In this document: in pieces, positions 1-64,000 of the stretch
Numbering within the stretch: position 1 is the first letter of the stretch
Layout: each line of letters begins with the position of its first letter
Assembly (NCBI GenBank): GCA_009838625.1
Contig: VXRG01000103.1
Coordinates: 1 to 64,000 of the forward strand
Source: Caldilineaceae bacterium SB0664_bin_27
GTDB taxonomy: Bacteria; Chloroflexota; Anaerolineae; Caldilineales; Caldilineaceae
Reading direction: 5' to 3'
Length of the DNA: 64,000 nucleotides
The notes under the pieces: generated by a model
The model's input: the letters and a program-made list of their open reading frames with translations, nothing else
The model's database searches: none
Told to the model about the DNA's origin: nothing
Program-made: the position numbers and the translations under genes

Positions 1-200
1 AAACGGTGCGCAATGAAGGACGCATTGTCCTGCTGGCGACCCACGACCTGACCAACCTGGCCGGACGCTTCGACCAGGTCCTGTGTCTCAACCGCCGCGT
101 GTGCGCCTGCGGCCCTCCCGACGAGGTGTTTACGTCCGAGGTCATGGAGCAGCTGTACGGCGCTCACGGTGTGAATCTCACGATGGACGGGGAGCGGTAG
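1..200 (+). CDS. Metal ABC transporter ATP-binding protein, C-terminal end (partial)
   Basis: This is the tail of an ABC ATPase whose start lies before the window. The visible part opens with the switch region: a run of hydrophobic residues followed by THDL, whose histidine is the H-loop of ABC ATPases. The remaining 50 residues have the usual closing pattern, with CLNRRV and the cgPPDEVFTSEVMEQLYG type of ending common in ZnuC/MntB/TroB-type zinc or manganese importers. It lies 9 bases before an ABC-3 family permease, so the two almost certainly form one importer at the cytoplasmic membrane. Zinc rather than manganese is inferred from the Zur-like and CobW-like genes downstream. The solute-binding partner is not in the window. 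Confidence 0.85.
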   Translation, partial: TVRNEGRIVLLATHDLTNLAGRFDQVLCLNRRVCACGPPDEVFTSEVMEQLYGAHGVNLTMDGER

Positions 201-209
201 CAAGAGGAC

Positions 210-1028
210 GTGATAGAGTTCTTTGTCGCCCCGCTTGAGTACGGCTTCATGCTGAGGGCCCTGATCGGCTCGGTGCTGGTTGGCGTGATGTGTCCGCTGG
301 TCGGCGCGTACGTTGTCACCAGGAACCTGGCCTTCATGGGGGATGCTCTCGCCCACGCCGTGCTGCCGGGCATGGTGCTTGGATTCATCGTGGGCATCAA
401 CCCGGCCATCGCCGCCGTCCCAACAGGCGTCGCCGTTGCCGTGCTGGTCAGGATTGTGAGCCGGCGCGCCGGCCTCAGCACGGATACCTCAATAGGCATC
501 CTCTTTGCGGCCATGTTTGCGCTGGGACTTGCGATGCTGTCGACTGCAACGACGATTCGGGTCGATATGGAGGACCTGCTCCTGGGGCAGCTTCTGGGCA
601 TATCTCCGACCAGCATCTATGTGTCGCTTGGGATAACCGCGGCGGTCATCCTGGGGCTGTTCGCTCTGCACCACTGGCTGTTGTTTGCCAGCTTCGATCC
701 CGTGGGGGCCCAGGTTCTCGGCAGGCGCACCAACATCGTTGATTACGTGTTCCTGGTCATGCTTGCCCTTGTAATCGTGATCGGAATTCAGGCGGCGGGT
801 GTGATTCTTGTCATGGCGATGCTGGTAACACCTGCCGCCACGGCCTATCTGTTGGTGAGACGCTTTGTCTCGATGATGGTGGTGGCCGCGTTGCTAGGGA
901 CCGCGGCCGCCGTGACCGGCCTTTACGTCTCCTACCACTTCAATCTGCCCGCCGGTCCTGCCATGACCCTGGTGGCAAGCGGAATCTTCGCACTGGCAGT
1001 TGTATTCAGGCGCAGAGCCCCTGTCTGA
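210..1028 (+). CDS. Metal (Zn/Mn) ABC transporter permease, ABC-3 family
   Basis: The product is a 272-residue, very hydrophobic protein with about eight membrane helices. It matches the ABC-3 (ZnuB/MntC/TroC) family in length and in family patterns such as GAYVVTRNLAFMGDALAHAVLPG near residue 35 and the GVILVMAMLVTPAATAYLL stretch in the third quarter. It forms the membrane channel for the ATPase just upstream. The start is a GTG at 210 with AAGAGGA almost touching it, so the in-frame ATG at 249 is a reasonable alternative. The neighbouring zinc regulator and G3E GTPases favour zinc as substrate, but the sequence alone does not exclude manganese or iron. Confidence 0.88.
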   Translation: MIEFFVAPLEYGFMLRALIGSVLVGVMCPLVGAYVVTRNLAFMGDALAHAVLPGMVLGFIVGINPAIAAVPTGVAVAVLVRIVSRRAGLSTDTSIGILFAAMFALGLAMLSTATTIRVDMEDLLLGQLLGISPTSIYVSLGITAAVILGLFALHHWLLFASFDPVGAQVLGRRTNIVDYVFLVMLALVIVIGIQAAGVILVMAMLVTPAATAYLLVRRFVSMMVVAALLGTAAAVTGLYVSYHFNLPAGPAMTLVASGIFALAVVFRRRAPV

Positions 1029-1159
1029 ACATCCTCTTCTCGCGAAAGCAGGCTCGTCCGAATTGGTAAGGGAAGGCTGGTTTCTCGATTTGCAGGGAGT
1101 CATGTACGCCCATAACAAGCACATGCACCCATAGACAAGAGAAAATAAAGAGGACAAAG

Positions 1160-2323
1160 ATGTTGAAAATGCCCGTTGATTGGGGAACGTTATGGTTAGG
1201 GGGCTTCTGCCCGGTGGAGGCGCTCGGTGGGTTGCCAATTCGTGGCGCAGATTATGCCGCGCATCCCCCACTGGATGAGCGGCTGACCCTACCTGCTGAC
1301 ATGGCTTTACATGCCGAGGTGACGCTCGAAGCGGCAGAGGCGACATGGTCGGAACGCCTGGGCGGCGCGCGGGTTGTGCTGGTGCGCGATGCCTACCGCG
1401 CGCGCCGCTTACTGCATCAGGCGGCGGGAATTCAGCCAGGCGAACGGGTCGGTGTCCCGGCGAATGCCAGCCATGACCTGGCAGAGTCGGTCAAGCATCA
1501 TAAGGCGCTGCTGCGCTTTCTGGACTTTGACGCGCATCTCCAGCTCGCGCCGTCCAGTACGCGCTTCACCTGGACGCAGGTGGTGCGCGGGTTGTGGCAG
1601 CCCCAGAACGCTATATGGCTCGACTGCGCTGACACCCTGCCTACGCCCGGCGCGGCAGAGCGCCCGGCGGTGACGCTGTACGGCCTGCATCTGACTGATG
1701 CTGATGACCGCCCCGGCGCGCTGCTGGTAATCAGTGATGAGGCGCTCTATGCAGAGGTGAGAGCACTGCGTCAACCGGTTGACTGCCCGAACGCAGCACA
1801 GGCATTGGCACAGTCTGAACGTCTGCCGGAACTGGCAGAGCGGCAAAGCGCGAATCTGGCGGAGGTGCGGCGCGGTCTGCGTGAAGCCGCCGGGCTGGCG
1901 ACGCACGAACCGAACAGGCTGGCGCTGGCGACCGCGGTCGCAGTGCAGATTCCACTGGAGAGCGATATCGCCACCTTCTACGCCTACGTTGAGCAGGAAA
2001 ATACGCCCGTGCGCTGGCTGCCCCAGATTCGGCCTCTGCATTATGCCGCGCTCGGTGCTGACGGCGCGCCGGATCACCAGGGAACGGCGGCGAACCTCGC
2101 CCGCTGGATGTGCGTCCCGGTGGGGCCGGATTACACCTTTGAGGAGCTCAAACACGGTGTCCTCGGCATCGTCAAAGCGGCGGAATATCTCGGTGTGCGC
2201 TGGCGCACCAATCCCGCCTACGCTGCCGAGTACGCTGCCTTGATGGATCGAACTTACGGCGCAGGACATGATGCCTACCGCCCGTTGTTTGCGCTGGATG
2301 AAGCCATCGCCGCGGGAGATTGA
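1160..2323 (+). CDS. DegT/DnrJ-like protein lacking the PLP lysine (putative, zinc cluster)
   Basis: The product has 387 residues and a good AGAGG ribosome site before the ATG. Two stretches resemble the large domain of DegT/DnrJ/EryC1 sugar aminotransferases: residues 90-126 (GERVGVPANASHD..., then FLDFD) look like the usual GDEVIVPA...FVDVD segment, and residues 150-160 (LDCADTLP) resemble the segment with the aspartate that contacts the PLP ring nitrogen. Where the family has SFHPTK with the Schiff-base lysine, this protein reads LYGLHLTDADDRPG with no lysine, followed by a recognisable GALLVISDEAL stretch. It is therefore probably a catalytically dead or repurposed member. It sits 72 bases before the CobW GTPase gene. 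No function can be given; a link to zinc starvation is inferred from position only. Confidence 0.5.
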   Translation: MLKMPVDWGTLWLGGFCPVEALGGLPIRGADYAAHPPLDERLTLPADMALHAEVTLEAAEATWSERLGGARVVLVRDAYRARRLLHQAAGIQPGERVGVPANASHDLAESVKHHKALLRFLDFDAHLQLAPSSTRFTWTQVVRGLWQPQNAIWLDCADTLPTPGAAERPAVTLYGLHLTDADDRPGALLVISDEALYAEVRALRQPVDCPNAAQALAQSERLPELAERQSANLAEVRRGLREAAGLATHEPNRLALATAVAVQIPLESDIATFYAYVEQENTPVRWLPQIRPLHYAALGADGAPDHQGTAANLARWMCVPVGPDYTFEELKHGVLGIVKAAEYLGVRWRTNPAYAAEYAALMDRTYGAGHDAYRPLFALDEAIAAGD

Positions 2324-2395
2324 CCATACAGTTGAACGCTGCTGCCGAGACGCTCCATCAGCCAAAAACGACAGTTGAATAGAGGAGACAGGAAC

Positions 2396-3754
2396 ATGAT
2401 GAACACACTTGAAGCACGAGTGCCGGTGACCGTCCTGACGGGCTTTCTGGGGGCAGGCAAAACCACGTTACTCAACCGCGTCCTGACCGAAAATCACGGT
2501 AAGAAAATCGCGGTGATCGAAAACGAGTTCGGCGAGATCGGCATTGATAACGATCTGGTTATTGGCGCGGAAGAAGAGATCTTCGAGATGAACAACGGAT
2601 GCATCTGCTGCACCGTTCGGGGTGATCTGATCCGCATTCTCGGTCATCTGATGAAGCGCCGCGATAAGTTCGACTACATCATGGTCGAAACCACCGGCAT
2701 GGCGGACCCCGGTCCCGTCGCGCAAACCTTCTACGTGGATGATGATATGCAGGAAAAACTGAAGCTGGATGGGATTGTCACGGTGGTCGATGCCAAACAC
2801 ATCTGGGAACACATCGACGACAGCGATGAGGCCAAAGAACAGGTTGCCTTTGCCGATGTGATCCTGCTCAACAAGACAGATCTGGTTGCCCCGGAAGACC
2901 TCGACCGACTCGAAGCACGCATCAAGAGCATGAACAGCATGGCGAAAATCTTCCGCACCCGCGATGCGGTCGTCGAGATGGACAATATTCTCAATGTGGG
3001 CGGCTTTAACCTCGACCGGGCACTGGAAATCGACCCGAAGTTCATGGAGCCGGAATACCCGTTTGAGTGGTCGGGTATCTATGAACTGAACACCGGGAAG
3101 TACGAATGGGTGATGGGTGAAGGCCCTGACCCGGTAATGGGGGCCGCACTGCTGCCGCTGGCCGATAATGGATTGGCGGCGAAGGAAGCGACGCTGATGG
3201 ACGCGGTACTGACCTTCTCTGAAGATGAGCAGGCAGTACAGGCAGGCGAGACGCTGCACCTCGGCAATGGGCAGCACAACCAGCTCGTTCTGAACGGAAA
3301 TGGCGAGACCGTCTTCGACTTCGTGATTCAGCAGCCGGGCCGTTACATGCTGTTCACCGAACATCACCCTGATGAGTTCGACGCGCACCTGTGCGGCGCG
3401 GATGCCGTGCTGACCCCCCTCGAAACCCGCGAGTACAAACCCGATCATGAACACGACGAAGAGGTGACTTCTGTTGGTGTCACCCTCCCCGGTGATTTTG
3501 ATATGGAGAGGCTCAATGGTTGGTTAGGCCAACTGCTGCGCGAGCAGGGACAGGACATCTTCCGTATGAAAGGCGTGTTGAGCCTGCGCGGCCATGATGA
3601 GCGCTTCGTATTTCAGGGGGTGCATATGCTCTTTGACGGCCGCCCGGATCGTCCGTGGGGGAATGAACAGCGTCATAACAAGATGATTTTCATCGGGCGT
3701 AACCTGGATCGGTCTGCACTGGAAGAAGGCTTTCGCGCATGTCTCGTCTCATAA
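2396..3754 (+). CDS. CobW/G3E-family GTPase (putative zinc metallochaperone)
   Basis: This is a 452-residue COG0523 GTPase. Residues 19-24 (GAGKTT) form the Walker A loop, ENEFGEIG is the switch region, Cys69-x-Cys71-Cys72 is the family's metal-binding CxCC, VETTGMADP and NKTDL are further nucleotide motifs, and the last 90 residues form the CobW C-terminal domain. G3E GTPases deliver metal, zinc in the ZNG1/ZigA branch, to client proteins using GTP. Between the domains is a roughly 100-residue insert ending in an acidic and histidine stretch (DHEHDEE). The ATG at 2396 is chosen because AGAGGAGA lies 7 bases upstream. The stop overlaps the next gene by 16 bases, so the WD40 protein is probably translated with it. 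Confidence 0.88.
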   Translation: MMNTLEARVPVTVLTGFLGAGKTTLLNRVLTENHGKKIAVIENEFGEIGIDNDLVIGAEEEIFEMNNGCICCTVRGDLIRILGHLMKRRDKFDYIMVETTGMADPGPVAQTFYVDDDMQEKLKLDGIVTVVDAKHIWEHIDDSDEAKEQVAFADVILLNKTDLVAPEDLDRLEARIKSMNSMAKIFRTRDAVVEMDNILNVGGFNLDRALEIDPKFMEPEYPFEWSGIYELNTGKYEWVMGEGPDPVMGAALLPLADNGLAAKEATLMDAVLTFSEDEQAVQAGETLHLGNGQHNQLVLNGNGETVFDFVIQQPGRYMLFTEHHPDEFDAHLCGADAVLTPLETREYKPDHEHDEEVTSVGVTLPGDFDMERLNGWLGQLLREQGQDIFRMKGVLSLRGHDERFVFQGVHMLFDGRPDRPWGNEQRHNKMIFIGRNLDRSALEEGFRACLVS

Positions 3755-4800
3755 AGAAGCGCAAAAACAAGCGCAAACCGCCAAAGCCATCGCTCAAGCC
3801 AATTTGGCGTACCAACATTAACGATCATCCGATCGGGCTGGCATGGTCGCCGGACGGCAAAAAGCTGGCAGTGGCGGGTGTGTCTGGGCCAATCACGCTG
3901 TTTAACGGTGCAGACGGCGCGGTACAGCACACGCTGCCCGGCCATACCCTCGGCACGATGGCGATTTCGTGGCACAAAAGCAGTCGTCTCCTCGCCAGCG
4001 TCGGGCAGGACGGCAAGGTACGGCTGTGGGATACCAAGACAGGAACGCAGACCTCTGAAATGGCGGGCGGCGCAAGCTGGGTGGAGCGCGTCGCTTTCAG
4101 CCCTGCGGGCGACTGGCTGGTGTCAGCCGCCGGTCGCAAACTGCGACTGTGGAACACCACCGGGGAACTGGGCTGTGAATTCCCCGATGCGAACAGCACC
4201 ATTACCGACATCAAGTGGCGCCATGATGGCAAACGGTTCGCCGTCACTGCCTACAACGGCGTCGTGCTGTATGGCCCCACAAGAGCGGAACCACTCCGCC
4301 GTTTCGAATGGCAGGGTTCGTCACTCACCCTGGAGTGGAGTCCCGATGGAAAGCACATTGCCACGGGCGACCAGGACTCGACGGTGCACTTCTGGCTCGT
4401 CGAGTCCGGGCAGGACCTGCAGATGTGGGGCTACGAAACTAAGGTGCTGGAACTGACATGGAGCTTCAACAGTCGCTATCTTGCGACCGGCGGCGGGACC
4501 CAGGCGGTGATCTGGGACTGTTCCGGCAAGGGGCCGGAAAACACGAAACCGGTCATGCTGGAAGGGCATCAGGACCTCATCAAGCACCTGAAGTTTCAAC
4601 GGCGGGGTATGCTGCTGGCTTCCGGTGGGAAAGATGGCCTGCTGGCAATCTGGAAAGTCGAGAAGAAGAAAACCGTTTTGCTGGCGGATACTCTGTTCAC
4701 AGCCCCGATCGCCGGCTTGGCCTGGTCGCCGGATGATCGCCGTATCGCCGTCTCAGATGAGGATGGCGCCCTGTCGATAGCGGCAGTGCAGCCGTTATGA
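3739..4800 (+). CDS. WD40-repeat beta-propeller protein
   Basis: The product has 353 residues. After a very basic N-terminus (MSRLIKKRKNKRKPPKPS) come about seven repeats with the typical LAWSPDGK, VRLWD, HLKFQRRG and ATGGGTQAVIWD patterns, which predict a seven-bladed propeller. There is no signal peptide, so it is likely cytoplasmic. Propellers of this kind are scaffolds without catalysis. Its 16-base overlap with the CobW GTPase gene suggests translational coupling and perhaps a physical complex with that GTPase. The basic tail could bind nucleic acid or acidic surfaces; that is speculation. Confidence 0.85.
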   Translation: MSRLIKKRKNKRKPPKPSLKPIWRTNINDHPIGLAWSPDGKKLAVAGVSGPITLFNGADGAVQHTLPGHTLGTMAISWHKSSRLLASVGQDGKVRLWDTKTGTQTSEMAGGASWVERVAFSPAGDWLVSAAGRKLRLWNTTGELGCEFPDANSTITDIKWRHDGKRFAVTAYNGVVLYGPTRAEPLRRFEWQGSSLTLEWSPDGKHIATGDQDSTVHFWLVESGQDLQMWGYETKVLELTWSFNSRYLATGGGTQAVIWDCSGKGPENTKPVMLEGHQDLIKHLKFQRRGMLLASGGKDGLLAIWKVEKKKTVLLADTLFTAPIAGLAWSPDDRRIAVSDEDGALSIAAVQPL

Positions 4801-4856
4801 GAAACCTGTTTCGTATGAAATAATCTCCTCTGTTGGTGAGACGTTCTGTCTCGACG

Positions 4857-4884
4857 ATGATATTGCACCAGATAAAGCTATCAT
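4857..4884 (+). promoter_or_regulatory. Possible autoregulatory operator of the Fur/Zur gene
   Basis: ATGATA (4857-4862) and TATCAT (4879-4884) form a perfect 6-base inverted repeat with a 16-base spacer. It spans the bases just before the start codon and includes the ATG of the Fur-family gene. Fur proteins often repress their own gene from AT-rich dyads, but this one is short and does not match a known Zur box. Confidence 0.25.
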
Positions 4885-5320
4885 GTCCCACGATACGACC
4901 GAAATCAGTCTGCAGTTACGCAAATCCGGCTACCGGGTAACACCCCAACGCCAACTCATCCTGGACGCAGTCTGTCGGCTCGGTGACCATGTAACGCCCG
5001 AAGCCGTGTACGACCATGTGCACCGCATCGCTCCCACGCTGAGCCGGGCGACCGTCTACCGGGTTCTGCACTTTCTGACAGAACAGCACATCCTTGCGAT
5101 GGTGCATATGGCCGACGGCCGGCTTGCCTACGAAATGGCCGGCCCCGAGCCGCACCACCACCTCGTCTGCCGCTCCTGCGACAGCCTGCTCGAGCTGCCG
5201 CACAGTGTCTTGCTGGCGTTTCGCCGGGCGATGGATTCCCAATACGACTTCGAGGTCGACGTGAGTCATGTCTCATTCTTTGGGCATTGCACCGACTGCC
5301 GTGATTCTGCCGGCGCCTGA
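4883..5320 (+). CDS. Fur-family metalloregulator, probably Zur
   Basis: This 145-residue protein has the complete Fur layout: a winged helix at about residues 20-80 (GYRVTPQRQLIL, TVYRVLHFL), then the metal-binding dimerisation half. HHHLVC at 91-96, the pair Cys96/Cys99 and the pair Cys136/Cys139 give the structural zinc site and part of the regulatory site. In zinc-replete cells Zur represses uptake genes and alternative metallochaperones, which matches the genes around it: a metal ABC importer upstream and CobW GTPases on both sides. Fur and PerR cannot be excluded from sequence alone. It is preceded by an 82-base gap that may hold its own promoter. Confidence 0.85.
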   Translation: MSHDTTEISLQLRKSGYRVTPQRQLILDAVCRLGDHVTPEAVYDHVHRIAPTLSRATVYRVLHFLTEQHILAMVHMADGRLAYEMAGPEPHHHLVCRSCDSLLELPHSVLLAFRRAMDSQYDFEVDVSHVSFFGHCTDCRDSAGA

Positions 5321-5498
5321 CGCCTGTTGAGGGAGCACGCAGCGCCTATCCGGCGAAAGGGCGCCCGCAGATCCACTGCTCCCTCCGAACTCTCTCATCG
5401 CTCATGGCAACTCTGTATCTCCTCGCCGCCTGCATCCCGTCCGCGCCTGGAACGACTGACGCCCCCACCGAGGATGAGCGCCCACGCGTTGTCGTTTA
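5321..5498. other. Non-coding stretch after the Fur gene
   Basis: No credible gene is seen here. It contains a CT-rich segment near 5385-5435 of the kind that recurs in other spacers of this window. It probably contains the junction where the front of the following gene remnant was lost. Confidence 0.5.
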
Positions 5499-5744
5499 AG
5501 TTCGCCGCTTGCAGACACCGTCTACTTCATCGGCGGCGATCGGATCGACCCCGATGCCATCATGCCGCCCGGCACCGATGAAGTGGTGGCTTTCGACCGC
5601 GTGATGCCGGACTTCAGCATCGCCCAGGAGGCCGCCGCGCTCGGCTGCCAGGTTGACTGGTCGGATACCGACATGATGCCCAACCCGACAGATGCGCCCT
5701 GGGCCGGCCGCGCCTTCGTAGACCTTGTGCGCAACACGATCTGA
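5499..5744 (+). pseudogene. C-terminal remnant of an unidentified gene
   Basis: Codons in frame from about 5499 to the TGA at 5742 read like a real protein end (ADTVYFIGGDRIDPD, then a hydrophilic, tryptophan-containing tail ending in FVDLVRNTI). There is no ribosome site or clear start, and the 170 bases before it do not read as protein in this frame. It looks like the last 80 residues of a gene whose front was lost. The first ATG in frame is at 5562, so a 60-residue product is formally possible. I do not recognise the family. Confidence 0.35.
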
Positions 5745-5790
5745 TGCCAAGTATCAGTTCGATTGACAAGATGAAAGTGAAAGCGAGTGT

Positions 5791-6885
5791 GTGTTGAACC
5801 CGAAATCTGATCTCCAACCCATTCCCGTGACCATCATCACCGGATTTTTGGGTTCCGGGAAGACCACACTTCTCAACCGCATTCTTCATGCAGAGCATGG
5901 TCTGCGCGTGGCTGTGCTGGTGAATGACTTCGGAGCCATCAATATCGATTCGCAGCTCGTTGTGGGTACGGAGGAAGACACGATCAGCCTTGCCAACGGC
6001 TGCATCTGCTGCACCATCCGGGGTGACTTTCTCAAAGCCACACGCGACCTGATCCAGCGTCCACAGCCACCCGAATATATCGTGGTTGAAACCAGTGGTG
6101 TCTCAGATCCACTCGAAGTCGCGCTTACGTTTCGGGCGATTCAGCGTGTGCAGATTGACAGCATCCTGACCGTGATGGATGCCGAGCAGGTCCTGAGCCT
6201 CGACAAGCGCCAAGAGACGCTGTCCATCCATCAGGTCGGCATGGCGGATATCGTCATCCTGAACAAAGTCGATCTGGTGAATGAGGTACAGCTTCAATCG
6301 GTGCGGGACTTCATCCGGCAAATCGTCTCCCAGGCACGCATCATCGAAACAATCCAAGCAGATGTGCCGCTTGAACTGCTGTTGAATGTGGGTCAATTTG
6401 AAATCGAGCGCTTAGCAAGCCGCCGGCCGCACGATGTTCATGTCCATGCCGAAGATGAAGAACAGGAGCATGAAGACAACGGGCACCACCATCAACATTC
6501 AGACCACACGTTGGTTTTCAGCACCTGGAGTTGGCGCAGTTCGCAGCCTGTCTCATTTCGCGCCTTGCAAAGGATGGTCAACCGCCTGCCCGAAACGATC
6601 TATCGCGCCAAAGGGATTTTCTTTCTGGCGGATGCTCCCGGTCAAAAAGGAATTCTGCAGGTGGTAGGCAGACGCGCCAACCTGACCTTGACTCAGGATG
6701 GTTGGGGGAATGCAACGCCGCACTCGCAACTCGTCGTCATCGGTGCAGAGGGGAGTGTTGACGGGGAAGATCTGAACCAGCGCATGGAAGCCTGTCTGGC
6801 AGTCAATGCCCCGAAATCAGAACGGGAATATATCACGCGCACCGTCATTGAATGGCTCCGCCAGCGGTTGCCCGGCACATCATAG
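5791..6885 (+). CDS. CobW/G3E-family GTPase with histidine-rich metal loop
   Basis: This 364-residue protein is a second COG0523 GTPase, clearly different from the one at 2396. It has Walker A GSGKTT at 21-26, LVNDFGAINID, the metal motif Cys71-x-Cys73-Cys74, VETSGVSDP and NKVDL. Residues about 213-241 form a strongly histidine- and acid-rich loop with HVH, EHED and HHHQHSDH, typical of CobW proteins that hold zinc, cobalt or nickel. A CobW C-terminal domain follows. The start is a GTG at 5791 (TTG at 5794 is the other choice) and no good ribosome site is visible. Its place after the Zur gene suggests it belongs to the same zinc-limitation response. Confidence 0.87.
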   Translation: MLNPKSDLQPIPVTIITGFLGSGKTTLLNRILHAEHGLRVAVLVNDFGAINIDSQLVVGTEEDTISLANGCICCTIRGDFLKATRDLIQRPQPPEYIVVETSGVSDPLEVALTFRAIQRVQIDSILTVMDAEQVLSLDKRQETLSIHQVGMADIVILNKVDLVNEVQLQSVRDFIRQIVSQARIIETIQADVPLELLLNVGQFEIERLASRRPHDVHVHAEDEEQEHEDNGHHHQHSDHTLVFSTWSWRSSQPVSFRALQRMVNRLPETIYRAKGIFFLADAPGQKGILQVVGRRANLTLTQDGWGNATPHSQLVVIGAEGSVDGEDLNQRMEACLAVNAPKSEREYITRTVIEWLRQRLPGTS

Positions 6886-7156
6886 CTCACGATATCAAGA
6901 CCGGCGGTGCATCCGATCCTATCGCTGTCGCCAATACCTTCCTGATGCCTCAATTCAAACCGCTGGTGCGGCTCCATACCCCTGCTCAATCCCATCAACA
7001 ACATGACAACACTCTCCACGAGCCGCCCCACGCCACTCACTCCTCACGCCTCTCCGCTCTCTCCTCGCCTTTTCTCCTGATTCAGACAACGACCTCACAT
7101 AAATCTGGGATGCACCCGAACGGTTTGGCTTTGCTGACAAAGCTGTCGCACCGCCG
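6886..7156. other. Spacer with CT-rich tract and shared ATGCACCC motif
   Basis: I see no supported gene. It contains a CT-rich tract (about 7031-7075) and the 17-base motif AAATCTGGGATGCACCC at 7101-7117. That motif recurs with one change at 12455-12471. Confidence 0.5.
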
Positions 7157-7186
7157 TTGTTCATGATCTGCGGCCCATGCTACAAT
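7157..7186 (+). promoter_or_regulatory. Predicted promoter with extended -10
   Basis: TTGTTC (7157-7162) and TACAAT (7181-7186) are 18 bases apart. TG one base before the -10 (7178-7179) makes it an extended -10 box. Transcription would start near 7193, before the GTG at 7219. This supports the later start codon over the ATG at 7177, which lies inside the promoter. Confidence 0.6.
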
Positions 7187-7188
7187 TG

Positions 7189-7216
7189 AGGTTCCTGTCA
7201 GATACAGGAGGAACCT
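7189..7216 (+). promoter_or_regulatory. Inverted repeat that would hold the ribosome site of the surface protein gene
   Basis: AGGTTCCTGT (7189-7198) pairs with ACAGG (7204-7208) and AACCT (7212-7216), leaving AGG bulged. The AGGAGG ribosome site at 7206-7211 is inside the right arm. It could be a repressor operator at the transcription start, or an RNA fold limiting translation. Confidence 0.5.
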
Positions 7217-7218
7217 AC

Positions 7219-8919
7219 GTGCCGCAGCAGGACAGTTTTCAGGTGGACAGGATGCGAGGCTTGATGAGCAAGGTGTGGGGAGCGAAGGGAGCTGTTTCTC
7301 TCGGCACGCTGCTGGCGGTCGTGCTTACCCTGTGGCAGGGAACGATGACATCATCTGCACAGAGCCCGCCTCCCGCTCCTGATGAAGATGAACTGAGCGC
7401 GGCCCATCTCTCCCCCGACGGTTGCAGCGAACTGATCATCAACGGCGGTTTCGAAGCGACCGACCTGCACTGGGGTCTGGCGGGCACTGCCCTGCCGCCG
7501 AGCTATTCGACGGCGAAAGCCTATGCGGGTGATCGCTCCATGCGGCTGGGAATCGTCGACAGCGCCAACCAGGACGCCAACGACAACCTCTACCAGGACA
7601 TCACACTGCCTGATTCGGCTCAGCATTTCACGCTCAGTTTTCACTTCTGGGCGAGCCACGAAGATACGCCCGGCAGCGACATGCAGCTCCTGAACATCTA
7701 CGAAGCCACAACCGGCGTACGCCTGGCGCAGCCGTGGGCCCGGCTCTCCAACGAGCAGACGTGGCAGTTCGAACTGATAGATCTGACCCACTTCCGCGGG
7801 CGCACGCTGCGCATCGAGTTCGGTGTGCATAACGACGGTGGCGGCGGCCGCACCGCGCTCTACCTGGACGAGGTCAGCCTGCTGGCCTGCGAACCGGACG
7901 CGACCCCGTTTGTAACGCCGCCAGCGACCGCGACGGTGCAACCGACCGGTACGCCGCCAGCCGCCACCCCGCAACCGGTGACGACCCCAGTACCGGGCGG
8001 CTGTGTCGCTAGCGATACGCTGACCAACGGCGACTTCGAAAGCGTGCTGGACGGCCAATCCAACTGGGCCGTCGGCGAATCGCCGGTCCCTCCGATTCTC
8101 GCCAGCCAGCCCTCCGGGGGCGCCTTATCATTGCGGCTGGGCAACCCGCCGGGAAGCGGCACCCAGAATCTCCAATCCTACTCCTCCGTCCGCCAGTTGG
8201 TTCAGTTGCCGGCCGGGGCGTCGAGCGCTTCGTTGCGCTGGAACCATCTTTCGCGCAGTCAGGACCCGGCGACGCTCAGCCCGGCGCTGGCGTCTGACCG
8301 CCAAGAGCTCATCCTGCTGACGTCGACCCTGGCGACCGAGGCAATCCTCTATCGCAACCGCGCGGAGAACGCGGCCTGGGAGACGATGACGGTCGACCTC
8401 ACCCCCTATCTGGACGGGTCGTACTATCTCTACTTCAATGTCTTCAACGACGGCAACGGCAGACGCACCTGGATGTTCCTGGACGATGTGCAGCTGCTGG
8501 TCTGCTACGCGACTGCAACTGCGCCGGGCGCGGGCGAAGGCGCGGCCAGCGCCCAACCGCAAGCCTCGCCGCCCCCTGCCGCAACCTCTTCAACGGCAGA
8601 CGAAAGCGCGGCCGCGCAGCCTGGTTCCGGTCCGCAGACACCGGCTCCGGACGCCACCCAGGATGCGGAGGCGAGCGCCACGCCGGCCCTGGCCGCGCGC
8701 GGGACCATGATCGCTGTCGGCGTTTCAACGCCTTCATCCATCATCCAGCGGTCCCGCCCTTCGGCCGCCCCGGCACAGGTCACGGACGTCACCGTGTGGC
8801 AACGGTTCCTCCGCATCTCGCAAACTGCCCAGGGGCAGACCTTTATCTTTCTCCTGCTGATCGTCTTCATCGCTGTCGGTTACCTGCGTTTTCGCGGCAG
8901 CGGACGCCCTCCCACTTAA
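7219..8919 (+). CDS. Secreted, membrane-anchored protein with two jelly-roll-like domains
   Basis: The chosen start is the GTG at 7219, 7 bases after AGGAGG, giving 566 residues. A hydrophobic segment near residues 25-40 (TLLAVVLTLWQG) acts as signal or anchor. Two related domains follow, each opening with LINGGFE or LTNGDFE type patterns and closing with LYLDEVSLLAC or MFLDDVQLLVC. These resemble carbohydrate-binding beta-sandwich modules. The domains are joined by Thr/Pro/Ala linkers, and a long Ala/Pro-rich stretch leads to a C-terminal membrane helix (FIFLLLIVFIAVGYLRF). It is probably displayed on the cell surface, binding glycans or other ligands. No catalytic motif is seen. Confidence 0.75.
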   Translation: MPQQDSFQVDRMRGLMSKVWGAKGAVSLGTLLAVVLTLWQGTMTSSAQSPPPAPDEDELSAAHLSPDGCSELIINGGFEATDLHWGLAGTALPPSYSTAKAYAGDRSMRLGIVDSANQDANDNLYQDITLPDSAQHFTLSFHFWASHEDTPGSDMQLLNIYEATTGVRLAQPWARLSNEQTWQFELIDLTHFRGRTLRIEFGVHNDGGGGRTALYLDEVSLLACEPDATPFVTPPATATVQPTGTPPAATPQPVTTPVPGGCVASDTLTNGDFESVLDGQSNWAVGESPVPPILASQPSGGALSLRLGNPPGSGTQNLQSYSSVRQLVQLPAGASSASLRWNHLSRSQDPATLSPALASDRQELILLTSTLATEAILYRNRAENAAWETMTVDLTPYLDGSYYLYFNVFNDGNGRRTWMFLDDVQLLVCYATATAPGAGEGAASAQPQASPPPAATSSTADESAAAQPGSGPQTPAPDATQDAEASATPALAARGTMIAVGVSTPSSIIQRSRPSAAPAQVTDVTVWQRFLRISQTAQGQTFIFLLLIVFIAVGYLRFRGSGRPPT

Positions 8920-8962
8920 GGACCGGCAGCCGCTTTCCAGTCCCCGCGCCGGGCACTTGGGT

Positions 8963-8992
8963 TTGTCGATTCCCCACCAATTGGACTAGAAT
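8963..8992 (+). promoter_or_regulatory. Predicted promoter of the CelD-like gene
   Basis: TTGTCG (8963-8968) and TAGAAT (8987-8992) are spaced by 18 bases, about 100 bases before the ATG at 9090. The predicted transcription start, near 8999, is directly next to the dyad at 9002-9020. Confidence 0.5.
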
Positions 8993-9001
8993 GGCTGGGC
9001 T

Positions 9002-9020
9002 CACTACGATATTCGTAGTG
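9002..9020. promoter_or_regulatory. Perfect dyad, candidate repressor operator
   Basis: CACTACGA, three bases, then TCGTAGTG form a perfect 8-base inverted repeat. It sits just downstream of the predicted -10 box, at about +4 to +22, a classic repressor position. No T-run follows, so it is unlikely to be a terminator. Confidence 0.5.
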
Positions 9021-9089
9021 GAATGCGCGGATCATTTGCCGTCCCTCAGTACCAGCAACAAAGGTTCAGCCTAGCAGATAGAGGAGCTT

Positions 9090-10337
9090 ATGCTTATCAC
9101 GAAATCCCCGGCGCCGGACGTGCCTGCGCTGGCGCGCCGGTTGCGGCGCGACGGGCACCACAATGCCAGCATTGCCCCGGGGACCGAGGCGTCTGCACAG
9201 GATGCAGACAGCGATGCAGTACCACCATGTTCTCTTAACGTAACCATCTACGGTCCAACCGCTTATCCCAATGGTTTCAGCGCGCTGGCGTCGGAGTGGA
9301 ACGATCTGCTGGCCCGCAGCCGCTACGATACCTTTTTCCTGACGCATGAATGGCAGTCGGTCTGGTGGCAGCAGCTGGGGTCGGGCGATCTGTGGATCCT
9401 GGCCTTTTATCGAGGCGAGAGCAAAGAGGAGAGAGAAGAGAGTGAGAATCCCGCTGACCCTTCACACGCCGCTCCCGACCCGTCCGAGCTGGTTGGGATC
9501 GCGCCCTTCTATCTGAGTGAGCACAAAGAGGGCAAATGGGCGGGGAAGAACAGTCTGAAGCTTGTCGGCTGTGTGGAGGTGAGCGACTTTCTGGACATCG
9601 TTATCGCCGCCGGCTGGGAGAAGGAGGTCTACTACTGTCTGCTGGACTGGCTGCAGAGCGAGGAGGCGCCGGCGTGGGACTATCTGGACCTGTGCAATCT
9701 GCCGGAGGACAGTCTGAGCTATAAGGCGCTGCCCTCGATTTTCCGGAACGCGGGTTTGCGGGTGGAGGTCGACCAGGAGGATGTGGCGCCGCACGTGCAT
9801 CTCCCGGCCCGCTATGAAAACTATCTCATGCAGATCGACAAAAAGCAGCGCCACGAGATTCGACGCAAACAGCGGCGGGTGGAACGGGAGCTGGATGTCG
9901 GCTTTAGGCTGATTCAATCGATGGACGAACTGCAGGTTGCAATGGATGAGTTTCTGCGTTTGCAACGCATGAGCCGCCCGGACAAAGAGTCGTTCATGAC
10001 GCCGCACATGGAGCGGTTTTTCCGTGTCATGGCCGGCCGCATGCTCGAAACGGGCCATCTCCATCTCAGTTTTCTCTCGCTGAACGGCGAAAACGCGGCC
10101 GCGCTGCTGGCGTTCGAGTACAAAAAGGAGCTGCTGCTCTACAATTCCGGCTACGATACCGAGAAATGGGCCGGATACAGCCCCGGTTGGGTGCTGCTGG
10201 GCTATGTCATCCAACATGCGATCGCGCGCGGCATCGAAGTATTCGACTTTCTGCAGGGCGATGAAGAGTACAAGTATCGCTTCGGCGGCCACGACTACCG
10301 GGTCATGCGTACCTTGATCATCAATGAACCGGCATGA
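9090..10337 (+). CDS. CelD/BcsL-like GNAT acetyltransferase
   Basis: This 415-residue protein belongs to the CelD-like branch of the GNAT/FemAB fold (Acetyltransf_6 type). The first half contains FFLTHEWQSVWWQQLG and LVGIAPFYLSE. The second half contains LSFLSLNGENAAALLAFEY, LYNSGYD, the acyl-CoA-side segment, and FDFLQGDEEYKYRFGG near the end, all typical of the family. Such enzymes acetylate exopolysaccharide or peptidoglycan precursors. GAGGAG lies ahead of the ATG. Residues about 108-125 (GESKEEREESENPADPS) come from a purine-rich low-complexity DNA tract and look like an insertion in a surface loop. The gene overlaps the next one by 14 bases. Confidence 0.8.
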   Translation: MLITKSPAPDVPALARRLRRDGHHNASIAPGTEASAQDADSDAVPPCSLNVTIYGPTAYPNGFSALASEWNDLLARSRYDTFFLTHEWQSVWWQQLGSGDLWILAFYRGESKEEREESENPADPSHAAPDPSELVGIAPFYLSEHKEGKWAGKNSLKLVGCVEVSDFLDIVIAAGWEKEVYYCLLDWLQSEEAPAWDYLDLCNLPEDSLSYKALPSIFRNAGLRVEVDQEDVAPHVHLPARYENYLMQIDKKQRHEIRRKQRRVERELDVGFRLIQSMDELQVAMDEFLRLQRMSRPDKESFMTPHMERFFRVMAGRMLETGHLHLSFLSLNGENAAALLAFEYKKELLLYNSGYDTEKWAGYSPGWVLLGYVIQHAIARGIEVFDFLQGDEEYKYRFGGHDYRVMRTLIINEPA

Positions 10338-10770
10338 GGAGCTGAACGCGCGCCGGCGGCCGAAAAGGTACGCGCGACAGCTTTACTGGGTGCGCCGGGG
10401 CAGGGATATGACCATGGCCGAAAACGGATCAGTTCCAGTCAGTGACGGCAGTGAACAGAACGGGGCGGGCTCAGGTCCGTCAGCAGAGCAGGAGACGGAG
10501 CCGCTCCCGCGCCAGCCGCGTGCAGAGCGCGCAGACGCCTTTACCTTCTCCTCCTGGCTGCTGGAAGGGATGGCCGGCCTGTGTGAGGAGTTGCGCCACA
10601 ACGATCTCGGTCTGCCGCCGGACTTCTGGACGCACGCCTACGCCGCCCGGCGGGAGGGGTTGCTGGCCTGCCGTGCGCTGATCGACGCCGCGTTGGCGCG
10701 CTGCGAAGCCGATGCGGCGCGGCAGAAAGAAAAACCCGGCAGCCAGCGCGGCCGGGTTGAAATCGATTGA
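10324..10770 (+). CDS. Small hypothetical protein downstream of the acetyltransferase
   Basis: The reading frame of 148 residues overlaps the end of the CelD-like gene by 14 bases. The first 60 residues are disordered and charged. The conserved-looking part is residues 70-130 (FTFSSWLLEGMAGLCEELRHNDLGLPPDFWTHAYAARREG type), probably helical. Starts at 10408 or 10414, which remove the disordered part, are equally likely. I do not recognise it. A hairpin lies inside its last codons. Confidence 0.5.
   Translation: MNRHEELNARRRPKRYARQLYWVRRGRDMTMAENGSVPVSDGSEQNGAGSGPSAEQETEPLPRQPRAERADAFTFSSWLLEGMAGLCEELRHNDLGLPPDFWTHAYAARREGLLACRALIDAALARCEADAARQKEKPGSQRGRVEID
10733..10758 (+). terminator. Hairpin at the 3' end of the acetyltransferase operon
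   Basis: AACCCGGC (10733-10740) and GCCGGGTT (10751-10758) form a perfect 8-base stem with a 10-base loop, overlapping the last codons of the small gene. No T-run follows, so it is a weak or factor-dependent terminator, or an mRNA-stabilising hairpin. It lies between two convergent genes. Confidence 0.45.
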
Positions 10771-10808
10771 AACTCTCGCTTCCGGCGGCTCGCAGCCGCT
10801 AACGCCCT

Positions 10809-12209
10809 CTAGGAAAGAGCCTCCTCCTCTGTCACGATCCGTTGTCTGCTTGGCCGCGGCGGGGCCGGGTCGATCGCGGCCGGCGCCTCGCCCGCTTCGC
10901 CCATAAGGCGGAGCAGACGCTCCCGCAGCACGTCCGCGGCGCGGCGATGGGACTCCAGGCCGGCGAGATTGGTCAGCTCGTATGGATCCGCTTGCAGATC
11001 GTACAGATACTGCTCCACATAGCGGTCAGAACTGGCATGTTGCCTTCCATCCGTGTCCGGCGCGGTGACGCTGTACTTCCAGCGCTGCGTGCGCACGGCC
11101 CGCCCCACCTGCGATTCGCTGATCTGAATCAACGCATCCTGCGGCCAGTCCGCCGACCGGCCTCCGACCAGCGGCGCCACTGAACGGCCCTGCATCTGCT
11201 CCGGCACCTCCAGGCCGGCTGCGTCTAGCAGCGTCGGCGGCAGGTCCACCAGGCTGACGATCTCCCGCACTTCGCCGCCGCCGAAGAAGCCGGGGCCGGT
11301 CAGGGCGGTGGGCAGGCGCACCGACGCTTCATGGCAGGATCGTTTATATTCGTCGTTGCGCGTCTTGAAGTGGCAGCCGTGGTCGGTCGTGTAGAGGACG
11401 ACTGTGTTCTCGTCCAGCCCCAGGCTCTTCAGGGCGTCGAGCAGGCGGCCCAACGCCTCGTCCAGCCGCTTGATCATGCCCCAATAGCCGCCCAGATGCT
11501 GCTGGGAGGAGCCGCCCAGGGCGAGCAGGTCCGGCGGCGTCCAGCGGCCGGCGTAGCGTTCGCGGTAGCCGTCGGGCGGGGGATAGTCGTCAAGATGGTT
11601 CTGATGATGCGGCTCTATATAGGATAGGAAGAGAAAGAACGGGTCCTCCTGGTGGTCGTCAACGTAGCGGATGGCTGCGTCCGTCAGGGCGTCCACACGA
11701 TAGCCGGGCAGTTTGACGGCCTCGCCGTCGTTGTCATACATGACAGTATCGTAGGCGTCCGAGGTAAACTCCAGCACGTTGGATGCCAGCCAGCTCTGGT
11801 AGCCGCCCCGATTCGCTTCAGGCACAGGCCCGGTGATCCCCCTGTCCGCCAGATGCCACTTGCCGATATAGCCGGTATCGTAGCCCGCCTCCCCGAAAAA
11901 GTGTGCGAGCGTGCGCGCATCCTGCGGCAGAGGGATGGCGTTGCGATAACAGCCGGTGGTGGTGGCGTACATGCCGGTCTGCAGACAGGAACGGGCCGGG
12001 CCGCAGACGGGCTGGCAGGTGACGGTGGTGTGCAGGTGGGTGCCCTGCCGGGCCATGCGGTCGAAATTGGGTGTCAGATCGAGCGGGTTGCCATGCACGC
12101 CGGTTGAATCCCAGCGCTGCTGATCCGTGAAAAAGACGATCACATTGGGTCTATCGGACGTTGCTTGCGCTGCCGCCTCGCCGCGGGCGTGCGCTGAAGA
12201 GCGGGGCAT
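10809..12209 (-). CDS. Type I sulfatase (arylsulfatase family)
   Basis: This 466-residue protein has the alkaline-phosphatase-like sulfatase fold. PNVIVFFTDQQRWD at residues 21-34 supplies the first metal-binding aspartates. The signature CGPARSCLQTG begins at Cys69, which a formylglycine-generating enzyme would convert to the catalytic residue (C-x-P-x-R form). TGYIGKWHL and VVLYTTDHGCH are the other metal and substrate motifs. There is no signal peptide, so it is probably cytoplasmic. GGAGGAAG precedes the ATG. Together with the nearby polysaccharide genes it suggests use of sulfated glycans. The substrate cannot be read from sequence. Confidence 0.88.
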   Translation of the reverse strand: MPRSSAHARGEAAAQATSDRPNVIVFFTDQQRWDSTGVHGNPLDLTPNFDRMARQGTHLHTTVTCQPVCGPARSCLQTGMYATTTGCYRNAIPLPQDARTLAHFFGEAGYDTGYIGKWHLADRGITGPVPEANRGGYQSWLASNVLEFTSDAYDTVMYDNDGEAVKLPGYRVDALTDAAIRYVDDHQEDPFFLFLSYIEPHHQNHLDDYPPPDGYRERYAGRWTPPDLLALGGSSQQHLGGYWGMIKRLDEALGRLLDALKSLGLDENTVVLYTTDHGCHFKTRNDEYKRSCHEASVRLPTALTGPGFFGGGEVREIVSLVDLPPTLLDAAGLEVPEQMQGRSVAPLVGGRSADWPQDALIQISESQVGRAVRTQRWKYSVTAPDTDGRQHASSDRYVEQYLYDLQADPYELTNLAGLESHRRAADVLRERLLRLMGEAGEAPAAIDPAPPRPSRQRIVTEEEALS

Positions 12210-13363
12210 CGTTATCTTCCTCCGGAGTGTGACTCAGACGGTATTCGATCCGCCCTCGCGAGCGGGGACGCGGGTAGCCGGTCGTTCGATGGATGGATTG
12301 AATCGCCCGGCGCCGTATGGAAAGGCATTCTATCCCATCACACTGGGGAACGCTATCGGCCACTGCAGTGGGTGCAGTCCATAATGCGGGTGAGATTCAG
12401 GCTGCCTCTGGGGAGTTATACCGGGAGCCACAGCCCGCTACTCTGGAGCATCACAAATCTGTGATGCACCCAAAAATTGGACGCGTTTCATATAAATCGG
12501 CATGCAACCAGGCTTGGGGCGTTCCCTTCCCGCTCAATTCCGAAAACCTGTACAAAACCTGTAACTCTTCGGCAGACCACCAACCGCGAACCACCGCATT
12601 TCCGCGCCGATTTTGCAGCCAAAATCAGCTCGAAAACACACTCCCGCGACACCTCCATTTCCCCCGATTTTTGCATGAAAGTGATGCATCCCTATTGATG
12701 CACTGCTTTCGCACCGCTTTTCGCCCTATTTCTCTCTGGTCAGGACCCCAATATCCAGTAATGCATCACTTTTTGGGAAAATGCAATACTTTCGCGGCCC
12801 CTTTCGGCCCCCCGCCGCACCGCCGAAAGACCACCCCTCAGCCATCGAAATGACGTACCGGCGTCCCCTGCAAGAGCTGTACAGAACGGCAAAGTCCGCG
12901 TATCCCCGCCCGCCCCCGCAAGGCAACACTCTCATATGAGTGCATCACATATTAGTGGCGAATTAGTGGCGAACTTTCATATATCTCAACTGACGACACT
13001 GCCTCGGCCAGCCCGCGCTCCGATCTCCGGCGGAGGCAACGGCAGTTCTCTCTCCTCCCCAATCTCTTCTCGTCTTTGCGCCTGCCCTGTATCTCTCCAG
13101 GAGCCCTTGACCAGTTTCACCCACCGCTGGCTTCGATTCTCTGCAGGACTACTCACAGCCCAAATCCGGGACGTCCCCTGCAGCGGTCAGTGGTCAGCGG
13201 CTGGGCAACTGACTGTGCATGGAGGTGAACAGGTCGTTTCTTGAGATTTTCGAAGGTTCACCCCAAATTTTGGACTGCATCTTCTGCAGTTGAAGCGGCT
13301 GCCGGCTGGCGGTGGAGCGGATGGTTGCAGGACGGATTGAATAGACCAGTTGGCGTCTGAAGT
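12210..13363. other. Gene-poor region with repeated TGATGCA heptamers
   Basis: I can support no gene in this 1.15 kb. It holds a perfect hairpin at 12448-12467, a 15-base motif (TGTACAAAACCTGTA, 12549-12563) shared with the upstream region of the LRR gene, and five exact TGATGCA/TGCATCA heptamers at 12462, 12682, 12696, 12762 and 12941. The open frame at 12317-12853 has no ribosome site and no protein-like pattern. The region is upstream of the sulfatase and may carry its control sequences. Confidence 0.55.
12448..12467. repeat. Perfect inverted repeat upstream of the sulfatase
   Basis: GCATCACA and TGTGATGC flank the four bases AATC. The right half overlaps a copy of the ATGCACCC motif also seen at 7110. 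It could be an operator or a small hairpin. Confidence 0.55.
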
Positions 13364-13392
13364 TTGGTAGATTGGGAATGGACGTTTATACT
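13364..13392 (+). promoter_or_regulatory. Predicted promoter of the MacB-like export operon
   Basis: TTGGTA (13364-13369), a 17-base spacer and TATACT (13387-13392) predict a start near 13399, giving a leader of about 200 bases before the first gene. The leader contains no other convincing gene. Confidence 0.5.
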
Positions 13393-13594
13393 TCTCTGTT
13401 AACTGACGTAACGATGTCATTTGCCATTACACAGCACCATTGCCCGCCTTTCGTTCTCGTCGCCGTCATATCGCAATCTGTTGCGGGACGGGGGACAGAT
13501 CCTTCGCCAGGCACTGGAGTTTTCCTGTGCCTTATGCATCCCCATCTCTGCGTTTGGAACAAATCCTGTGTTTCAGAGAAGAAAAAATGATCTA

Positions 13595-14899
13595 ATGAAC
13601 TGTCTGCCTTTCCTTCGAATGGAATACCGGCTCTTATGCGTGCGGGCAGTCAAATACGCTGCCTGTTTGCCTTTTGTCAGCCGCTTGAGCCGCAGGATGC
13701 GTGCCGCGCTGAGCATTAGTGCGGGCGTCGGGCGCGCAGCCCTCCCAATTACGCTCAGTTTCGTGTTGGCCGGCTGCGCACTCTTGCCGGCGGGCCGCAG
13801 CGCAGAGATCGCGGCCAATGAACCGACGCCTACCCCTATCCCCACCTCGGTAGTGCCGATCAAGCCGACCTATTCAGTCAAAGTGGGCGAGATTATGCGC
13901 GAGCGGACCTTCAGCGGTCGCGTGGCGCCCGTAGTGGAAGAGGCCCTGTTCTTCCGTACGGGGGGCCGCATCCGCAATGTCTACGCCAAGCGCAACGACC
14001 TCGTCACCGAAGGCCAGATCATCGCCGACCTCGAAATCGATGACCTGGAGCGCGAGTTGACCTCTACGCAGTTGAGCCTGGAGCGGGCCCAGTCCCGGCT
14101 GTACACGGCAGAAAGAAATCTCGAGTTTCAGATCCGCAGAGCACAGATCAACCTGGACATCGCCTCGCTGCAGCTGATCAATCTGCGGACCGAACGTCCG
14201 GATGACAATTTCGCGATATCGGTCCAGAGCAAGCAGGTTGAGCTGGCCGAACTCTCGCTGGAACAGTTGACCGAAGGCGTAGATCCGCTCCTGATCAATG
14301 ACGTCGCCAGGGCACAACTTCAGGTCGAAAAGCTCCAAAGCGCTATCGCCGACGCCACGATCACAGCTCCCTTCGACGGCAAGTTGCTCTCCGTCTCGCT
14401 GACTGGGGGCCGCCCGGTGAACGCCTTCGATTCAGTCGTCTCCATCGCGGACATCGATGATCTGGAGATCAAAGCCGATCTGATCAGCGATCAGATGAAT
14501 GAGCTGGCCGAAGAGATGTCGGTGGAGATTTCACTGGTCGGCCGTCCCGGGGAAATCCTGACCGGATTCGTGCGGCGGCTGCCCTACCCGTTCGGGAGCG
14601 GCGGCAGCGGCGAAGTGATCGACCCGGACAAGTCCACCCGCATCACGATCGATCAGTTGGCGGAAGACGCAGGCTTTGAACTGGGCGACCTGGTCCAGGT
14701 GCGGGTCCAACTCGAACACAAAGATTCTGTCCTCTGGTTGCCGCCCCAAGCGATCCGCGTCTTTGACGGCAGGCGGTTTGTCGTCGTTCAGGACGGCGAT
14801 ATCCAGCGGCGGGTCGATGTGAAAGTAGGCATCCAGACCCCCGATCGGGTGGAGATCGAAGAAGGGCTGGAAGAGGGCCAGGTTGTGGTCGGACAATAA
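13595..14899 (+). CDS. Membrane fusion (HlyD/MacA-like) lipoprotein of an ABC exporter
   Basis: From the ATG at 13595 this is 434 residues. A hydrophobic segment ends in the lipobox LAGC, so it is a lipoprotein. An in-frame ATG at 13697 would give a more ordinary 27-residue signal peptide, and the start is uncertain. After a Pro/Thr linker come the lipoyl-like half (GRIRNVYAKRNDLVTEGQIIADLEIDDLE), a coiled coil (residues about 150-240), the returning half (ATITAPFDGKLLSVSL) and beta-barrel domains. This is the periplasmic-adaptor or surface-adaptor fold. It heads an operon with an FtsX-type permease and two ATPases, as in MacAB-type exporters of peptides, lipids or macrolides. No outer-membrane channel gene is present. 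Confidence 0.82.
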   Translation: MNCLPFLRMEYRLLCVRAVKYAACLPFVSRLSRRMRAALSISAGVGRAALPITLSFVLAGCALLPAGRSAEIAANEPTPTPIPTSVVPIKPTYSVKVGEIMRERTFSGRVAPVVEEALFFRTGGRIRNVYAKRNDLVTEGQIIADLEIDDLERELTSTQLSLERAQSRLYTAERNLEFQIRRAQINLDIASLQLINLRTERPDDNFAISVQSKQVELAELSLEQLTEGVDPLLINDVARAQLQVEKLQSAIADATITAPFDGKLLSVSLTGGRPVNAFDSVVSIADIDDLEIKADLISDQMNELAEEMSVEISLVGRPGEILTGFVRRLPYPFGSGGSGEVIDPDKSTRITIDQLAEDAGFELGDLVQVRVQLEHKDSVLWLPPQAIRVFDGRRFVVVQDGDIQRRVDVKVGIQTPDRVEIEEGLEEGQVVVGQ

Positions 14900-14962
14900 A
14901 AGCGGAGAGCAGAGCGTGGAGAGTGGAGGGCAGGACGCCACAGACCGCTCTTCACCGCGGAC

Positions 14963-17866
14963 ATGAAACTCTTTTTGCGTATCGCGGCGATTATCGTTGT
15001 CGCCATTAAACGTATCTTCGCCCAGCAGTGGCTGGCATTTGCTCTGGTCCTGGGGCTGATCTCCTCGATCGTGCTCGTCATGAGCATCCCTCTCTATGCG
15101 GATGCAGTCTACTACCGGCTGCTGCGGGAAGAGTTGACCGAAAAGGGCATCAATGAGACCTACTCGCGCCCTCCTTTCGCGTATATGTTCCGCTACCTGG
15201 GGTCCACTTACGGCCCACAGGAGTGGGAAGATATAGCCCCGTTGGACACCTATCTCAGCAAGCAGGCGGCGGGCGAGCTGGGTATTCCCCATAAGAAGAC
15301 GATCCGCTATTTCAAAACGGACAACTTCCGCCTGTTTCCCACGGAACAGATCGCGTATGCAGATACCACCGATCCGTTGGAATGGGTGAATCTGGGTTTC
15401 ATCTCCGGCTTTGAAGAAGCGATCAATATCATCGAAGGCAACTTCCCGGCGGTCTCGCCTTCCGACTCGGAGGAGGCGATCGAGGTACTCGTGAACCGGG
15501 AGCTCGCGGACGAGATCGGTCTGCAGGTGGGCGAAGAATATATGCTGTTCCGCCGCATCCGCTCCGAGAATGGCGACAGCCAGCGCTACCAGACGCCGGT
15601 GCGGGTTGCGGGCGTGTGGGAGCCCGCCGACCTGAGCAGCGATGTCTGGTTCTACAACCCGTCAACACTGGAAACGCTCTTTGTCATCCCGGAGCAGAGC
15701 TATCACAATCGAGTTGCACCCGTCTATCCGCAGGACGTGAACCTGGGCCTGTGGTACCTGGTAATGGACGGCTCTGATGTGACTTCGAGTGATGTGGGCC
15801 GTCTGCTGGTGCGCGGGCGCCGTGCGGAGCAGAAGGTGTCGGCTCTGATGGCCAACAGCCAGTTGAGCATCTCGCCTCTGGACGCGCTGCGCCGTTATCA
15901 ACGCGCCAGCGGTCTGCTGACTACCCTGCTTTACGCTTTCAGCGTGCCGATCATTGGTCTTTTGCTGGCCTTTATCAGTCTGGTGGTCGGCTTGGCTGTG
16001 TCCCGGCAGCGCAACGAGGTCGCGATCCTGCGCAGCCGCGGCGCGACAGTGGGGCAGGTGGCTGGCATGTCCGGCCTGGAGGCGCTCTGTCTCGGCTTTC
16101 TTGCCCTGGCGATCAGCCTGCCGCTCAGCTTCTCCGTTGCCAGGCTGATCGGGTCGACGCGCAGCTTCCTAGACTTCACGATCGAGTCAGACCTGCGGCT
16201 GGTTCTGACGCAGTCCACTCTCCAATTCGGAATCGCAGCGGTCCTGATCGCCTTTTTGGCGCAGACACTGCCCTCCTTCGGCGCCGCGCGTCATACAATT
16301 GTGACCTACAAAATGGAGATGGCGCGCACGTTGCGGCCCCCGTGGTGGCAGCGCTCCTATCTGGACATCCTTTTGCTGATTCCGGCCGGTTACGGCATCT
16401 ATCTGCTGCAGGAACAGGGCAGCATCAGCATGCCGGGCGCGGTCACCGATGACACGATTTTTCAGAATCCGCTGCTGTTTCTGATCCCGGCGTTGGGGAT
16501 TTTCGCGCTGACGCTCGTGACGCTGCGCATCTTGCCCTATTTCATGCAGATCATCGCCTGGGTCGCATCCAAGGGCGGCGGTGTGGGCGTGCTGCTGGCC
16601 AGCCGCCAGCTGGCGCGCAACAGGAGCATGTACACGGCGCCGATGATTCTGTTGGTTCTGACGCTCAGCCTGTCTGCTTTCACCACATCGCTGGCGCAGA
16701 CGCTGGACGGGCACATGTTCGACCGCGCCTACTACAGGGTGGGATCCGATGGACGGCTGGCGGAGCTGGGCGACACGCCGGTTTCAGCCGGAGGAGGCGG
16801 CTTCCCTGGCAGCGGCGAGGAGTCGTCCTCGTCGGACGGCGCGCCGGAGACGGCAAGTTGGACTTTTGTACCGGTTTCGGAACATTTGCGCTCTCCGAAC
16901 ATTAGCGCTGCCACCCGCTTCGCCCGCTTCGAAGCGCGCGTACATCTGGATGGACGCTGGCGAGATGCCCATGTATTCGGCATCGACCGCCTCGACTTCC
17001 CCAAAGCGGCCTACTGGCGGCGGGATTTTGCGGCGGCGTCACTCGGCTCCCTGATGAACTCGCTGGCCCTGGCCCCCGAGGGTGTCCTGCTGCATCGTGA
17101 CTTCATGCGCAATCACAATCTGCTCGTCGGTGATACAATTCTGGTCGGCGCCGCGCGCTATGGGCTGCGGGCAGAGATGCAGATGAAGATCGTCGGCGAT
17201 TTCCGCTACTTCCCCACCTGGTACCCGGATGCAGACGGCCCACTGGTCGTCGGCAACCTCGACTATCTGTTCGAGCGGATGGGGGGACAGTTCCCCTACG
17301 ATGTGCTGGTGCGCACCGAGCCGGGCACCGACTACGAAGGTCTCACGCGCGAGTTGCGGCAGTACGACATCAACGTCATCAACTACTATTCGGCCCGGCT
17401 GCGTATTGCAGACGAGCAGAAGCAGCCGCAGCGGCAGGGACTGTTCGGCGTTCTCTCAGTCGGTTTTCTGGCGGCGGCGCTGCTGACCGTGCTGGGCTTT
17501 CTGCTGTACACGCTGTTCTCATTCCGCCGCCGCTTCATTGAACTGGGGACGCTGCGTTCGATCGGCCTGTCCTCAGGGCAGATGACGATGTTCCTGGCAT
17601 GGGAGCTGGCTTTTCTGATCCTGGTTGGGATTGGCGCGGGCACACTGCTGGGTACGTCGGTCAGCAACCAGTTCATCCCCTACTTGCAGGTGGGGAACAC
17701 GGCCGCGGACCTGACGCCGCCGTACTTGGTAGGGATCGCGTGGCCGGCCATTACGCGTGTGTATGCATTGTTCGGCGTTCTGTTTGTCGCCGCGCTGGGC
17801 GTTCTGATCACGCTGCTGATGCGCATGAAGATATTCCAGGCGATCAAACTGGGCGAAACGGTGTGA
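14963..17866 (+). CDS. ABC exporter permease with two FtsX domains
   Basis: This 967-residue membrane protein has an N-terminal helix (residues about 6-45), a large extracellular domain, a first FtsX core at about 310-400 (SLVVGLAVSRQRNEVAILRSRGAT), further helices, a second extracellular domain and a second FtsX core near 835-960 (FRRRFIELGTLRSIGLSSGQ). The tandem arrangement equals two MacB/LolC-type permeases fused, so one polypeptide could form the whole channel, with the two different ATPases encoded downstream. FtsX-type transporters work by mechanotransmission on extracytoplasmic substrates. It follows the fusion-protein gene by 63 bases. Confidence 0.87.
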   Translation: MKLFLRIAAIIVVAIKRIFAQQWLAFALVLGLISSIVLVMSIPLYADAVYYRLLREELTEKGINETYSRPPFAYMFRYLGSTYGPQEWEDIAPLDTYLSKQAAGELGIPHKKTIRYFKTDNFRLFPTEQIAYADTTDPLEWVNLGFISGFEEAINIIEGNFPAVSPSDSEEAIEVLVNRELADEIGLQVGEEYMLFRRIRSENGDSQRYQTPVRVAGVWEPADLSSDVWFYNPSTLETLFVIPEQSYHNRVAPVYPQDVNLGLWYLVMDGSDVTSSDVGRLLVRGRRAEQKVSALMANSQLSISPLDALRRYQRASGLLTTLLYAFSVPIIGLLLAFISLVVGLAVSRQRNEVAILRSRGATVGQVAGMSGLEALCLGFLALAISLPLSFSVARLIGSTRSFLDFTIESDLRLVLTQSTLQFGIAAVLIAFLAQTLPSFGAARHTIVTYKMEMARTLRPPWWQRSYLDILLLIPAGYGIYLLQEQGSISMPGAVTDDTIFQNPLLFLIPALGIFALTLVTLRILPYFMQIIAWVASKGGGVGVLLASRQLARNRSMYTAPMILLVLTLSLSAFTTSLAQTLDGHMFDRAYYRVGSDGRLAELGDTPVSAGGGGFPGSGEESSSSDGAPETASWTFVPVSEHLRSPNISAATRFARFEARVHLDGRWRDAHVFGIDRLDFPKAAYWRRDFAAASLGSLMNSLALAPEGVLLHRDFMRNHNLLVGDTILVGAARYGLRAEMQMKIVGDFRYFPTWYPDADGPLVVGNLDYLFERMGGQFPYDVLVRTEPGTDYEGLTRELRQYDINVINYYSARLRIADEQKQPQRQGLFGVLSVGFLAAALLTVLGFLLYTLFSFRRRFIELGTLRSIGLSSGQMTMFLAWELAFLILVGIGAGTLLGTSVSNQFIPYLQVGNTAADLTPPYLVGIAWPAITRVYALFGVLFVAALGVLITLLMRMKIFQAIKLGETV

Positions 17867-17952
17867 GCTGCAGCAGTTCCTTTTCAGTGCACGTTCTTGC
17901 GAACTGTGTTTAAAGCGAATGAACGGTATTTCTGGATGTTGGAAACTGGGAA

Positions 17953-18984
17953 ATGACCACGACTGAACCATTTATTCTCTGCGAAGGTCTCGTCAAGATC
18001 TACCAGGTCGCCGACCTGGAAGTGGTCGCCTTGCAGGGATTGAATCTGTCGGTACGTCCCGGCGAACTGATGGCGATCGTTGGCGTCAGCGGCAGCGGCA
18101 AGTCCACGTTGATGAACATTCTCGGTGGGTTGGACAGACCGACGGCGGGGCAGGTACGGGTCGGTGATTTCAATCTTCTGAAGATGTCGGAACGGGCGAT
18201 CAACCGCTACCGGCGGGAGCAGGTTGGCTTTGTGTGGCAGCAGAGCGCGCGCAACCTGGTTCCCTATCTGAACGCGGTCGAGAATGTCGAGTTGCCGATG
18301 ACACTGGCGGGATTCGCGGGCAGAGAAAAACGCAATCGGGCCGAGGAGCTGCTGGAGAGGGTCGGGCTGGGCGAGCGCAAGAAGCACCACATGCGCGAAC
18401 TGTCCGGCGGCGAGCAGCAGCGCGTGGCCATCGCCGTCTCACTGGCTAACAACCCAACGCTCCTGCTGGCTGACGAGCCGACCGGTGAAGTGGACACCGC
18501 TACCGCGCTGACAATCTACGCGACGCTGCGCACGCTCAACGAAGAGTTGGGCCTGACGACCATCATCGTCAGCCACGACCCGACCATCGCCCGCCACGTG
18601 GACCGGGTGGTCGCCATCCGCGATGGGATGCTGGCCAGCGAGACGCGGCGCCAGGTGCGCACCGTTGAACGCTTCGACGAAGCGTCGCTCAACAGTGGCG
18701 GCGACGGCATCGTCGAGGAGCACGAAGAACATTTCGAGGAGCTGGTCGTGCTGGACAGTTCCGGGCGTCTGCAGATCCCCAAAGATGTCCTGCAGCAGTT
18801 CTCGATCCAGGGACGGGCGATGCTCGACATCACCGATGAAGGCATCCTGATCCGGCCGGTGGAGAGCGAGGATGCTGAGGCGCCGGAGCTTGTCGCCCAA
18901 GAGGAAGCGGTGGCCAGACGAATACAACAGTCCGGCGCTATCGGCGGCTTCTTCAGCCGCTTCCGCCGCAAAAGCAAAGAGTAG
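17953..18984 (+). CDS. ABC exporter ATPase with C-terminal AbrB-like domain
   Basis: Residues 1-232 are a complete MacB/LolD-type ABC ATPase: Walker A GVSGSGKST at 44-52, signature LSGGEQQRVA at 150-159, Walker B LLLADEP at 170-176 and the H-loop SHD at 207-209. After an acidic linker (about 250-262) residues 264-303 read VVLDSSGRLQIPKDVL...GILIRPVE, the pattern of a SpoVT/AbrB swapped-hairpin domain, usually a DNA-binding or dimerisation module of transition-state regulators and antitoxins. A basic tail ends the protein. In this fusion the domain probably mediates pairing of ATPases or links transport to regulation; both are inferences. The 343-residue length is about 100 more than the usual ATPase. 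Confidence 0.85.
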   Translation: MTTTEPFILCEGLVKIYQVADLEVVALQGLNLSVRPGELMAIVGVSGSGKSTLMNILGGLDRPTAGQVRVGDFNLLKMSERAINRYRREQVGFVWQQSARNLVPYLNAVENVELPMTLAGFAGREKRNRAEELLERVGLGERKKHHMRELSGGEQQRVAIAVSLANNPTLLLADEPTGEVDTATALTIYATLRTLNEELGLTTIIVSHDPTIARHVDRVVAIRDGMLASETRRQVRTVERFDEASLNSGGDGIVEEHEEHFEELVVLDSSGRLQIPKDVLQQFSIQGRAMLDITDEGILIRPVESEDAEAPELVAQEEAVARRIQQSGAIGGFFSRFRRKSKE

Positions 18985-19046
18985 CGGCCTGTACAGTGCG
19001 CTGACCACTTGAGTTCAGCTGCGAACATTCGGACACCGGAACGCTG

Positions 19047-19811
19047 ATGGAAAATAACCCTTACCCCAACACGGCCATCGAAACCGAAGATGTCTGGCGC
19101 GTCTATAAGACCGGCAGCCTGGAAGTCGCCGCGCTCAAAGGCGTCAATCTGCAGATTGCCCAGGGGACCTTTGCCGCGCTGAAAGGACGCTCCGGCAGCG
19201 GCAAGACCACGCTCCTCAACTGCATCGGCGGCCTGGATTCGCCGACAGACGGAAAGATACGCATCTTCGGCGAGGAAATCCACTCCTGGAACGAACGTCA
19301 GTTGACACGCTGGCGTCGCGAGCAGGTTGGCTTTATCTTCCAATCTTTCGGGCTGCTGCCCAGCCTGTCCGCCTTTGAAAACGTAGAGCTGATCCTGCGC
19401 ATGTCGGGCGTCAAAGGCCGTGAACGCCATGACAAGACGGTACACTGCCTGGACCTGGTCGGTCTGACCCGTTGGATGCATCACCGGCCTTTCGAGTTGT
19501 CGGGTGGGCAACAGCAGCGCGTGGCCATCGCCCGCTCCCTCGCCAACGACCCCAAACTGATCCTGGCTGATGAGCCGACCGGCGAATTGGACAGCACGAC
19601 GGCGCGGGAAATCCTCAGCCTCTTCCAGCAGATTGTGCGCGAACAGAACGTTACCTTCCTGATCGTGACCCACGACAGCCTCGTAGACGACTATGTGGAC
19701 TATGTTCTGTATCTGAAGGACGGGCAGATCGACATAGAGGGGCTGGGCAACGGTCACGGCCCCGCGGCCACACCTGAGACCGTCAGCGTTGGCCCGGTGG
19801 CCGGCGGCTAG
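19047..19811 (+). CDS. ABC exporter ATPase (MacB/LolD-type)
   Basis: This 254-residue ATPase has the ordinary length for the family: Walker [10 protein letters not shown] at 47-55, signature [10 protein letters not shown] at 151-160, Walker B LILADEP at 171-177, and the H-loop in VTHDS. It lacks the AbrB-like extension of the ATPase just upstream. Together with that ATPase it probably forms a heterodimer that drives the two-core permease, because the operon has one permease with two FtsX cores and two ATPases. Confidence 0.87.
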
Positions 19812-19868
19812 TGCCGCCGCGCCGCTCCCTGGCCCACGTTGTCAGCCATCCCACTTCGAGAAGACCCG

Positions 19869-20888
19869 ATGCAAACCGTCATATTGGAGAAACCCGGATC
19901 TCTGCATCTGACGGAAACCGCGCCGCCGGCCGAACCCGGCCCGGACGAGGCGCTTGTCCGTGTGCATCGGGTCGGTATTTGCGGCACCGACCTGCACGCC
20001 TTTCGCGGGCGGCAGCCCTATTTCAGCTACCCCCGCATCCTCGGCCATGAACTGGGCGTGGAGATCGTCTCCCTCGACCCGGATACCGAGAGCAACCTGC
20101 GCGCAGGCGACCGCTGCGCGGTCGAGCCGTACCTGAACTGCGGCGCCTGCAGCGCCTGCCGCCGCGGGCGCATAAACTGCTGCTCCCATCTGCGCGTGCT
20201 GGGCGTGCATACCGATGGCGGCATGCGCGAGCTGATCACCGTCCCCATTGATAAGCTGCACCGCTCCAAGACGTTGCCGCTGGAGCATCTGGCCCTGGTC
20301 GAAACGCTGTGCATCGGCGCGCACGCTGCGGACCGGGCCAACCTGGAGCCCGAACAGTCGACGCTGGTGATCGGCGCCGGCCCGATCGGGTTGACCGCGG
20401 TGGCCTTTGCACGCCTGGCCGGCGCCGAAGTCGCCGTGATGGAGATTGACGAGAACCGGATGCGCTTTGTGCAGGAAAACCTGGGCGTGGAGCATCTCAT
20501 CGACGGGCGCGGGGACGCGGAGGCCCAGTTGCGGGCCGTGTTCGGCGGCGACCTGCCCCTGACCGTGTTCGACGCCACCGGCAATGCGCGCTCGATGATG
20601 AACGCATTGGGCCTGATTGAACAGGGCGGCAGCGTCGTCTTTATCAGCCTGGTGCAGGACGATATCACCTTCCCCGACCCGGAGTTTCACCGCCGCGAGA
20701 CGACGCTGATCAGCAGCCGCAACGCCACCAGCGCCGACTTCGCCCGCGTCGTCCAAACGCTGGAGACCGGCGCGATCGATCTGGGCCCTTGGCTTACGCA
20801 CAGTGCGCCGCCGGATGAACTGGTCGGCGAGTTCGCCGGCTGGACACAGCCCGAGAATCAGGTTGTCAAGGCGATGCTGCACTTCTGA
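19869..20888 (+). CDS. Zinc-dependent alcohol/sugar dehydrogenase (MDR family)
   Basis: The product has 339 residues from the ATG at 19869, which has GAGAAG ahead of it; an upstream alternative start at 19839 adds ten residues. Cys38 in GICGTDLHAF and His60-Glu61 in LGHE bind the catalytic zinc. CGACSACRRGRINCC supplies the structural zinc cysteines. VIGAGPIGLTAV is the Rossmann nucleotide loop. Closest in pattern are sorbitol, threonine and galactonate-type dehydrogenases that oxidise sugar hydroxyls with NAD(P). The Gfo/Idh/MocA gene next to it supports a role in sugar catabolism. Confidence 0.85.
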   Translation: MQTVILEKPGSLHLTETAPPAEPGPDEALVRVHRVGICGTDLHAFRGRQPYFSYPRILGHELGVEIVSLDPDTESNLRAGDRCAVEPYLNCGACSACRRGRINCCSHLRVLGVHTDGGMRELITVPIDKLHRSKTLPLEHLALVETLCIGAHAADRANLEPEQSTLVIGAGPIGLTAVAFARLAGAEVAVMEIDENRMRFVQENLGVEHLIDGRGDAEAQLRAVFGGDLPLTVFDATGNARSMMNALGLIEQGGSVVFISLVQDDITFPDPEFHRRETTLISSRNATSADFARVVQTLETGAIDLGPWLTHSAPPDELVGEFAGWTQPENQVVKAMLHF

Positions 20889-21013
20889 ACCGCGGTGGCC
20901 GGTTTCGGGCACTTTCCAGGCCCGACCGTGCCGTGCCGGTGGCCGCCGTCCATGATGCACCGGTGTTCCCACCTTTCACACAGAGTACAAACGAACAAAC
21001 AAAGGAAGACAAC

Positions 21014-22132
21014 GTGTCGAACTCACCCTCTCCACAAGGATCGAAGCTGCGCCACGCGGTGGTTGGCATGGGCGCCGGCATTTTCCGTTCCCACTCGAAT
21101 GGCCTTAGCCTCGATGACGTTGAGGTGGTCGGCGGCTCGGACGTGGCCCCGGAGCCGGGCCAGGAGCGGGCCGAGGAGTGGGGCTGTCCCTTCTATCCCG
21201 ACCACCGGCAGATGCTGGCCGAGACCAAACCGGACGTGACGGTGATCATCACGCCCCATCCCTTCCACGCGCCGATCGCGATCGACGCGCTCAACGCCGG
21301 CAGCCATGTGCTGGTGGAAAAGCCGATCGCCATCCAGGTAAAGGAGGCGGACGCGATGATCGCGGCGGCGCGGGCCAACAACCGCGTGCTGGCGGTGAAC
21401 TACCAGTACCGCCAGCTGCCGCACGTGCGGGCGATGAAGCGGCTGATCGACAGCGGGCAGCTGGGCCGCATCCAGCGGGTGACCGGCATCTTCCCCTGGA
21501 TGCGCACCGCGGCCTACTACCTGCGAGGGGGCTGGCGGGGCACCTGGCGAGGCGAGGGCGGCGGTGTGCTCATGAACCAGGCCCCGCATGACCTGGACCT
21601 GGTCTGCCACCTGGTCGGTTCCCCGCAGCGGGTCTACGCCGCCACCTGCACCCGCCTCCACGCCATCCAGACCGAGGACACCGCCACCGCGCTGCTCGAA
21701 TGGCCGGAGGACGCGCACGGCACCATCTACTTCAGCACGACCGAGAGCGGGCCCCGCACCTTTGAGGTGTCCGGCACCGGCGGGAAGATCGTGCTGCACC
21801 AGGACCGCATCGAGTATGAGCGCTACGAGACCGACCTGCGCCAGCTCATAACCGACAGCCCCGAGCCCTTTGTGCGCACCGAAGCGGCTGATGCCGACGC
21901 CGGCATCGAAGATGAGCCGGAACAGCATGGGCACGCGGCCGTCTACAACGACTTCCACCGCGCCATTCGCGAAGGCGGCGAACCGCGCTGCAACGGCGAA
22001 GAGGGGCTGAAGTCGCTGGAGCTGGCCAATGCGATGATCTACAGCGGCGCCACTGGCGAAGCGGTGGAACTGCCTTTGGACCGGGAGGCGTACAGCGATC
22101 TATTGGATAGGTTGCAGGCGGAGGACGTGTAG
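21014..22132 (+). CDS. Gfo/Idh/MocA-family oxidoreductase
   Basis: The GTG at 21014 follows AAGGAAG by 5 bases, giving 372 residues. The N-terminal Rossmann fold shows HAVVGMGAGIFRSHS and VTVIITPHPFHAPIAIDALNAGSHVLVEKPIA, with the family's EKP motif carrying the catalytic-region lysine. The middle has RGGWRGTWRGEGGGVLMNQAPHDLDLV with the conserved MNQ..HD..D segment. These enzymes oxidise or epimerise inositols and sugars with NAD(P). Its partner dehydrogenase is just upstream. Confidence 0.87.
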   Translation: MSNSPSPQGSKLRHAVVGMGAGIFRSHSNGLSLDDVEVVGGSDVAPEPGQERAEEWGCPFYPDHRQMLAETKPDVTVIITPHPFHAPIAIDALNAGSHVLVEKPIAIQVKEADAMIAAARANNRVLAVNYQYRQLPHVRAMKRLIDSGQLGRIQRVTGIFPWMRTAAYYLRGGWRGTWRGEGGGVLMNQAPHDLDLVCHLVGSPQRVYAATCTRLHAIQTEDTATALLEWPEDAHGTIYFSTTESGPRTFEVSGTGGKIVLHQDRIEYERYETDLRQLITDSPEPFVRTEAADADAGIEDEPEQHGHAAVYNDFHRAIREGGEPRCNGEEGLKSLELANAMIYSGATGEAVELPLDREAYSDLLDRLQAEDV

Positions 22133-22149
22133 GGGGTGTTCTGGGCAAC

Positions 22150-22178
22150 TTAACAGCGTACCGGACGTATGCTATATT
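22150..22178 (+). promoter_or_regulatory. Strong predicted promoter of the small membrane-protein gene
   Basis: TTAACA (22150-22155), a spacer of exactly 17 bases and TATATT (22173-22178) are each close to the sigma-70 consensus. The start would be near 22185, 17 bases before an ATG at 22202. Confidence 0.6.
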
Positions 22179-22201
22179 GCCAGCTGTAGCGGCAGCCGTG
22201 T

Positions 22202-22516
22202 ATGGCCCGCCCTGATGGTGCAAAGATGTATCAAGAGCCGGAGATTATATACAGAACGACGCAGCGTCACACGATGACGAGCTACGCGCCGCCGCTATGC
22301 AGTCGCGTCGATTCCGAAAGGCGGACGCCGATTGGGTGGTGGAGCACGGTTGGCGATCTTGTCGGCTTCACGTTGTTGGAGCTCCTGGCGAGCCCTGTAT
22401 TGGGGATTGCCGTGTTGGCTGTGGCATACAGCCTTGACCTTTTCAGGGCAATCTCCGACCTCTGTTGCCAGGGCGCGAACGCCCTGAACGGAAAGACGCG
22501 CAAGGCACAGGAGTGA
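22202..22516 (+). CDS. Small membrane protein, unknown
   Basis: This is a 104-residue open frame between a strong predicted promoter (22150-22178) and a clear intrinsic terminator (22547-22582), making a self-contained transcription unit. A single long hydrophobic helix lies at residues about 54-80 (LVGFTLLELLASPVLGIAVLAVAYSL), flanked by polar ends. No ribosome site precedes the ATG at 22202; starts at 22226 or 22274 are possible. I do not recognise it. The alternative is that the unit makes a small RNA and the frame is incidental. Confidence 0.45.
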   Translation: MARPDGAKMYQEPEIIYRTTQRHTMTSYAPPLCSRVDSERRTPIGWWSTVGDLVGFTLLELLASPVLGIAVLAVAYSLDLFRAISDLCCQGANALNGKTRKAQE

Positions 22517-22546
22517 TCGCTGGACGGAAGCGCCTCAGACGCATAA

Positions 22547-22582
22547 AAGCCCCGGTAGAGTAGACTGCCGGGGCTTCTTGTT
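22547..22582 (+). terminator. Intrinsic terminator
   Basis: AAGCCCCGG (22547-22555) and CCGGGGCTT (22568-22576) form a perfect 9-base stem with a 12-base loop, followed by CTTGTT. It ends the small membrane-protein transcript and any read-through from the oxidoreductase gene. Confidence 0.85.
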
Positions 22583-22616
22583 CAGTGGCCGTACTGACCA
22601 GAATAGGGGGCGAACA

Positions 22617-23852
22617 ATGCAGGTCAGCCGCGAACAGTTCATGGAGCAGGGGTATCTTGTGCTGCGGGATGTCATCCCGCCGGACCAGTTGGAGCAGCTG
22701 CGGGCCGATTTTGAGACCCTGGTCGGGAGGCAGAGAAAGATCTGGGCGCAGGAGCGGGGGGCTGACGACCCGCCCGGCGGCGTCTGGGAGACGCATCCGC
22801 AGCCGCGGCTGGTCTCCTACAACAGGCTGATCGACGAAGCGACGGCAAGCACGGTCGAGGTCTGGCTGCAGGAGAGTACGTTGGGGGTGAGCCGCCAGCT
22901 TCTGAGCGTTCCGGAGGCGGCGTCGGTGGCCGGCATGATGTTGATGTGCAGCCCGGTGCGCGATCATGGCCCGGCCGCGTGGCATCGCGACATCCACCCG
23001 ATCGACATGGCGCCATTGGCCGGCCTGCAGAAGGATTTGAGGGAGAACGGGCCCAAATATGTGCAGTGGAACATCCCGCTTTACGACGATGACGTGCTCT
23101 GGGTGGTACCGGGCAGCCACTTGCGGCTCAACACCGAGGCCGAAAACCGGTCGCTGTCGGCCGATCCGCGGCGCACCGTGCCCGGCGGCATCCCCGTGGC
23201 GTTGAATGCCGGCGACGCGGTCGTCTATATCAACTACATGTTGCATTGGGGCAGCAACTACAGCCCCACGACCCGCCGCACCATCCACGGGGGGCATTCG
23301 ATCTTCCCCTACTACCCCGACTTCTCCTTTACTGAGCACCTTTCGCCCGGGGCGCGGGCGTCATTCAGACAGTGGGACGGGAAGAGCGCGGCGCTGCAGG
23401 ACTTGACCGAGATCGCGTTACGGGAGGCACTGAATGGCAACGCGGCCGCCTACAATAACGCGCTGGAGGCGCTGCAGCCCGGCGTGGGTGAAGACGGCAA
23501 GATGGTCCTGACGATCTATCTCTCCAAGGCGGTTCTGCATCTCCAGGTTGTGAAGCATGAGAACGGGGACACTAACGCGGGCTCCGATGCTCTGGAGGGG
23601 ATCACCGAGGACTACCGCCAGAGGGCGCGCTCTTCACATTCGATCTCGATCAACTGGGGGCCGCAGTTCGCGGAGCGCTTCACAGTGAAGGAGGCCGCCG
23701 CCCTCCACAGGCGCTTTGCGATCCTGGACGACAAACTCCAGGCGGAGGACGACCATTTCGCGCCCGGTTTCCAGGCGCGGCCGATGCGTTACTTTTTCAA
23801 CGAGATGCCGGCCGACTTCACCCTCGAAGACTTTATCGGCAGCTGGAACTGA
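22617..23852 (+). CDS. Phytanoyl-CoA dioxygenase-family (PhyH) Fe/2-oxoglutarate oxygenase
   Basis: The ATG at 22617 with a G-rich ribosome site gives 411 residues. WHRDIHP contains the H-x-D iron ligands near residue 122, WVVPGSHLRL and the GDAVVYINYMLHWGSNY segment are typical, and RRTIHGGHS gives the distal histidine and the 2-oxoglutarate-binding arginine. PhyH proteins hydroxylate lipids, small metabolites or modified sugars. The length is above the family mean, with an extra C-terminal region from about residue 260. It converges on the next gene with 15 bases between their ends. Confidence 0.83.
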   Translation: MQVSREQFMEQGYLVLRDVIPPDQLEQLRADFETLVGRQRKIWAQERGADDPPGGVWETHPQPRLVSYNRLIDEATASTVEVWLQESTLGVSRQLLSVPEAASVAGMMLMCSPVRDHGPAAWHRDIHPIDMAPLAGLQKDLRENGPKYVQWNIPLYDDDVLWVVPGSHLRLNTEAENRSLSADPRRTVPGGIPVALNAGDAVVYINYMLHWGSNYSPTTRRTIHGGHSIFPYYPDFSFTEHLSPGARASFRQWDGKSAALQDLTEIALREALNGNAAAYNNALEALQPGVGEDGKMVLTIYLSKAVLHLQVVKHENGDTNAGSDALEGITEDYRQRARSSHSISINWGPQFAERFTVKEAAALHRRFAILDDKLQAEDDHFAPGFQARPMRYFFNEMPADFTLEDFIGSWN

Positions 23853-23867
23853 ACGCCGCCCCTCAAT

Positions 23868-25313
23868 CTAATCGGCGGGGTCAACGAACTGAAAGGCAAA
23901 CAGTTTGGCATTTCTGAAATAGAAATGCAGCTTGATCGGGCCGCCGGCCAGTTCGCTCAGGTCGGAACGACCCTGCCACGAGACAACGCGGGCTTGATCT
24001 GTGGTCGTGATCGGATCTGCGTCCTCAAACCCGAAGCCGGACAGTGGCTCGTGGTTCGGCGTCAGGAGCGCGACCCGCACCTCGCACTCGTTTGGCAGGA
24101 CGTCGTCAGCCAGGTGCGCTTGAAGATTAAGGCGCAACTGGCGGCCGGCGAAACCGAAGGACCGCGTCACCATCTCGCTGTATCCCCGCTTCTTTCCCTC
24201 CACTGCCACGAAGCCGTCGAGCGGCGTCTCAGCGACGCCGATTGCGCCGACGCCGCGATCGCCCAGCTCCAACAGCGTCCGATATGAGCGCCAGTTGGAG
24301 CCCGTGTAGTAGGTGTATATGCGGTCGTTGTGGACAATGGGCTCGAGGTTGTAGACACAGGAGGCGTCGTACTCCCCGCTGTGTGCGCCGCGCTGGATGA
24401 ACGGCTCCCGGTAGTTGCGTTCGTAGTGGATGCCGTTGCGGCTGAAGGCCAGCTCGGGATGGTGAGTGGAGTCGTTGGTGCGGAAAATCCAGGGCAGGCC
24501 GACATAGAGTCCGGCGTAAACGATGACCGGCATGACGTAGAACTCGGTGTCGGGCGGGTCCTGCTCATCGGGCATGAGGATCGTTTCCGGATCGCTCCAG
24601 TGGACCATGTCGGGGCTTTCGGCGCGGCCGATGAGCCGTTTGGCATGGGGGCAGCGTCGATGCAGGCAGTTCTCCATGTGCACAGCATAGACCTGGCGGA
24701 TGGGGTCCCAACCCATGAAGAGGGTCGGTCCCCAACGGCCGATGCGGGGCGTAGTGTCGATGACGGGGTTGTGCTCGCAGGGCGTCCAGGTGAGGCTGTC
24801 GGGCGAATAGTAGAGGTCGAACGTCATCGTGGTGGTCGTCGAACCGGTCCGGATCAGGCCCTTGTAGCGTTTGCGCGGGTCCTCTTCGTGCAGGTCCTGG
24901 AAGAAGTAGGGCATGAACGCATCTTCAGGAAGAAGATTGTTCTTTTTTGAGCCTTGAAATTCGACCAGGCCCAGTTCCGGCCTCTCCCAATGGATGCTAT
25001 CCTCCGAGAGGGCCAGGCAGGCGGTGATCGGATCATCATCGGCGGGCGCTTCGGCTGCCAGTGTGCCGTCAGCGGTCAGGTAGGCCCTGTGCTTGGCGGG
25101 GCGGTAGAACATCTTGAGAATTTGGTCGGCGTGGTCGAACCAGACGTTGCTCACGCCCAGATAATCCCCTTCCCAGGGCTTTTCCGGCCAGAGAACCGGG
25201 TTGCTATCCAGCTTTCGGGCCGGGTTCATCACCTGCCTGGCGTCCTTGAGGCTCTCGATCAGGTAGTTGTCCGCGAAGAGCTGCTTATCGGATGCGATGT
25301 TTATCAGGGCCAT
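23868..25313 (-). CDS. GH43/GH32-like beta-propeller protein with C-terminal beta-sandwich
   Basis: The product has 481 residues, starting ATG with GGAGGAACC just upstream. The N-terminal 350 residues have the repeated WYDGAD/YSPDSLTW/ARSPDLVHWS-type patterns of five-bladed-propeller glycosidases and phosphorylases (GH32/43/62/68/130), such as LYYSPDSLTWTPC and AESPDMVHWSDPET. A beta-sandwich (from about residue 385, GRQLRLNLQ) follows. The same layout occurs in the gene at 26322. No signal peptide is present, so it acts in the cytoplasm, perhaps on imported oligosaccharides. The catalytic acids cannot be assigned with confidence. Confidence 0.65.
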   Translation of the reverse strand: MALINIASDKQLFADNYLIESLKDARQVMNPARKLDSNPVLWPEKPWEGDYLGVSNVWFDHADQILKMFYRPAKHRAYLTADGTLAAEAPADDDPITACLALSEDSIHWERPELGLVEFQGSKKNNLLPEDAFMPYFFQDLHEEDPRKRYKGLIRTGSTTTTMTFDLYYSPDSLTWTPCEHNPVIDTTPRIGRWGPTLFMGWDPIRQVYAVHMENCLHRRCPHAKRLIGRAESPDMVHWSDPETILMPDEQDPPDTEFYVMPVIVYAGLYVGLPWIFRTNDSTHHPELAFSRNGIHYERNYREPFIQRGAHSGEYDASCVYNLEPIVHNDRIYTYYTGSNWRSYRTLLELGDRGVGAIGVAETPLDGFVAVEGKKRGYSEMVTRSFGFAGRQLRLNLQAHLADDVLPNECEVRVALLTPNHEPLSGFGFEDADPITTTDQARVVSWQGRSDLSELAGGPIKLHFYFRNAKLFAFQFVDPAD

Positions 25314-25357
25314 GGTTCCTCCTGCACGCCCCTTTCGGGCGGTGGCGCATCTGTCGT

Positions 25358-26212
25358 CTAGGTTTCGCTATCGAGCCATCGGGAACCTTGGGCCTCCAAC
25401 CTGGCGCGCAGATCCTTCTCCAGCCGTCCGATCATGCCGCCCGGGCCGAATGCCGTGTTGCCGGCGTCGGCGATCAGGTTGTGACCGGTGATGGCGACGG
25501 ACTCATCAGAGGCCAGAAACAGCATGACCTCGGCCACCTGTTCGGGCAGGGCGGGGCTGCCCATCGGGTAGGCGAATTTCTGTGTGCGGACCGCGGCCGG
25601 GTTGTTGGCAAGCATCTCGTATTTCTTTTCGGTGAGCATACGGGCGGGGGTGATCGTGTTGGCGCGGATGCCGTCGGGACCGTAGGTAACCGCCAGATGC
25701 TGGGTGAAATTGATCATGGCCGCCTTGGCCGGGCCATAGGACGAAATGCTGGGACTGCCGGCAAGGGCGATACCGGATGAGACGTTGATGATGTTGCCGC
25801 TCCCCTGCTTGATCATGAGCGGCACCACCTCTTTGCAGAATAGGAGCGGCGCGGTCACGTGGCACATGAAACCGTCCTCCCAGTCCTCGAGCGTGACCTC
25901 CTCCAACATGCCCCCCGGGTTGTCGATAACGGCATTGTTGACCATGACATCGACGCGCCCATAGCGCTCCACGGTGAATTGGACCAGGGCTGTGATGTCC
26001 TCCTTGATCATGACATCGCAGCGCTTGTAGGCGATCTCTCCGCTGAGTCCCTCTGCTTCCGCAAGTACCTTCTGCGAATTCTCCGGCGTTCTGCCGCGGT
26101 CGCAGATGACAACGGAGGCGCCTTCGCGGGCGAGCGCCAGCGCGCCGGCTTTGCCCAGCCCCAATGTTGCGCCGGTAATGATGGCGACTTTGCCTTCCAT
26201 TCTCGTTCCCAT
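25358..26212 (-). CDS. Short-chain dehydrogenase/reductase
   Basis: This is a 284-residue classical SDR. The cofactor loop is TGATLGLG at 13-20, NNAV lies in the middle, and the active site has Ser in NVSSG and SYGPAK supplying Tyr and Lys. The end reads GHNLIADAGNTAFGPGG. The ATG has AGGAG ahead. It sits between two propeller hydrolase-like genes in the same operon, so it probably oxidises a sugar released by them. A 3-oxoacyl-ACP reductase role is less likely from context. Confidence 0.83.
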   Translation of the reverse strand: MGTRMEGKVAIITGATLGLGKAGALALAREGASVVICDRGRTPENSQKVLAEAEGLSGEIAYKRCDVMIKEDITALVQFTVERYGRVDVMVNNAVIDNPGGMLEEVTLEDWEDGFMCHVTAPLLFCKEVVPLMIKQGSGNIINVSSGIALAGSPSISSYGPAKAAMINFTQHLAVTYGPDGIRANTITPARMLTEKKYEMLANNPAAVRTQKFAYPMGSPALPEQVAEVMLFLASDESVAITGHNLIADAGNTAFGPGGMIGRLEKDLRARLEAQGSRWLDSET

Positions 26213-26321
26213 GAGTTTCTCCTTATATTCGGTGGCGATGGTGCAAGAATCACCCGCTGAAGGCGGCGTGCATCTTGTGGAATGGTGCGGGCGGCAGACT
26301 GCCCGCTATACATACAAGGGG

Positions 26322-27677
26322 TCAATCGCTGAAAGAGAAGGAATAGAGCGTCGCGTCCTGCAGTTCGAAGATAAGCTGAACTTCCCGGCCCACCAACGCG
26401 GCCAGGTCCTGACCATCGCACCACTGCAGGGGCTGATCGGTGACATCGGCCTGGACCGGAACTGAATCCGCCAGCCCCTTGCCATCGACACCGGCCAGCG
26501 CCGCTTTGACCTGACCGCTGTCAGCGTCGGCGCTGAGGCGGAGTTGGCGCCCGCTGCACTTTACAGGCCGCGTGACGAGCGTAGCGGTCTGTCTCTTGTT
26601 GGCCGGCGTCACCCCGGCAAACCCGTCCGGCCGCAGCGTCGCAAGCCCCAGATAGGCGGAGCGCCAGTCGGTATGGGGGCCGTCGCTGCCGCCGTAATAG
26701 AGCTGCAGGCGCCCGTCCTTGAGAAACGGATAGGCCCCCGCGTAGACGCAGCCCCAGTCGAAGCTGCCCTCCGCGCCGCGCTCGATCAGCGGCGTCCCCG
26801 GTGAGACGCGCTCCCACTGCACAGTGTCACGGCTCCAGGCCAGTTCACAGTCGACCAGGTCGGTCGCCGTATCGAACATCATCAACAGGCCGAGATAGAT
26901 CTGGGCACAGGGGAAGGCAATCAGGGCGTAGGTCTGGCGGTCCGGCTCGTCGGGTAGGGCGCTGAGGACTTCGACCGCGCGCGTCCAGGTCTTGAAATCC
27001 TCGCTCTCGGTGCGGCCGACGGTGCGCTGGCTTCCGTCAAAGAGGCGGGTGATGCCGACATACCTGCCGTGGCGTTCATCCCAGAACAGATTGTTGTGGG
27101 TATCCCAGCGGGCGTCGATCTCGGGGCAGAGCTGGATGGGGGACCAGTGGATGCCGTCGGGCGACCTGGCTGTGCCCCCCTCCATGAACGCCTTGAACCT
27201 GCCCGCCGGGTCGGGATCATGGGGGTCGAGGGTGACGCCGACGCCGTGCACGTCGCGCATGACGAGGTTGTTGCGGGTGGCGCCGTTGAACTCGATCAGG
27301 CCGAGCTCGGGCCTGTCCCAGCGGATACCGTCGGTGGAGACGGCGTAACAGACGCCCATCTCGCGGTGCTTCCTGACCTGTTCGGCGGCTCTTGCGCGGT
27401 CAAGCGCGGCGCGATAGGTGCCTCGTTCCCGTTGGGCGGGCGGGGTATCGGTCGTGGCCGCGTCGATAATGAAGGGATTGTACCAGCACTTGTAGAGATT
27501 GTCCGTCGGGTCAAAAATCACGTTGGGGTAAAGGTTGTCGTGGCGCACCTCCCAGGGCAGGTCTTCGCCGAAGAGAGGATTCTCGCTTGCTTTGTGCGTC
27601 CGCCCCAGCGTTACCGTGAGCTGATCGGCTTGTCCCCAGAGCGAGGTATCCAGCAGCAGGTATCTGTCTTCGCTCAT
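26322..27677 (-). CDS. GH43/GH32-like beta-propeller protein with C-terminal beta-sandwich
   Basis: The product is 451 residues from the ATG at 27677, whose ATGA overlaps the stop of the permease gene by 4 bases. The longer frame to 27899 is only the permease read in another frame. The propeller has patterns such as YKCWYNPF, RWDRPELGLIEFNG, RSPDGIHWSPI and LQLYYGGSDGPH. The C-terminal sandwich opens with GRQLRLSADAD, like its paralogue at 23868. It is cytoplasmic by lack of signal peptide. The tight coupling to the transporter implies it acts on the transported glycan. Confidence 0.68.
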   Translation of the reverse strand: MSEDRYLLLDTSLWGQADQLTVTLGRTHKASENPLFGEDLPWEVRHDNLYPNVIFDPTDNLYKCWYNPFIIDAATTDTPPAQRERGTYRAALDRARAAEQVRKHREMGVCYAVSTDGIRWDRPELGLIEFNGATRNNLVMRDVHGVGVTLDPHDPDPAGRFKAFMEGGTARSPDGIHWSPIQLCPEIDARWDTHNNLFWDERHGRYVGITRLFDGSQRTVGRTESEDFKTWTRAVEVLSALPDEPDRQTYALIAFPCAQIYLGLLMMFDTATDLVDCELAWSRDTVQWERVSPGTPLIERGAEGSFDWGCVYAGAYPFLKDGRLQLYYGGSDGPHTDWRSAYLGLATLRPDGFAGVTPANKRQTATLVTRPVKCSGRQLRLSADADSGQVKAALAGVDGKGLADSVPVQADVTDQPLQWCDGQDLAALVGREVQLIFELQDATLYSFSFSD

Positions 27678-28567
27678 GTTCCGGTCCGTCCTGTGAGCGC
27701 GATGCCGCGCACCATATATTTCTGGCCGATAAAGAAGATCGCGATCATGGGCAGCGATGTGAAGACGGTGGCGGCCATCAGCAGTCCGGGCACGGGGTCG
27801 CCCTGGGCGATCTGCCAGCGCAGGAAGGCGAGGCCGATGGCGACGGTGTAAGTGCTGTCCTGGCTGAGATAAATGACCTGTTTGACGAAGTCGGTCCATA
27901 CGTTGATGAAGGAAAAGATGGCGATGGTGGCCAGTACCGGCTTGGTCAGCGGCAGCAGGATGCGCCAGAAGATGCCCAGTTCATTGCAGCCGTCGATTTT
28001 GGCGGCGTCGTCCAGTTCCGACGGCAGGGTCATGAAAAACTGGCGCATCAAAAAGACGTAGACGGGGTTGGCGAAGTAGCTGGGCACGATGAGGGGCAGC
28101 CAGGTGCCGACCCAGCCGATATCTCTATAGAGCAGGAAGCGGGGAATGATGACGACCCAAAAGGGGAGCATCATGGTGCTGAGGAGGACCATGAAAAGGA
28201 AATTACGGCCCCAGAACTTGAGGCGGGAGAAACCGAAGCCGACGATGGACGCGCTGATCAGCTCGCCGACGACGGAGAGTGAGACGATGATGGCGGTGTT
28301 GATAAAGTAGCGGCCAAAGGGGACGCTGTTCCAGGCGCTGGGGTAGTTTCCCAGGTAGAGTTCGGAAGGGAAGATGCGCTGCGGAATCTGATTGAAGTCT
28401 TCAAAGGTTTTGAGCGAGCTCATAATAACCCAGAAGAGCGGGAAGATGAACCAGACAAAACCGACGGCCAACAAGGTGTAGGCGAGCAGGTCGCGCAGGC
28501 GGCGCTGGGTGGTCTTGCTCTTTGTCCACGAAGCGGTCAGCACGGACACGGCGCGGCTACTCCTCAC
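27674..28567 (-). CDS. Carbohydrate ABC transporter permease (MalG type)
   Basis: This 297-residue protein has six predicted helices. The EAA loop that contacts the ATPase reads ELDDAAKIDGCNELGIFWRILLPLTKP, an almost canonical form. The C-terminus ends in the usual MVRGIALTGRTGT. It overlaps the other permease gene by 11 bases and the hydrolase-like gene by 4, so the three are translated together. No ATP-binding subunit is encoded in this operon. Confidence 0.93.
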   Translation of the reverse strand: MRSSRAVSVLTASWTKSKTTQRRLRDLLAYTLLAVGFVWFIFPLFWVIMSSLKTFEDFNQIPQRIFPSELYLGNYPSAWNSVPFGRYFINTAIIVSLSVVGELISASIVGFGFSRLKFWGRNFLFMVLLSTMMLPFWVVIIPRFLLYRDIGWVGTWLPLIVPSYFANPVYVFLMRQFFMTLPSELDDAAKIDGCNELGIFWRILLPLTKPVLATIAIFSFINVWTDFVKQVIYLSQDSTYTVAIGLAFLRWQIAQGDPVPGLLMAATVFTSLPMIAIFFIGQKYMVRGIALTGRTGT

Positions 28568-29471
28568 CCTCGTAGTAGACCCAGAAGCGGGCTACGCGGA
28601 AGTTGATGATGGTCAGGGCGAGGATGATGAGGAACATCATCCAGGCGAGGGCGGAGGCGTAGCCCATGCGGTAAAACTCGAAGGCCTGGCGATAGAGATA
28701 GAGGCCGTAGAAGAGGGTGGCGGTGCCGGGGCCGCCATTGGTCATGATGAAGGCTTCGACAAATGATTGCATGACGCCGATCGTGGTAACGATGACGTTG
28801 TAGAAGATGGCGGGCGAGATCTGGGGCAGGGTTACGTGCCAGAACTTGGCCCATTCGCCGCCGCCGTCGAGATCGACGGCCTCATAGAGATGCTGGGGAA
28901 CGCCTTGCAGGGCGGCGAGGATGATGAGCATGGCGGCGCCGGCGGTTGCGATCGCTTTGAGCGCCAGGGAAGGCAGCGCCCAGGCTGTCTCAAAGAGCCA
29001 GTTCGGTCCCTCGATCCCGACCAGGCCGAGCGCGGCGTTGATAGGCCCGTTCTTGGCGAGGATGGTCGTCCATAGCAGCGCGAGGCCGACACCGCCGATC
29101 ACGCTGGGCATGTAGAAGGAGGTGCGGAAGAAGGGGATGCCGCGCACGCTCTGATTGAGCAGGACTGCGACCAGGATGCTGATGGCCGTGCCCGCGGGGA
29201 CGGTGAGGAGAACATAGGTAAAGGTAACGCGCAGCGCGTCGGCGACCCTTTCGTCCTCGAAGAGCATGCGCTGGATGTTTTCAAAGCCGATGAACTCCGC
29301 CTCGCCGATCAGCTGGTAGCGGGTAAAGCTGAGGACGAAGGATGCGATGAAGGGGTAGACCATCAGGAAGCTGAAGCTGACCAGCCAGGGGGAGATGAAG
29401 GCCCAGCCGACGATGTGCGGTCTCAGCCTTGCCCAACTGATATTCGGCGCAACTGTCCTGGAGATCTGCAT
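28557..29471 (-). CDS. Carbohydrate ABC transporter permease (MalF type)
   Basis: This 304-residue protein has six predicted helices and an EAA loop with LYEAVDLDGGGEWAKFWHVTLPQISP. It forms a heterodimer with the MalG-type permease encoded next. A strong hairpin separates it from the binding-protein gene upstream. No clear ribosome site precedes the ATG, in keeping with lower expression than the binding protein. Confidence 0.93.
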   Translation of the reverse strand: MQISRTVAPNISWARLRPHIVGWAFISPWLVSFSFLMVYPFIASFVLSFTRYQLIGEAEFIGFENIQRMLFEDERVADALRVTFTYVLLTVPAGTAISILVAVLLNQSVRGIPFFRTSFYMPSVIGGVGLALLWTTILAKNGPINAALGLVGIEGPNWLFETAWALPSLALKAIATAGAAMLIILAALQGVPQHLYEAVDLDGGGEWAKFWHVTLPQISPAIFYNVIVTTIGVMQSFVEAFIMTNGGPGTATLFYGLYLYRQAFEFYRMGYASALAWMMFLIILALTIINFRVARFWVYYEGEE

Positions 29472-29508
29472 CGGCGATCCAGGAGGAAAGAGAGTGGTGA
29501 ATAAAGAG

Positions 29509-29550
29509 CAGTGGATAGCGGCTTGTGAAACCGTGCGCCGCTATCCACTG
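29509..29550 (-). terminator. Intercistronic hairpin between binding protein and permeases
   Basis: A perfect 14-base inverted repeat, CAGTGGATAGCGGC (29509-29522) and its complement (29537-29550), with a 14-base loop. On the minus strand it is followed by CTCTTTATT. It lies after the binding-protein stop and before the permease start. Such attenuators or RNase barriers let binding proteins be made in excess over permeases. Confidence 0.75.
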
Positions 29551-29564
29551 TTGTGCGGAAGGGT

Positions 29565-30911
29565 TCAGGCGTGTGCGGCCAGGATTTCGTCGGTCTTCTG
29601 GTCGACGATGACGACCTGTTCCTCGACGCTTGCCTCGCAGCGCAGCACGTCGCCCCAGAGGATCTTGATCTCGCCGAACCATTCGAGGACGCCGGGGAGC
29701 TGCGGCGTGAAGATGAAGTTGTCGAGAGCATCGAGATAGGCCTCGACTGCTTCGGGGCTGCCCCACGTGGCCTGGTAGTCTGTGTCTTGCCAGACGCCGG
29801 CGTTGACCGGTTCGGCCGTGCCGGAGAGGGCGATGTTCTTCTGGTTCTCAAAGTTGGCGAGGTACGTAATGAACTCGAAGGCTTCGGCCGGGTGCTGGCT
29901 TTGCGTGGTGACGATGTGGAAGTGCATGGAGCCAAGGCCGGCGCTCTGTCCGGTGTTCGGCGAGCGGACCCAGGCGACCTGGGTGAGGTCGGCCTCGCTG
30001 CGACTTACCCAGTAGCCGGAACCGCGAGAGGCGATGCCCTGGACGCCGGCAGCCCAAGGGTAGATGCCCAGAGCCTGACCCAGGCCCTGATAGTCGTCCA
30101 CGTTCATCATGCAGCCGTCCTGGCAGATCATGTCGACCGCGAACTGCTGGCCTTCGATGAACTCAGGCGTGTTCCAGGATCCCTTTTTGTTCTCAACATC
30201 TATCAGTTGACCGCCATTGGCAACACTCCAGTTCACCAGGCCATCCTGTTCGATATTGCCGACGCTGAAATTGGAGCCGATGATGTCTTCGCCGAGGTCG
30301 TTGATGGCGCAGGCGGCTTCGCGGTAGTCGTGCCAGTCCCACCATTTGTCGCCGTTATGGTCGTGTTCCCAGGGCATGGGCACGCCGGCCTCTCTGAAGA
30401 GGTCCTTATTGATGCCCGTCATGACGATATTGAGCTGGAAGGGGACGGCCTTGACCTTGCCCGGCTCGTAACCGACATGATTGGGAATGCGGATCAGCTC
30501 GCTGCCCTCCTGGCCGGGGAAGGGCGTGCCGCTGGCCTCAAAGTAGGGAGTGAGATCCGTGGCGATTTCGTGGAACGCACTCAGCTGCAGATCGAAGAAC
30601 AGCATGATGTCGCCCCACTCACCGGCGGCGACGAGAATGGGCATGCGGCGGTCGAAGTCGGCGACCGGTTCGAAGATGATGCCGATATTGGGGTTCTCTT
30701 CGGCCCATGTGTCTAGAAAGCCGTTCATCAGCTCACGGCGCACGCCCGAGCCCCACTTGTTGAGGAAGCGCAGGGCGACGCGTTCGGAGGAAGGCTCTGC
30801 GGAATCCATTGCTGTAGGAGCGGCGGGTGCGACACATCCAGCCACCGCTGCTCCTGCTACGACGCTACCAGACACTTTCAAGAAACTGCGTCTGCTTACC
30901 TTGCTTGCCAT
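29565..30911 (-). CDS. Sugar ABC transporter substrate-binding lipoprotein (family 1, Tat-exported)
   Basis: This 448-residue protein opens with SRRSFLKVSG, a twin-arginine motif, followed by a short hydrophobic stretch and the lipobox AGC at residues 24-26, so it is a Tat-exported lipoprotein. The mature part has the family 1 solute-binding fold pattern (LRFLNKWGSGVRRELMNGFLDTW, SGTAEPVNAGVW). It captures an oligosaccharide outside the membrane for the two permeases encoded downstream. AAGGAGGAAT precedes the ATG. Its promoter and a palindromic operator are about 150-190 bases upstream. Confidence 0.9.
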   Translation of the reverse strand: MASKVSRRSFLKVSGSVVAGAAVAGCVAPAAPTAMDSAEPSSERVALRFLNKWGSGVRRELMNGFLDTWAEENPNIGIIFEPVADFDRRMPILVAAGEWGDIMLFFDLQLSAFHEIATDLTPYFEASGTPFPGQEGSELIRIPNHVGYEPGKVKAVPFQLNIVMTGINKDLFREAGVPMPWEHDHNGDKWWDWHDYREAACAINDLGEDIIGSNFSVGNIEQDGLVNWSVANGGQLIDVENKKGSWNTPEFIEGQQFAVDMICQDGCMMNVDDYQGLGQALGIYPWAAGVQGIASRGSGYWVSRSEADLTQVAWVRSPNTGQSAGLGSMHFHIVTTQSQHPAEAFEFITYLANFENQKNIALSGTAEPVNAGVWQDTDYQATWGSPEAVEAYLDALDNFIFTPQLPGVLEWFGEIKILWGDVLRCEASVEEQVVIVDQKTDEILAAHA

Positions 30912-31069
30912 CGGTCATTCCTCCTTGGGTTGTACATCGAAAGTACAGAAGTGTGTTACGTTCCCCTGAATCCCTCCTTTCACGTTCTTCGCAGCGGCCG
31001 ACAAGCCGTTTCAAAAACGAGATTCCAAGGCCGATGAACCTCTGAAAATATAGCGTCTGGAAGAATCCT

Positions 31070-31098
31070 ATTATAAAATACAGTTCACGCTGTGTCAC
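31070..31098 (-). promoter_or_regulatory. Predicted promoter of the sugar transport operon
   Basis: On the minus strand GTGACA (31098-31093), a 17-base spacer and a perfect TATAAT (31075-31070) predict transcription from about 31063 into the binding-protein gene, with a leader of about 150 bases. Confidence 0.7.
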
Positions 31099-31103
31099 AC
31101 AGC
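31089..31103. promoter_or_regulatory. Palindromic operator overlapping the -35 box
   Basis: GCTGTGTCACACAGC is a perfect 15-base palindrome with one central base. It covers the -35 hexamer of the minus-strand promoter and lies 42 bases before the divergent isomerase gene, so one regulator could control both operons. No regulator gene is nearby. Confidence 0.6.
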
Positions 31104-31144
31104 AAAAAAATCCTGATATTTGCCGCCCCTGGAGTACACCACCC

Positions 31145-31912
31145 ATGCAATTTGGAATCTGCCTACCGATTGCCGACGCGGGCATCGCGCATGCGGCTGG
31201 CTTCGATTTTGTCGAGCCGACGGTCCGGTCGCTGTCCCCGCTGGACCCGGATTTCGACGCCATCCGGGCGCCGTTCGACAGCGCGCCGCTGCCCACACCG
31301 GTCTTCAACGTCTTCGTGCCCTCGGAGGTACCTGTCACCGGGCCGAATGTAAACTGGGAGCAGGTGGAGAGCTATCTGGAGGCCGCCATCGGCCGCGTGG
31401 CCGCGGTGGGCGGTGAAAAGATCGTCTTCGGCAGCGGCGGCGCGCGCAATGTGCCGGACGGATTCGACAAGGAAGAGGCTTTCACCCAGCTGGTGCGCTT
31501 CCTGCGGCTGGCCGGAAACGTGGCCGTCCGCAACGGCGTGACCATCGTCATCGAGCCGCTGAATTCGCGCGATTCGAACATTATCACCAGCGTCGCCGAA
31601 GGCATGGAGCTGGCGCGGGAGACCGCTCATCTGCGCGTGCGCCTGCTGGCCGATCTCTACCATATGATGGAGGACGACGAACCGCTGGAAAATATCACCA
31701 CCTGCGCCGCATGGATCGAGCACGTGCATGTCGCGGACACGCATCGCGTTGCGCCCGGCGAAGGCAGTTACCCGTATGAGGAGTTTTTCCGCCGTCTGCA
31801 CAAGGGCGGCTACAGCGGACGCATTTCGATCGAGTGCCGTTGGGATGACCTTGCCGCCCAGGCAGGCCCCGCCGGAGAATATCTGCGCCGCATGTGGGAA
31901 GAGACGAAATGA
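31145..31912 (+). CDS. Sugar phosphate isomerase/epimerase (AP-endonuclease-2-like TIM barrel)
   Basis: This 255-residue TIM barrel has IVIEPLNSRDSNIITSV in the middle (Glu metal ligand), LADLYHMMEDDE and IEHVHVADTHR (Asp and His ligands), and RISIECRWDD near the end with the last Glu. This is the metal set of xylose-isomerase-like enzymes that isomerise or epimerise keto-sugars. It is the first gene of a plus-strand run, divergent from the transport operon, and overlaps the next gene by 4 bases (ATGA). The exact sugar is unknown. Confidence 0.83.
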   Translation: MQFGICLPIADAGIAHAAGFDFVEPTVRSLSPLDPDFDAIRAPFDSAPLPTPVFNVFVPSEVPVTGPNVNWEQVESYLEAAIGRVAAVGGEKIVFGSGGARNVPDGFDKEEAFTQLVRFLRLAGNVAVRNGVTIVIEPLNSRDSNIITSVAEGMELARETAHLRVRLLADLYHMMEDDEPLENITTCAAWIEHVHVADTHRVAPGEGSYPYEEFFRRLHKGGYSGRISIECRWDDLAAQAGPAGEYLRRMWEETK

Positions 31913-32934
31913 CACAAAACGAACTTGGTTTTGCCATCCTCGGCGCGGGGATGGTGGCGGAGTACCATCTGAACGCGATCCAGGAATGCGCCGACCTGGG
32001 CGCGCGCCTGGTGGGGGTCGGCCACTACAATCCGGCCCGCTACGGGGAGATTTCACAGCGTTTCGGCGTGCCGGCTCGCTCCTACGACGATGTGCTGGCG
32101 GACCCGGCGGTCGATGCCGTCTGCATCTGCACGCCCAGCGGCCAGCATGCACAGGAGACGATCGCGGCGGCCTCAAACGGCAAGCATGTGCTGGTGGAAA
32201 AACCGATGGCGCTCTCGCTGGCCGACGCCGACGCCATGATCGCGGCCTGCCGCGAGAACGGCGTGCAGTTGGGCGTCTGTCTGCAGCGCCGGGCGGAGCC
32301 GCTCTTCCGCCGCGTCCACGACGCCATTCACGGCGGCGACCTGGGCGAAATCACGCTGGGCGTGGTGACGATGCCCTATTACCGTGACGAGCCCTACTAC
32401 GCCCAGGCCGATTGGCGGGGCACGTGGGAGATGGACGGCGGCGGCGTGCTCATGAACCAGGGCATTCACATTATCGATCTGCTGCTCTGGTTCCTGGGCG
32501 ACCCGGTTGACGTGCATGCCTTCGCCGATTCGCGGCATCGTTCGGTCGAGATCGAAGACACGGCCGGCGCGGTGCTGCGCTTTGCCAACGGCGCGGTGGC
32601 GACAATCACCGCCACCGTGGCGACGGAACCCGGATTCCCGCACCGACTGGAGGTCTACGGGACCAACGGCGGCATCCAGATCGAAGGGGAGTCTGTCCTG
32701 CGCTGGGGACTGGCCGACGAGGCCAAGTCGACGGTCGAGCCCTGGCCGGTCGCCACCGAGCAGGTGGACGCGGGCATGGCGGGAGACCCGCGCGGCATCT
32801 CGACCAGCGGCCATATCGCCATCCTCAAGGATTTCATCTCCGGCATCCGCCGCGGCGAGGACCCGGTCATCGACGGGACTGAGGGCAGACGCAGTCTGGC
32901 TGCGATATTGGCGGTGTATGAGGATAGCTTTTAG
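31909..32934 (+). CDS. Gfo/Idh/MocA-family oxidoreductase
   Basis: The ATG at 31909 overlaps the stop of the isomerase gene by 4 bases, giving 341 residues. FAILGAGMVAEYH is the Rossmann loop, GKHVLVEKPMALS contains the EKP motif, and GGGVLMNQGIHIIDLLLWFLG is the family's central segment with catalytic histidine region. It likely oxidises the sugar handled by the isomerase. A short T/A-rich spacer with TTAGTTCTTAG follows the stop. Confidence 0.88.
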   Translation: MTQNELGFAILGAGMVAEYHLNAIQECADLGARLVGVGHYNPARYGEISQRFGVPARSYDDVLADPAVDAVCICTPSGQHAQETIAAASNGKHVLVEKPMALSLADADAMIAACRENGVQLGVCLQRRAEPLFRRVHDAIHGGDLGEITLGVVTMPYYRDEPYYAQADWRGTWEMDGGGVLMNQGIHIIDLLLWFLGDPVDVHAFADSRHRSVEIEDTAGAVLRFANGAVATITATVATEPGFPHRLEVYGTNGGIQIEGESVLRWGLADEAKSTVEPWPVATEQVDAGMAGDPRGISTSGHIAILKDFISGIRRGEDPVIDGTEGRRSLAAILAVYEDSF

Positions 32935-33028
32935 TAATCAGCAGTCAGTTTTTAGTTCTTAGTGGCTGCCCAGTCTGAGTTAAGGAGTTGACGGGCTGGA
33001 GCGGCTCAATTCAGAGAGACATAGAGAT

Positions 33029-33871
33029 ATGACATCTTCATCCTTTACTATTAGCGCTTTTGGCGACGAAATCGCGGACGACTTGGAATCACAGCTGCAG
33101 ACGCTCAACGACCTGAAGATCTCCTGCCTGGAGCTGCGGGCGGCGTGGGGTCAGAACGTCCTCCACATGTCCGATGAGCGGGTCGCGAAGGTACGGGCGC
33201 TGTGCGACGACCACGGCGTGACCATCAGCGCCATCGGCAGCCCGGTCGGCAAAAGCCCCATCGAGGAGCCGGTCGAGACGGAGGTGCAGAACCTGCGCCG
33301 CCTGAGCGAGATCGCCCGCCAGTTGGGAACCGCCAACATTCGTATCTTCTCCTTCCACCCGCCCGAAGACAGCGACGACTACGACAGCTACGTGGACACC
33401 GCCATCGACCGGCTGCGCCGCCTTACGGAGGTCGCCGCGGAAGAGGGCGTCACCCTGCTGCTGGAAAACGAAAAGGGCATCGTCGGCGACACGCTCGACC
33501 GCTGCGTCAAGCTGGTCGACGCCATCGACAGCCCCCATCTGGTCTTCCTCTGGGACCCGGCCAACTTCGTGCAGGTGGGCGAGGAGCGGATCACCGAGCG
33601 CGGCTGGCCTCGGATCGGCGGCCGGGTGGGCTATGTGCACATCAAGGACTGCAAGCTGGAGGGAGGCGTCAAGGCCGCCGGTGAAGGCGACGGGCAGATC
33701 CCTGAGCTGCTGGACCGGCTCATCAGCAGCGGGTACCAGGGGATGCTGGCCCTGGAGCCGCACCTGGCCATCGCCGCGCACAGCAGCGGTTTCAGCGGCC
33801 CGGACGGCATGGCCTACGCGGTGCAGTCGCTGCGGAAGGTGATGGATGCCGCAGGGGCTGTGGAGAACTGA
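33029..33871 (+). CDS. Sugar phosphate isomerase/epimerase (TIM barrel)
   Basis: This 280-residue xylose-isomerase-like barrel has ISAFGDEIADDLESQL at the start, VTLLLENEKGIVGDT with the metal-binding Glu, HLVFLWDPANFVQVGE with Asp, and GYVHIKDCK with His-x-Lys-Asp. It differs strongly from the other barrels in the region, so it probably has its own substrate. It stands 94 bases after the oxidoreductase gene. Confidence 0.83.
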   Translation: MTSSSFTISAFGDEIADDLESQLQTLNDLKISCLELRAAWGQNVLHMSDERVAKVRALCDDHGVTISAIGSPVGKSPIEEPVETEVQNLRRLSEIARQLGTANIRIFSFHPPEDSDDYDSYVDTAIDRLRRLTEVAAEEGVTLLLENEKGIVGDTLDRCVKLVDAIDSPHLVFLWDPANFVQVGEERITERGWPRIGGRVGYVHIKDCKLEGGVKAAGEGDGQIPELLDRLISSGYQGMLALEPHLAIAAHSSGFSGPDGMAYAVQSLRKVMDAAGAVEN

Positions 33872-33960
33872 AATAGAACTGAGCACGTATTGACGGTGAT
33901 ATGGAAAAGCTGTCCGCCGAAATGTAATCAGTGTAAACGAGCTTGGGAGACCCAAACCCC

Positions 33961-35067
33961 ATGATTGACCTTGATAATCTGCAATCCAAATGTGAAAGAA
34001 CTGTCGATTTCGCGGCCGGGCAGCTGCGCAACCTGGTGGAGGCGCACCCGGACCATTTCCCGATGTACACGCAGAACGGGAAGTGGATGCACAGCGGCGA
34101 GGCGTGGACGAACTGGTGCGAAGGCTTCCTCGGCGGACAGCTCTGGCTGGTCTACCAGGCCACCGGCGACGAATATTTCCGCGAAAAGGCCGAGCACTAC
34201 TCCCGCCTGCTGGAGCACCGCAAGACCGACCTCAACGTCCACGACCTCGGCTTCCTGTTCTTCTCGACCTGGAAGCGCTGGTACGACATTACCGGCGAGG
34301 AGGACAAGAACGCGGTCGTAGTCGAGGCCGGCCAGACGCTCGCCAAACGGTTCAAGGAAAAGGGCGAATATCTGCGTTCCTTTGTCTCCGACGAGAGCCT
34401 CTTCATCGACATCATGATGAACGTGCCGATCATCTTCTACGCGGCGCAGGAGACCGATGACGAGGAGCTGTGGGAGACGGCCTACCGGCACTGCCTGACC
34501 ACGCGGCGCTACCTGGTGCGGGGCGATGGCAGCACCTCGCACGAGGGCATCTTCGACCTGGAGACGGGCGAGTTCCTCCGCCAGACGACGCACCAGGGCT
34601 GGCGCGACGACTCCTCTTGGGCGCGGGGGCTGGGCTGGTCGCTCTACGGCTTCGGCACGGTATACGGGCTGACGGGGGACGCCCGCTTCCTCAAGACCAG
34701 CCAGGACAACGCCTGGTTCTACATGGAAAACACGCCGGACCACGGTGTGCCGCCCAACGACTGGATGGAGGCGCAGCCGCAGAACCCGCACGAGAGCTCG
34801 GCCGCGGCCATCGCCGCCAGCGGCCTGATCCAGCTTTCGCAGCTGGTCGGCGACCCGACGCTGGGCAAGCAGTATAACGACTACGCGCTCCGGATCGTCG
34901 ATACGCTGACCGAGCCGGAGTTTGTCGCCTTCGGCGATGAAGACTGGGAAGGGGTGCTCAAGCAGGGCATGTACCACGAACGGTTGGGGCTGGGCGTAAA
35001 CGAGAGCGTGATGTGGGGGGATTATTTTTTCCTGGAGGCAGTGTGCAAGGTTTTGGGAGTGGAGTAG
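33961..35067 (+). CDS. GH88 unsaturated glucuronyl hydrolase
   Basis: The product has 368 residues with the alpha6/alpha6-barrel patterns of GH88/GH105. HDLGFLFF contains Asp95, and FIDIMMN contains Asp150, the two positions matching the catalytic aspartates of GH88. DDSSWARGLGWSLYGF and MWGDYFFLEA are also typical. GH88 removes the 4,5-unsaturated uronic acid left at the end of oligosaccharides by polysaccharide lyases, by hydrating the double bond. It lacks a signal peptide and so works on imported oligosaccharides. Its presence implies that lyase products of glycosaminoglycan-like, ulvan-like or gellan-like polymers enter the cell. Confidence 0.87.
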   Translation: MIDLDNLQSKCERTVDFAAGQLRNLVEAHPDHFPMYTQNGKWMHSGEAWTNWCEGFLGGQLWLVYQATGDEYFREKAEHYSRLLEHRKTDLNVHDLGFLFFSTWKRWYDITGEEDKNAVVVEAGQTLAKRFKEKGEYLRSFVSDESLFIDIMMNVPIIFYAAQETDDEELWETAYRHCLTTRRYLVRGDGSTSHEGIFDLETGEFLRQTTHQGWRDDSSWARGLGWSLYGFGTVYGLTGDARFLKTSQDNAWFYMENTPDHGVPPNDWMEAQPQNPHESSAAAIAASGLIQLSQLVGDPTLGKQYNDYALRIVDTLTEPEFVAFGDEDWEGVLKQGMYHERLGLGVNESVMWGDYFFLEAVCKVLGVE

Positions 35068-35171
35068 GGGTAGTTTCTGGCTCTTAGTCGTTAGTTCTTA
35101 GCTTTCAGCAACGGCATTGGCGGGCGGCAGCTCGTTATGGGTTGATCCCTGTGGAGTGGAAGGGTAGTGCT

Positions 35172-35954
35172 ATGGCCAAAGTGGCATTGGTGACCGGTGC
35201 GGGCCGCGGGATTGGACGCGGCATTGCGCTGGCGCTGGCAGAGAGAGGGTGGTCGCTGGTTATCAACTATCGCGGCAACGCGGCGACGGCCAGCGAGACC
35301 GCCGGCATGGTCCGGGAGGCCGGTGGCGCCGCGCTGGTGGTGCAGGCCGATATCGGCTCCGCCGCGGACCGAGCGCAGCTGGTGCAGGCGGCGCTGGAAC
35401 AGTTCGGCCGCATCGATCTGCTGGTGAATAACGCCGGCATGGGCCCGCGTACGCGTATGGACATCCTCGAGACGACCGAAGAGTCCTACGACGAAGTGAT
35501 GAACGTCAACCTGAAAGGACCGTTTTTCCTCAGCCAGCTGGTGGCGAGGACGATGCTGGAGCAGCTGGAATCCGGGCCGGCGGAGGCCGCTGGCGCCGCG
35601 CCGCAGATCATCAATATCGGCTCGATCAGCGCCTACACGAGCAGCCCGGCACGCGGCGAATACTGCATCTCCAAGGCCGGCGTCGGCATGATGACGCTGC
35701 TGTTCGCGGACCGGCTGGCCGAGAGCGGCATCAACGTCGTCGAGGTACGGCCCGGCATCGTCGAGACCGACATGACGAGCACGGTGAAGGAGAAGTACGA
35801 CAAGCTGATCGGCGACGGCCTGACCCCGATACGCCGTTGGGGACAGCCCGAGGACGTGGGCAAAGCGGTCGCGGCCCTGGCCGAGGGACTGTTCCCCTTC
35901 TCGACCGGCGCGGTGCTGGACGTCGACGGCGGCTTTCATATGCACCGCTTGTGA
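35172..35954 (+). CDS. Short-chain dehydrogenase/reductase
   Basis: The ATG at 35172 with GGAAGG upstream gives 260 residues. TGAGRGIGRG is the cofactor loop, NNAGMGPRTR the central motif, and GSISAY with YCISK gives the Ser-Tyr-Lys catalytic set. FabG-like in pattern, but its place after the GH88 gene suggests reduction or oxidation of a released keto-uronate or sugar. It is the last gene before the AT-richer nuclease gene. Confidence 0.83.
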   Translation: MAKVALVTGAGRGIGRGIALALAERGWSLVINYRGNAATASETAGMVREAGGAALVVQADIGSAADRAQLVQAALEQFGRIDLLVNNAGMGPRTRMDILETTEESYDEVMNVNLKGPFFLSQLVARTMLEQLESGPAEAAGAAPQIINIGSISAYTSSPARGEYCISKAGVGMMTLLFADRLAESGINVVEVRPGIVETDMTSTVKEKYDKLIGDGLTPIRRWGQPEDVGKAVAALAEGLFPFSTGAVLDVDGGFHMHRL

Positions 35955-36085
35955 GACGGCGGTGGCTAGGCCGTAACTACCTGCACCTTGTGTAGATGGC
36001 GTTGGCCGTTGTGGCTTCGCCAAAATCCACTCTTTTCTGTTTCTTTTCAGCGCATTTCAAAGGTTAGCAGCTACCCACTGATGTA

Positions 36086-36118
36086 TTGTGGAGGTGAGGA
36101 TGCATAAAGTCACCACAA
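36086..36118 (+). repeat. Bulged hairpin upstream of the nuclease gene
   Basis: TTGTGG-(AGG)-TGA pairs with TCA-CCACAA across a 12-base loop. It is 45 bases before the NucS-like start and could be an operator or a leader fold. Confidence 0.35.
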
Positions 36119-36162
36119 GGATGAGCGGCATAGCTTGAACATGTGACTGAGGAAAGGATCAC

Positions 36163-37251
36163 ATGCCGATTGAAACTGCGATATGGCGAATTCAGGAAGA
36201 CTCAGAACTGCAGTCCCTATCCCTAAGTGGAATGGACTATGAACAACGCCTTCAGGATATTATTGCTGCCGACATTTCTATCGTTGACCCCCGCCTTATG
36301 GTAATCGGTCAGGAAGTTGCTACGACTCATGGAGGTCGTATTGATATTCTCGCAATAGATGCGGACGGTAATTTGATAGTAATTGAGCTAAAACGCGGTC
36401 AGACGCCTAGAGAAGTCGTGTCTCAGGCCCTCGATTACGGTTCCTGGGTTCGCAACCTGCCATCGGAGGAAATCGCCGATACTTTTATTGATTACCAGCG
36501 TGACGTTCTAAAGAAAGAAACTCAGGTAGGAATAAACGATGCTTTCCTAACGAAGTTTAACTTCATCCCTGACGAACTTAACTCCTCTCATCGACTCGTG
36601 ATAGTTGCCGAGGAACTCGACTCGTCGACTGAGCGTATCGTTAAGTATCTCCAAGAAGTATATGACGTTGACATCAATGTTGTGCTTTTCCGTACGTTTC
36701 AAGATGAAGACCGTCTGTACCTGACCCGTACTTGGCTAACTGAACCAGATTTCCTTGCAACCGAATTATCCTCTTCGTCAATGTCTAAGGGGGAATGGAA
36801 TGGAGAGTATTACGTCTCCTTCGGGGAGGGAGATAGCCGAAGATGGAGTGATGCAAAAAAGTACGGATTTGTAAGCGGCGGGGGCGGAGAGTGGTATGTG
36901 AAAACTCTAAGAAGGCTTCAACCCGGGAACCGAATATGGGTATCTGTGCCTGGTAAAGGGTACGTCGGAGTAGGGGAGGTTCTGGAGCCTGCCGTACCCT
37001 ATAATCAGTTCAAAGTCGATCAACAGGGCATTCCCACTCCCATTACTGAACTTGATTTTGAGGCACCGGGGGCATTCGATAAAGAACACAACGAGCATTT
37101 TGTCACCGTCAATTGGATAAAGACAGTCGATCTTCAGAAAGCGGTAAGAGAACGAGGCTTCTTTGGAAACCAGAACACGGTGGCTCGGCCACGCGACCCT
37201 AGGTGGTCTGTTACCGTTGAACGCCTAAAGACCCTCTGGGGAATCATTTAG
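36163..37251 (+). CDS. NucS/DUF91-like PD-(D/E)XK nuclease with extra C-terminal domain
   Basis: The product has 362 residues and its DNA is visibly AT-richer than neighbouring genes. Residues 57-92 hold GGRID with Asp61, IELKRG with Glu75-x-Lys77, and Gln88 to Tyr92 in SQALDYGSW. This is a complete PD-(D/E)XK active site with the QxxxY helix, as in the catalytic domain of NucS/EndoMS. The C-terminal 150 residues (EWYVKTLRRLQPGNRIWVSVPGKGYVGVGEV) resemble a PUA/EVE-like nucleic-acid-binding fold, but this is uncertain. GAGGAAAGGA precedes the ATG. It is probably a transferred nuclease with a defence or repair role. Confidence 0.75.
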   Translation: MPIETAIWRIQEDSELQSLSLSGMDYEQRLQDIIAADISIVDPRLMVIGQEVATTHGGRIDILAIDADGNLIVIELKRGQTPREVVSQALDYGSWVRNLPSEEIADTFIDYQRDVLKKETQVGINDAFLTKFNFIPDELNSSHRLVIVAEELDSSTERIVKYLQEVYDVDINVVLFRTFQDEDRLYLTRTWLTEPDFLATELSSSSMSKGEWNGEYYVSFGEGDSRRWSDAKKYGFVSGGGGEWYVKTLRRLQPGNRIWVSVPGKGYVGVGEVLEPAVPYNQFKVDQQGIPTPITELDFEAPGAFDKEHNEHFVTVNWIKTVDLQKAVRERGFFGNQNTVARPRDPRWSVTVERLKTLWGII

Positions 37252-37444
37252 TGCAGACTCCAAGTTAGACCTGTTTCTCGCTTATGACATCACTGAAGGC
37301 GAGGCATCTGTTATCCTATATTTCAGCCCGCGCGAAAGGTCTCGATACTAGATCGAACTCACATAGGTTGAGAATTAGCTTTCGGACGGCATAGTACCTT
37401 TCCCTTGACCAACTTGAACACATGACAAGCGGAGATTTAGAAGG

Positions 37445-38272
37445 ATGAAACTGATCGTTTTCAGCAAGATGCTCCAGGAAAAGAGTATTGCCGAGCTGAT
37501 CGAGTTGGCGCAGAAGCACGGCTACGACGGCTATGACCTGGCGGTGCGGCCCGGCCACCCGGTCAACCCGGACAACGCGGCCGAAGCCCTGCCGCAGGCC
37601 CAGGTGCAGATGGAGCAGGCCGGCCTGCAAATCGGCATGGTCACGGGCAACTTCGATCTGCTCACGGCCGACCACCCCTTGGCGGAGCCGCTGCTGGCCG
37701 CGATGGACAGCGCGGACGTGCGGCTTCTCAAGCTGGGCTATTTCAGGTTCGAGCCGCAGACGATGGACTACTGGGAGCAGGTTGAGAGCGTGAGGCGGGC
37801 CTTTGCCGCCTGGGAGAAGCTGGCCAGCATCTACAACGTCAAGATCTGCTATCACACCCACTCCGCCTACTGTATGGGCCTCAACGCGGCCGCGCTGATG
37901 CACCTGCTGCGCGACTTCGATCCCGCCTACCTGGGCGCGTATCTCGACCCCGGTCACTTCGCGGTCGACGGTGAACCGTTCGACTTCGGCCTGGCGATGA
38001 CGCGCGAGCATCTGAGCATCCTCTCCCTGAAGGACGTCCTTGTCGAGCGTGTTGAAAAGAACGGCCACGGCGCTGCCAAACCGCGCTGGGTCGACGCCGG
38101 CGACGGGATCGTCGACTGGACCGCCGTATTCAACGAGCTGCGCCGCATCGGGTATGACGGTTTCCTCTCCATCCACTGCGAGTATGACATCGACGAAGGT
38201 GCGGACTGGTTCGAAACCTTCGTCCGCGAGGTGGCTTTCTTCCGCAAGATGAGAGAGAGGGGCGAGGAGTGA
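37445..38272 (+). CDS. Sugar phosphate isomerase/epimerase (TIM barrel)
   Basis: This 275-residue xylose-isomerase-like barrel has KLIVFSKMLQEKSIAEL, ASIYNVKICYHTHSAYCMG, YLGAYLDPGHFAVDGE and LSLKDVLVERVE. Its GC content is that of the surrounding catabolic genes, although it stands between two AT-richer insertions. AGAAGG precedes the ATG. Confidence 0.82.
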   Translation: MKLIVFSKMLQEKSIAELIELAQKHGYDGYDLAVRPGHPVNPDNAAEALPQAQVQMEQAGLQIGMVTGNFDLLTADHPLAEPLLAAMDSADVRLLKLGYFRFEPQTMDYWEQVESVRRAFAAWEKLASIYNVKICYHTHSAYCMGLNAAALMHLLRDFDPAYLGAYLDPGHFAVDGEPFDFGLAMTREHLSILSLKDVLVERVEKNGHGAAKPRWVDAGDGIVDWTAVFNELRRIGYDGFLSIHCEYDIDEGADWFETFVREVAFFRKMRERGEE

Positions 38273-38324
38273 GGAAAGGGTAGGCCTTTTGCCCTACATA
38301 GATTGAAGAAGGAGGATTTAACAG

Positions 38325-39443
38325 ATGATAATCGGTCTTGAAGTAGAAAGGCTGAATAACTGGATTGATGCCAAACTGGAATTCAATAAAGACCTGAACA
38401 TCATAACCGGAAAGAACGGGTCGGGAAAAACGACTCTACTGAAGTTACTCTGGTACTTGATCAGCGGAAACCTTGAAAGGATAATCTTTGAAATTCCGTT
38501 CAAGAGTGTTTCAGTCAGAGCAAGTTCGTTTTCCTTGTCAATTGATCAAGTAGAATCTAGCAAGGCTAAGCTTATTTGTAAGTCTTCCAACATAAGGGAA
38601 ACTACTATAGATTTTGAGATACCATTACGAAATGAGGATGTTGAACGGATATACGAATTAGACCGACGAATCGCCCGAGAAATGGAGAGTAGCCTCTTTT
38701 TCCCAACATTCAGAAGAATTGAGGGAGGGTTTGCCGGGTTTTCTATCCCCGGTACAGATTTGGAAAGACATTATTCGAGTCGGTCCATGTGGAGATCTAT
38801 GGCTAGTGAAATGGAGGAGCTTCAAGAGGCGATTTCACAACTTTCAGAAAACGTATCGGTCTTTGACCACAAGTTCATCGCTTCAATTTCAACGCTAGAT
38901 ATTGTCGAACTCCTGCGACGAAAATACACTGAGATTTCTGATGAAACTGATAAACTTCATGTGCAGTTATCGAAGGGCATTACACGAAAAATTTCTGATA
39001 CAAGGGGACGCGAGCCTGAGGATTCCGTATTGGACGACATCCAAGAACGTGTTGAGCAGGTTACTCAGAAGCGCGAGGCGTTATTCCGGCCATTTTCAGT
39101 CTTGACTGACCGAATTCATGACTTCTTGCAGTATAAAGGCATACGGGTCACACAAGGTATCACGCTTGGAGAAGCTGAGGAGGCGATTGCATCTGACAAA
39201 CTTTCTGCAGGAGAGAAACAGTTGCTGAGTTTTCTGTGCTACAACACGTTCAGCGAAAATGCCGCCATATTTATAGATGAGCCGGAGTTAAGCCTTCACA
39301 TCGACTGGCAACGGCTCCTGCTCCCTACGCTACTTGAACAGGGGACGAACAATCAGTTCTTCATTGCCACTCATTCACCCTTCATCTACTCCAAGTATCC
39401 TGACAAAGAGATTCTGTTGGGAGACGATCGCGGAGCTAATTGA
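38325..39443 (+). CDS. ABC-type AAA ATPase, AriA-like (PARIS-type defence)
   Basis: This 372-residue protein has the ATPase head of SMC/RecF/OLD-like proteins: Walker A GKNGSGKTT at 29-37, the signature LSAGEKQLLSFL near 291-302, Walker B AIFIDEPELSLH near 316-327 and the H-loop in IATHSP near 347. A helical, coiled middle section (about 150-260) separates the halves. There is no TOPRIM domain in the same chain; the next gene, overlapping by one base, supplies one. That two-gene layout is that of PARIS (AriA ATPase and AriB), in which the ATPase senses a phage protein and releases the nuclease. AAGGAGG precedes the ATG. The DNA is AT-richer than its neighbours. Confidence 0.75.
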   Translation: MIIGLEVERLNNWIDAKLEFNKDLNIITGKNGSGKTTLLKLLWYLISGNLERIIFEIPFKSVSVRASSFSLSIDQVESSKAKLICKSSNIRETTIDFEIPLRNEDVERIYELDRRIAREMESSLFFPTFRRIEGGFAGFSIPGTDLERHYSSRSMWRSMASEMEELQEAISQLSENVSVFDHKFIASISTLDIVELLRRKYTEISDETDKLHVQLSKGITRKISDTRGREPEDSVLDDIQERVEQVTQKREALFRPFSVLTDRIHDFLQYKGIRVTQGITLGEAEEAIASDKLSAGEKQLLSFLCYNTFSENAAIFIDEPELSLHIDWQRLLLPTLLEQGTNNQFFIATHSPFIYSKYPDKEILLGDDRGAN

Positions 39444-40192
39444 TGTCGACGCAGAAACCTGTGACTGTGGACGAATTTGTCGCTTCACTCCGTCACTCCG
39501 ACCTGCCAACAATCATTGTTGAAGGCAAAGAGGACATGCCCATCTACCGCTGGGTAGAAACCCAATTTGGAATCGGAACCGCAGATGTGCTTGAAGTAGG
39601 AGGTAGAAGGAAACTGCTTTCGATTTTCGAAAGGAGACAGGAATTCCCTGATTTGCCGGTTGCTTTTGTCGCAGACAAAGATATGTGGCTGTTTTCGGGG
39701 ATTCCCTCAGACTACCGTGAGGTCATTTGGACAGAAGGCTATAGCATTGAGAATGACCTGTACGCGGGTGCTGATCTGGAGAATCTCCTTGAGGCCGAGG
39801 AGGCGCAGGAACATCAACAGGTGCTGGATGCGATTGTCGAGTGGTTTGCATTCGAAGTTGAAGAGTGCTTAGACTGTAAGCCCTATGAGGTCAAGATTCA
39901 TAGCAATCGAATTGTCCCGCTTGGACAGACACAGATAGACGGAGATTTCCGTAAGTGCCGCGGCTTTCGTCCTCCTGGAGAGGAGATCCATCGACAGATC
40001 AGAGAAGCATATCAACTCAAGCTGCGAGGCAAACAGCTTTTCGAAATGTTGGTGCGCTTTCTCAGCGCGCCTGACAGGAAGAGCAAGTATAGCTACGACA
40101 ATCTGAGAGAGATGGCGTTCAAGATGCCCCCTTCTCACTCCTTGATGAATCGATTGATGCAAGAGATCGAGCAGGCAATAACTAATCAATGA
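39443..40192 (+). CDS. DUF4435/TOPRIM-type protein, AriB-like (PARIS-type defence)
   Basis: The start ATG shares its A with the TGA of the ATPase gene (TGATG), so translation is coupled. The 249-residue product has the TOPRIM pattern: Glu27 in IIVEGKEDM, then Asp78-x-Asp80 in FVADKDMW, and the DUF4435 segment TEGYSIENDLY. TOPRIM proteins cut nucleic acid with magnesium. In PARIS, AriB is the toxic nuclease released on infection. A retron- or OLD-related ATPase/TOPRIM system is the other reading. It is shorter than I would expect for AriB, so this may be a distinct subtype. Confidence 0.73.
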   Translation: MSTQKPVTVDEFVASLRHSDLPTIIVEGKEDMPIYRWVETQFGIGTADVLEVGGRRKLLSIFERRQEFPDLPVAFVADKDMWLFSGIPSDYREVIWTEGYSIENDLYAGADLENLLEAEEAQEHQQVLDAIVEWFAFEVEECLDCKPYEVKIHSNRIVPLGQTQIDGDFRKCRGFRPPGEEIHRQIREAYQLKLRGKQLFEMLVRFLSAPDRKSKYSYDNLREMAFKMPPSHSLMNRLMQEIEQAITNQ

Positions 40193-40261
40193 TCCGTGTC
40201 GCGGCCCACCAACGCATCGCAGTAGATCAATAAAGTTTCAAGCTGAAAGGATAGCACTCTC

Positions 40262-41101
40262 TTGCCTTACCCATACCCACTCGTATTCAGCACACTCGGC
40301 TCGCCGGGCTGGTCGCTCGAACGCGCCGCGGAGCAGGCCGTGGCCGACGGTTACGCCGGGCTTGAAGTCCGCATCTTGGACGGCCAGGTAATCTCGCCGC
40401 ACCTGCCGACTGAGCGCCGCGCCGCCATCCGCAGCCTGATGAAGCAGCACGGGCTTGTCATTGCCGGCATCGGCGCGTCCACACGCTTCTCCTCTCCTGA
40501 CGCCGACGATCGCGCCAAACATCTGGCCGACCTGCGCGCCTACCTGGCCCTGGCCAGCGACCTGGAGGTGCCGATCGTGCGCACCTTCGGCGGCGGTCCT
40601 TCCGAGGGCCAGACGATGGACGACGTGATCGATCTCGTCGCCGCTAGCCTGGCGGAGGCCGCGCCCGACGCCGAACGGAACGGCGTCACCATCTGCCTGG
40701 AGACCCACGACGCCTTCTGCCGCGGGCAGGAGGTGGCGGGCGTACTGAACCAGGTCGATTCTCCCCGGGTCAAAGCGGTCTGGGACGTGCATCATCCCTT
40801 CCGCATGGGCGAATCGACCGAGGATACCTGGAACTACATCGGCGCGCGCCTAGCCCATATCCACATGAAAGACGCCATGCGCCGGGAGGACGGCAGCTGG
40901 CAATTGAAGCTGATGGGCGAGGGCGAGGTCCCCTGTCGGGAGATCCTTCACCTGCTCGCGGCAAAGGGCTACGACGGTTATATCTGCGCCGAATGGGAGA
41001 AGGCGTGGCACCCTGAGGTCGAGGAGCCGGAAATCGCCATCCCCCAGCACGCACAAGTTCTGCGCCAGTGGATGGCTGAGGACGCGGCTGCGAACGGCTA
41101 G
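40262..41101 (+). CDS. Sugar phosphate isomerase/epimerase (TIM barrel)
   Basis: This 279-residue barrel starts with TTG at 40262; AAAGGA lies upstream. GVTICLETHDAFCRG carries the Glu ligand, VKAVWDVHHPFRMGE the Asp and His, and LAHIHMKDAMR and GYICAEWEKAWHPEVEEP the remaining ligands. It resumes the high-GC catabolic run directly after the defence pair and is followed by a hydroxyacid dehydrogenase gene. Confidence 0.83.
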   Translation: MPYPYPLVFSTLGSPGWSLERAAEQAVADGYAGLEVRILDGQVISPHLPTERRAAIRSLMKQHGLVIAGIGASTRFSSPDADDRAKHLADLRAYLALASDLEVPIVRTFGGGPSEGQTMDDVIDLVAASLAEAAPDAERNGVTICLETHDAFCRGQEVAGVLNQVDSPRVKAVWDVHHPFRMGESTEDTWNYIGARLAHIHMKDAMRREDGSWQLKLMGEGEVPCREILHLLAAKGYDGYICAEWEKAWHPEVEEPEIAIPQHAQVLRQWMAEDAAANG

Positions 41102-41135
41102 TGCAGTGAATGGCGGCGGCGCCGCTGGGGACGCA

Positions 41136-42152
41136 ATGGGCACAGAAAAACCGAAGGGGCTGTACCTGCTGGGTGAGAGCGCATTTGCCCGCATATACGG
41201 GGAAGACACGCGCCGCGACATCGAAGCGGAGGTGGAGATCGTTGCGCCGTTGCAGACACCGGAGTCTGTCGCGGCGGACCCATCGGTGCTGGCGGATGTC
41301 TCGCTGATCTTCTCCGGCTGGGGCATGGCTCGCGTAGACGAGGCCTTCCTTGACGCCGCGCCCAATCTGGAGGCGATCTTCTACGCCGCCGGCACGGTCC
41401 GCTACTTTGTGACCGGTGCCGTCTGGAAACGGGGCGTGCGCCTGACCAGCGGATACGGTGCCAATGCCGAATTTGTGGCGCCGTACACGCTGGCACAGAT
41501 CATCCTCAGCCTGAAACGGGTCTGGCATTTTGCCAACAAGCTCCGCAGCGAAGCGGGCTACGACCCGTTTGCAAAGGAGTCGCTGCCGGGCCTCTACACC
41601 GGTGTCGTCGGCCTGATCTCGCTGGGCCAGGTCGGGCTCCGGGTTGCGCGCCTACTGCATGAGACGCTGCCCGCCGTGCGCGTTCTGGCCTACGACCCCT
41701 TCCTGACGCCGGTTTTGGCCGCGGAGTTGAACGTGGAGCCGGTCGGGCTGGAGGAGCTGTTCCGCAGCTGCGACGTGGTCTCGCTGCATACGCCCTGGCT
41801 GCCGGAGACGGTCGGCATGATAACCGGCGCGCACGTGGCCTCGATGAAAGAGGGGGCCGCGTTCATCAACACGGCGCGCGGCGCGGTCGTGAACGAACCG
41901 GAGATGATCGCCGTGCTGCAGCAGCGCCCGGACTTGTATGCGCTGCTGGATGTCACCCACCCGGAGCCGCCTGCTGCCGGGTCGCCCCTCTACAGCCTGC
42001 CCAACGTGCTTCTTACGCCCCACATCGCCGGCGCGCACAACACCGAATGCCTGCTGATGGGCCGCACGATGGTGACCGAGCTGGCCCGCTACCTGGCGGG
42101 TGAACGCATGGAGTACGAGGTCACGCAGGAGATGCTGCCGCTGCTGGCCTGA
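41136..42152 (+). CDS. D-2-hydroxyacid dehydrogenase
   Basis: From the ATG at 41136 this is 338 residues; a GTG at 41106 is a less likely start. The NAD loop reads GVVGLISLGQVG, a slight variant of the usual G-x-G-x-x-G. NTARGAVVNE holds the substrate arginine, DVTHPEPP the Glu, and LTPHIAGA the catalytic His. Such enzymes reduce 2-keto acids or glyoxylate to hydroxyacids. Its neighbours suggest a sugar-derived 2-keto acid. Confidence 0.87.
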   Translation: MGTEKPKGLYLLGESAFARIYGEDTRRDIEAEVEIVAPLQTPESVAADPSVLADVSLIFSGWGMARVDEAFLDAAPNLEAIFYAAGTVRYFVTGAVWKRGVRLTSGYGANAEFVAPYTLAQIILSLKRVWHFANKLRSEAGYDPFAKESLPGLYTGVVGLISLGQVGLRVARLLHETLPAVRVLAYDPFLTPVLAAELNVEPVGLEELFRSCDVVSLHTPWLPETVGMITGAHVASMKEGAAFINTARGAVVNEPEMIAVLQQRPDLYALLDVTHPEPPAAGSPLYSLPNVLLTPHIAGAHNTECLLMGRTMVTELARYLAGERMEYEVTQEMLPLLA

Positions 42153-42218
42153 CGCGAGCCATCTTCCTGCTACTCGGGTATCCCACCCGCGCAGTCTCCG
42201 TCCCCGACAGGATCACCT

Positions 42219-42995
42219 ATGTTTTTGCCTGGACTCGTCTCCATAACGTTTCGCCAACTCACAGCAGCTGAAATCATCGCCCTGGTGACGCAGGCCGGCC
42301 TGGCCGCCGTTGAATGGGGCGGGGATATCCACGTTCCGCACGGGGATGAGACGCAGGCGCGTACGGTCGCCCGCATGGCCGCCGACGCCGACTTGCACGT
42401 GGCGGCCTACGGCTCCTACTACCGCGTCGGCCATCCGGAAACCGGCCCGTTCGAGGCGGTGCTGGCCTCTGCGGTCGCGCTGGGCGCGCCGCAGATACGC
42501 GTCTGGCCCGGAAACCAGGGCAGCGACGACGCCGACGAGGCCTACTTTCAGACGGTCGTAGAAGACAGCCGCCGCATCGCCGACCTGGCCCAGGCCGAAG
42601 GAGTTGGCATCGTCTACGAGTTCCACGCCAATACGCTAACCGACACGAACGCGGCGGCCTTGCGTCTCCTGCAGGGCGTAGACCATGACAACGTGCGCTC
42701 GCTGTGGCAGCCGCCCCGCTTCGCCGCGCCCGCTGACAACCTCGCCGGACTGGAGATGCTGCGACCCTGGCTGGAGCATCTGCATGTCTTCCACTGGCAC
42801 CTGCAGACCGGAGAGCGCCGTCCCCTGGCAGAGGGTGAGGACCTCTGGCGGGACTATCTGGCGCATGCAGCGCATCCCGACCGCACACGCTATGCGCTTC
42901 TGGAGTTCGTTGAAGACGACGCGCCGGAGGCCTTCCTGCGCGACGCCGCGACGCTGCTGCGGTGGCTCGGCAACGGATCCGCCGCGAGCAGCTGA
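42219..42995 (+). CDS. Sugar phosphate isomerase/epimerase (TIM barrel)
   Basis: This 258-residue barrel has AAVEWGGDIHVPHGDE, GVGIVYEFHANTLTDT with the Glu, NVRSLWQPPRF and LEHLHVFHWHLQTGER. The usual Asp in the LWDPxH segment is replaced by Gln-Pro-Pro, so metal binding may differ from the other four barrels here. The gene precedes a methyltransferase by 23 bases. Confidence 0.78.
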   Translation: MFLPGLVSITFRQLTAAEIIALVTQAGLAAVEWGGDIHVPHGDETQARTVARMAADADLHVAAYGSYYRVGHPETGPFEAVLASAVALGAPQIRVWPGNQGSDDADEAYFQTVVEDSRRIADLAQAEGVGIVYEFHANTLTDTNAAALRLLQGVDHDNVRSLWQPPRFAAPADNLAGLEMLRPWLEHLHVFHWHLQTGERRPLAEGEDLWRDYLAHAAHPDRTRYALLEFVEDDAPEAFLRDAATLLRWLGNGSAASS

Positions 42996-43018
42996 CCACC
43001 GTCCTCTGACAGCGACCC

Positions 43019-44320
43019 ATGGCACGCGTCCGCCAGCAGCCCCCTACTGATCCGGATGGTTCTGACGCCGTCCTCGCGCTCACAGTTCGCCCCTGGGCGC
43101 CGGCCGCGCTCAATAAGCATGTGCGCCTTGTGCTGGGAGACGCCGAATGTGCTGCCCGCGACGCGGTCTGGGTGGAGATCAGCTATGGGCTGGAAGACGC
43201 GCCCCTGACCTGGCTGCGCCACATTCTGCAGGTTGACAGCTGGCGCTTGGCCGAACAGATCCAGCAACTCCTCAGCGGCGATACCCCCTACGCAACCTGG
43301 CGCAGCGGCTGCCCGCCGGCGCTCCTGATGGCGCGCGCCGGGGACGACGACGCGCAGGGCAACCCGACCTATCAGCTGACACTGCAGCTGACAGCCAGCG
43401 CGCTGACCGACGGCGGGCCCCGTGACGGTTCCGCTATCACCTTCGCCCTGGACCGGATCGGCGGCGAGGAGCTTCTGCGCTTCGGCGAGGCGCTCGATCG
43501 CGAGTTGCGCCAGGCGCTGGAACACCAGTGGCCCGCTACCACCTTGACCGGTGCAGCGGCGTCCGGCCTGGAGATAAACACCTTCAGCAACCGCGTCAAC
43601 GCGGCGGCCTACGACTCCCTCGGCACCGACTACAGCCACGACTACCTGGCCGAACCGTTCTTCCGTGAGGCGTTCGAGGGCTGGCTGGGGATGTTACCCG
43701 CCGGTGGCCGCGCACTGGAGATCGGTTGCGGGCACGGCATACCGATCGCGGCTACACTGGCAGCCGCAGGACAACGCGTAACCGGCATCGATCCATCGGC
43801 GCAGATGATCGCCGAGGCCCGGTTGGCTGTGCCGGGGCAGGATATTCGTCAGCTGGCACTGGTGGAGTTGGAGGAAACGAACGCTTTTGACGGGGCCTGC
43901 TGCTTCTTTTCGCTGCTGTGCATGGACCCGATCGAGTTGCGGATTGGTCTGGAGCGGCTGCACCGGGCGCTGAAACCTGGTGCGCCGCTGCTGATCGTCT
44001 CCGGCGTGCCGGATCAGTTCACGCGTACCTCACCCCTGCGCAGCGTACAGGGCCGGACCACTTGGGAGTGGCCCTACGATAACGAGGACATGGCCGCCGT
44101 TCTGACTTCGGGCGGGCAGTGGCAGGTCGCGGCGCAGGCGCTGCGCTTTTACGATACGGATACGCTCAAACAGATCGAGGCGACCTCGCTGGACCAACTG
44201 GCTGCCGATCCCCGCTATCTGCCCAGCGCCGAGATGTCAGACCCGCTGGAATTTGCCACAGGGAAACGGATTGTTAAGGGTGTTTATGCGCTGGTCGCGT
44301 GTCGATCAGCAGGGGTGTAG
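43019..44320 (+). CDS. Class I SAM-dependent methyltransferase with unknown N-terminal domain
   Basis: This 433-residue protein has its methyltransferase fold in the C-terminal half: motif I ALEIGCGHG at 232-240, VTGIDPSAQM as motif II, GACCFFSLLCMD, and the LHRALKPGAPLLIV strand. The first 165 residues match no family I recognise; they contain VWVEISYGLEDAPLTWLRHI. The substrate is unknown. It ends the plus-strand run, convergent with the LRR gene. Confidence 0.75.
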   Translation: MARVRQQPPTDPDGSDAVLALTVRPWAPAALNKHVRLVLGDAECAARDAVWVEISYGLEDAPLTWLRHILQVDSWRLAEQIQQLLSGDTPYATWRSGCPPALLMARAGDDDAQGNPTYQLTLQLTASALTDGGPRDGSAITFALDRIGGEELLRFGEALDRELRQALEHQWPATTLTGAAASGLEINTFSNRVNAAAYDSLGTDYSHDYLAEPFFREAFEGWLGMLPAGGRALEIGCGHGIPIAATLAAAGQRVTGIDPSAQMIAEARLAVPGQDIRQLALVELEETNAFDGACCFFSLLCMDPIELRIGLERLHRALKPGAPLLIVSGVPDQFTRTSPLRSVQGRTTWEWPYDNEDMAAVLTSGGQWQVAAQALRFYDTDTLKQIEATSLDQLAADPRYLPSAEMSDPLEFATGKRIVKGVYALVACRSAGV

Positions 44321-44395
44321 CCCGTTGAAATTTCACGCAGGAAGTTAAGAGAGCGATAGGCGAAGAGGTTACAGGGATGGGCGCCGACGGGTCTG

Positions 44396-47300
44396 TTAGC
44401 GATCCCGGGGCGTAACCACCTGTACGTTATGAGCATTGGTTGCCGTTACCAACGGTCCGTAAACCCATCCAGTCCGATCCCCAATTTTAATCTGCCACCA
44501 GTCGCCAAGACCAGAGCTTTTGCCGGTGATTTCGTACCATGCTCCGGCCTCGGCTGTTCCTATGACAGCGAAATTGGTACCAGGGCCTTCCCTCACGTTT
44601 ACTGGACTGTCGATCGTCACCCAGGGCGTCATGGATGTCAGTGTAGCTGTAGGGGAAGCTTGGTCCACAGAGACTACGTACCCGGCCGGCGCGTGCGACC
44701 TTGGGTGTACGTTTGCTACATCTACGAAGTACATCCCAGTGTAAGGCGCTTTGAAGACAATTCTTGCGTCAAGCCCGAACAGGCCTCCACCACTGTTCTC
44801 ATCTCTAATCCAAACCCCTAACGTCTCTCCCTGATAGCCCCATACAGTGAGTTGGGGGTCGGCCAATATTGACCGCACCACGATCTCAACCGTCTCATTT
44901 CTCACCAAGTCTAAGATAAAGTAATCATCATTGGTTGGAAAGTCGATGTTGCCATGAAGAATCTGTCCAACCTGGATCTGCCTACCTCGGTCTGGGTCAT
45001 CGAATTGAACAAGACGGTGGCTCCCTGCCATGGTAGTCTCTTCTAAGACCTGTGACAGAATCAAGAAAAGAGGCCCATAGCGTCTCACAACAAAGGAAAA
45101 CGAACTGGTCTCGACATCTGCGAGTGTGTTGCCATAAGAGTCGACGATCTGGAAACTGACATCGTCCCTGCCGCTGAACTCAATCTCGAGCGCGGTTCCG
45201 GGCGGTTCGTTGATGATGTAGGCATCTGCATAGTTGTGCGGCGTCAGTCTATAGCGAAGGGAGCCGCCCTCCATATCGAATTGTCTCTTGCCAACGCCGG
45301 ACGGATCCCTGCCAGCAATCAGTTGACGGACGCGCGGCAGGAGGTCGGCGGACGAAGCGGCAAGTCCGAACTCCCCGAAAGCCCTAAAGCCACTGATTCC
45401 GATCACAGCGCCCGTATCGGAGACAAGCGCGCCGCCACTTTGCCCTCCTGTGATCGCAGCATCGGTCTGGAAAAAGGTGATACCGACCGGCTCCCACTCT
45501 CGCTTGCGTGACAGGATTCCCCGAGTCATCGTTGTTTCCGGATAGGCTTCGACCTCGGCAGGATAGCCTATCAGGTACATCTCGGAGCCAGTTGCCATGT
45601 TTTCTCCGTCAAGCAGAGGCAGGGGCTCCACAGGGGCAGAAATTGGACCAAGTACGGCTAAGTCCACCAGCAGGTCCCAGCCTACCACGGGCACGCCCCT
45701 GAAATCGGTACCATCCGGGAACACGACGCTTGCCGCGTTGAACGGCCAGACCACGTGGGCGTTCGTTACTACGTATCCCCCATCGACGAGCACGCCACTG
45801 CCAGTGCTAGCAGCCGTTTCAATGTAGGCGATGGCCGGCGAGACCATTTCAAAGATTCGAGCCGAAGAGACCTGCGCAGTAGTTGCCCCAGATGTCGAGG
45901 TTGTCGAAGCTGTGGCGAAGCAGAAAGGCAACTCGAGATCCTCGAAGTCATTTCCCTCAACGTTTTCCCAAATGGCAGGAACACACCCTCCCAAGCGGTT
46001 ACCGGAAAGATAGAGTTGTTCGAGCTCAGAGAGTCTGCCCAATTCTGGTGGGATATCGCCACTCAGGTTGTTGTCTGCGAGGCCTAGCCCGGTCAGTTGC
46101 GTGAGGTTGCCCAACTCTGATGGCACAGACCCTGTTAACCGATTGCCCCAGAGGCTCAGCATTGCCAGTTTTGCGAGGTTGCCCAATTCTGAGGGAATTG
46201 CCCCACTCAATTGATTCGAGTGGAGAAACAGGTTTTCAAGGTTACTAAGATTGCCAAGTTCTGTCGGAATGGTCCCGCTCAGTTCGTTTTGCCCAAGATA
46301 CAGATCAGTCAGATTGGTAAGTCTGTCCAACGTTGGGGGAATCGGTCCACTCAATTGGTTCCCCGTAAGACTTAGCCATTCCAGTTTGGTTAGATTGCCC
46401 AATTCTACCGGAATTTCCCCCGTCAATTTATTCGAATTGAGGCCCAGATCTTCCAGGTTGGTTAGATTACCCAGTTCAGTGGGAATCGCTCCGCTCAACT
46501 GGTTGTTCCCCAGATACATCACTTCAAGGTTGGCAAGCTTGCCTAATGCTGGGGGAATAGTTCCGGTCAATTCGTTGCCCCAGAGGCCTAACTCAAACAA
46601 GCTGGAAAGGATGCTCAGAGCCGGCGGAATTGTACCGCTCAACTGATTCCTTGAAAGATACAAGGCTTCCAGGTAGGTAAGATAGCCCAATTCTGATGGA
46701 ATCGTACCGTTCAATTCATTTTCCGAGAGGTCCAGTTCAATAACGCGATCGTTCCCGTCTGTGATGACACCAAACCAGGTCCCGATTGGCCGGTTGCTCA
46801 GCCAATTCCGGTTGCTCACCCAGTTGTCGCCGTCAGTGGCTTGATAGAGCGCGATCAACGCGTATTCGTCTGTGCAAATTGGCAAGTCAACTTCATCGAG
46901 ATCGCTGTCCTCAACATCCTGCCATACCTCGGGCACGCAACCGGTTAACCGATTGTCTGCGAATCGAAGCCACTCCAGGCCAGAGAGCTGGTTGAGTTCC
47001 ACCGGGATTTTGCCACTCAGCCTGTTTACATGGAGGGCCAAACCTCTCAGACTTTCCAGGTTGCCTAATTCTGGAGGAATTGCGCCGCTCAGCCGATTCC
47101 CCGAAAGAGCGAGCAGTTCCAGTTTGGAGAGCCCACCCAATTCTGGCGGAATCATTCCCCCTAACGGGTTCCAAGCAAGCGCAAGGATAGCCAGATTGGA
47201 AAGCTTGCTCAATTCTACCGGAATCGAACCACTCAGCTGATTCGAGTAGAGATACAGTAGTGTTAATCTTGAAAGGTTTCCCAGTTCTGGTGGAACCGTC

Positions 47301-48532
47301 CCGCGAAGCTGGTTTATTGCGAGATCCAGCTCTTCAAGTTTGGTAAGGTAACCTAATTCTGGCGGAATCGTGCCACTCAACTCATTTTCTGAGAGATACA
47401 GTCCGATAACGCGACCACTATCGTCAACAGTGACCCCGTACCACTCGCCAATTGGCCTTCTGCTCAGCCAGTTGTCGTTTTCAAGCCAGTTGTCACCGTC
47501 CGTGGCTTCGTAAAGCGTAACCAAGACGTCTCTATCCGAACAGAACTGCAAACCAACATCGTCCAGATCACTGTCCTCAATGTCACGCCAAATCTCGGGC
47601 ACACATCCACTCAATTGGTTGCCTGCGAGGTATAATTCTGCAAGTCCAGAAAGGTTCTCCAGTTCTGGCGGAACAGTTCCGCTGAACTCGTTACCCCAGA
47701 GGCCCAAGCTTTCCAGATTCGTGAGGTTGCCCAATTGTGACGGGATGGAACCGCTCAGCTGATTTCCTCCCAGTTGCAACTGTGTCAAATTGGTGAGATT
47801 TCCTAGTTCTGGCGGGATCCTTCCATGCAACTGGTTGCCCCAAAGGACCACTCTTTCCAGATTAGAGAGATCGCCCAATTCTGACGGTATCGTCCCGTTG
47901 AGTCGGTTGTCCGAGAGGTACAACCATACAAGGTTGGTGAGTCTGCTGAACTCTGATGGAATCGAACCGCTAAACTGATTGCCAAAGAGTACCAGCCATC
48001 CCAGGTTGTCGAGTCCTGCCAATTCTGTCGGAATCGTCCCTCGCAGATTGTTGTTCATCAAGGCCAACACTTCCAGATTGGTGAGGTTACCTAATTCTGG
48101 TGGAACAACGCCACTCAACTGGTTGGAGTATAGGGATAGCGCTACCAGGTTGGTGAGGTTACCCAACTCTGACGGAATCGGACCGCTCAACTGATTATGT
48201 GAAAGGTCCAAATCTTCCAAATAAGTAAGGTTGCCCAGCTCTGATGGAATCGTGCCGTTCAGCTCGTTTTCCGAAAGATCCAGTTCAACGACGCGGCCGT
48301 TTCGATCCGTTGTGACGCCGTGCCAGGAATCGAGCGATGCATTGGAGAGCCAGTTCCTGTTGTTCGTCCAGTTGTCGCCGTCGGTATCCTGGTAGAGCGC
48401 CACTAACGCGTCCCTATCAGAACTCTTGGCCGTAGCGAAAGGTGACGACGCATAGACCTCAGGGCCACTCAGCCCAGCGATCAAGGCACACAAAACAAAG
48501 ATGGCAATCAGGACTCTGAAAAATGACTTCAT
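44396..48532 (-). CDS. Giant secreted LRR - trypsin-like protease - SH3b protein
   Basis: The product has 1378 residues. A signal peptide (residues 1-29) is followed by three leucine-rich-repeat solenoids of plant type (24-residue LSGxIPxELGNLTNLExL units). Each opens with an ALxxLYxxTDGDNW cap (from residues 41, 336 and 558) and closes with a GCVP cap (309, 531 and 849). Residues 888-1075 are a Deg/S1-type serine protease with the triad His926 (TNAHVV), Asp957 (VDLAVL) and Ser1032 (GGQSGGALV). A prepeptidase-like beta domain (about 1185-1290) and an SH3b domain (about 1303-1362) complete it. It probably recognises and cuts targets at the cell surface. Its DNA is AT-richer than its neighbours, which may mean transfer. 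Confidence 0.88.
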   Translation of the reverse strand: MKSFFRVLIAIFVLCALIAGLSGPEVYASSPFATAKSSDRDALVALYQDTDGDNWTNNRNWLSNASLDSWHGVTTDRNGRVVELDLSENELNGTIPSELGNLTYLEDLDLSHNQLSGPIPSELGNLTNLVALSLYSNQLSGVVPPELGNLTNLEVLALMNNNLRGTIPTELAGLDNLGWLVLFGNQFSGSIPSEFSRLTNLVWLYLSDNRLNGTIPSELGDLSNLERVVLWGNQLHGRIPPELGNLTNLTQLQLGGNQLSGSIPSQLGNLTNLESLGLWGNEFSGTVPPELENLSGLAELYLAGNQLSGCVPEIWRDIEDSDLDDVGLQFCSDRDVLVTLYEATDGDNWLENDNWLSRRPIGEWYGVTVDDSGRVIGLYLSENELSGTIPPELGYLTKLEELDLAINQLRGTVPPELGNLSRLTLLYLYSNQLSGSIPVELSKLSNLAILALAWNPLGGMIPPELGGLSKLELLALSGNRLSGAIPPELGNLESLRGLALHVNRLSGKIPVELNQLSGLEWLRFADNRLTGCVPEVWQDVEDSDLDEVDLPICTDEYALIALYQATDGDNWVSNRNWLSNRPIGTWFGVITDGNDRVIELDLSENELNGTIPSELGYLTYLEALYLSRNQLSGTIPPALSILSSLFELGLWGNELTGTIPPALGKLANLEVMYLGNNQLSGAIPTELGNLTNLEDLGLNSNKLTGEIPVELGNLTKLEWLSLTGNQLSGPIPPTLDRLTNLTDLYLGQNELSGTIPTELGNLSNLENLFLHSNQLSGAIPSELGNLAKLAMLSLWGNRLTGSVPSELGNLTQLTGLGLADNNLSGDIPPELGRLSELEQLYLSGNRLGGCVPAIWENVEGNDFEDLELPFCFATASTTSTSGATTAQVSSARIFEMVSPAIAYIETAASTGSGVLVDGGYVVTNAHVVWPFNAASVVFPDGTDFRGVPVVGWDLLVDLAVLGPISAPVEPLPLLDGENMATGSEMYLIGYPAEVEAYPETTMTRGILSRKREWEPVGITFFQTDAAITGGQSGGALVSDTGAVIGISGFRAFGEFGLAASSADLLPRVRQLIAGRDPSGVGKRQFDMEGGSLRYRLTPHNYADAYIINEPPGTALEIEFSGRDDVSFQIVDSYGNTLADVETSSFSFVVRRYGPLFLILSQVLEETTMAGSHRLVQFDDPDRGRQIQVGQILHGNIDFPTNDDYFILDLVRNETVEIVVRSILADPQLTVWGYQGETLGVWIRDENSGGGLFGLDARIVFKAPYTGMYFVDVANVHPRSHAPAGYVVSVDQASPTATLTSMTPWVTIDSPVNVREGPGTNFAVIGTAEAGAWYEITGKSSGLGDWWQIKIGDRTGWVYGPLVTATNAHNVQVVTPRDR
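45923..48421 (-). repeat. Tandem 72-base LRR coding repeats in three blocks
   Basis: About thirty 24-codon repeats are arranged in three blocks separated by cysteine-containing caps. The blocks share their opening cap (DGDNW), so the gene grew by duplication of whole blocks as well as single units. Confidence 0.85.
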
Positions 48533-48851
48533 GACATCCCTCCTGCTTGCTGAATGGACGGACCAAGTCGAAATGTCTGAAATCTCAGAAGGAAATGGTG
48601 CGAGGAACCAGGTTAATTGTACAAAACCTGTACAAAATCGGGAAATTGGACGGAGAATAGGAAACTCCCGGGTCTCTCAGACCCGGGGGCGCAATACCGT
48701 TATCAATTGGTTTCGAAGGCGTCTTCCCTCTCGTTTCGCTGTCGAGTACAATCTTTTTGCAATCGGCGAATATTTCGCGGTATGAGTGCAGTTGCGGAAA
48801 CTGCCTCGGGATAGTTGGCTCTAAAACTCTACGTCGTGAACGGAATCCCCC
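48533..48851. other. Upstream region of the LRR gene
   Basis: I see no gene here. It holds a minus-strand TACAAT box (48621-48616) without a good -35, the 15-base motif TGTACAAAACCTGTA (48618-48632) shared with 12549-12563, and a perfect hairpin at 48667-48687. These lie within 160 bases of the LRR start and probably control it. Confidence 0.5.
48667..48687. repeat. Perfect 9-base inverted repeat
   Basis: CCCGGGTCT, three bases, then AGACCCGGG. With no T-run on either side it is more likely an operator or a block to upstream transcription than an intrinsic terminator. Confidence 0.6.
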
Positions 48852-49910
48852 TCAGCCCGCATCCACCCCGAACGAACCCCTGACCGCGATCTTGAACGCC
48901 GTCGTCCCGTCCAGTTCATAGCCGCCGTCGAGCGCGTCGAAGCCCTCGGCCACCCGCTCCAGGGGCAGGACGTGACTGATCACCGCGCTGAAGTCGACGT
49001 CGCTGCTCTGTAACACCGCCACCGCGCGTGTGAAGTGGTGGTAGCGGCTGCCCCATACGCCTTCCAGCCGCAGATTGGGGCGCAGAAAGTGCCGGTGCGG
49101 GTTTACCTCGATCGTGCCCACGTCGACAAAATGGCCGACCTCAACGAAGACGCCGTCCTCTTTCACCAGCTCCAGCCCTTCGGGGAAGGCGGGCAGAAAG
49201 CCCGCCGCCTCGATCACCACGTCCGCGCCGGCCCGGCCTGGGGTCATCCCCAGCGCCATCTCCCGGCGCTCATCGGCATCGGGCACGGCCATGATGTCGA
49301 TCGTCTCGTGCGCGCCCAGATTGCGGGCGAGTTCCAGGCGGCCAGCCGGTCCGCCGATGACGATCAGGCGGCCCGCGCCGCTGATCCTGGCCGCGATCAA
49401 ACACATCATGCCGATAGGGCCGGCCCCCTGCACGATCACCGTGTCACCGATCTTGACATCGCCGCGCAGCGCGCAGTGCACGCCGACCGTGAACGGTTCG
49501 GCCAGGACGCCCACCTGCGGCGGCGCCTCGAACTTGATCATGCACGACTCCGGGTCGGACAGGTAGATGTAGTCGGCGAAGCCGCCGCTGAAAGGCTCGT
49601 CCGCGCTGCGGTAACCGTAGATCATGCCGCTGTTGCGGGGATGAAAGACGACCCGGTCCCCCTCTCTGACCGGTGTACCGTTGAAGTCGGTGGTCAGGCC
49701 CTTGCCCAGGGCTTCGATGATGCCGACGTTTTCGTGCCCCAGCATCGTTGCCGGCTCGATCCCCTTCTGCCAGTTGTGAATATCGGTGCCGCAGATGCCG
49801 CATAGCTCCTGACGCAGCAGAACCGTGCCCGGCGCGGGGTCCGGCACAGTGTATTCGCCCATGCTGAACTGTTGCCCTTCTGTCGAAACTGCCAGTCCTA
49901 CCCGTGTCAT
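48852..49910 (-). CDS. Zinc-type alcohol dehydrogenase (MDR family), tandem copy 1
   Basis: This 352-residue MDR enzyme has CGICGTDIHNWQKG and LGHENVG for the catalytic zinc, and IVQGAGPIGMM for the nucleotide loop. The four-cysteine structural zinc lobe found in sorbitol dehydrogenases is absent; that stretch reads HPRNSGMIYGYRSADEP. AAGGAG precedes the ATG. It is very similar to the gene at 50058, from which a 147-base spacer separates it, so the pair arose by tandem duplication. The substrate is probably a sugar or polyol. Confidence 0.85.
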   Translation of the reverse strand: MTRVGLAVSTEGQQFSMGEYTVPDPAPGTVLLRQELCGICGTDIHNWQKGIEPATMLGHENVGIIEALGKGLTTDFNGTPVREGDRVVFHPRNSGMIYGYRSADEPFSGGFADYIYLSDPESCMIKFEAPPQVGVLAEPFTVGVHCALRGDVKIGDTVIVQGAGPIGMMCLIAARISGAGRLIVIGGPAGRLELARNLGAHETIDIMAVPDADERREMALGMTPGRAGADVVIEAAGFLPAFPEGLELVKEDGVFVEVGHFVDVGTIEVNPHRHFLRPNLRLEGVWGSRYHHFTRAVAVLQSSDVDFSAVISHVLPLERVAEGFDALDGGYELDGTTAFKIAVRGSFGVDAG

Positions 49911-50057
49911 CGTTATCTCCTTAAAAAGTTCAATCTGTATTCAGCGCGAGGACCCGCGACCGGGCCAGCCGCACCTACTCCACTACCACCGTCGTGGGAC
50001 CGAGCAGATGCAGCACGTCAACGCGGGCGTGTTCGACGGATTGGCGTGACAAGACGC
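49911..50057. other. Spacer between duplicated dehydrogenases, possible gene fragment
   Basis: On the plus strand a frame ending at 50049 closes with HYHRRGTEQMQHVNAGVFDGLA, which reads like the end of an unrelated protein. It has no start or ribosome site, so at most it is a remnant. Confidence 0.25.
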
Positions 50058-51110
50058 TCAGGAGGCTCCAAACGCCCCCCGCAACGCGATCTTGAATGCC
50101 GTCTTTCCGTCCAGCATATAGCCGCTGTCGAGCGCGTCAAAGCCTTCCTGCACCCGCTCCAGGGGCAGGATGTGGCTGATCACGGCCGCGAAGTCGATGC
50201 CGCCGCTCTCCATAACCGCCACTGCGCGCACAAAGTGATGGAACTGGCTGCCGCGAACGCCTTCCAGCCGCAGATTGGGGCGCAGAAAGTGCCGGTGCGG
50301 GTTCACCGCAATCGTGCCAACATCCACGTAGTGGCCGACCTCGACAAAAACGCCGTCCTCCTTCACCAGCTCCAGCCCTTCGGGGAAGGCTGGCAGAAAG
50401 CCGGCGGCCTCAAACACCACCTCGGCGCCGGCCCGGCCCGGCGTCATCCCCAACGCCATCTCCTTGCGTTCCTGCGCGTCGGGCACGGCCATGATGTCGA
50501 TTGTCTCGTGCGCGCCCAGCCTGCGGGCAAGCTCCAGGCGGCCGGCAGGACCCCCAATGACAATCAGACGGCCCGCGCCGCTGATCCTGGCTGCGATCAG
50601 GCACATCATGCCGATCGGGCCGGCGCCTTGCACGATCACCGTGTCACCGATTTTGACGCCGCCGCGCAGCGCGGCATGCACGCCGATCGTAAACGGTTCG
50701 GCCAGAACGCCCACCTGCGGCGGCGCCTCCGATTTGATGATGCACGACGCCGGGTCGGACAGGTAGATGTAGTCGGCGAATCCGCCGCTGAAGGGCTCGC
50801 CCGCGTTGCCGTGCCCGGAAGCTAAGACTCTGTTGCGGGGATGGAAGACAACACGGTCTCCCTCTCTGATCGGGGCGCCGTTATAGTCGGTGGTCACGCC
50901 TTTGCCCAGGGCTTCGATTACGCCGACGTTTTCGTGGCCCAGCATCGTTGTCCGCTTGATCCCCTTCTGCCAGTTGTGAAGGTCGGTGCCGCAGATGCCG
51001 CCCAGTTCTTGCCGCAGCAGAACCGTGCCCGGCGCGGGGTCCGGCACTGTGTATTCGCCGATGCTGAACTTTTTACCTGCGGTGACAACTGCCTGTCCTG
51101 TCCGTGTCAT
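50058..51110 (-). CDS. Zinc-type alcohol dehydrogenase (MDR family), tandem copy 2
   Basis: This 350-residue paralogue of the gene at 48852 has most residues identical. The zinc site is GGICGTDLHNWQKG and LGHENVG; the first Cys of copy 1 (CGICGTD) is Gly here, but the catalytic Cys is kept. The most divergent stretch is residues 93-103, where a structural zinc lobe would be (NRVLASGHGNAG). The two copies may therefore act on different substrates or as a hetero-oligomer. The ribosome site is weak. Confidence 0.85.
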   Translation of the reverse strand: MTRTGQAVVTAGKKFSIGEYTVPDPAPGTVLLRQELGGICGTDLHNWQKGIKRTTMLGHENVGVIEALGKGVTTDYNGAPIREGDRVVFHPRNRVLASGHGNAGEPFSGGFADYIYLSDPASCIIKSEAPPQVGVLAEPFTIGVHAALRGGVKIGDTVIVQGAGPIGMMCLIAARISGAGRLIVIGGPAGRLELARRLGAHETIDIMAVPDAQERKEMALGMTPGRAGAEVVFEAAGFLPAFPEGLELVKEDGVFVEVGHYVDVGTIAVNPHRHFLRPNLRLEGVRGSQFHHFVRAVAVMESGGIDFAAVISHILPLERVQEGFDALDSGYMLDGKTAFKIALRGAFGAS

Positions 51111-51128
51111 CGAGGACTCTCGTGTGTT

Positions 51129-51644
51129 TCACACGCTCATGGCGATGAGCTGCGGCTGGACCACCCGCGTCAGCTCTTCAACCGTCAACTGCAGCATCGT
51201 TCTGTCGTCGCCGCCGCCGGCGTAGACGAACCCGGGATCCAGGTCCGCGATCGAACTATCCAGCAGCGCCTGCACAGCCGTGCTATGTCCGAACGGGGGC
51301 ACGCCGCCGGCCGGATATCCTAGCATCTGCAGCACGACGTCCGGCGAGGCCAGCTTGATGCGTTTGATGCCCACGCCGTGCAGATCCGCCAGCGGGCGTT
51401 TCTCCACGCGGCGTTCACCGTGGCTGATGACAACGAACGGGGCTGGCGGCGCCTCCCGGTCGCCCGGTTTTTGTGCCAGGAATAGCAGCGTCTTGAGGAT
51501 GCGGTCCGGCTCCACGCCGAGGGCTGCCGCGGCAGCCGGCACTGTGGGCGTATCGCCGATTTCACGCAGCAGCTGGGCTTCGATCCCGTTCTCGTCGATG
51601 AAACGTTGCAGGTCGTCCGGTGTGCGCATAGGGTTTCCAGTCAT
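51129..51644 (-). CDS. YbaK/ProX-type aminoacyl-tRNA deacylase
   Basis: From the ATG at 51644 (51629 is the alternative) this is 171 residues. The YbaK/EbsC fold shows TPTVPAAAAALGVEPDRILKTLLFLA, PFVVISHGERRVE and LGYPAGGVPPFGH, the family's GGVPPFGH-type loop. These proteins hydrolyse wrongly charged tRNAs, such as Cys- or Ala-tRNA(Pro). It lies 18 bases after the start of the dehydrogenase gene and is read in the same direction, but has no evident functional link to it. Confidence 0.85.
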   Translation of the reverse strand: MTGNPMRTPDDLQRFIDENGIEAQLLREIGDTPTVPAAAAALGVEPDRILKTLLFLAQKPGDREAPPAPFVVISHGERRVEKRPLADLHGVGIKRIKLASPDVVLQMLGYPAGGVPPFGHSTAVQALLDSSIADLDPGFVYAGGGDDRTMLQLTVEELTRVVQPQLIAMSV

Positions 51645-51819
51645 CTTTGCAGTGCAGCGATTCGATGGTTGAAATGTACCAGTACACCAGGGGATTCGCA
51701 AACGGATCATGGCTGAATCGCCCTGCAAGTGGCGCGCAGCTTGCCGTTGTGATAGCATACTCCGCGACAGTCTCGATGGGCGTTGCGCCCCCTTTACGGT
51801 GCGCAAACCGGACTTGGAA

Positions 51820-52983
51820 ATGCCAACCACCTCGATACACGGAACACCCGACTACGCCGAGCTGGATGCGCTGGGGTTGGACCCCTCCGAAGTCATCTAC
51901 TTTTCGTCGAACATCAACCCGTACGGCCCGCCGGCGTCGGTCGTCGAAGCCGTTCAGGATGAGATTAGCCGCTCCTTCCTGGCGCGCTACCCGGACAGCC
52001 GCAGCCAGCGCCTGCGCGAAAAAATCGGCGCCTACCATGGCCTGCCGCCGGACGCTGTGCTGGTGGGGAACGGCACCGCCGACCTGATCTGGCTGCTGGC
52101 GCACGCCTATGGATTCCAACGCCATGCCGCCATTCTGTCGCCCACCTTCAGCGAATACGCCGACGGCGTCATCATGGCGGGTGGGCATCCCATCCGTCTT
52201 CCCTTGCCCGGCTGGCACCGTATCAGACGCCGCAGCTACGCCCCGGGCGGCACGACGCTGGCGCAGACGCGGCAGGCGTTGGAGACGTCCTCGCCCTGGC
52301 TGGTCTTCATCTGCAATCCGAACAACCCCTCTGGCGAGTACCTGTCACCGGGCGAGATGCGCTACCTGTGGGAAGGCGCGCCCAATGCCCTCTGGGTGAT
52401 CGATGAGGCCTATGCCGAGTTTACCGAAGACCCCTGGAGCGCGGCGCAGTGGGTCATGGGGGGAAGAAATGGCAACTTGGATCGCGCGCGCGGGCCGGGC
52501 TGCGTTGTCCTGCGCTCAATGACGAAGGACTTCGCGCTGGGCGGGCTGCGCCTCGGTTACCTGCTGGCGGCCCCGTCGATCGTTGAACGCTTGCAGCAGA
52601 TGCAGCCGCCGTGGAGCGTCAACGGCGTTGCCCAGTTGGCAGGACTGGTGGCGCTGGACGAGATGGACTGGCGTGAAGAGACGACCACGCGTCTGCGCAG
52701 GGATCTCCGGGACCTGCAGGATGGTCTGCGCGCTTGCGGCTACGCGCCGCTGCCGACAACCGTCAGCTACTTCCTGCTGCCTGTTGGGGATGCCAAGTCG
52801 ATACGCGACCGGCTGGTCGTTGAGCGGTTGTTTGTGCGCGACTGCACCTCGTTCGGTCTGCCCGAGCATATTCGCATCGCCGTCAGGCCGCCGGATGAAA
52901 ACGCCCGCCTTCTCGAAGCCATGGCCCAGATCGATCATCTGCCTACCCGACAGCCGGATTCACGCGTGAACAATAACCACTGA
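51820..52983 (+). CDS. PLP-dependent aminotransferase, HisC/CobD-like
   Basis: From the ATG at 51820 this is 387 residues; the frame is open further upstream but overlaps the divergent gene's control region. YFSSNINPYGPP is close to the CobD N-terminal pattern, NPNNPSG binds PLP, and SMTKDFALGGLRLGY holds the Schiff-base lysine. FIRSF-like ends are replaced by VRDCTSFGLPEHIRIAVR. It could be histidinol-phosphate aminotransferase or L-threonine-phosphate decarboxylase for cobalamin. No cobalamin or histidine genes are near, so the choice stays open. Confidence 0.85.
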   Translation: MPTTSIHGTPDYAELDALGLDPSEVIYFSSNINPYGPPASVVEAVQDEISRSFLARYPDSRSQRLREKIGAYHGLPPDAVLVGNGTADLIWLLAHAYGFQRHAAILSPTFSEYADGVIMAGGHPIRLPLPGWHRIRRRSYAPGGTTLAQTRQALETSSPWLVFICNPNNPSGEYLSPGEMRYLWEGAPNALWVIDEAYAEFTEDPWSAAQWVMGGRNGNLDRARGPGCVVLRSMTKDFALGGLRLGYLLAAPSIVERLQQMQPPWSVNGVAQLAGLVALDEMDWREETTTRLRRDLRDLQDGLRACGYAPLPTTVSYFLLPVGDAKSIRDRLVVERLFVRDCTSFGLPEHIRIAVRPPDENARLLEAMAQIDHLPTRQPDSRVNNNH

Positions 52984-53007
52984 TCATGGGCCGCCAGCCC
53001 TGCAGTC

Positions 53008-53811
53008 ATGATTGAAGCCATCACTTTCGACTTCTGGGACACAATCGCCATCGACGATTCGGACGAGCCGAAGCGGCAGGCCCTGGGCCTGCCGAGCAAG
53101 GCCAATGCCCGCGTCGAACTGTTCGCCAGCCACGTGACCCGGAAACATCCGGAAATCGCACATGAGCAGGCGGTGCAGGCCTATCAGCACGCCAACGAGA
53201 GTTTCCAGCACGCCTGGCACGAGGAACTGCATACACCGGGCATCGCCGCCCGCATGTACGACGCTTACGAATTTCTCGGTTTGCGGCCGGGGCCGGGGCG
53301 GTTCTCCCGCCTCATGCGCGAGGTGGATGAGCTGGTCCGTGAGATCGAAACGATGGAGGTGCGCATCCAACCGGACTTCACGCCCGGCGTGCATGCCGCC
53401 CTTGACGAGCTTTCCCTGCACTACAAGTTGGGCATAATCTCCGACACCATCCACACAACCGGCCGCGGGCTGCGCTATCTTCTGCAACGCCAGGGCCTGC
53501 TGCGTTACTTCAACTACATGCTCTTTTCGGACGAAATCGGCGCATCCAAACCGGAGCCCGACGTCTTCCGGCAGGCCGCCCTCGGTCTGGGCGCGGCGCC
53601 CTACCAGATTGTCCATGTCGGCGACCGCGAGAGCAACGACATCATCGGTCCCCTCTCGATCGGTATGAACGCCATTCTCTTCACCGGCGTCAAAGACCGC
53701 GGCAGCGACGAGACGCAGGCCAGTGCCGTCTGCCGCACATACGCCGCGCTGCCCACCATCGTCCGGCGCCTCTCAGCCACGATCAGGCCCTTCCAACCCG
53801 GTTTGGTGTAG
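53008..53811 (+). CDS. HAD-superfamily hydrolase
   Basis: This 267-residue protein has ITFDFWDTIAIDDS at residues 5-18 (nucleophile-region Asp and the following Asp, in the DxWDT variant), LGIISDT as motif II, GASKPEPDVF with the motif III lysine, and HVGDRESNDIIG as motif IV. An alpha-helical cap lies between motifs I and II. It is probably a phosphatase of a small phosphate ester. Its stop overlaps the next start by one base. Confidence 0.85.
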   Translation: MIEAITFDFWDTIAIDDSDEPKRQALGLPSKANARVELFASHVTRKHPEIAHEQAVQAYQHANESFQHAWHEELHTPGIAARMYDAYEFLGLRPGPGRFSRLMREVDELVREIETMEVRIQPDFTPGVHAALDELSLHYKLGIISDTIHTTGRGLRYLLQRQGLLRYFNYMLFSDEIGASKPEPDVFRQAALGLGAAPYQIVHVGDRESNDIIGPLSIGMNAILFTGVKDRGSDETQASAVCRTYAALPTIVRRLSATIRPFQPGLV

Positions 53812-55223
53812 TGGAGCCTTCACTGCACCAGGCATACGAAGCCCTGGCCGGCCGTTTCGCCGCGCACTTTCCCACGCAATTGGATGGCCCCCGCACCGTC
53901 GGCCGCGAGGCCGAATTCCCCGTCGTCGATCAAAGCGGACACGCCGCCGATATTGACCGGCTGTGGCCCCTCCTTCTGGCGGAGGAGACGGGCGAAGATT
54001 CTTCCCTCTCTCCTTTCAAGGTCAAGCGTGATGCCGTCAACCCCGACCTGATCGTCGGCCTCGACGGCGCCGCCTACAGCTATGCGCTCGAAGTGGGCAA
54101 GGGTACGATCGAGCTCAACGTTGGTCCTTACACCACCCTCTTTGAACTGGAAAGCGCCTTCCGCAGCGCGGTGGAGCGGCTGGTGCGGGCCGCGGCGCAG
54201 TTGGGTTGGCGCGTGCTGGGGTATGGTGCGCAGCCGCTGAGCCCGCCTGCGCGCGCCCTGCTGTCGCCAAAACAGCGCTATCACGCGCTCGCCGACATCA
54301 TGGGCGCCGACTGGATCTGGTACACCGTGACCGCCAGCGACCAGACCCACGTCGATGTCAGCCGCGATGAGGCGGTCAGCGTTCTCAATTTCGCCATCTT
54401 GATGGCGCCGGTGGTAGTCGCCCTCTGCGCCAATTCGCCGGTCGTGGCCGGCGCGCTGACCGGCGACTGCTCCGGCCGCGAAGGGCGCATGATCAATGCC
54501 CTTTACGGTGAACGCCACGGCATCATCGCCCGCCCCTACGCCGACCTGACCGACTTTGTCACGCGCCTCAGCCGGATGACCTCGCTCCTCCGCCGCGAAG
54601 GAGAGCGCCTGCTGCCCGACGGACGTCCCTTTAGCGAAGTGCTGCGAACCGACTATAGGGCGACGAGTGAAGAGTGGACTCTCGCTCCTCTCTCCTCTTC
54701 GCTATCTCCTGACGCATTTGACGCCTTCCTGCTGCACGATCACTATATCTGGCACAGTGCCCGCCTGCGCACCGCCTACGGCACGGTCGAGTTGCGCCCG
54801 GCCTGCCAGCAGCCGCCGCACGAACTGATGGCCGCGACCGCACTCTATCTGGGGTTGGTGGAGGGGCGCGAGCAGATCACCGATTACATGCAGACCGCGC
54901 TCGCGCCGGTTGGTGAGGAGAGCGGGAATCCCGATCCTCTCGCTGGATGCTGGCCGTGCATGCAACAGTACCACGAGCAGGTAGTCCGCGCCGGCCTGGC
55001 CGCGCCCGAGCCGGTGCCCGGCTTTCTGGCCGATATTCTCGAGCTGGTCGCGGCCGCTCTTGCCCACCGGGGCTACGGCGAGGAGAGCATGCTCGCTCCT
55101 TTATGGCGGCGACTGAAACGAAGAGAGAACCCGGCACAGCACGTGCAGCGGGTCTTCACGGAGGAGAGGTTGGAGGGGCTGTTAGAGTTTTCTGATCTGG
55201 AGCGTTATTTGGGAGAGAGGTAA
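53811..55223 (+). CDS. Glutamate-cysteine ligase-like enzyme (plant-type GCS2)
   Basis: This 470-residue protein begins with a GTG sharing one base with the HAD gene stop. VGREAEFPVVD, VGKGTIELNVGPYTTL, TASDQTHVDVS and GTVELRPACQQPPHE match the GCS2 ATP/glutamate-binding patterns of plant-type glutamate-cysteine ligases and carboxylate-amine ligases. It would make gamma-glutamylcysteine or a related peptide. Residues about 282-300 (TSEEWTLAPLSSSLSPD) are encoded by a purine/CT-rich low-complexity tract that resembles those in other spacers and look inserted. Confidence 0.8.
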   Translation: MEPSLHQAYEALAGRFAAHFPTQLDGPRTVGREAEFPVVDQSGHAADIDRLWPLLLAEETGEDSSLSPFKVKRDAVNPDLIVGLDGAAYSYALEVGKGTIELNVGPYTTLFELESAFRSAVERLVRAAAQLGWRVLGYGAQPLSPPARALLSPKQRYHALADIMGADWIWYTVTASDQTHVDVSRDEAVSVLNFAILMAPVVVALCANSPVVAGALTGDCSGREGRMINALYGERHGIIARPYADLTDFVTRLSRMTSLLRREGERLLPDGRPFSEVLRTDYRATSEEWTLAPLSSSLSPDAFDAFLLHDHYIWHSARLRTAYGTVELRPACQQPPHELMAATALYLGLVEGREQITDYMQTALAPVGEESGNPDPLAGCWPCMQQYHEQVVRAGLAAPEPVPGFLADILELVAAALAHRGYGEESMLAPLWRRLKRRENPAQHVQRVFTEERLEGLLEFSDLERYLGER

Positions 55224-55286
55224 CGTCCGTCATCCGTCCCGGATCGATAAATCGAAATCGTCATCTATCATTGGGGAGAAGACCAC

Positions 55287-55613
55287 ATGCCCATCAAATC
55301 GGACGATGTCGCGGGGAACGCTCCGGGCCCTGCCGAACTGATTCACCCAGGGGAGCATTTAACGGAGATATTGCAGGAGTTGGGCATCACGCAGTACCGC
55401 CTGGCCAAGACGATAGACGTTCCAGCGATTCGTATCCATGAAATTGTTCACGGCCGCCGGTCGATTACCGCGGATACGGCGCTGCGCATCGGAAAGGCCC
55501 TGGGGATGACGGCCGACTACTGGCTAAACCTGCAACACAAGTACGACCTGGACGTCGCCCGGGCCAAGACTGACACCAGTGCCATCGAACCGCTTGTTGA
55601 AGTTTCTCTTTAG
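55287..55613 (+). CDS. HigA-type antitoxin/XRE regulator, no toxin visible
   Basis: The product has 108 residues. HPGEHLTEILQELGITQYRLAKTIDVPAIRIHEIVHGRRSITADTALR is the VapI/HigA helix-turn-helix, followed by the LGMTADYWLNLQHKYDLDVA end. HigA represses its own operon and neutralises a HigB RNase. HigB is usually the gene just before it, but a glutamate-cysteine ligase gene is there instead. It may serve as a solitary regulator. A hairpin with TTTT overlaps its stop codon. Confidence 0.82.
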   Translation: MPIKSDDVAGNAPGPAELIHPGEHLTEILQELGITQYRLAKTIDVPAIRIHEIVHGRRSITADTALRIGKALGMTADYWLNLQHKYDLDVARAKTDTSAIEPLVEVSL

Positions 55614-55622
55614 AGAAATTTT
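55603..55622 (+). terminator. Weak intrinsic terminator of the HigA-like gene
   Basis: TTTCTC (55603-55608), TTTA, GAGAAA (55613-55618) and then TTTTC. The stop codon TAG is inside the hairpin. The stem is short and AT-rich, so it is at most a weak terminator. Confidence 0.4.
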
Positions 55623-55662
55623 CACCCGACAGCCAAGCTCCACGGACCCTGCAGTCGCTATA

Positions 55663-55893
55663 CTAAGAAAACTCAAATAGCGGCATATCAATGGAGTTCG
55701 TGGGTCCTGCCCGGCTATGAACCAGAAGACGTATCTTTTCCGTAGTGCCGCTGCTGAAAGATTCTTCCCCGCAACGAACACAAACTACGGCTGGAATCCT
55801 CTCCACGAGCACATACTGCCCATCGATCTGAAAGAGTTCGGTCACCAGTTCGTCCCGGCACTCTTTAGCATGACAGACCGCGCAAGTGAACAC
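55663..55893 (-). CDS. YgiT/MqsA-type zinc-finger protein, no toxin visible
   Basis: The product has 76 residues from a GTG with AGAGGT upstream. CAVCHAKE near the start and CVRCGEESFS in the middle give the two CxxC pairs of YgiT-type zinc fingers, the N-terminal part of MqsA antitoxins. The usual C-terminal helix-turn-helix is absent, as in the short YgiT group that pairs with a small toxin gene upstream. No such toxin is seen in the 78 bases before the neighbouring gene. It converges with the HigA-like gene. Confidence 0.7.
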   Translation of the reverse strand: MFTCAVCHAKECRDELVTELFQIDGQYVLVERIPAVVCVRCGEESFSSGTTEKIRLLVHSRAGPTNSIDMPLFEFS

Positions 55894-55971
55894 AGTTACC
55901 TCTGCTCTCTGACGTCTCCGTAGTGTCTCCTGCTCTCCCTACTCACTACGTTGCAAGCCGCCAAGAACCGG

Positions 55972-56709
55972 CTAGCGCCCTCCGAACAACTGACCAAAAT
56001 CGACGTTGGTGCCGCCGCTGGCGCCCTTGCCACCGACCTGGGGCATGTACTGGGCGATCTTCTGTGCCAGTTTATCCATGGGCATGGTCTGCAGGTAGGC
56101 CTTGCCCGGCCCGCGCAGGGTCGCGAGGAAGAGGCCTTCGCCGCCGAGCAGGATGTTTTTGAAGCCGCGTACGATCTCGACGTCGAAGTCGACGGTCGGC
56201 TCGAACATGGCCACGTGGCCGGTGTCGACGCGCAGCAACTCGCCCGCCTGCAGCTCCTTGACGAGGATCTCGCCGTCGAAGTTGACGAAGGCGCGGCCGG
56301 GGCCGGTCAGCCGCTGCAGTATGAAGCCCTCGCCGCCGAAGAGGCCGGCGCCGAGCCGCTTGCGAAAGTGCATGTCCAGATCGACGCTCTTGTCGGCGCA
56401 CATGAAGGCGTCCTTCTGCACAATGTACGACTGACCGTCGGCCAGATCAAGATTGAGGATCTTGCCGGGGAACTCCGCCGAAAACGCGACCTCGCCCTCG
56501 CCCCGCTCAACATAGTAGTCGACCACAAAGAGGGATTCGCCGGAGATGGCGCGTTTGAACATCTTCCCCAGACCACCGCCGGTATTGGTGTCCATCTCCA
56601 CGTCCTGCGTCATCCAGCTCATGCCACCGGAGGATGAGTAGATGCGCTGGCCGGGGGTCAGCGTAACGGTGACAACCGGCAGGGTTGTGCCTTCGATACG
56701 ATACTGCAT
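55972..56709 (-). CDS. AIM24/TIGR00266-family protein
   Basis: The ATG at 56709, 8 bases after AAGGAG, gives 245 residues. Patterns include GGMSWMTQDVEM, GLGKMFKRAISGESLFVVDYY, GGEGFILQRLTGPGRAFV and GGEGLFLATLRGPGKAYLQTMP, all typical of the family, whose fold is a beta-barrel of three repeats. AIM24 proteins are widespread in bacteria with unclear function. In mitochondria the homologue supports inner-membrane organisation. Confidence 0.85.
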   Translation of the reverse strand: MQYRIEGTTLPVVTVTLTPGQRIYSSSGGMSWMTQDVEMDTNTGGGLGKMFKRAISGESLFVVDYYVERGEGEVAFSAEFPGKILNLDLADGQSYIVQKDAFMCADKSVDLDMHFRKRLGAGLFGGEGFILQRLTGPGRAFVNFDGEILVKELQAGELLRVDTGHVAMFEPTVDFDVEIVRGFKNILLGGEGLFLATLRGPGKAYLQTMPMDKLAQKIAQYMPQVGGKGASGGTNVDFGQLFGGR

Positions 56710-56775
56710 TGACTTCACTCCTTCGTGCGATAATCTAGGGCCTGCGCTGTGACCAATCGGTGGCCACTGCCGTTT

Positions 56776-57546
56776 CTAGCGGACGCAGCCGTCGAATGTC
56801 CGGCCCTGGATATGGTGATAGACCGGCCCCTCGCCGTCCTTGGTGTACTTGGAACGCGCCGACATGTAGGAGAGCGCGATCGCGCGGCGCCACCGGTCCG
56901 AGCGGTTGGGCGCGGTGTAGTGGAGTAGAAGCGAGTGGAAGAAAAGACCGCCGCCGGCCTTCACCGGGGCCAACCGCATGTCGGCTTGATCATAGTATTC
57001 CGGGTCAACGACGTAGTCGTCGGTCACGTTGATGTGGGGTTGCGGCCCCCACTTGTGGCTGCCGGGAATGGCGGCCATGCAGCCGTTTTCAGCGGTGGCG
57101 TCGTCAAACGCGAACCAGCAGGAGCAGAGATCCATCGGTTCGATCGGCCAGTAGGGTGAGTCCTGGTGCATGCCCTTGGCCGAACCGACTTCGGGCGGTT
57201 TCAAGAGGACCGCGTTGCGGAACATCTTGATGTCCGGTCCGATAATCTGTTCCAGAACGCTGATGATGTTGCGGTTGCTTCCCAGCGCGTTGAAGCGATC
57301 GTCGGACTCGACCAGGCCGTCGATTTTGCGGATACCGTCGCCCGGCTCATCGACCTGCAGTTCGCCGCGCTGGACGCGCGGTTCGATCTGTACGCTAATC
57401 CGTTCCTGCGAGCGGCCGCCGTGGGTATATTCGCGCATACGGGTGCGCAGCCCCTCCACTTCATCGGCGTCCAGCAGTCCTTCGACGACCAGATAGCCGT
57501 TCTGCCGGTAGCTGTCGAGTTGCTCCTGCGTCAGTTTGATTGACAT
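56776..57546 (-). CDS. Phytanoyl-CoA dioxygenase-family (PhyH) oxygenase
   Basis: This 256-residue protein has KGMHQDSPYWPIEP with the H-x-D iron pair, AIPGSHKWGPQPH, and FFHSLLLHYTAPNRSDRWRRAI with the distal His and 2-oxoglutarate Arg. AAGGAGT precedes the ATG. It is the last gene of the glycoside operon, 20 bases after the GH4 stop, so its substrate may be a glycoside-derived small molecule. It is only distantly similar to the other PhyH protein at 22617. Confidence 0.85.
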   Translation of the reverse strand: MSIKLTQEQLDSYRQNGYLVVEGLLDADEVEGLRTRMREYTHGGRSQERISVQIEPRVQRGELQVDEPGDGIRKIDGLVESDDRFNALGSNRNIISVLEQIIGPDIKMFRNAVLLKPPEVGSAKGMHQDSPYWPIEPMDLCSCWFAFDDATAENGCMAAIPGSHKWGPQPHINVTDDYVVDPEYYDQADMRLAPVKAGGGLFFHSLLLHYTAPNRSDRWRRAIALSYMSARSKYTKDGEGPVYHHIQGRTFDGCVR

Positions 57547-57566
57547 GTTGACTCCTTGGTTCTGAA

Positions 57567-59126
57567 TCAGGCCGGTTCTTTGGTCATCTCGCCTTTATCG
57601 GCGGCCGCGGCGTTCATTGTGGCCGCGGCCTTGTCCTGCGCCATCTCGGCTACGCTCTTGGTGTGCAGGCGCGCCGCTCCCGTCCAACCATCCCGCAGCT
57701 GGGCACGGGTATTGTTGCGCTCAGCCTCATCCAGCCGGGCCTGCGCCGCGGGAACATGCTCCTGGTACTGGGGCAGCCAGCGCGCCTGCGCCACCAGCAT
57801 CTCATCGGTCATCTGCCAGATCTCTTCGGGGTTGCAGACGGCCGCGGTGAGGGGATCGTGCAGCATGGCCTGCTTGAGCAGCATGACATCGCCGTGGACG
57901 GCCGCCTCGACCGCCATGCGCTGGACCTGGACGCTGGCGGCACACGTCGCGGCGCAGGCCAGGGGCAGGTCGCCGACGACGGGCATGTTCATTCCGTTTT
58001 TGTCCACGTACCCGGGGACCTCGATGCAGCAACCGTCGGGCAGGTTGGTGATGTGGCCCTGGTTGATGACATTGAAGTGGCCGCGGTAAGGACGCCCCGT
58101 CTCCAACCCTTCGATGATATAGGAGCCGTGTTCCTCGCTGCGCCGGTCGGGCGCGATGGTGGGCGGCTCCTGCTTCATCCAGTTGGGGAAGTCGGTCTCG
58201 AACCAGTTGCGGCCTTCGGTGCAGACGCGCAGGTAGCCGCCGGTCTCGCCGTTAATCCAGCGGGAGAGGTCGATCCAGTCGTTGATCTCATCGGGGCGCT
58301 TGCGGTACCAGGGCACGTATTCGCTCACGTGGCCGTTGGATTCGGTGGTGTAGTAGCCGAAGCGGCGGATCATGTCGATGCGCAGCTTTTCGGTGGTGGG
58401 ATATTCCGGGTGGCCCTCGAACAGCTCCAGCATGCGCGGCACCATATCCATCTCCCGCCACTGTACCTGGGTATACCAGGTCTGGTGGTTGATGCCGGCG
58501 CATATAATATCGACCTCATCGCGGTGCACCGATTCATCGGCCGCGATCAGCCCCTCCCGCTTGGCCCACTCCTCGATGCAGCGGGTGATCTGCCAGTGGC
58601 CGCCCTGCACGCCGTGGCAGAGGCCGACCGTGCGCACGCCGCCATACTGGTTGCAGGCCCAGACGTTCATCGCCATTGGATTTGAATAGTTGAGGAAGAG
58701 AGCGTCCGGCTTGGCCACCGCACGGATGTCGGCGCAGACGTCGAGCAGGGCCGGGATTGTGCGCTGGCCGTACATGATGCCCCCGGCGCAGATGGTATCG
58801 CCGACGCACTGGTCGATGCCGTACTTGAGGGGGATGTCGATATCGAGCTGGAAGGCATCGAGCCCGCCTTGGCGCACGACCGAGATCACATAGTCGGCGT
58901 CGGTGATCGCCTCGCGGCGGTCGGTTGTAGGCGTGATCGTGGCCGGCAGCTCGTTGGCGTCGATATCCCGCTGCGCCAGCTGCATCACCATCTCCAGATT
59001 ACCGGCGTTGATATCCATAAAGGCGAACTGCGTGTCGGCCAGCTCGGGCACGGCCAGAATGTCGTGCATCAGCTTTCGGGTGAAGCCGATCGAACCGGCC
59101 CCGATCATTGCGATTTTTATCGGCAT
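57567..59126 (-). CDS. GH4 alpha-galactosidase/alpha-glucosidase
   Basis: The ATG at 59126 after AAGGAGAA gives 519 residues. IGAGSIGFTRKLMHDIL is the NAD loop. NYSNPMAM, LCHGVQGG with Cys170-His171, and GINHQTWY with Asn213-His214 are the conserved GH4 metal and substrate sites. GH4 enzymes cleave by an unusual NAD and Mn redox mechanism. The pattern is MelA-like, favouring alpha-galactosides, which fits the GH36 gene in the same operon. It is cytoplasmic. Confidence 0.88.
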   Translation of the reverse strand: MPIKIAMIGAGSIGFTRKLMHDILAVPELADTQFAFMDINAGNLEMVMQLAQRDIDANELPATITPTTDRREAITDADYVISVVRQGGLDAFQLDIDIPLKYGIDQCVGDTICAGGIMYGQRTIPALLDVCADIRAVAKPDALFLNYSNPMAMNVWACNQYGGVRTVGLCHGVQGGHWQITRCIEEWAKREGLIAADESVHRDEVDIICAGINHQTWYTQVQWREMDMVPRMLELFEGHPEYPTTEKLRIDMIRRFGYYTTESNGHVSEYVPWYRKRPDEINDWIDLSRWINGETGGYLRVCTEGRNWFETDFPNWMKQEPPTIAPDRRSEEHGSYIIEGLETGRPYRGHFNVINQGHITNLPDGCCIEVPGYVDKNGMNMPVVGDLPLACAATCAASVQVQRMAVEAAVHGDVMLLKQAMLHDPLTAAVCNPEEIWQMTDEMLVAQARWLPQYQEHVPAAQARLDEAERNNTRAQLRDGWTGAARLHTKSVAEMAQDKAAATMNAAAADKGEMTKEPA

Positions 59127-59243
59127 GGAATGGTTCTCCTTGTGGCCTGGCACGCTGCTAAGTGCTTGTCGCCCGGCCTGGGTTGCGCGCAGGCCTTGAA
59201 GGGTACGGATTTCTTGCAGTGCGCTCTGTTGTCAATGCATTCC

Positions 59244-59249
59244 ATTATA
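59244..59249 (-). promoter_or_regulatory. Possible -10 box of the GH4 gene
   Basis: A perfect TATAAT lies on the minus strand about 118 bases before the GH4 start, but no convincing -35 is present. It may allow GH4 and the dioxygenase gene to be transcribed separately from the rest of the operon. Confidence 0.3.
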
Positions 59250-59381
59250 CGACAATTGAAGGGAACTCCCACAGAGGAAAGGCATCCTGGCGAGGAGGTA
59301 CTGTTCAATACGCTGGGGCTTGGCGATACGGGCGCAGAGCGACGAGGAGCGGCCTTCCCTGCCCCTCGTCTGCGCGCAGTG

Positions 59382-60137
59382 TCAGCGTGTAAAGAGGTTG
59401 CGCCGCACGTAGCGGCCGTCGTCGGAGGCGAGGAAGGCCAGGGCCTCGCCGACGCCTTCGGGGTCCCCCAGGCGGGAGCGGGCGTCTTCAAGATCGAACG
59501 CCTGGCCCTGGGCCTCTGCCGACTCGCGCATCTGCCGCAGTTTCAGTTCGGTCTCGATGCCGCCGGGACAGACGACGTTGACGCGGATGCCCTTGGGTGC
59601 CAAGTGATTTTCCAGCGTCATTCCCATCCCATTCACCGCGCCCTTGCTGGTGCCGTAGGCGATCGAAGAGCTGCCGCCGGTCACGCCCGCCCCCGAGCCG
59701 ACCAGCAGGATCACACCTTTTTCGCTGGCCTTGAGCAGAGGGTAGGCCTCCTTTACGCAGAGGAAGACACCGCGCACGTTGACCGCGATCACGTCGTCAA
59801 AGACGTCGACGGGGAAGGAGTCGGGCATCAGATTGGGGCCCCGCAGGACACCGGCCGAGCAGATGAGGACGTCGAGGCGGCCGTGGCGCTCCTTCACGTC
59901 GGCGAAGACCCGCTGCGCGTCCTCGTGGCAGCGCACGTCGAGCCTTTCATAGCGGGCCTTGTGGCCCTCAGCCTGCAGAGACGCGGCCAGCGCCTCGCCG
60001 GTCTCGTCCTTGATGTCGGTAATGATCACCTCGGCCCCGCGTTGCGCGCACAGCTGCGCGGCCGCGCCGCCGATGCCCTGCGCGCCGCCGGTGATGAGGA
60101 TGACCTTGTTTTCAACGTTTGCCGCGGTCGATGTCAT
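59382..60137 (-). CDS. Short-chain dehydrogenase/reductase
   Basis: From the ATG at 60137 this is 251 residues (a TTG at 60155 is the other option). TGGAQGIGG is the cofactor loop, SAGVLRGP the central motif, and GSGAGVTGG with AYGTSKG supplies Ser, Tyr and Lys. The end is RYVRRNLFTR. It lies between the GH36 and GH4 genes, so oxidation of galactose or a related sugar is a reasonable guess. Confidence 0.83.
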   Translation of the reverse strand: MTSTAANVENKVILITGGAQGIGGAAAQLCAQRGAEVIITDIKDETGEALAASLQAEGHKARYERLDVRCHEDAQRVFADVKERHGRLDVLICSAGVLRGPNLMPDSFPVDVFDDVIAVNVRGVFLCVKEAYPLLKASEKGVILLVGSGAGVTGGSSSIAYGTSKGAVNGMGMTLENHLAPKGIRVNVVCPGGIETELKLRQMRESAEAQGQAFDLEDARSRLGDPEGVGEALAFLASDDGRYVRRNLFTR

Positions 60138-60193
60138 AGTCGGTTGCCTGTACAAGTTGTGAATGGATGGTGGTATGTCTGTAGAGGAAACGT

Positions 60194-60222
60194 GAGGAGA
60201 AACCGGGAACTGATTTCTCCTC
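60194..60222 (-). repeat. Intercistronic hairpin between GH36 and SDR genes
   Basis: GAGGAGAAA (60194-60202) and TTTCTCCTC (60214-60222) form a perfect 9-base stem with an 11-base loop. It sits after the GH36 stop. It may protect upstream mRNA from 3' decay or reduce downstream expression. Confidence 0.55.
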
Positions 60223-60242
60223 CCATTGTGTTCAGTTCTCGT

Positions 60243-62090
60243 TCAGTCCATGCTGAGGCTGGCGCTGCCGGGAGAATCGGCGTTGAACTCCATTGTAACA
60301 GAGCGGCCGCCGTCGCTGAAGATCACTTGGGCGTATTCGTCGGCGCTGGCCGGCTGGCCGGTGGGGCGCCGGTAGTCGCCCAGCAGGAGCTCCCGGTAGG
60401 CTTTGTAATCCGCGACCGCGGCGCGATAGCGCTCGAAATCCGCGGCGGGCGCCTCCCACAGTCTCCCGCTGTAGCCGAAGCCGCCGGCGGCGTGGGAGAG
60501 GTAGTCGTAGGTGGTGAAGTCATGGCGCTGCTGGCAGATGTTGGTGTTGGCGTAGTTGCCGGGCAGGACTGTGTTCAGGCCGTGCTGCAGGGCGCGGATA
60601 ATCGCCGAGTGGGTGGTGTGATCGTTCATCCAGAAGCTGTGGCCGCGGCGCACTGTGCCCAATTCGATCCGATGGCCGCCGCTGGCGCACTGTTCAATGA
60701 AGAGCTCCGGGCACGCCTCCAGAATGTCGTCCAGCACCTGGTAGAGGCCCTGCACGTGCTGGATCTGGCGCCAGCCGATCTCGCCGGCCGGCACGCCCTC
60801 CTCCCAGTTCGAGCGCGGGTCCTGGTTATAGTCCCAGCGAATCCAGCGCACGCCCCACTCCTCGTAGGCGCGCACGATCCGGTCCAGCCACCACTGGCGC
60901 ACCTCGGGCAGACCCAGGTTGATGAGGGCGAATTCGGGGTGCTGAAAGGGGAAGGCGGGCAGCATGACCGGCGGCCGTTCGGGCGTCTCCCAGAACCAGT
61001 CCGGATGGTCGCGGTAGATTTCGCTGTCCTTGTTGGCCCACTCCGGCTCGAACCAGGTGCCGTATTTCAACCCCTTGGAGCGCACGTAGTCGGCGAATGG
61101 CGCGATGCCGTTGGGAAATTTCTTGGGATCGCCTTCGCTCCAATTGCCGATGCCGTCGCGGAAGTCGCCGGCGAACCAACCGCCGTCCACGCAGAAATAC
61201 TCCAGGCCGGCCGCGGCGGAGGCGTCAACGGCTGGCCTGAGACTCTGATCGGAGTAGTCATTGGAAAAGGCGAACCAGTGATTGAAGGTGGCCGGGGGCA
61301 GGACCTCTTCGCCCCCCAGGGGAGGCATAACATGGCGGCGGATGTGACGCCGCAGGGCGTTGCCGCCGTCATCGAGGTCGCCGTCGAAAGCCGTCAGGAG
61401 GACGCGCGGCAGCGGCAGAGACTGCCCCGGCTGCAGATGCAGCGCCAGGCCCCAGAGACCGGCCTGCAGGCGCACCGGCCACGCTGTATCGGGGTCGTTG
61501 ACCTCGCGCGTCTCCTGCGCCAGGCTCATGCGCCAGAGCCCGGACCACTCGAGAAAGAGCGCAATGCCCTGGCCGAGGGATTCTTCACAGATGATGGCGC
61601 AGGGCAGATGACCGTCGGAAGGACGGCCGCCTTCGCCCGCCATGATGGCCAGGGGGGCATAGACCTGCGGCGTCTTCAGCAGCTGGCGGTCGACGATCGC
61701 AAAGTCGTGGGGCGGAAAAAAGTTGGCCAGAAACTGCACGCCGTTCACCTGGCGGACCCATGGTTCGCCGAAGGCCGGCTGCAGCAGAAGATCCAGGTCC
61801 CAGGTCAGGCACTCGCTCAGGTTTTGCAGCGGCCGGCTGCCCCGGTTGGTGAGCGTGCCCCAGCATTCGACCGCGCGCGTGTCGGCAAAAAAGCGCATGT
61901 GCCACTGGACTTCAGCGCCGTCGCCGGTGCGGGCTGTCAGAACGTGCTCCGAATTGCCGGCGCTCTCTATCCCGGCCACATGCCAGGCCTCGGACGCAAT
62001 CCCACTGATGCCAAAGGGGACGGCCGTCCCGTCTGCGCCGATATTATGGAGTTGCAGCTGCTCGCGCAGGATCTGAAACCAGTTGCTCAT
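60243..62090 (-). CDS. GH36 alpha-galactosidase
   Basis: The ATG at 62090, with AAGGAG 6 bases before it, gives 615 residues. After an N-terminal beta-sandwich (about 1-260) the barrel shows FCVDGGWF, KYGTWFEPE, WIRWDYNQ with the nucleophile Asp420, IEQCASGGHR and FWMNDHTT with the acid/base Asp490. It hydrolyses alpha-1,6-galactosides such as raffinose or melibiose-like units. There is no signal peptide, so it acts on sugars imported by the neighbouring transporter. Confidence 0.88.
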   Translation of the reverse strand: MSNWFQILREQLQLHNIGADGTAVPFGISGIASEAWHVAGIESAGNSEHVLTARTGDGAEVQWHMRFFADTRAVECWGTLTNRGSRPLQNLSECLTWDLDLLLQPAFGEPWVRQVNGVQFLANFFPPHDFAIVDRQLLKTPQVYAPLAIMAGEGGRPSDGHLPCAIICEESLGQGIALFLEWSGLWRMSLAQETREVNDPDTAWPVRLQAGLWGLALHLQPGQSLPLPRVLLTAFDGDLDDGGNALRRHIRRHVMPPLGGEEVLPPATFNHWFAFSNDYSDQSLRPAVDASAAAGLEYFCVDGGWFAGDFRDGIGNWSEGDPKKFPNGIAPFADYVRSKGLKYGTWFEPEWANKDSEIYRDHPDWFWETPERPPVMLPAFPFQHPEFALINLGLPEVRQWWLDRIVRAYEEWGVRWIRWDYNQDPRSNWEEGVPAGEIGWRQIQHVQGLYQVLDDILEACPELFIEQCASGGHRIELGTVRRGHSFWMNDHTTHSAIIRALQHGLNTVLPGNYANTNICQQRHDFTTYDYLSHAAGGFGYSGRLWEAPAADFERYRAAVADYKAYRELLLGDYRRPTGQPASADEYAQVIFSDGGRSVTMEFNADSPGSASLSMD

Positions 62091-62135
62091 GTTCAACTCC
62101 TTCTTGGGGCTGGACCGGGGAGAAGGTGAAGAGGA

Positions 62136-62168
62136 GGGAGGGGTAAGAAGCCTCTACCCACCCCTCCC
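62136..62168 (-). terminator. Intercistronic hairpin after the binding-protein gene
   Basis: GGGAGGGGT (62136-62144) and ACCCCTCCC (62160-62168) pair perfectly. An inner GGGTA/TACCC pairing overlaps and could compete. It lies between the binding-protein stop and the GH36 start, mirroring the hairpin of the first sugar operon. Confidence 0.65.
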
Positions 62169-62178
62169 CGTATGTGGA

Positions 62179-63528
62179 TTACCACTCGTAACCTGTGTCT
62201 TCGCGGAAGCTCTGCACCCTCTGGGTCAGGTCTTCGTCGAGGCGGGCGGCCAGATCTTCAACGCTGATAGCACCGAGGGAGAGCTCCTCCAGCCCGGGCC
62301 AGAAGACGTCGTCCATCGCGTACTTGGTGCCCACCGGCCCGATCCAGACCCAGTCCTGCACGGTCGCCAGGGCCGGCTGCAGGAACTTGGCCTCGTCGCT
62401 GGAGTACCACTCATGGTCGAGCAGCGAGAAGACGCAGGGCAGCGAGTGCTGCGATTGCAGCCACTGGATCATGACGCCATCGTCGTTGAGGTAGTCGATG
62501 AAGTCGAGCGCGTCCTCCGGATTTTCGCTGGCGGCGTTCACGTTGAGGCCCCAGCCGCCTTCGCCGACGACGACGGGGTCGGCGCCGTCGATGCCGGGCC
62601 GCATGGTAAAGCCGAAGTTGCCTTCTGGGAAGGCAGTGGCGGCGAAGGGGATGTAATCGATCCAGATGCCGCCCATGGCCATACGCCCTTCTGCCAGCCC
62701 GTTGAAGACGGCGGGCAGATCGGGCGAATCGACCTCGTGGGTGAAGATCGGGTCGTGGAACAGTTCGGTGAGGGCGCGGATGCCTTCGGGCGTATTGACG
62801 CTCCACTCGCCGGTCTCTTCATCCAGGTAGGTGCCGCCCTGCTCGTAGATGGCGCCGCACAGATACTGGATGTTGTGATAGTTGCGCATGGAAAGGCCGG
62901 CGACGTTGATGATGCCGTCATCGTCGGCTTGCGTCAGCGACTTGGCGTCCTGCCAGACGTCATTCCAGTGGGTGTAGGTCGGGGGCGGCTCCATGCCGGC
63001 CTCCTGCCACAGGTCGAGGTTGGTGATGAAGCCGATGCCCGGCGTGTTATTGTGGAGCGGGATGCCGTAGACGTCGCCCTGGTAGGTGTAGTAGTCCATC
63101 ACGGCCGAGAAGAAGCGGTCCTTGATAGTGCCCATGCCGCCGAGCGTCTCGGTGAGGGGCAGCAGGGTGTTGGTCGCCATGAAGGAGGCGGCTGCGGCGC
63201 CGTGGATGGAGAGGAGGTCGCCGGCCGTGCCAGCGCTGAGGCCGGAGGCGTAGGTGGTCCACGGGTCGGTCTTGGGCTCGACGGTGACGTTGCGCTCGTC
63301 GTTGGCCTCGTTGTACTGGTCGGCCAGCATATTCCAGGCATTGTCGTGCGGCGGGTAGCTCATCGACCATAGGCTCAGTTCGGTCATGGCCATGTCCGGG
63401 GCGGCCTCTCCGCCGCCGTCGGCTGCAGGCGCGGCCGGCGCGGCCACGCAGGCGGCTAGGAGCGAGGCGGTTCCGACGCCGGCGGACAGTTGGAGCATTT
63501 GGCGGCGCGTCATTTGGTTCTGGTTCAT
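62179..63528 (-). CDS. Sugar ABC transporter substrate-binding lipoprotein (Tat-exported)
   Basis: This 449-residue protein has MTRRQMLQLSAG, a twin-arginine signal, and the lipobox LAAC near residue 27. The mature part is of the family 1 binding-protein type (ELSLWSMSYPPHDNAWNMLADQYNEAN, AMGGIWIDYIPF). GAGGAG precedes the ATG. It follows a permease gene in the same direction and is followed by the GH36 and GH4 genes, so alpha-galactosides are the likely cargo. Confidence 0.9.
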   Translation of the reverse strand: MNQNQMTRRQMLQLSAGVGTASLLAACVAAPAAPAADGGGEAAPDMAMTELSLWSMSYPPHDNAWNMLADQYNEANDERNVTVEPKTDPWTTYASGLSAGTAGDLLSIHGAAAASFMATNTLLPLTETLGGMGTIKDRFFSAVMDYYTYQGDVYGIPLHNNTPGIGFITNLDLWQEAGMEPPPTYTHWNDVWQDAKSLTQADDDGIINVAGLSMRNYHNIQYLCGAIYEQGGTYLDEETGEWSVNTPEGIRALTELFHDPIFTHEVDSPDLPAVFNGLAEGRMAMGGIWIDYIPFAATAFPEGNFGFTMRPGIDGADPVVVGEGGWGLNVNAASENPEDALDFIDYLNDDGVMIQWLQSQHSLPCVFSLLDHEWYSSDEAKFLQPALATVQDWVWIGPVGTKYAMDDVFWPGLEELSLGAISVEDLAARLDEDLTQRVQSFREDTGYEW

Positions 63529-63642
63529 CGTTTTCTCCTCTGCTACTGATGTGTTGAAAAGACCGTTTCCAATACAGGTAACTTCACGTACTGTCCGATA
63601 ATGGGCGCAGTGCAGAGAACCGGAGAGCCGGCTCCCTGCCCG

Positions 63643-64000
63643 TCAGTATTTCAACCCTGTAAGCGTGACCCCGCGCACGAAGCGGGCCTGGAAGAATGAA
63701 TAGAAGACAACCACCGGTACGACGGTGATGACCGCGCCGGTGAGGAAGAGATCGTAGCGCGGCCGGCTGGACCATCCCAACAGATAGGCGAGGCCGAGGG
63801 GCAGCGTTCTCATCTTCTCCTCATAGATGATCACCAGGGGCCAGAGGTAGGAGTCCCAGTTGGCCAGAAAGCTGAAGATGGCGAGCGCGCTGAGGGCGGA
63901 GACCGAGAGCGGCAGGACGATGTGGCGGTAGATCCACCAGTTGGATGCGCCGTCGATGCGCCCGGCGTCGAGGAGCTCCGAGGGTAGGCCCTCCATGAAC
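63643..64000 (-). CDS. Carbohydrate ABC transporter permease (MalG type), C-terminal part
   Basis: This is the last 117 or so residues of a permease whose start lies beyond the window. The EAA loop reads ELLDAGRIDGASNWWIYRHIVLPLS and the C-terminus ends in FVRGVTLTGLKY, both typical of MalG. It belongs with the binding protein encoded 114 bases downstream. The MalF-type partner is presumably encoded further on. Confidence 0.9.
   Translation of the reverse strand, partial: FMEGLPSELLDAGRIDGASNWWIYRHIVLPLSVSALSALAIFSFLANWDSYLWPLVIIYEEKMRTLPLGLAYLLGWSSRPRYDLFLTGAVITVVPVVVFYSFFQARFVRGVTLTGLKY

Follow-up and report, generated by a model that had tools for sequence, protein, structure and literature searches.

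A compact PARIS gene pair at a fixed, allelically variable site in a Caldilineaceae sugar operon

PARIS, as characterised in E. coli, combines an ABC-type ATPase, AriA, with the DUF4435 TOPRIM nuclease AriB. In this system, an AriA hexamer sequesters three AriB (PMC12409363), and a phage protein frees AriB from the AriA ring, whereupon AriB cuts tRNA as a dimer and translation ceases (PMC12409363, PMC11455837). The activating phage protein can be an anti-restriction protein, and the tRNA is cleaved in the anticodon stem. Defence requires intact ATPase motifs (PMC9122126), the AriB mutant E26A is inactive (PMC12409363), and positive charge has been proposed for the sensing of Ocr by AriA (PMC11455837). 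The founding paper detected PARIS by a match to AAA_15 (32 bits) or AAA_21 (27 bits) beside a match to DUF4435 (27 bits) (PMC9122126). Two lysines of AriB, K60 and K64, have been proposed to grip the anticodon loop of the tRNA. The solved E. coli pair (PDB 8ux9, 8v45-8v49), with an AriA of 464 aa and an AriB of 308-316 aa, sits in a P4-satellite hotspot. A similar logic of ABC ATPase plus TOPRIM domain is found within one chain in OLD and in the Gabija protein GajA, and fused PARIS (AriAB) also carries both of its domains on a single polypeptide. Septu and certain retrons share the ATPase superfamily through PtuA, whose partner in Septu, PtuB, is an HNH nuclease.

We analysed a stretch of 64,000 nucleotides (hereafter the window) from a 5.35 Mb assembly, the named close relatives of which are Caldilineaceae MAGs (Chloroflexota), presumably sponge-associated as judged from the isolate names. 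A first-pass annotation, made from the sequence alone, had proposed a PARIS-like ATPase/TOPRIM pair inside a sugar catabolism cluster of this window. We established computationally the gene pair, its family, the folds and intact catalytic residues of its proteins, its fixed site, the replacement of its alleles and the defence inserts in its neighbourhood.

Sequence and fold of the gene pair

The first gene (38325..39443, + strand) encodes a 372-aa AriA-like ABC-type ATPase, the putative sensor, as assigned from the ORF, Pfam, PADLOC, a PDB search and an AlphaFold model, and the second (39443..40192, + strand) encodes a 249-aa AriB-like protein, the predicted DUF4435 TOPRIM nuclease effector. 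The start of the latter overlaps the ariA stop as TGATG and is the ATG within it; a TTG three bases earlier would make a protein of 250 aa. The two are separate ORFs, not a single ATPase-TOPRIM chain. The ATPase contains Walker A GKNGSGKT (aa 29-36; 38409..38432, + strand), the ABC signature LSAGEKQ (aa 293-299; 39201..39221, + strand) and Walker B IFIDE (aa 315-319; 39267..39281, + strand; IFIDEPE when extended), together with the switch histidine in THSP. Both the full motif set and the overlapping DUF4435-like TOPRIM gene had been read in the first-pass annotation, and both readings stood.

We then compared the proteins with profiles and known structures. In Pfam, the ATPase matched AAA_15 (80.2 bits, 3e-22) and AAA_21 (77.8 bits, 2e-21) and the partner matched DUF4435 (30.7 bits, 3.4e-7), all above the curated cut-offs. 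The ATPase thus far exceeds the detection thresholds of the founding paper, and the partner passes its own marginally, backed by its fold and by its partner gene. The profile search that had been proposed at first pass indeed returned the two PARIS proteins: PADLOC ranked AriA first for the ATPase (2.2e-27), with PtuA profiles scoring well too, and gave AriB as the sole match of the second protein (4.8e-8). In the PDB, the best sequence match of the ATPase was AriA (2.3e-21), while GajA and retron PtuA stood at about 4e-7. The DUF4435 protein as a single query gave no meaningful sequence match in the PDB; a 40-row AriB profile found the solved AriB at 1.5e-8, and one restricted to the nine AriBs from Caldilineaceae missed it. 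Identity to the E. coli proteins is about 20-24% for AriA and only about 13% for AriB. Furthermore, a second gene adjoined all 12 of the plasmid and phage ATPase matches that we opened, annotated as DUF4435 in nine cases and as hypothetical in three. As a separate observation, one PARIS pair on a Paraburkholderia plasmid is directly followed by an extra DUF4435 gene (L088 from 3879).

AlphaFold models, built from alignments of 42 (AriA) and 40 (AriB) sequences, reached a mean pLDDT of 84.8 and 91.3, respectively. Foldseek placed AriA chains at all of ranks 1-16 for the AriA model, and AriB chains at ranks 1-2 for the AriB model, the sole two matches with E < 0.001. With VIA-align 2, the AriA model aligned best with 8ux9_B (Z 27.4, rmsd 3.7 A, 321 residues), followed by PtuA as the next family (Z 17.9), and the AriB model with 8v46_D (Z 14.8, rmsd 3.8 A, 231 of 249 residues), followed by OLD (Z 9.5). 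Structure comparison, the other check that the first-pass annotation had suggested, thus gave AriA and AriB as the best PDB matches of the respective models. Since the matched region covers essentially all of both proteins, they are trimmed versions, not fragments, of the E. coli counterparts, with which they share gene order, domain families and folds. The earlier remark that both proteins are short also proved correct, as they are about 90 and about 60 aa shorter than E. coli AriA and AriB.

The catalytic positions are equivalent in the two systems, with the Walker, signature and TOPRIM residues intact in the alignment. E319 of Walker B falls on AriA E393, which is mutated to Gln in PDB 8v49, and G29, N31, G32, G34 and K35 of Walker A are invariant in 42 homologues. 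In AriB, the TOPRIM glutamate E27 (39521..39523, + strand) aligns with the catalytic E26 of E. coli AriB; E27, D78 of the DxD motif D78-K-D80 (39674..39682, + strand) and E103 are invariant across 40 AriBs. Of the two proposed tRNA-gripping lysines, K60 aligns with K57 of the window protein, which is mostly conserved, whereas K64 aligns with I61, a non-conserved position occupied by lysine in no congener. Since the K64 position is not conserved, the tRNA targets may differ from those of the E. coli enzyme. Taken together, the sequences, the folds of both proteins and the partner gene bear out the proposed AriA-AriB pair, with best matches in PARIS and not in another ATPase/TOPRIM family, and the window pair is a PARIS system. 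The kind of system and its core mechanism are already known; what is new is this member, which is of interest as part of a natural set of variants.

A fixed slot with exchangeable alleles

Unlike the E. coli system in its satellite hotspot, the window pair lies in a chromosomal sugar operon. It occupies a slot between two host genes for xylose-isomerase-like TIM barrels, TIM1 on the left (37445..38272, + strand) and TIM2 on the right (40262..41101, + strand). The same-strand neighbours encode TIM barrels, a GFO/IDH/MocA oxidoreductase, GH88, SDR, a D-2-hydroxyacid dehydrogenase and a methyltransferase; the opposite strand carries ABC transporter components not far away. The sugar catabolism setting named in the first-pass annotation was thus confirmed by the flanking same-strand genes and by recurrence of the slot in congeners, and so was the AT-richness of both genes, as the GC content drops to 0.41-0.50 across 38250-40250 from 0.62-0.69 in the sugar genes on either side. 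Elsewhere in the window (44396-48532, - strand), a 1378-aa protein combines many leucine-rich repeats with a trypsin-type protease-like region and an SH3-like end.

Among 17 genomes of the genus, TIM2 is present in all, and wherever the contig extends far enough, the genes stand in the order GH88-SDR-TIM1-TIM2. Eight of the 17 carry the pair, one of them twice, and at all nine loci it lies between TIM1 and TIM2, oriented with the operon, with both frames open; the two genes overlap or nearly overlap. This recurrence of the two-gene unit at one place argues against a chance pairing. In seven pair-less congeners the empty site is a TIM1-TIM2 gap of 42-44 bp, in the outlier G004 the gap measures 71 bp, and in G013 the 3.3 kb present there instead include a fragment resembling the beginning of a type IIG restriction enzyme. 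One congener with an empty slot (G003) has a different, longer PARIS-like pair of 429 and about 299 aa (L010, G003:C578). We rejected contamination or misassembly as an origin of the insertion, since one of the copies sits in a chromosome assembled as a single contig (G016, 5.95 Mb, matching OX638330.1). In the window, the pair is spaced from its neighbours by about 52 and 70 bp, and a search for a promoter private to it gave matches not above chance; expression from the operon transcript is therefore likely, and the pair probably rides on it.

The alleles in the slot do not follow the flanking genes. In G008, G009 and G014, the flanks (SDR, TIM1, TIM2 and HacDH) are 88-94% identical at four-fold sites, and yet the AriAs share no more than 55-63% amino-acid identity. 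The reverse holds for G011 and G011b, with flanks at 51-65% at four-fold sites, AriAs at 88% and AriBs at 76%. In topology tests, in which the groups were chosen after the identities were known and the p-values are hence descriptive, the flank data rejected a G011+G011b+G009 clade (p-AU 3e-18), the AriA data rejected G008+G009+G014 (p 1.5e-5), and the AriB data rejected both groupings (p 5e-4 and 6e-6). On the flank tree, the presence of the pair needs at least six changes and the AriA class needs five. In addition, the AriA of G009 is near that of G011 while its AriB groups elsewhere, which indicates that AriA and AriB are not always transferred together. G011 is probably a mixed bin, so a G013-like species may be the source of G011b; the mixing leaves the comparison of loci unaffected. 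The slot is thus a fixed, allelically fluid site for PARIS in the genus.

Within AriA, variation is concentrated in the middle. Across the nine Caldilineaceae AriAs, mean identity is 83% in residues 1-60 and 92% in residues 301-360, whereas residues 61-180 (38505..38864, + strand), the most variable stretch among congeners, fall to 25-62% per 30-aa block, with many gaps. The pattern is consistent with a conserved ATPase engine and a lobe that diversifies, the latter being a candidate trigger sensor. The middle of AriA has no net positive charge (K+R 32, D+E 38), and we saw no simple electrostatic correspondence to the Ocr site that has been proposed.

Other defence genes insert into the same operon. 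A PDC-S11-like gene with a NucS_C nuclease domain (36163..37251, + strand; PADLOC 2.3e-134) occupies the slot between SDR and TIM1 and is another AT-rich insert, separated from the downstream PARIS pair by one gene; PDC-S11 is found in the same slot in G012 and elsewhere in G011 and G015. The SDR-TIM1 slot of G014 holds a 670-aa AIPR/AbiU-like protein (L059, about 10897-13530, - strand), and G011b and G013 carry genes for DAC-type sensor-domain and P63C-domain proteins after TIM2. At two related loci (L061 1818-6778 and L060 10802-13208), DACNG/DACNH/DAC (577 aa) and P63C (391 aa) genes stand beside a partial extra copy of TIM2. With PARIS, PDC-S11, AIPR/AbiU and other inserts at adjacent sites, the operon is, as judged from its own inserts alone, a small defence hotspot, and absence of the pair from defence islands in relatives, which would have spoken against the first-pass proposal, was not what we found. 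The same genome also encodes a fused AriAB of 556 aa with ATPase and DUF4435 domains (L001:586-2253, G000:C103; PADLOC AriAB 1.4e-52), only distantly related to the window pair, so that the host carries two unlike PARIS systems. Eight N6_Mtase matches were found in this genome and no PglZ match, and by these profiles a first-line restriction system in the host is plausible.

A compact lineage of PARIS

In a tree of 30 AriA sequences, the window protein falls into one supported clade (100/99) together with other Caldilineaceae, a Poribacterium, an Alteromonadaceae, Lichenicola (plasmid) and an Acinetobacter, and an independent tree of 29 AriBs recovered the same 13 rows (99/96); outside this clade, many branches are long and poorly resolved. 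In the clade, AriA measures 355-408 aa and AriB 248-263 aa; the other sequences range over 415-514 and 272-346 aa, respectively. The first-pass suggestion of a distinct subtype therefore held in part: the short proteins do form a supported clade, cleanly separated by AriB size, but AriA lengths nearly overlap those of ordinary PARIS, and compact PARIS is a lineage, not a proven subtype.

Prophage-like contigs L097-L103 encode ATPases of 368-416 aa with, where found, a partner of 245-256 aa, and are likely further members of the compact lineage, assigned by similarity outside the tree. From the ORFs as read, the L097 locus has repressor-like and tail-like genes for neighbours, and the L101 locus an integrase-like one. 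AriB-based searches of phage records and viral contigs gave no match, whereas the AriA-based search did find relatives. In the compact poribacterial pair (L074 2859-4741), AriA nests among the Caldilineaceae alleles, with 60-67% identity to the window's class, and AriB is clearly more distant at 46-53%, a mismatch that suggests partner exchange between phyla.

Proposed mechanism and alternatives

The explanation that we favour, and consider very probable as a whole, is a PARIS system of the compact lineage in a fixed slot with allele turnover. Its ring assembly, release, tRNA cleavage and abortive outcome are modelled on the characterised E. coli system. By this analogy, AriA would most likely form a ring that keeps AriB inactive, and binding of a phage protein to AriA would release AriB, which would dimerise as a two-metal TOPRIM nuclease and cut host tRNA, so that translation would stop before phage maturation. 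The pair appears to have entered a short gap of the sugar-catabolism operon, in the orientation in which the operon is transcribed. Within the genus, this gap is a fixed site where PARIS alleles are acquired, lost or replaced, probably via recombination in the conserved genes on either side.

Could the pair instead belong to the OLD/Gabija/Septu world of ATPase-TOPRIM defence, merely resembling PARIS and cutting DNA? AAA_15/AAA_21 ATPases and TOPRIM domains are indeed common to OLD, GajA and retron effectors, PtuA profiles score well, and AriB keeps a residual similarity to the OLD TOPRIM domain. However, the solved AriA and AriB win clearly in the fold comparison, in which OLD and GajA score lower against both window proteins and PtuA is the next-best fold after AriA, and the locus encodes two separate proteins, the second of the DUF4435 family, instead of the fused chain of OLD/GajA or the HNH partner of Septu. 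We thus regard this reading as very unlikely. Slightly less probable still is domestication of the pair as a regulator of the sugar operon, with defence lost; the position and orientation fixed in one operon across species would suit such a role, but roughly half of the species whose operon is otherwise intact lack the pair, presence and absence have switched repeatedly on the flank tree among divergent alleles, the catalytic residues are intact, and the same lineage occurs on a plasmid and in prophages that have none of these sugar genes.

The least probable reading is that of a decaying, non-functional relic of a mobile island, to which the foreign base composition and the lack of an integrase or mobile element beside the pair in the operon would correspond. 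Open frames at every one of the loci and invariant catalytic positions argue against decay, as does the conservation of the protein ends while the middle diversifies. As an extension of the favoured explanation, we put forward tentatively, and as a rather doubtful possibility, that the slot is a polymorphic immune locus, in which recombination via the conserved flanks would repeatedly exchange whole or partial AriA/AriB alleles, the lobe would track phage triggers, and expression would be tied to sugar supply.

The locus shows defence genes housed inside a metabolic operon with no visible mobile element. PARIS is extended by a compact lineage common to Chloroflexota and Poribacteria MAGs, a proteobacterial plasmid and prophages, which offers smaller proteins for structural work. 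Furthermore, the many alleles at one site make up a natural set of AriA variants, which could reveal which part of AriA senses phage proteins.
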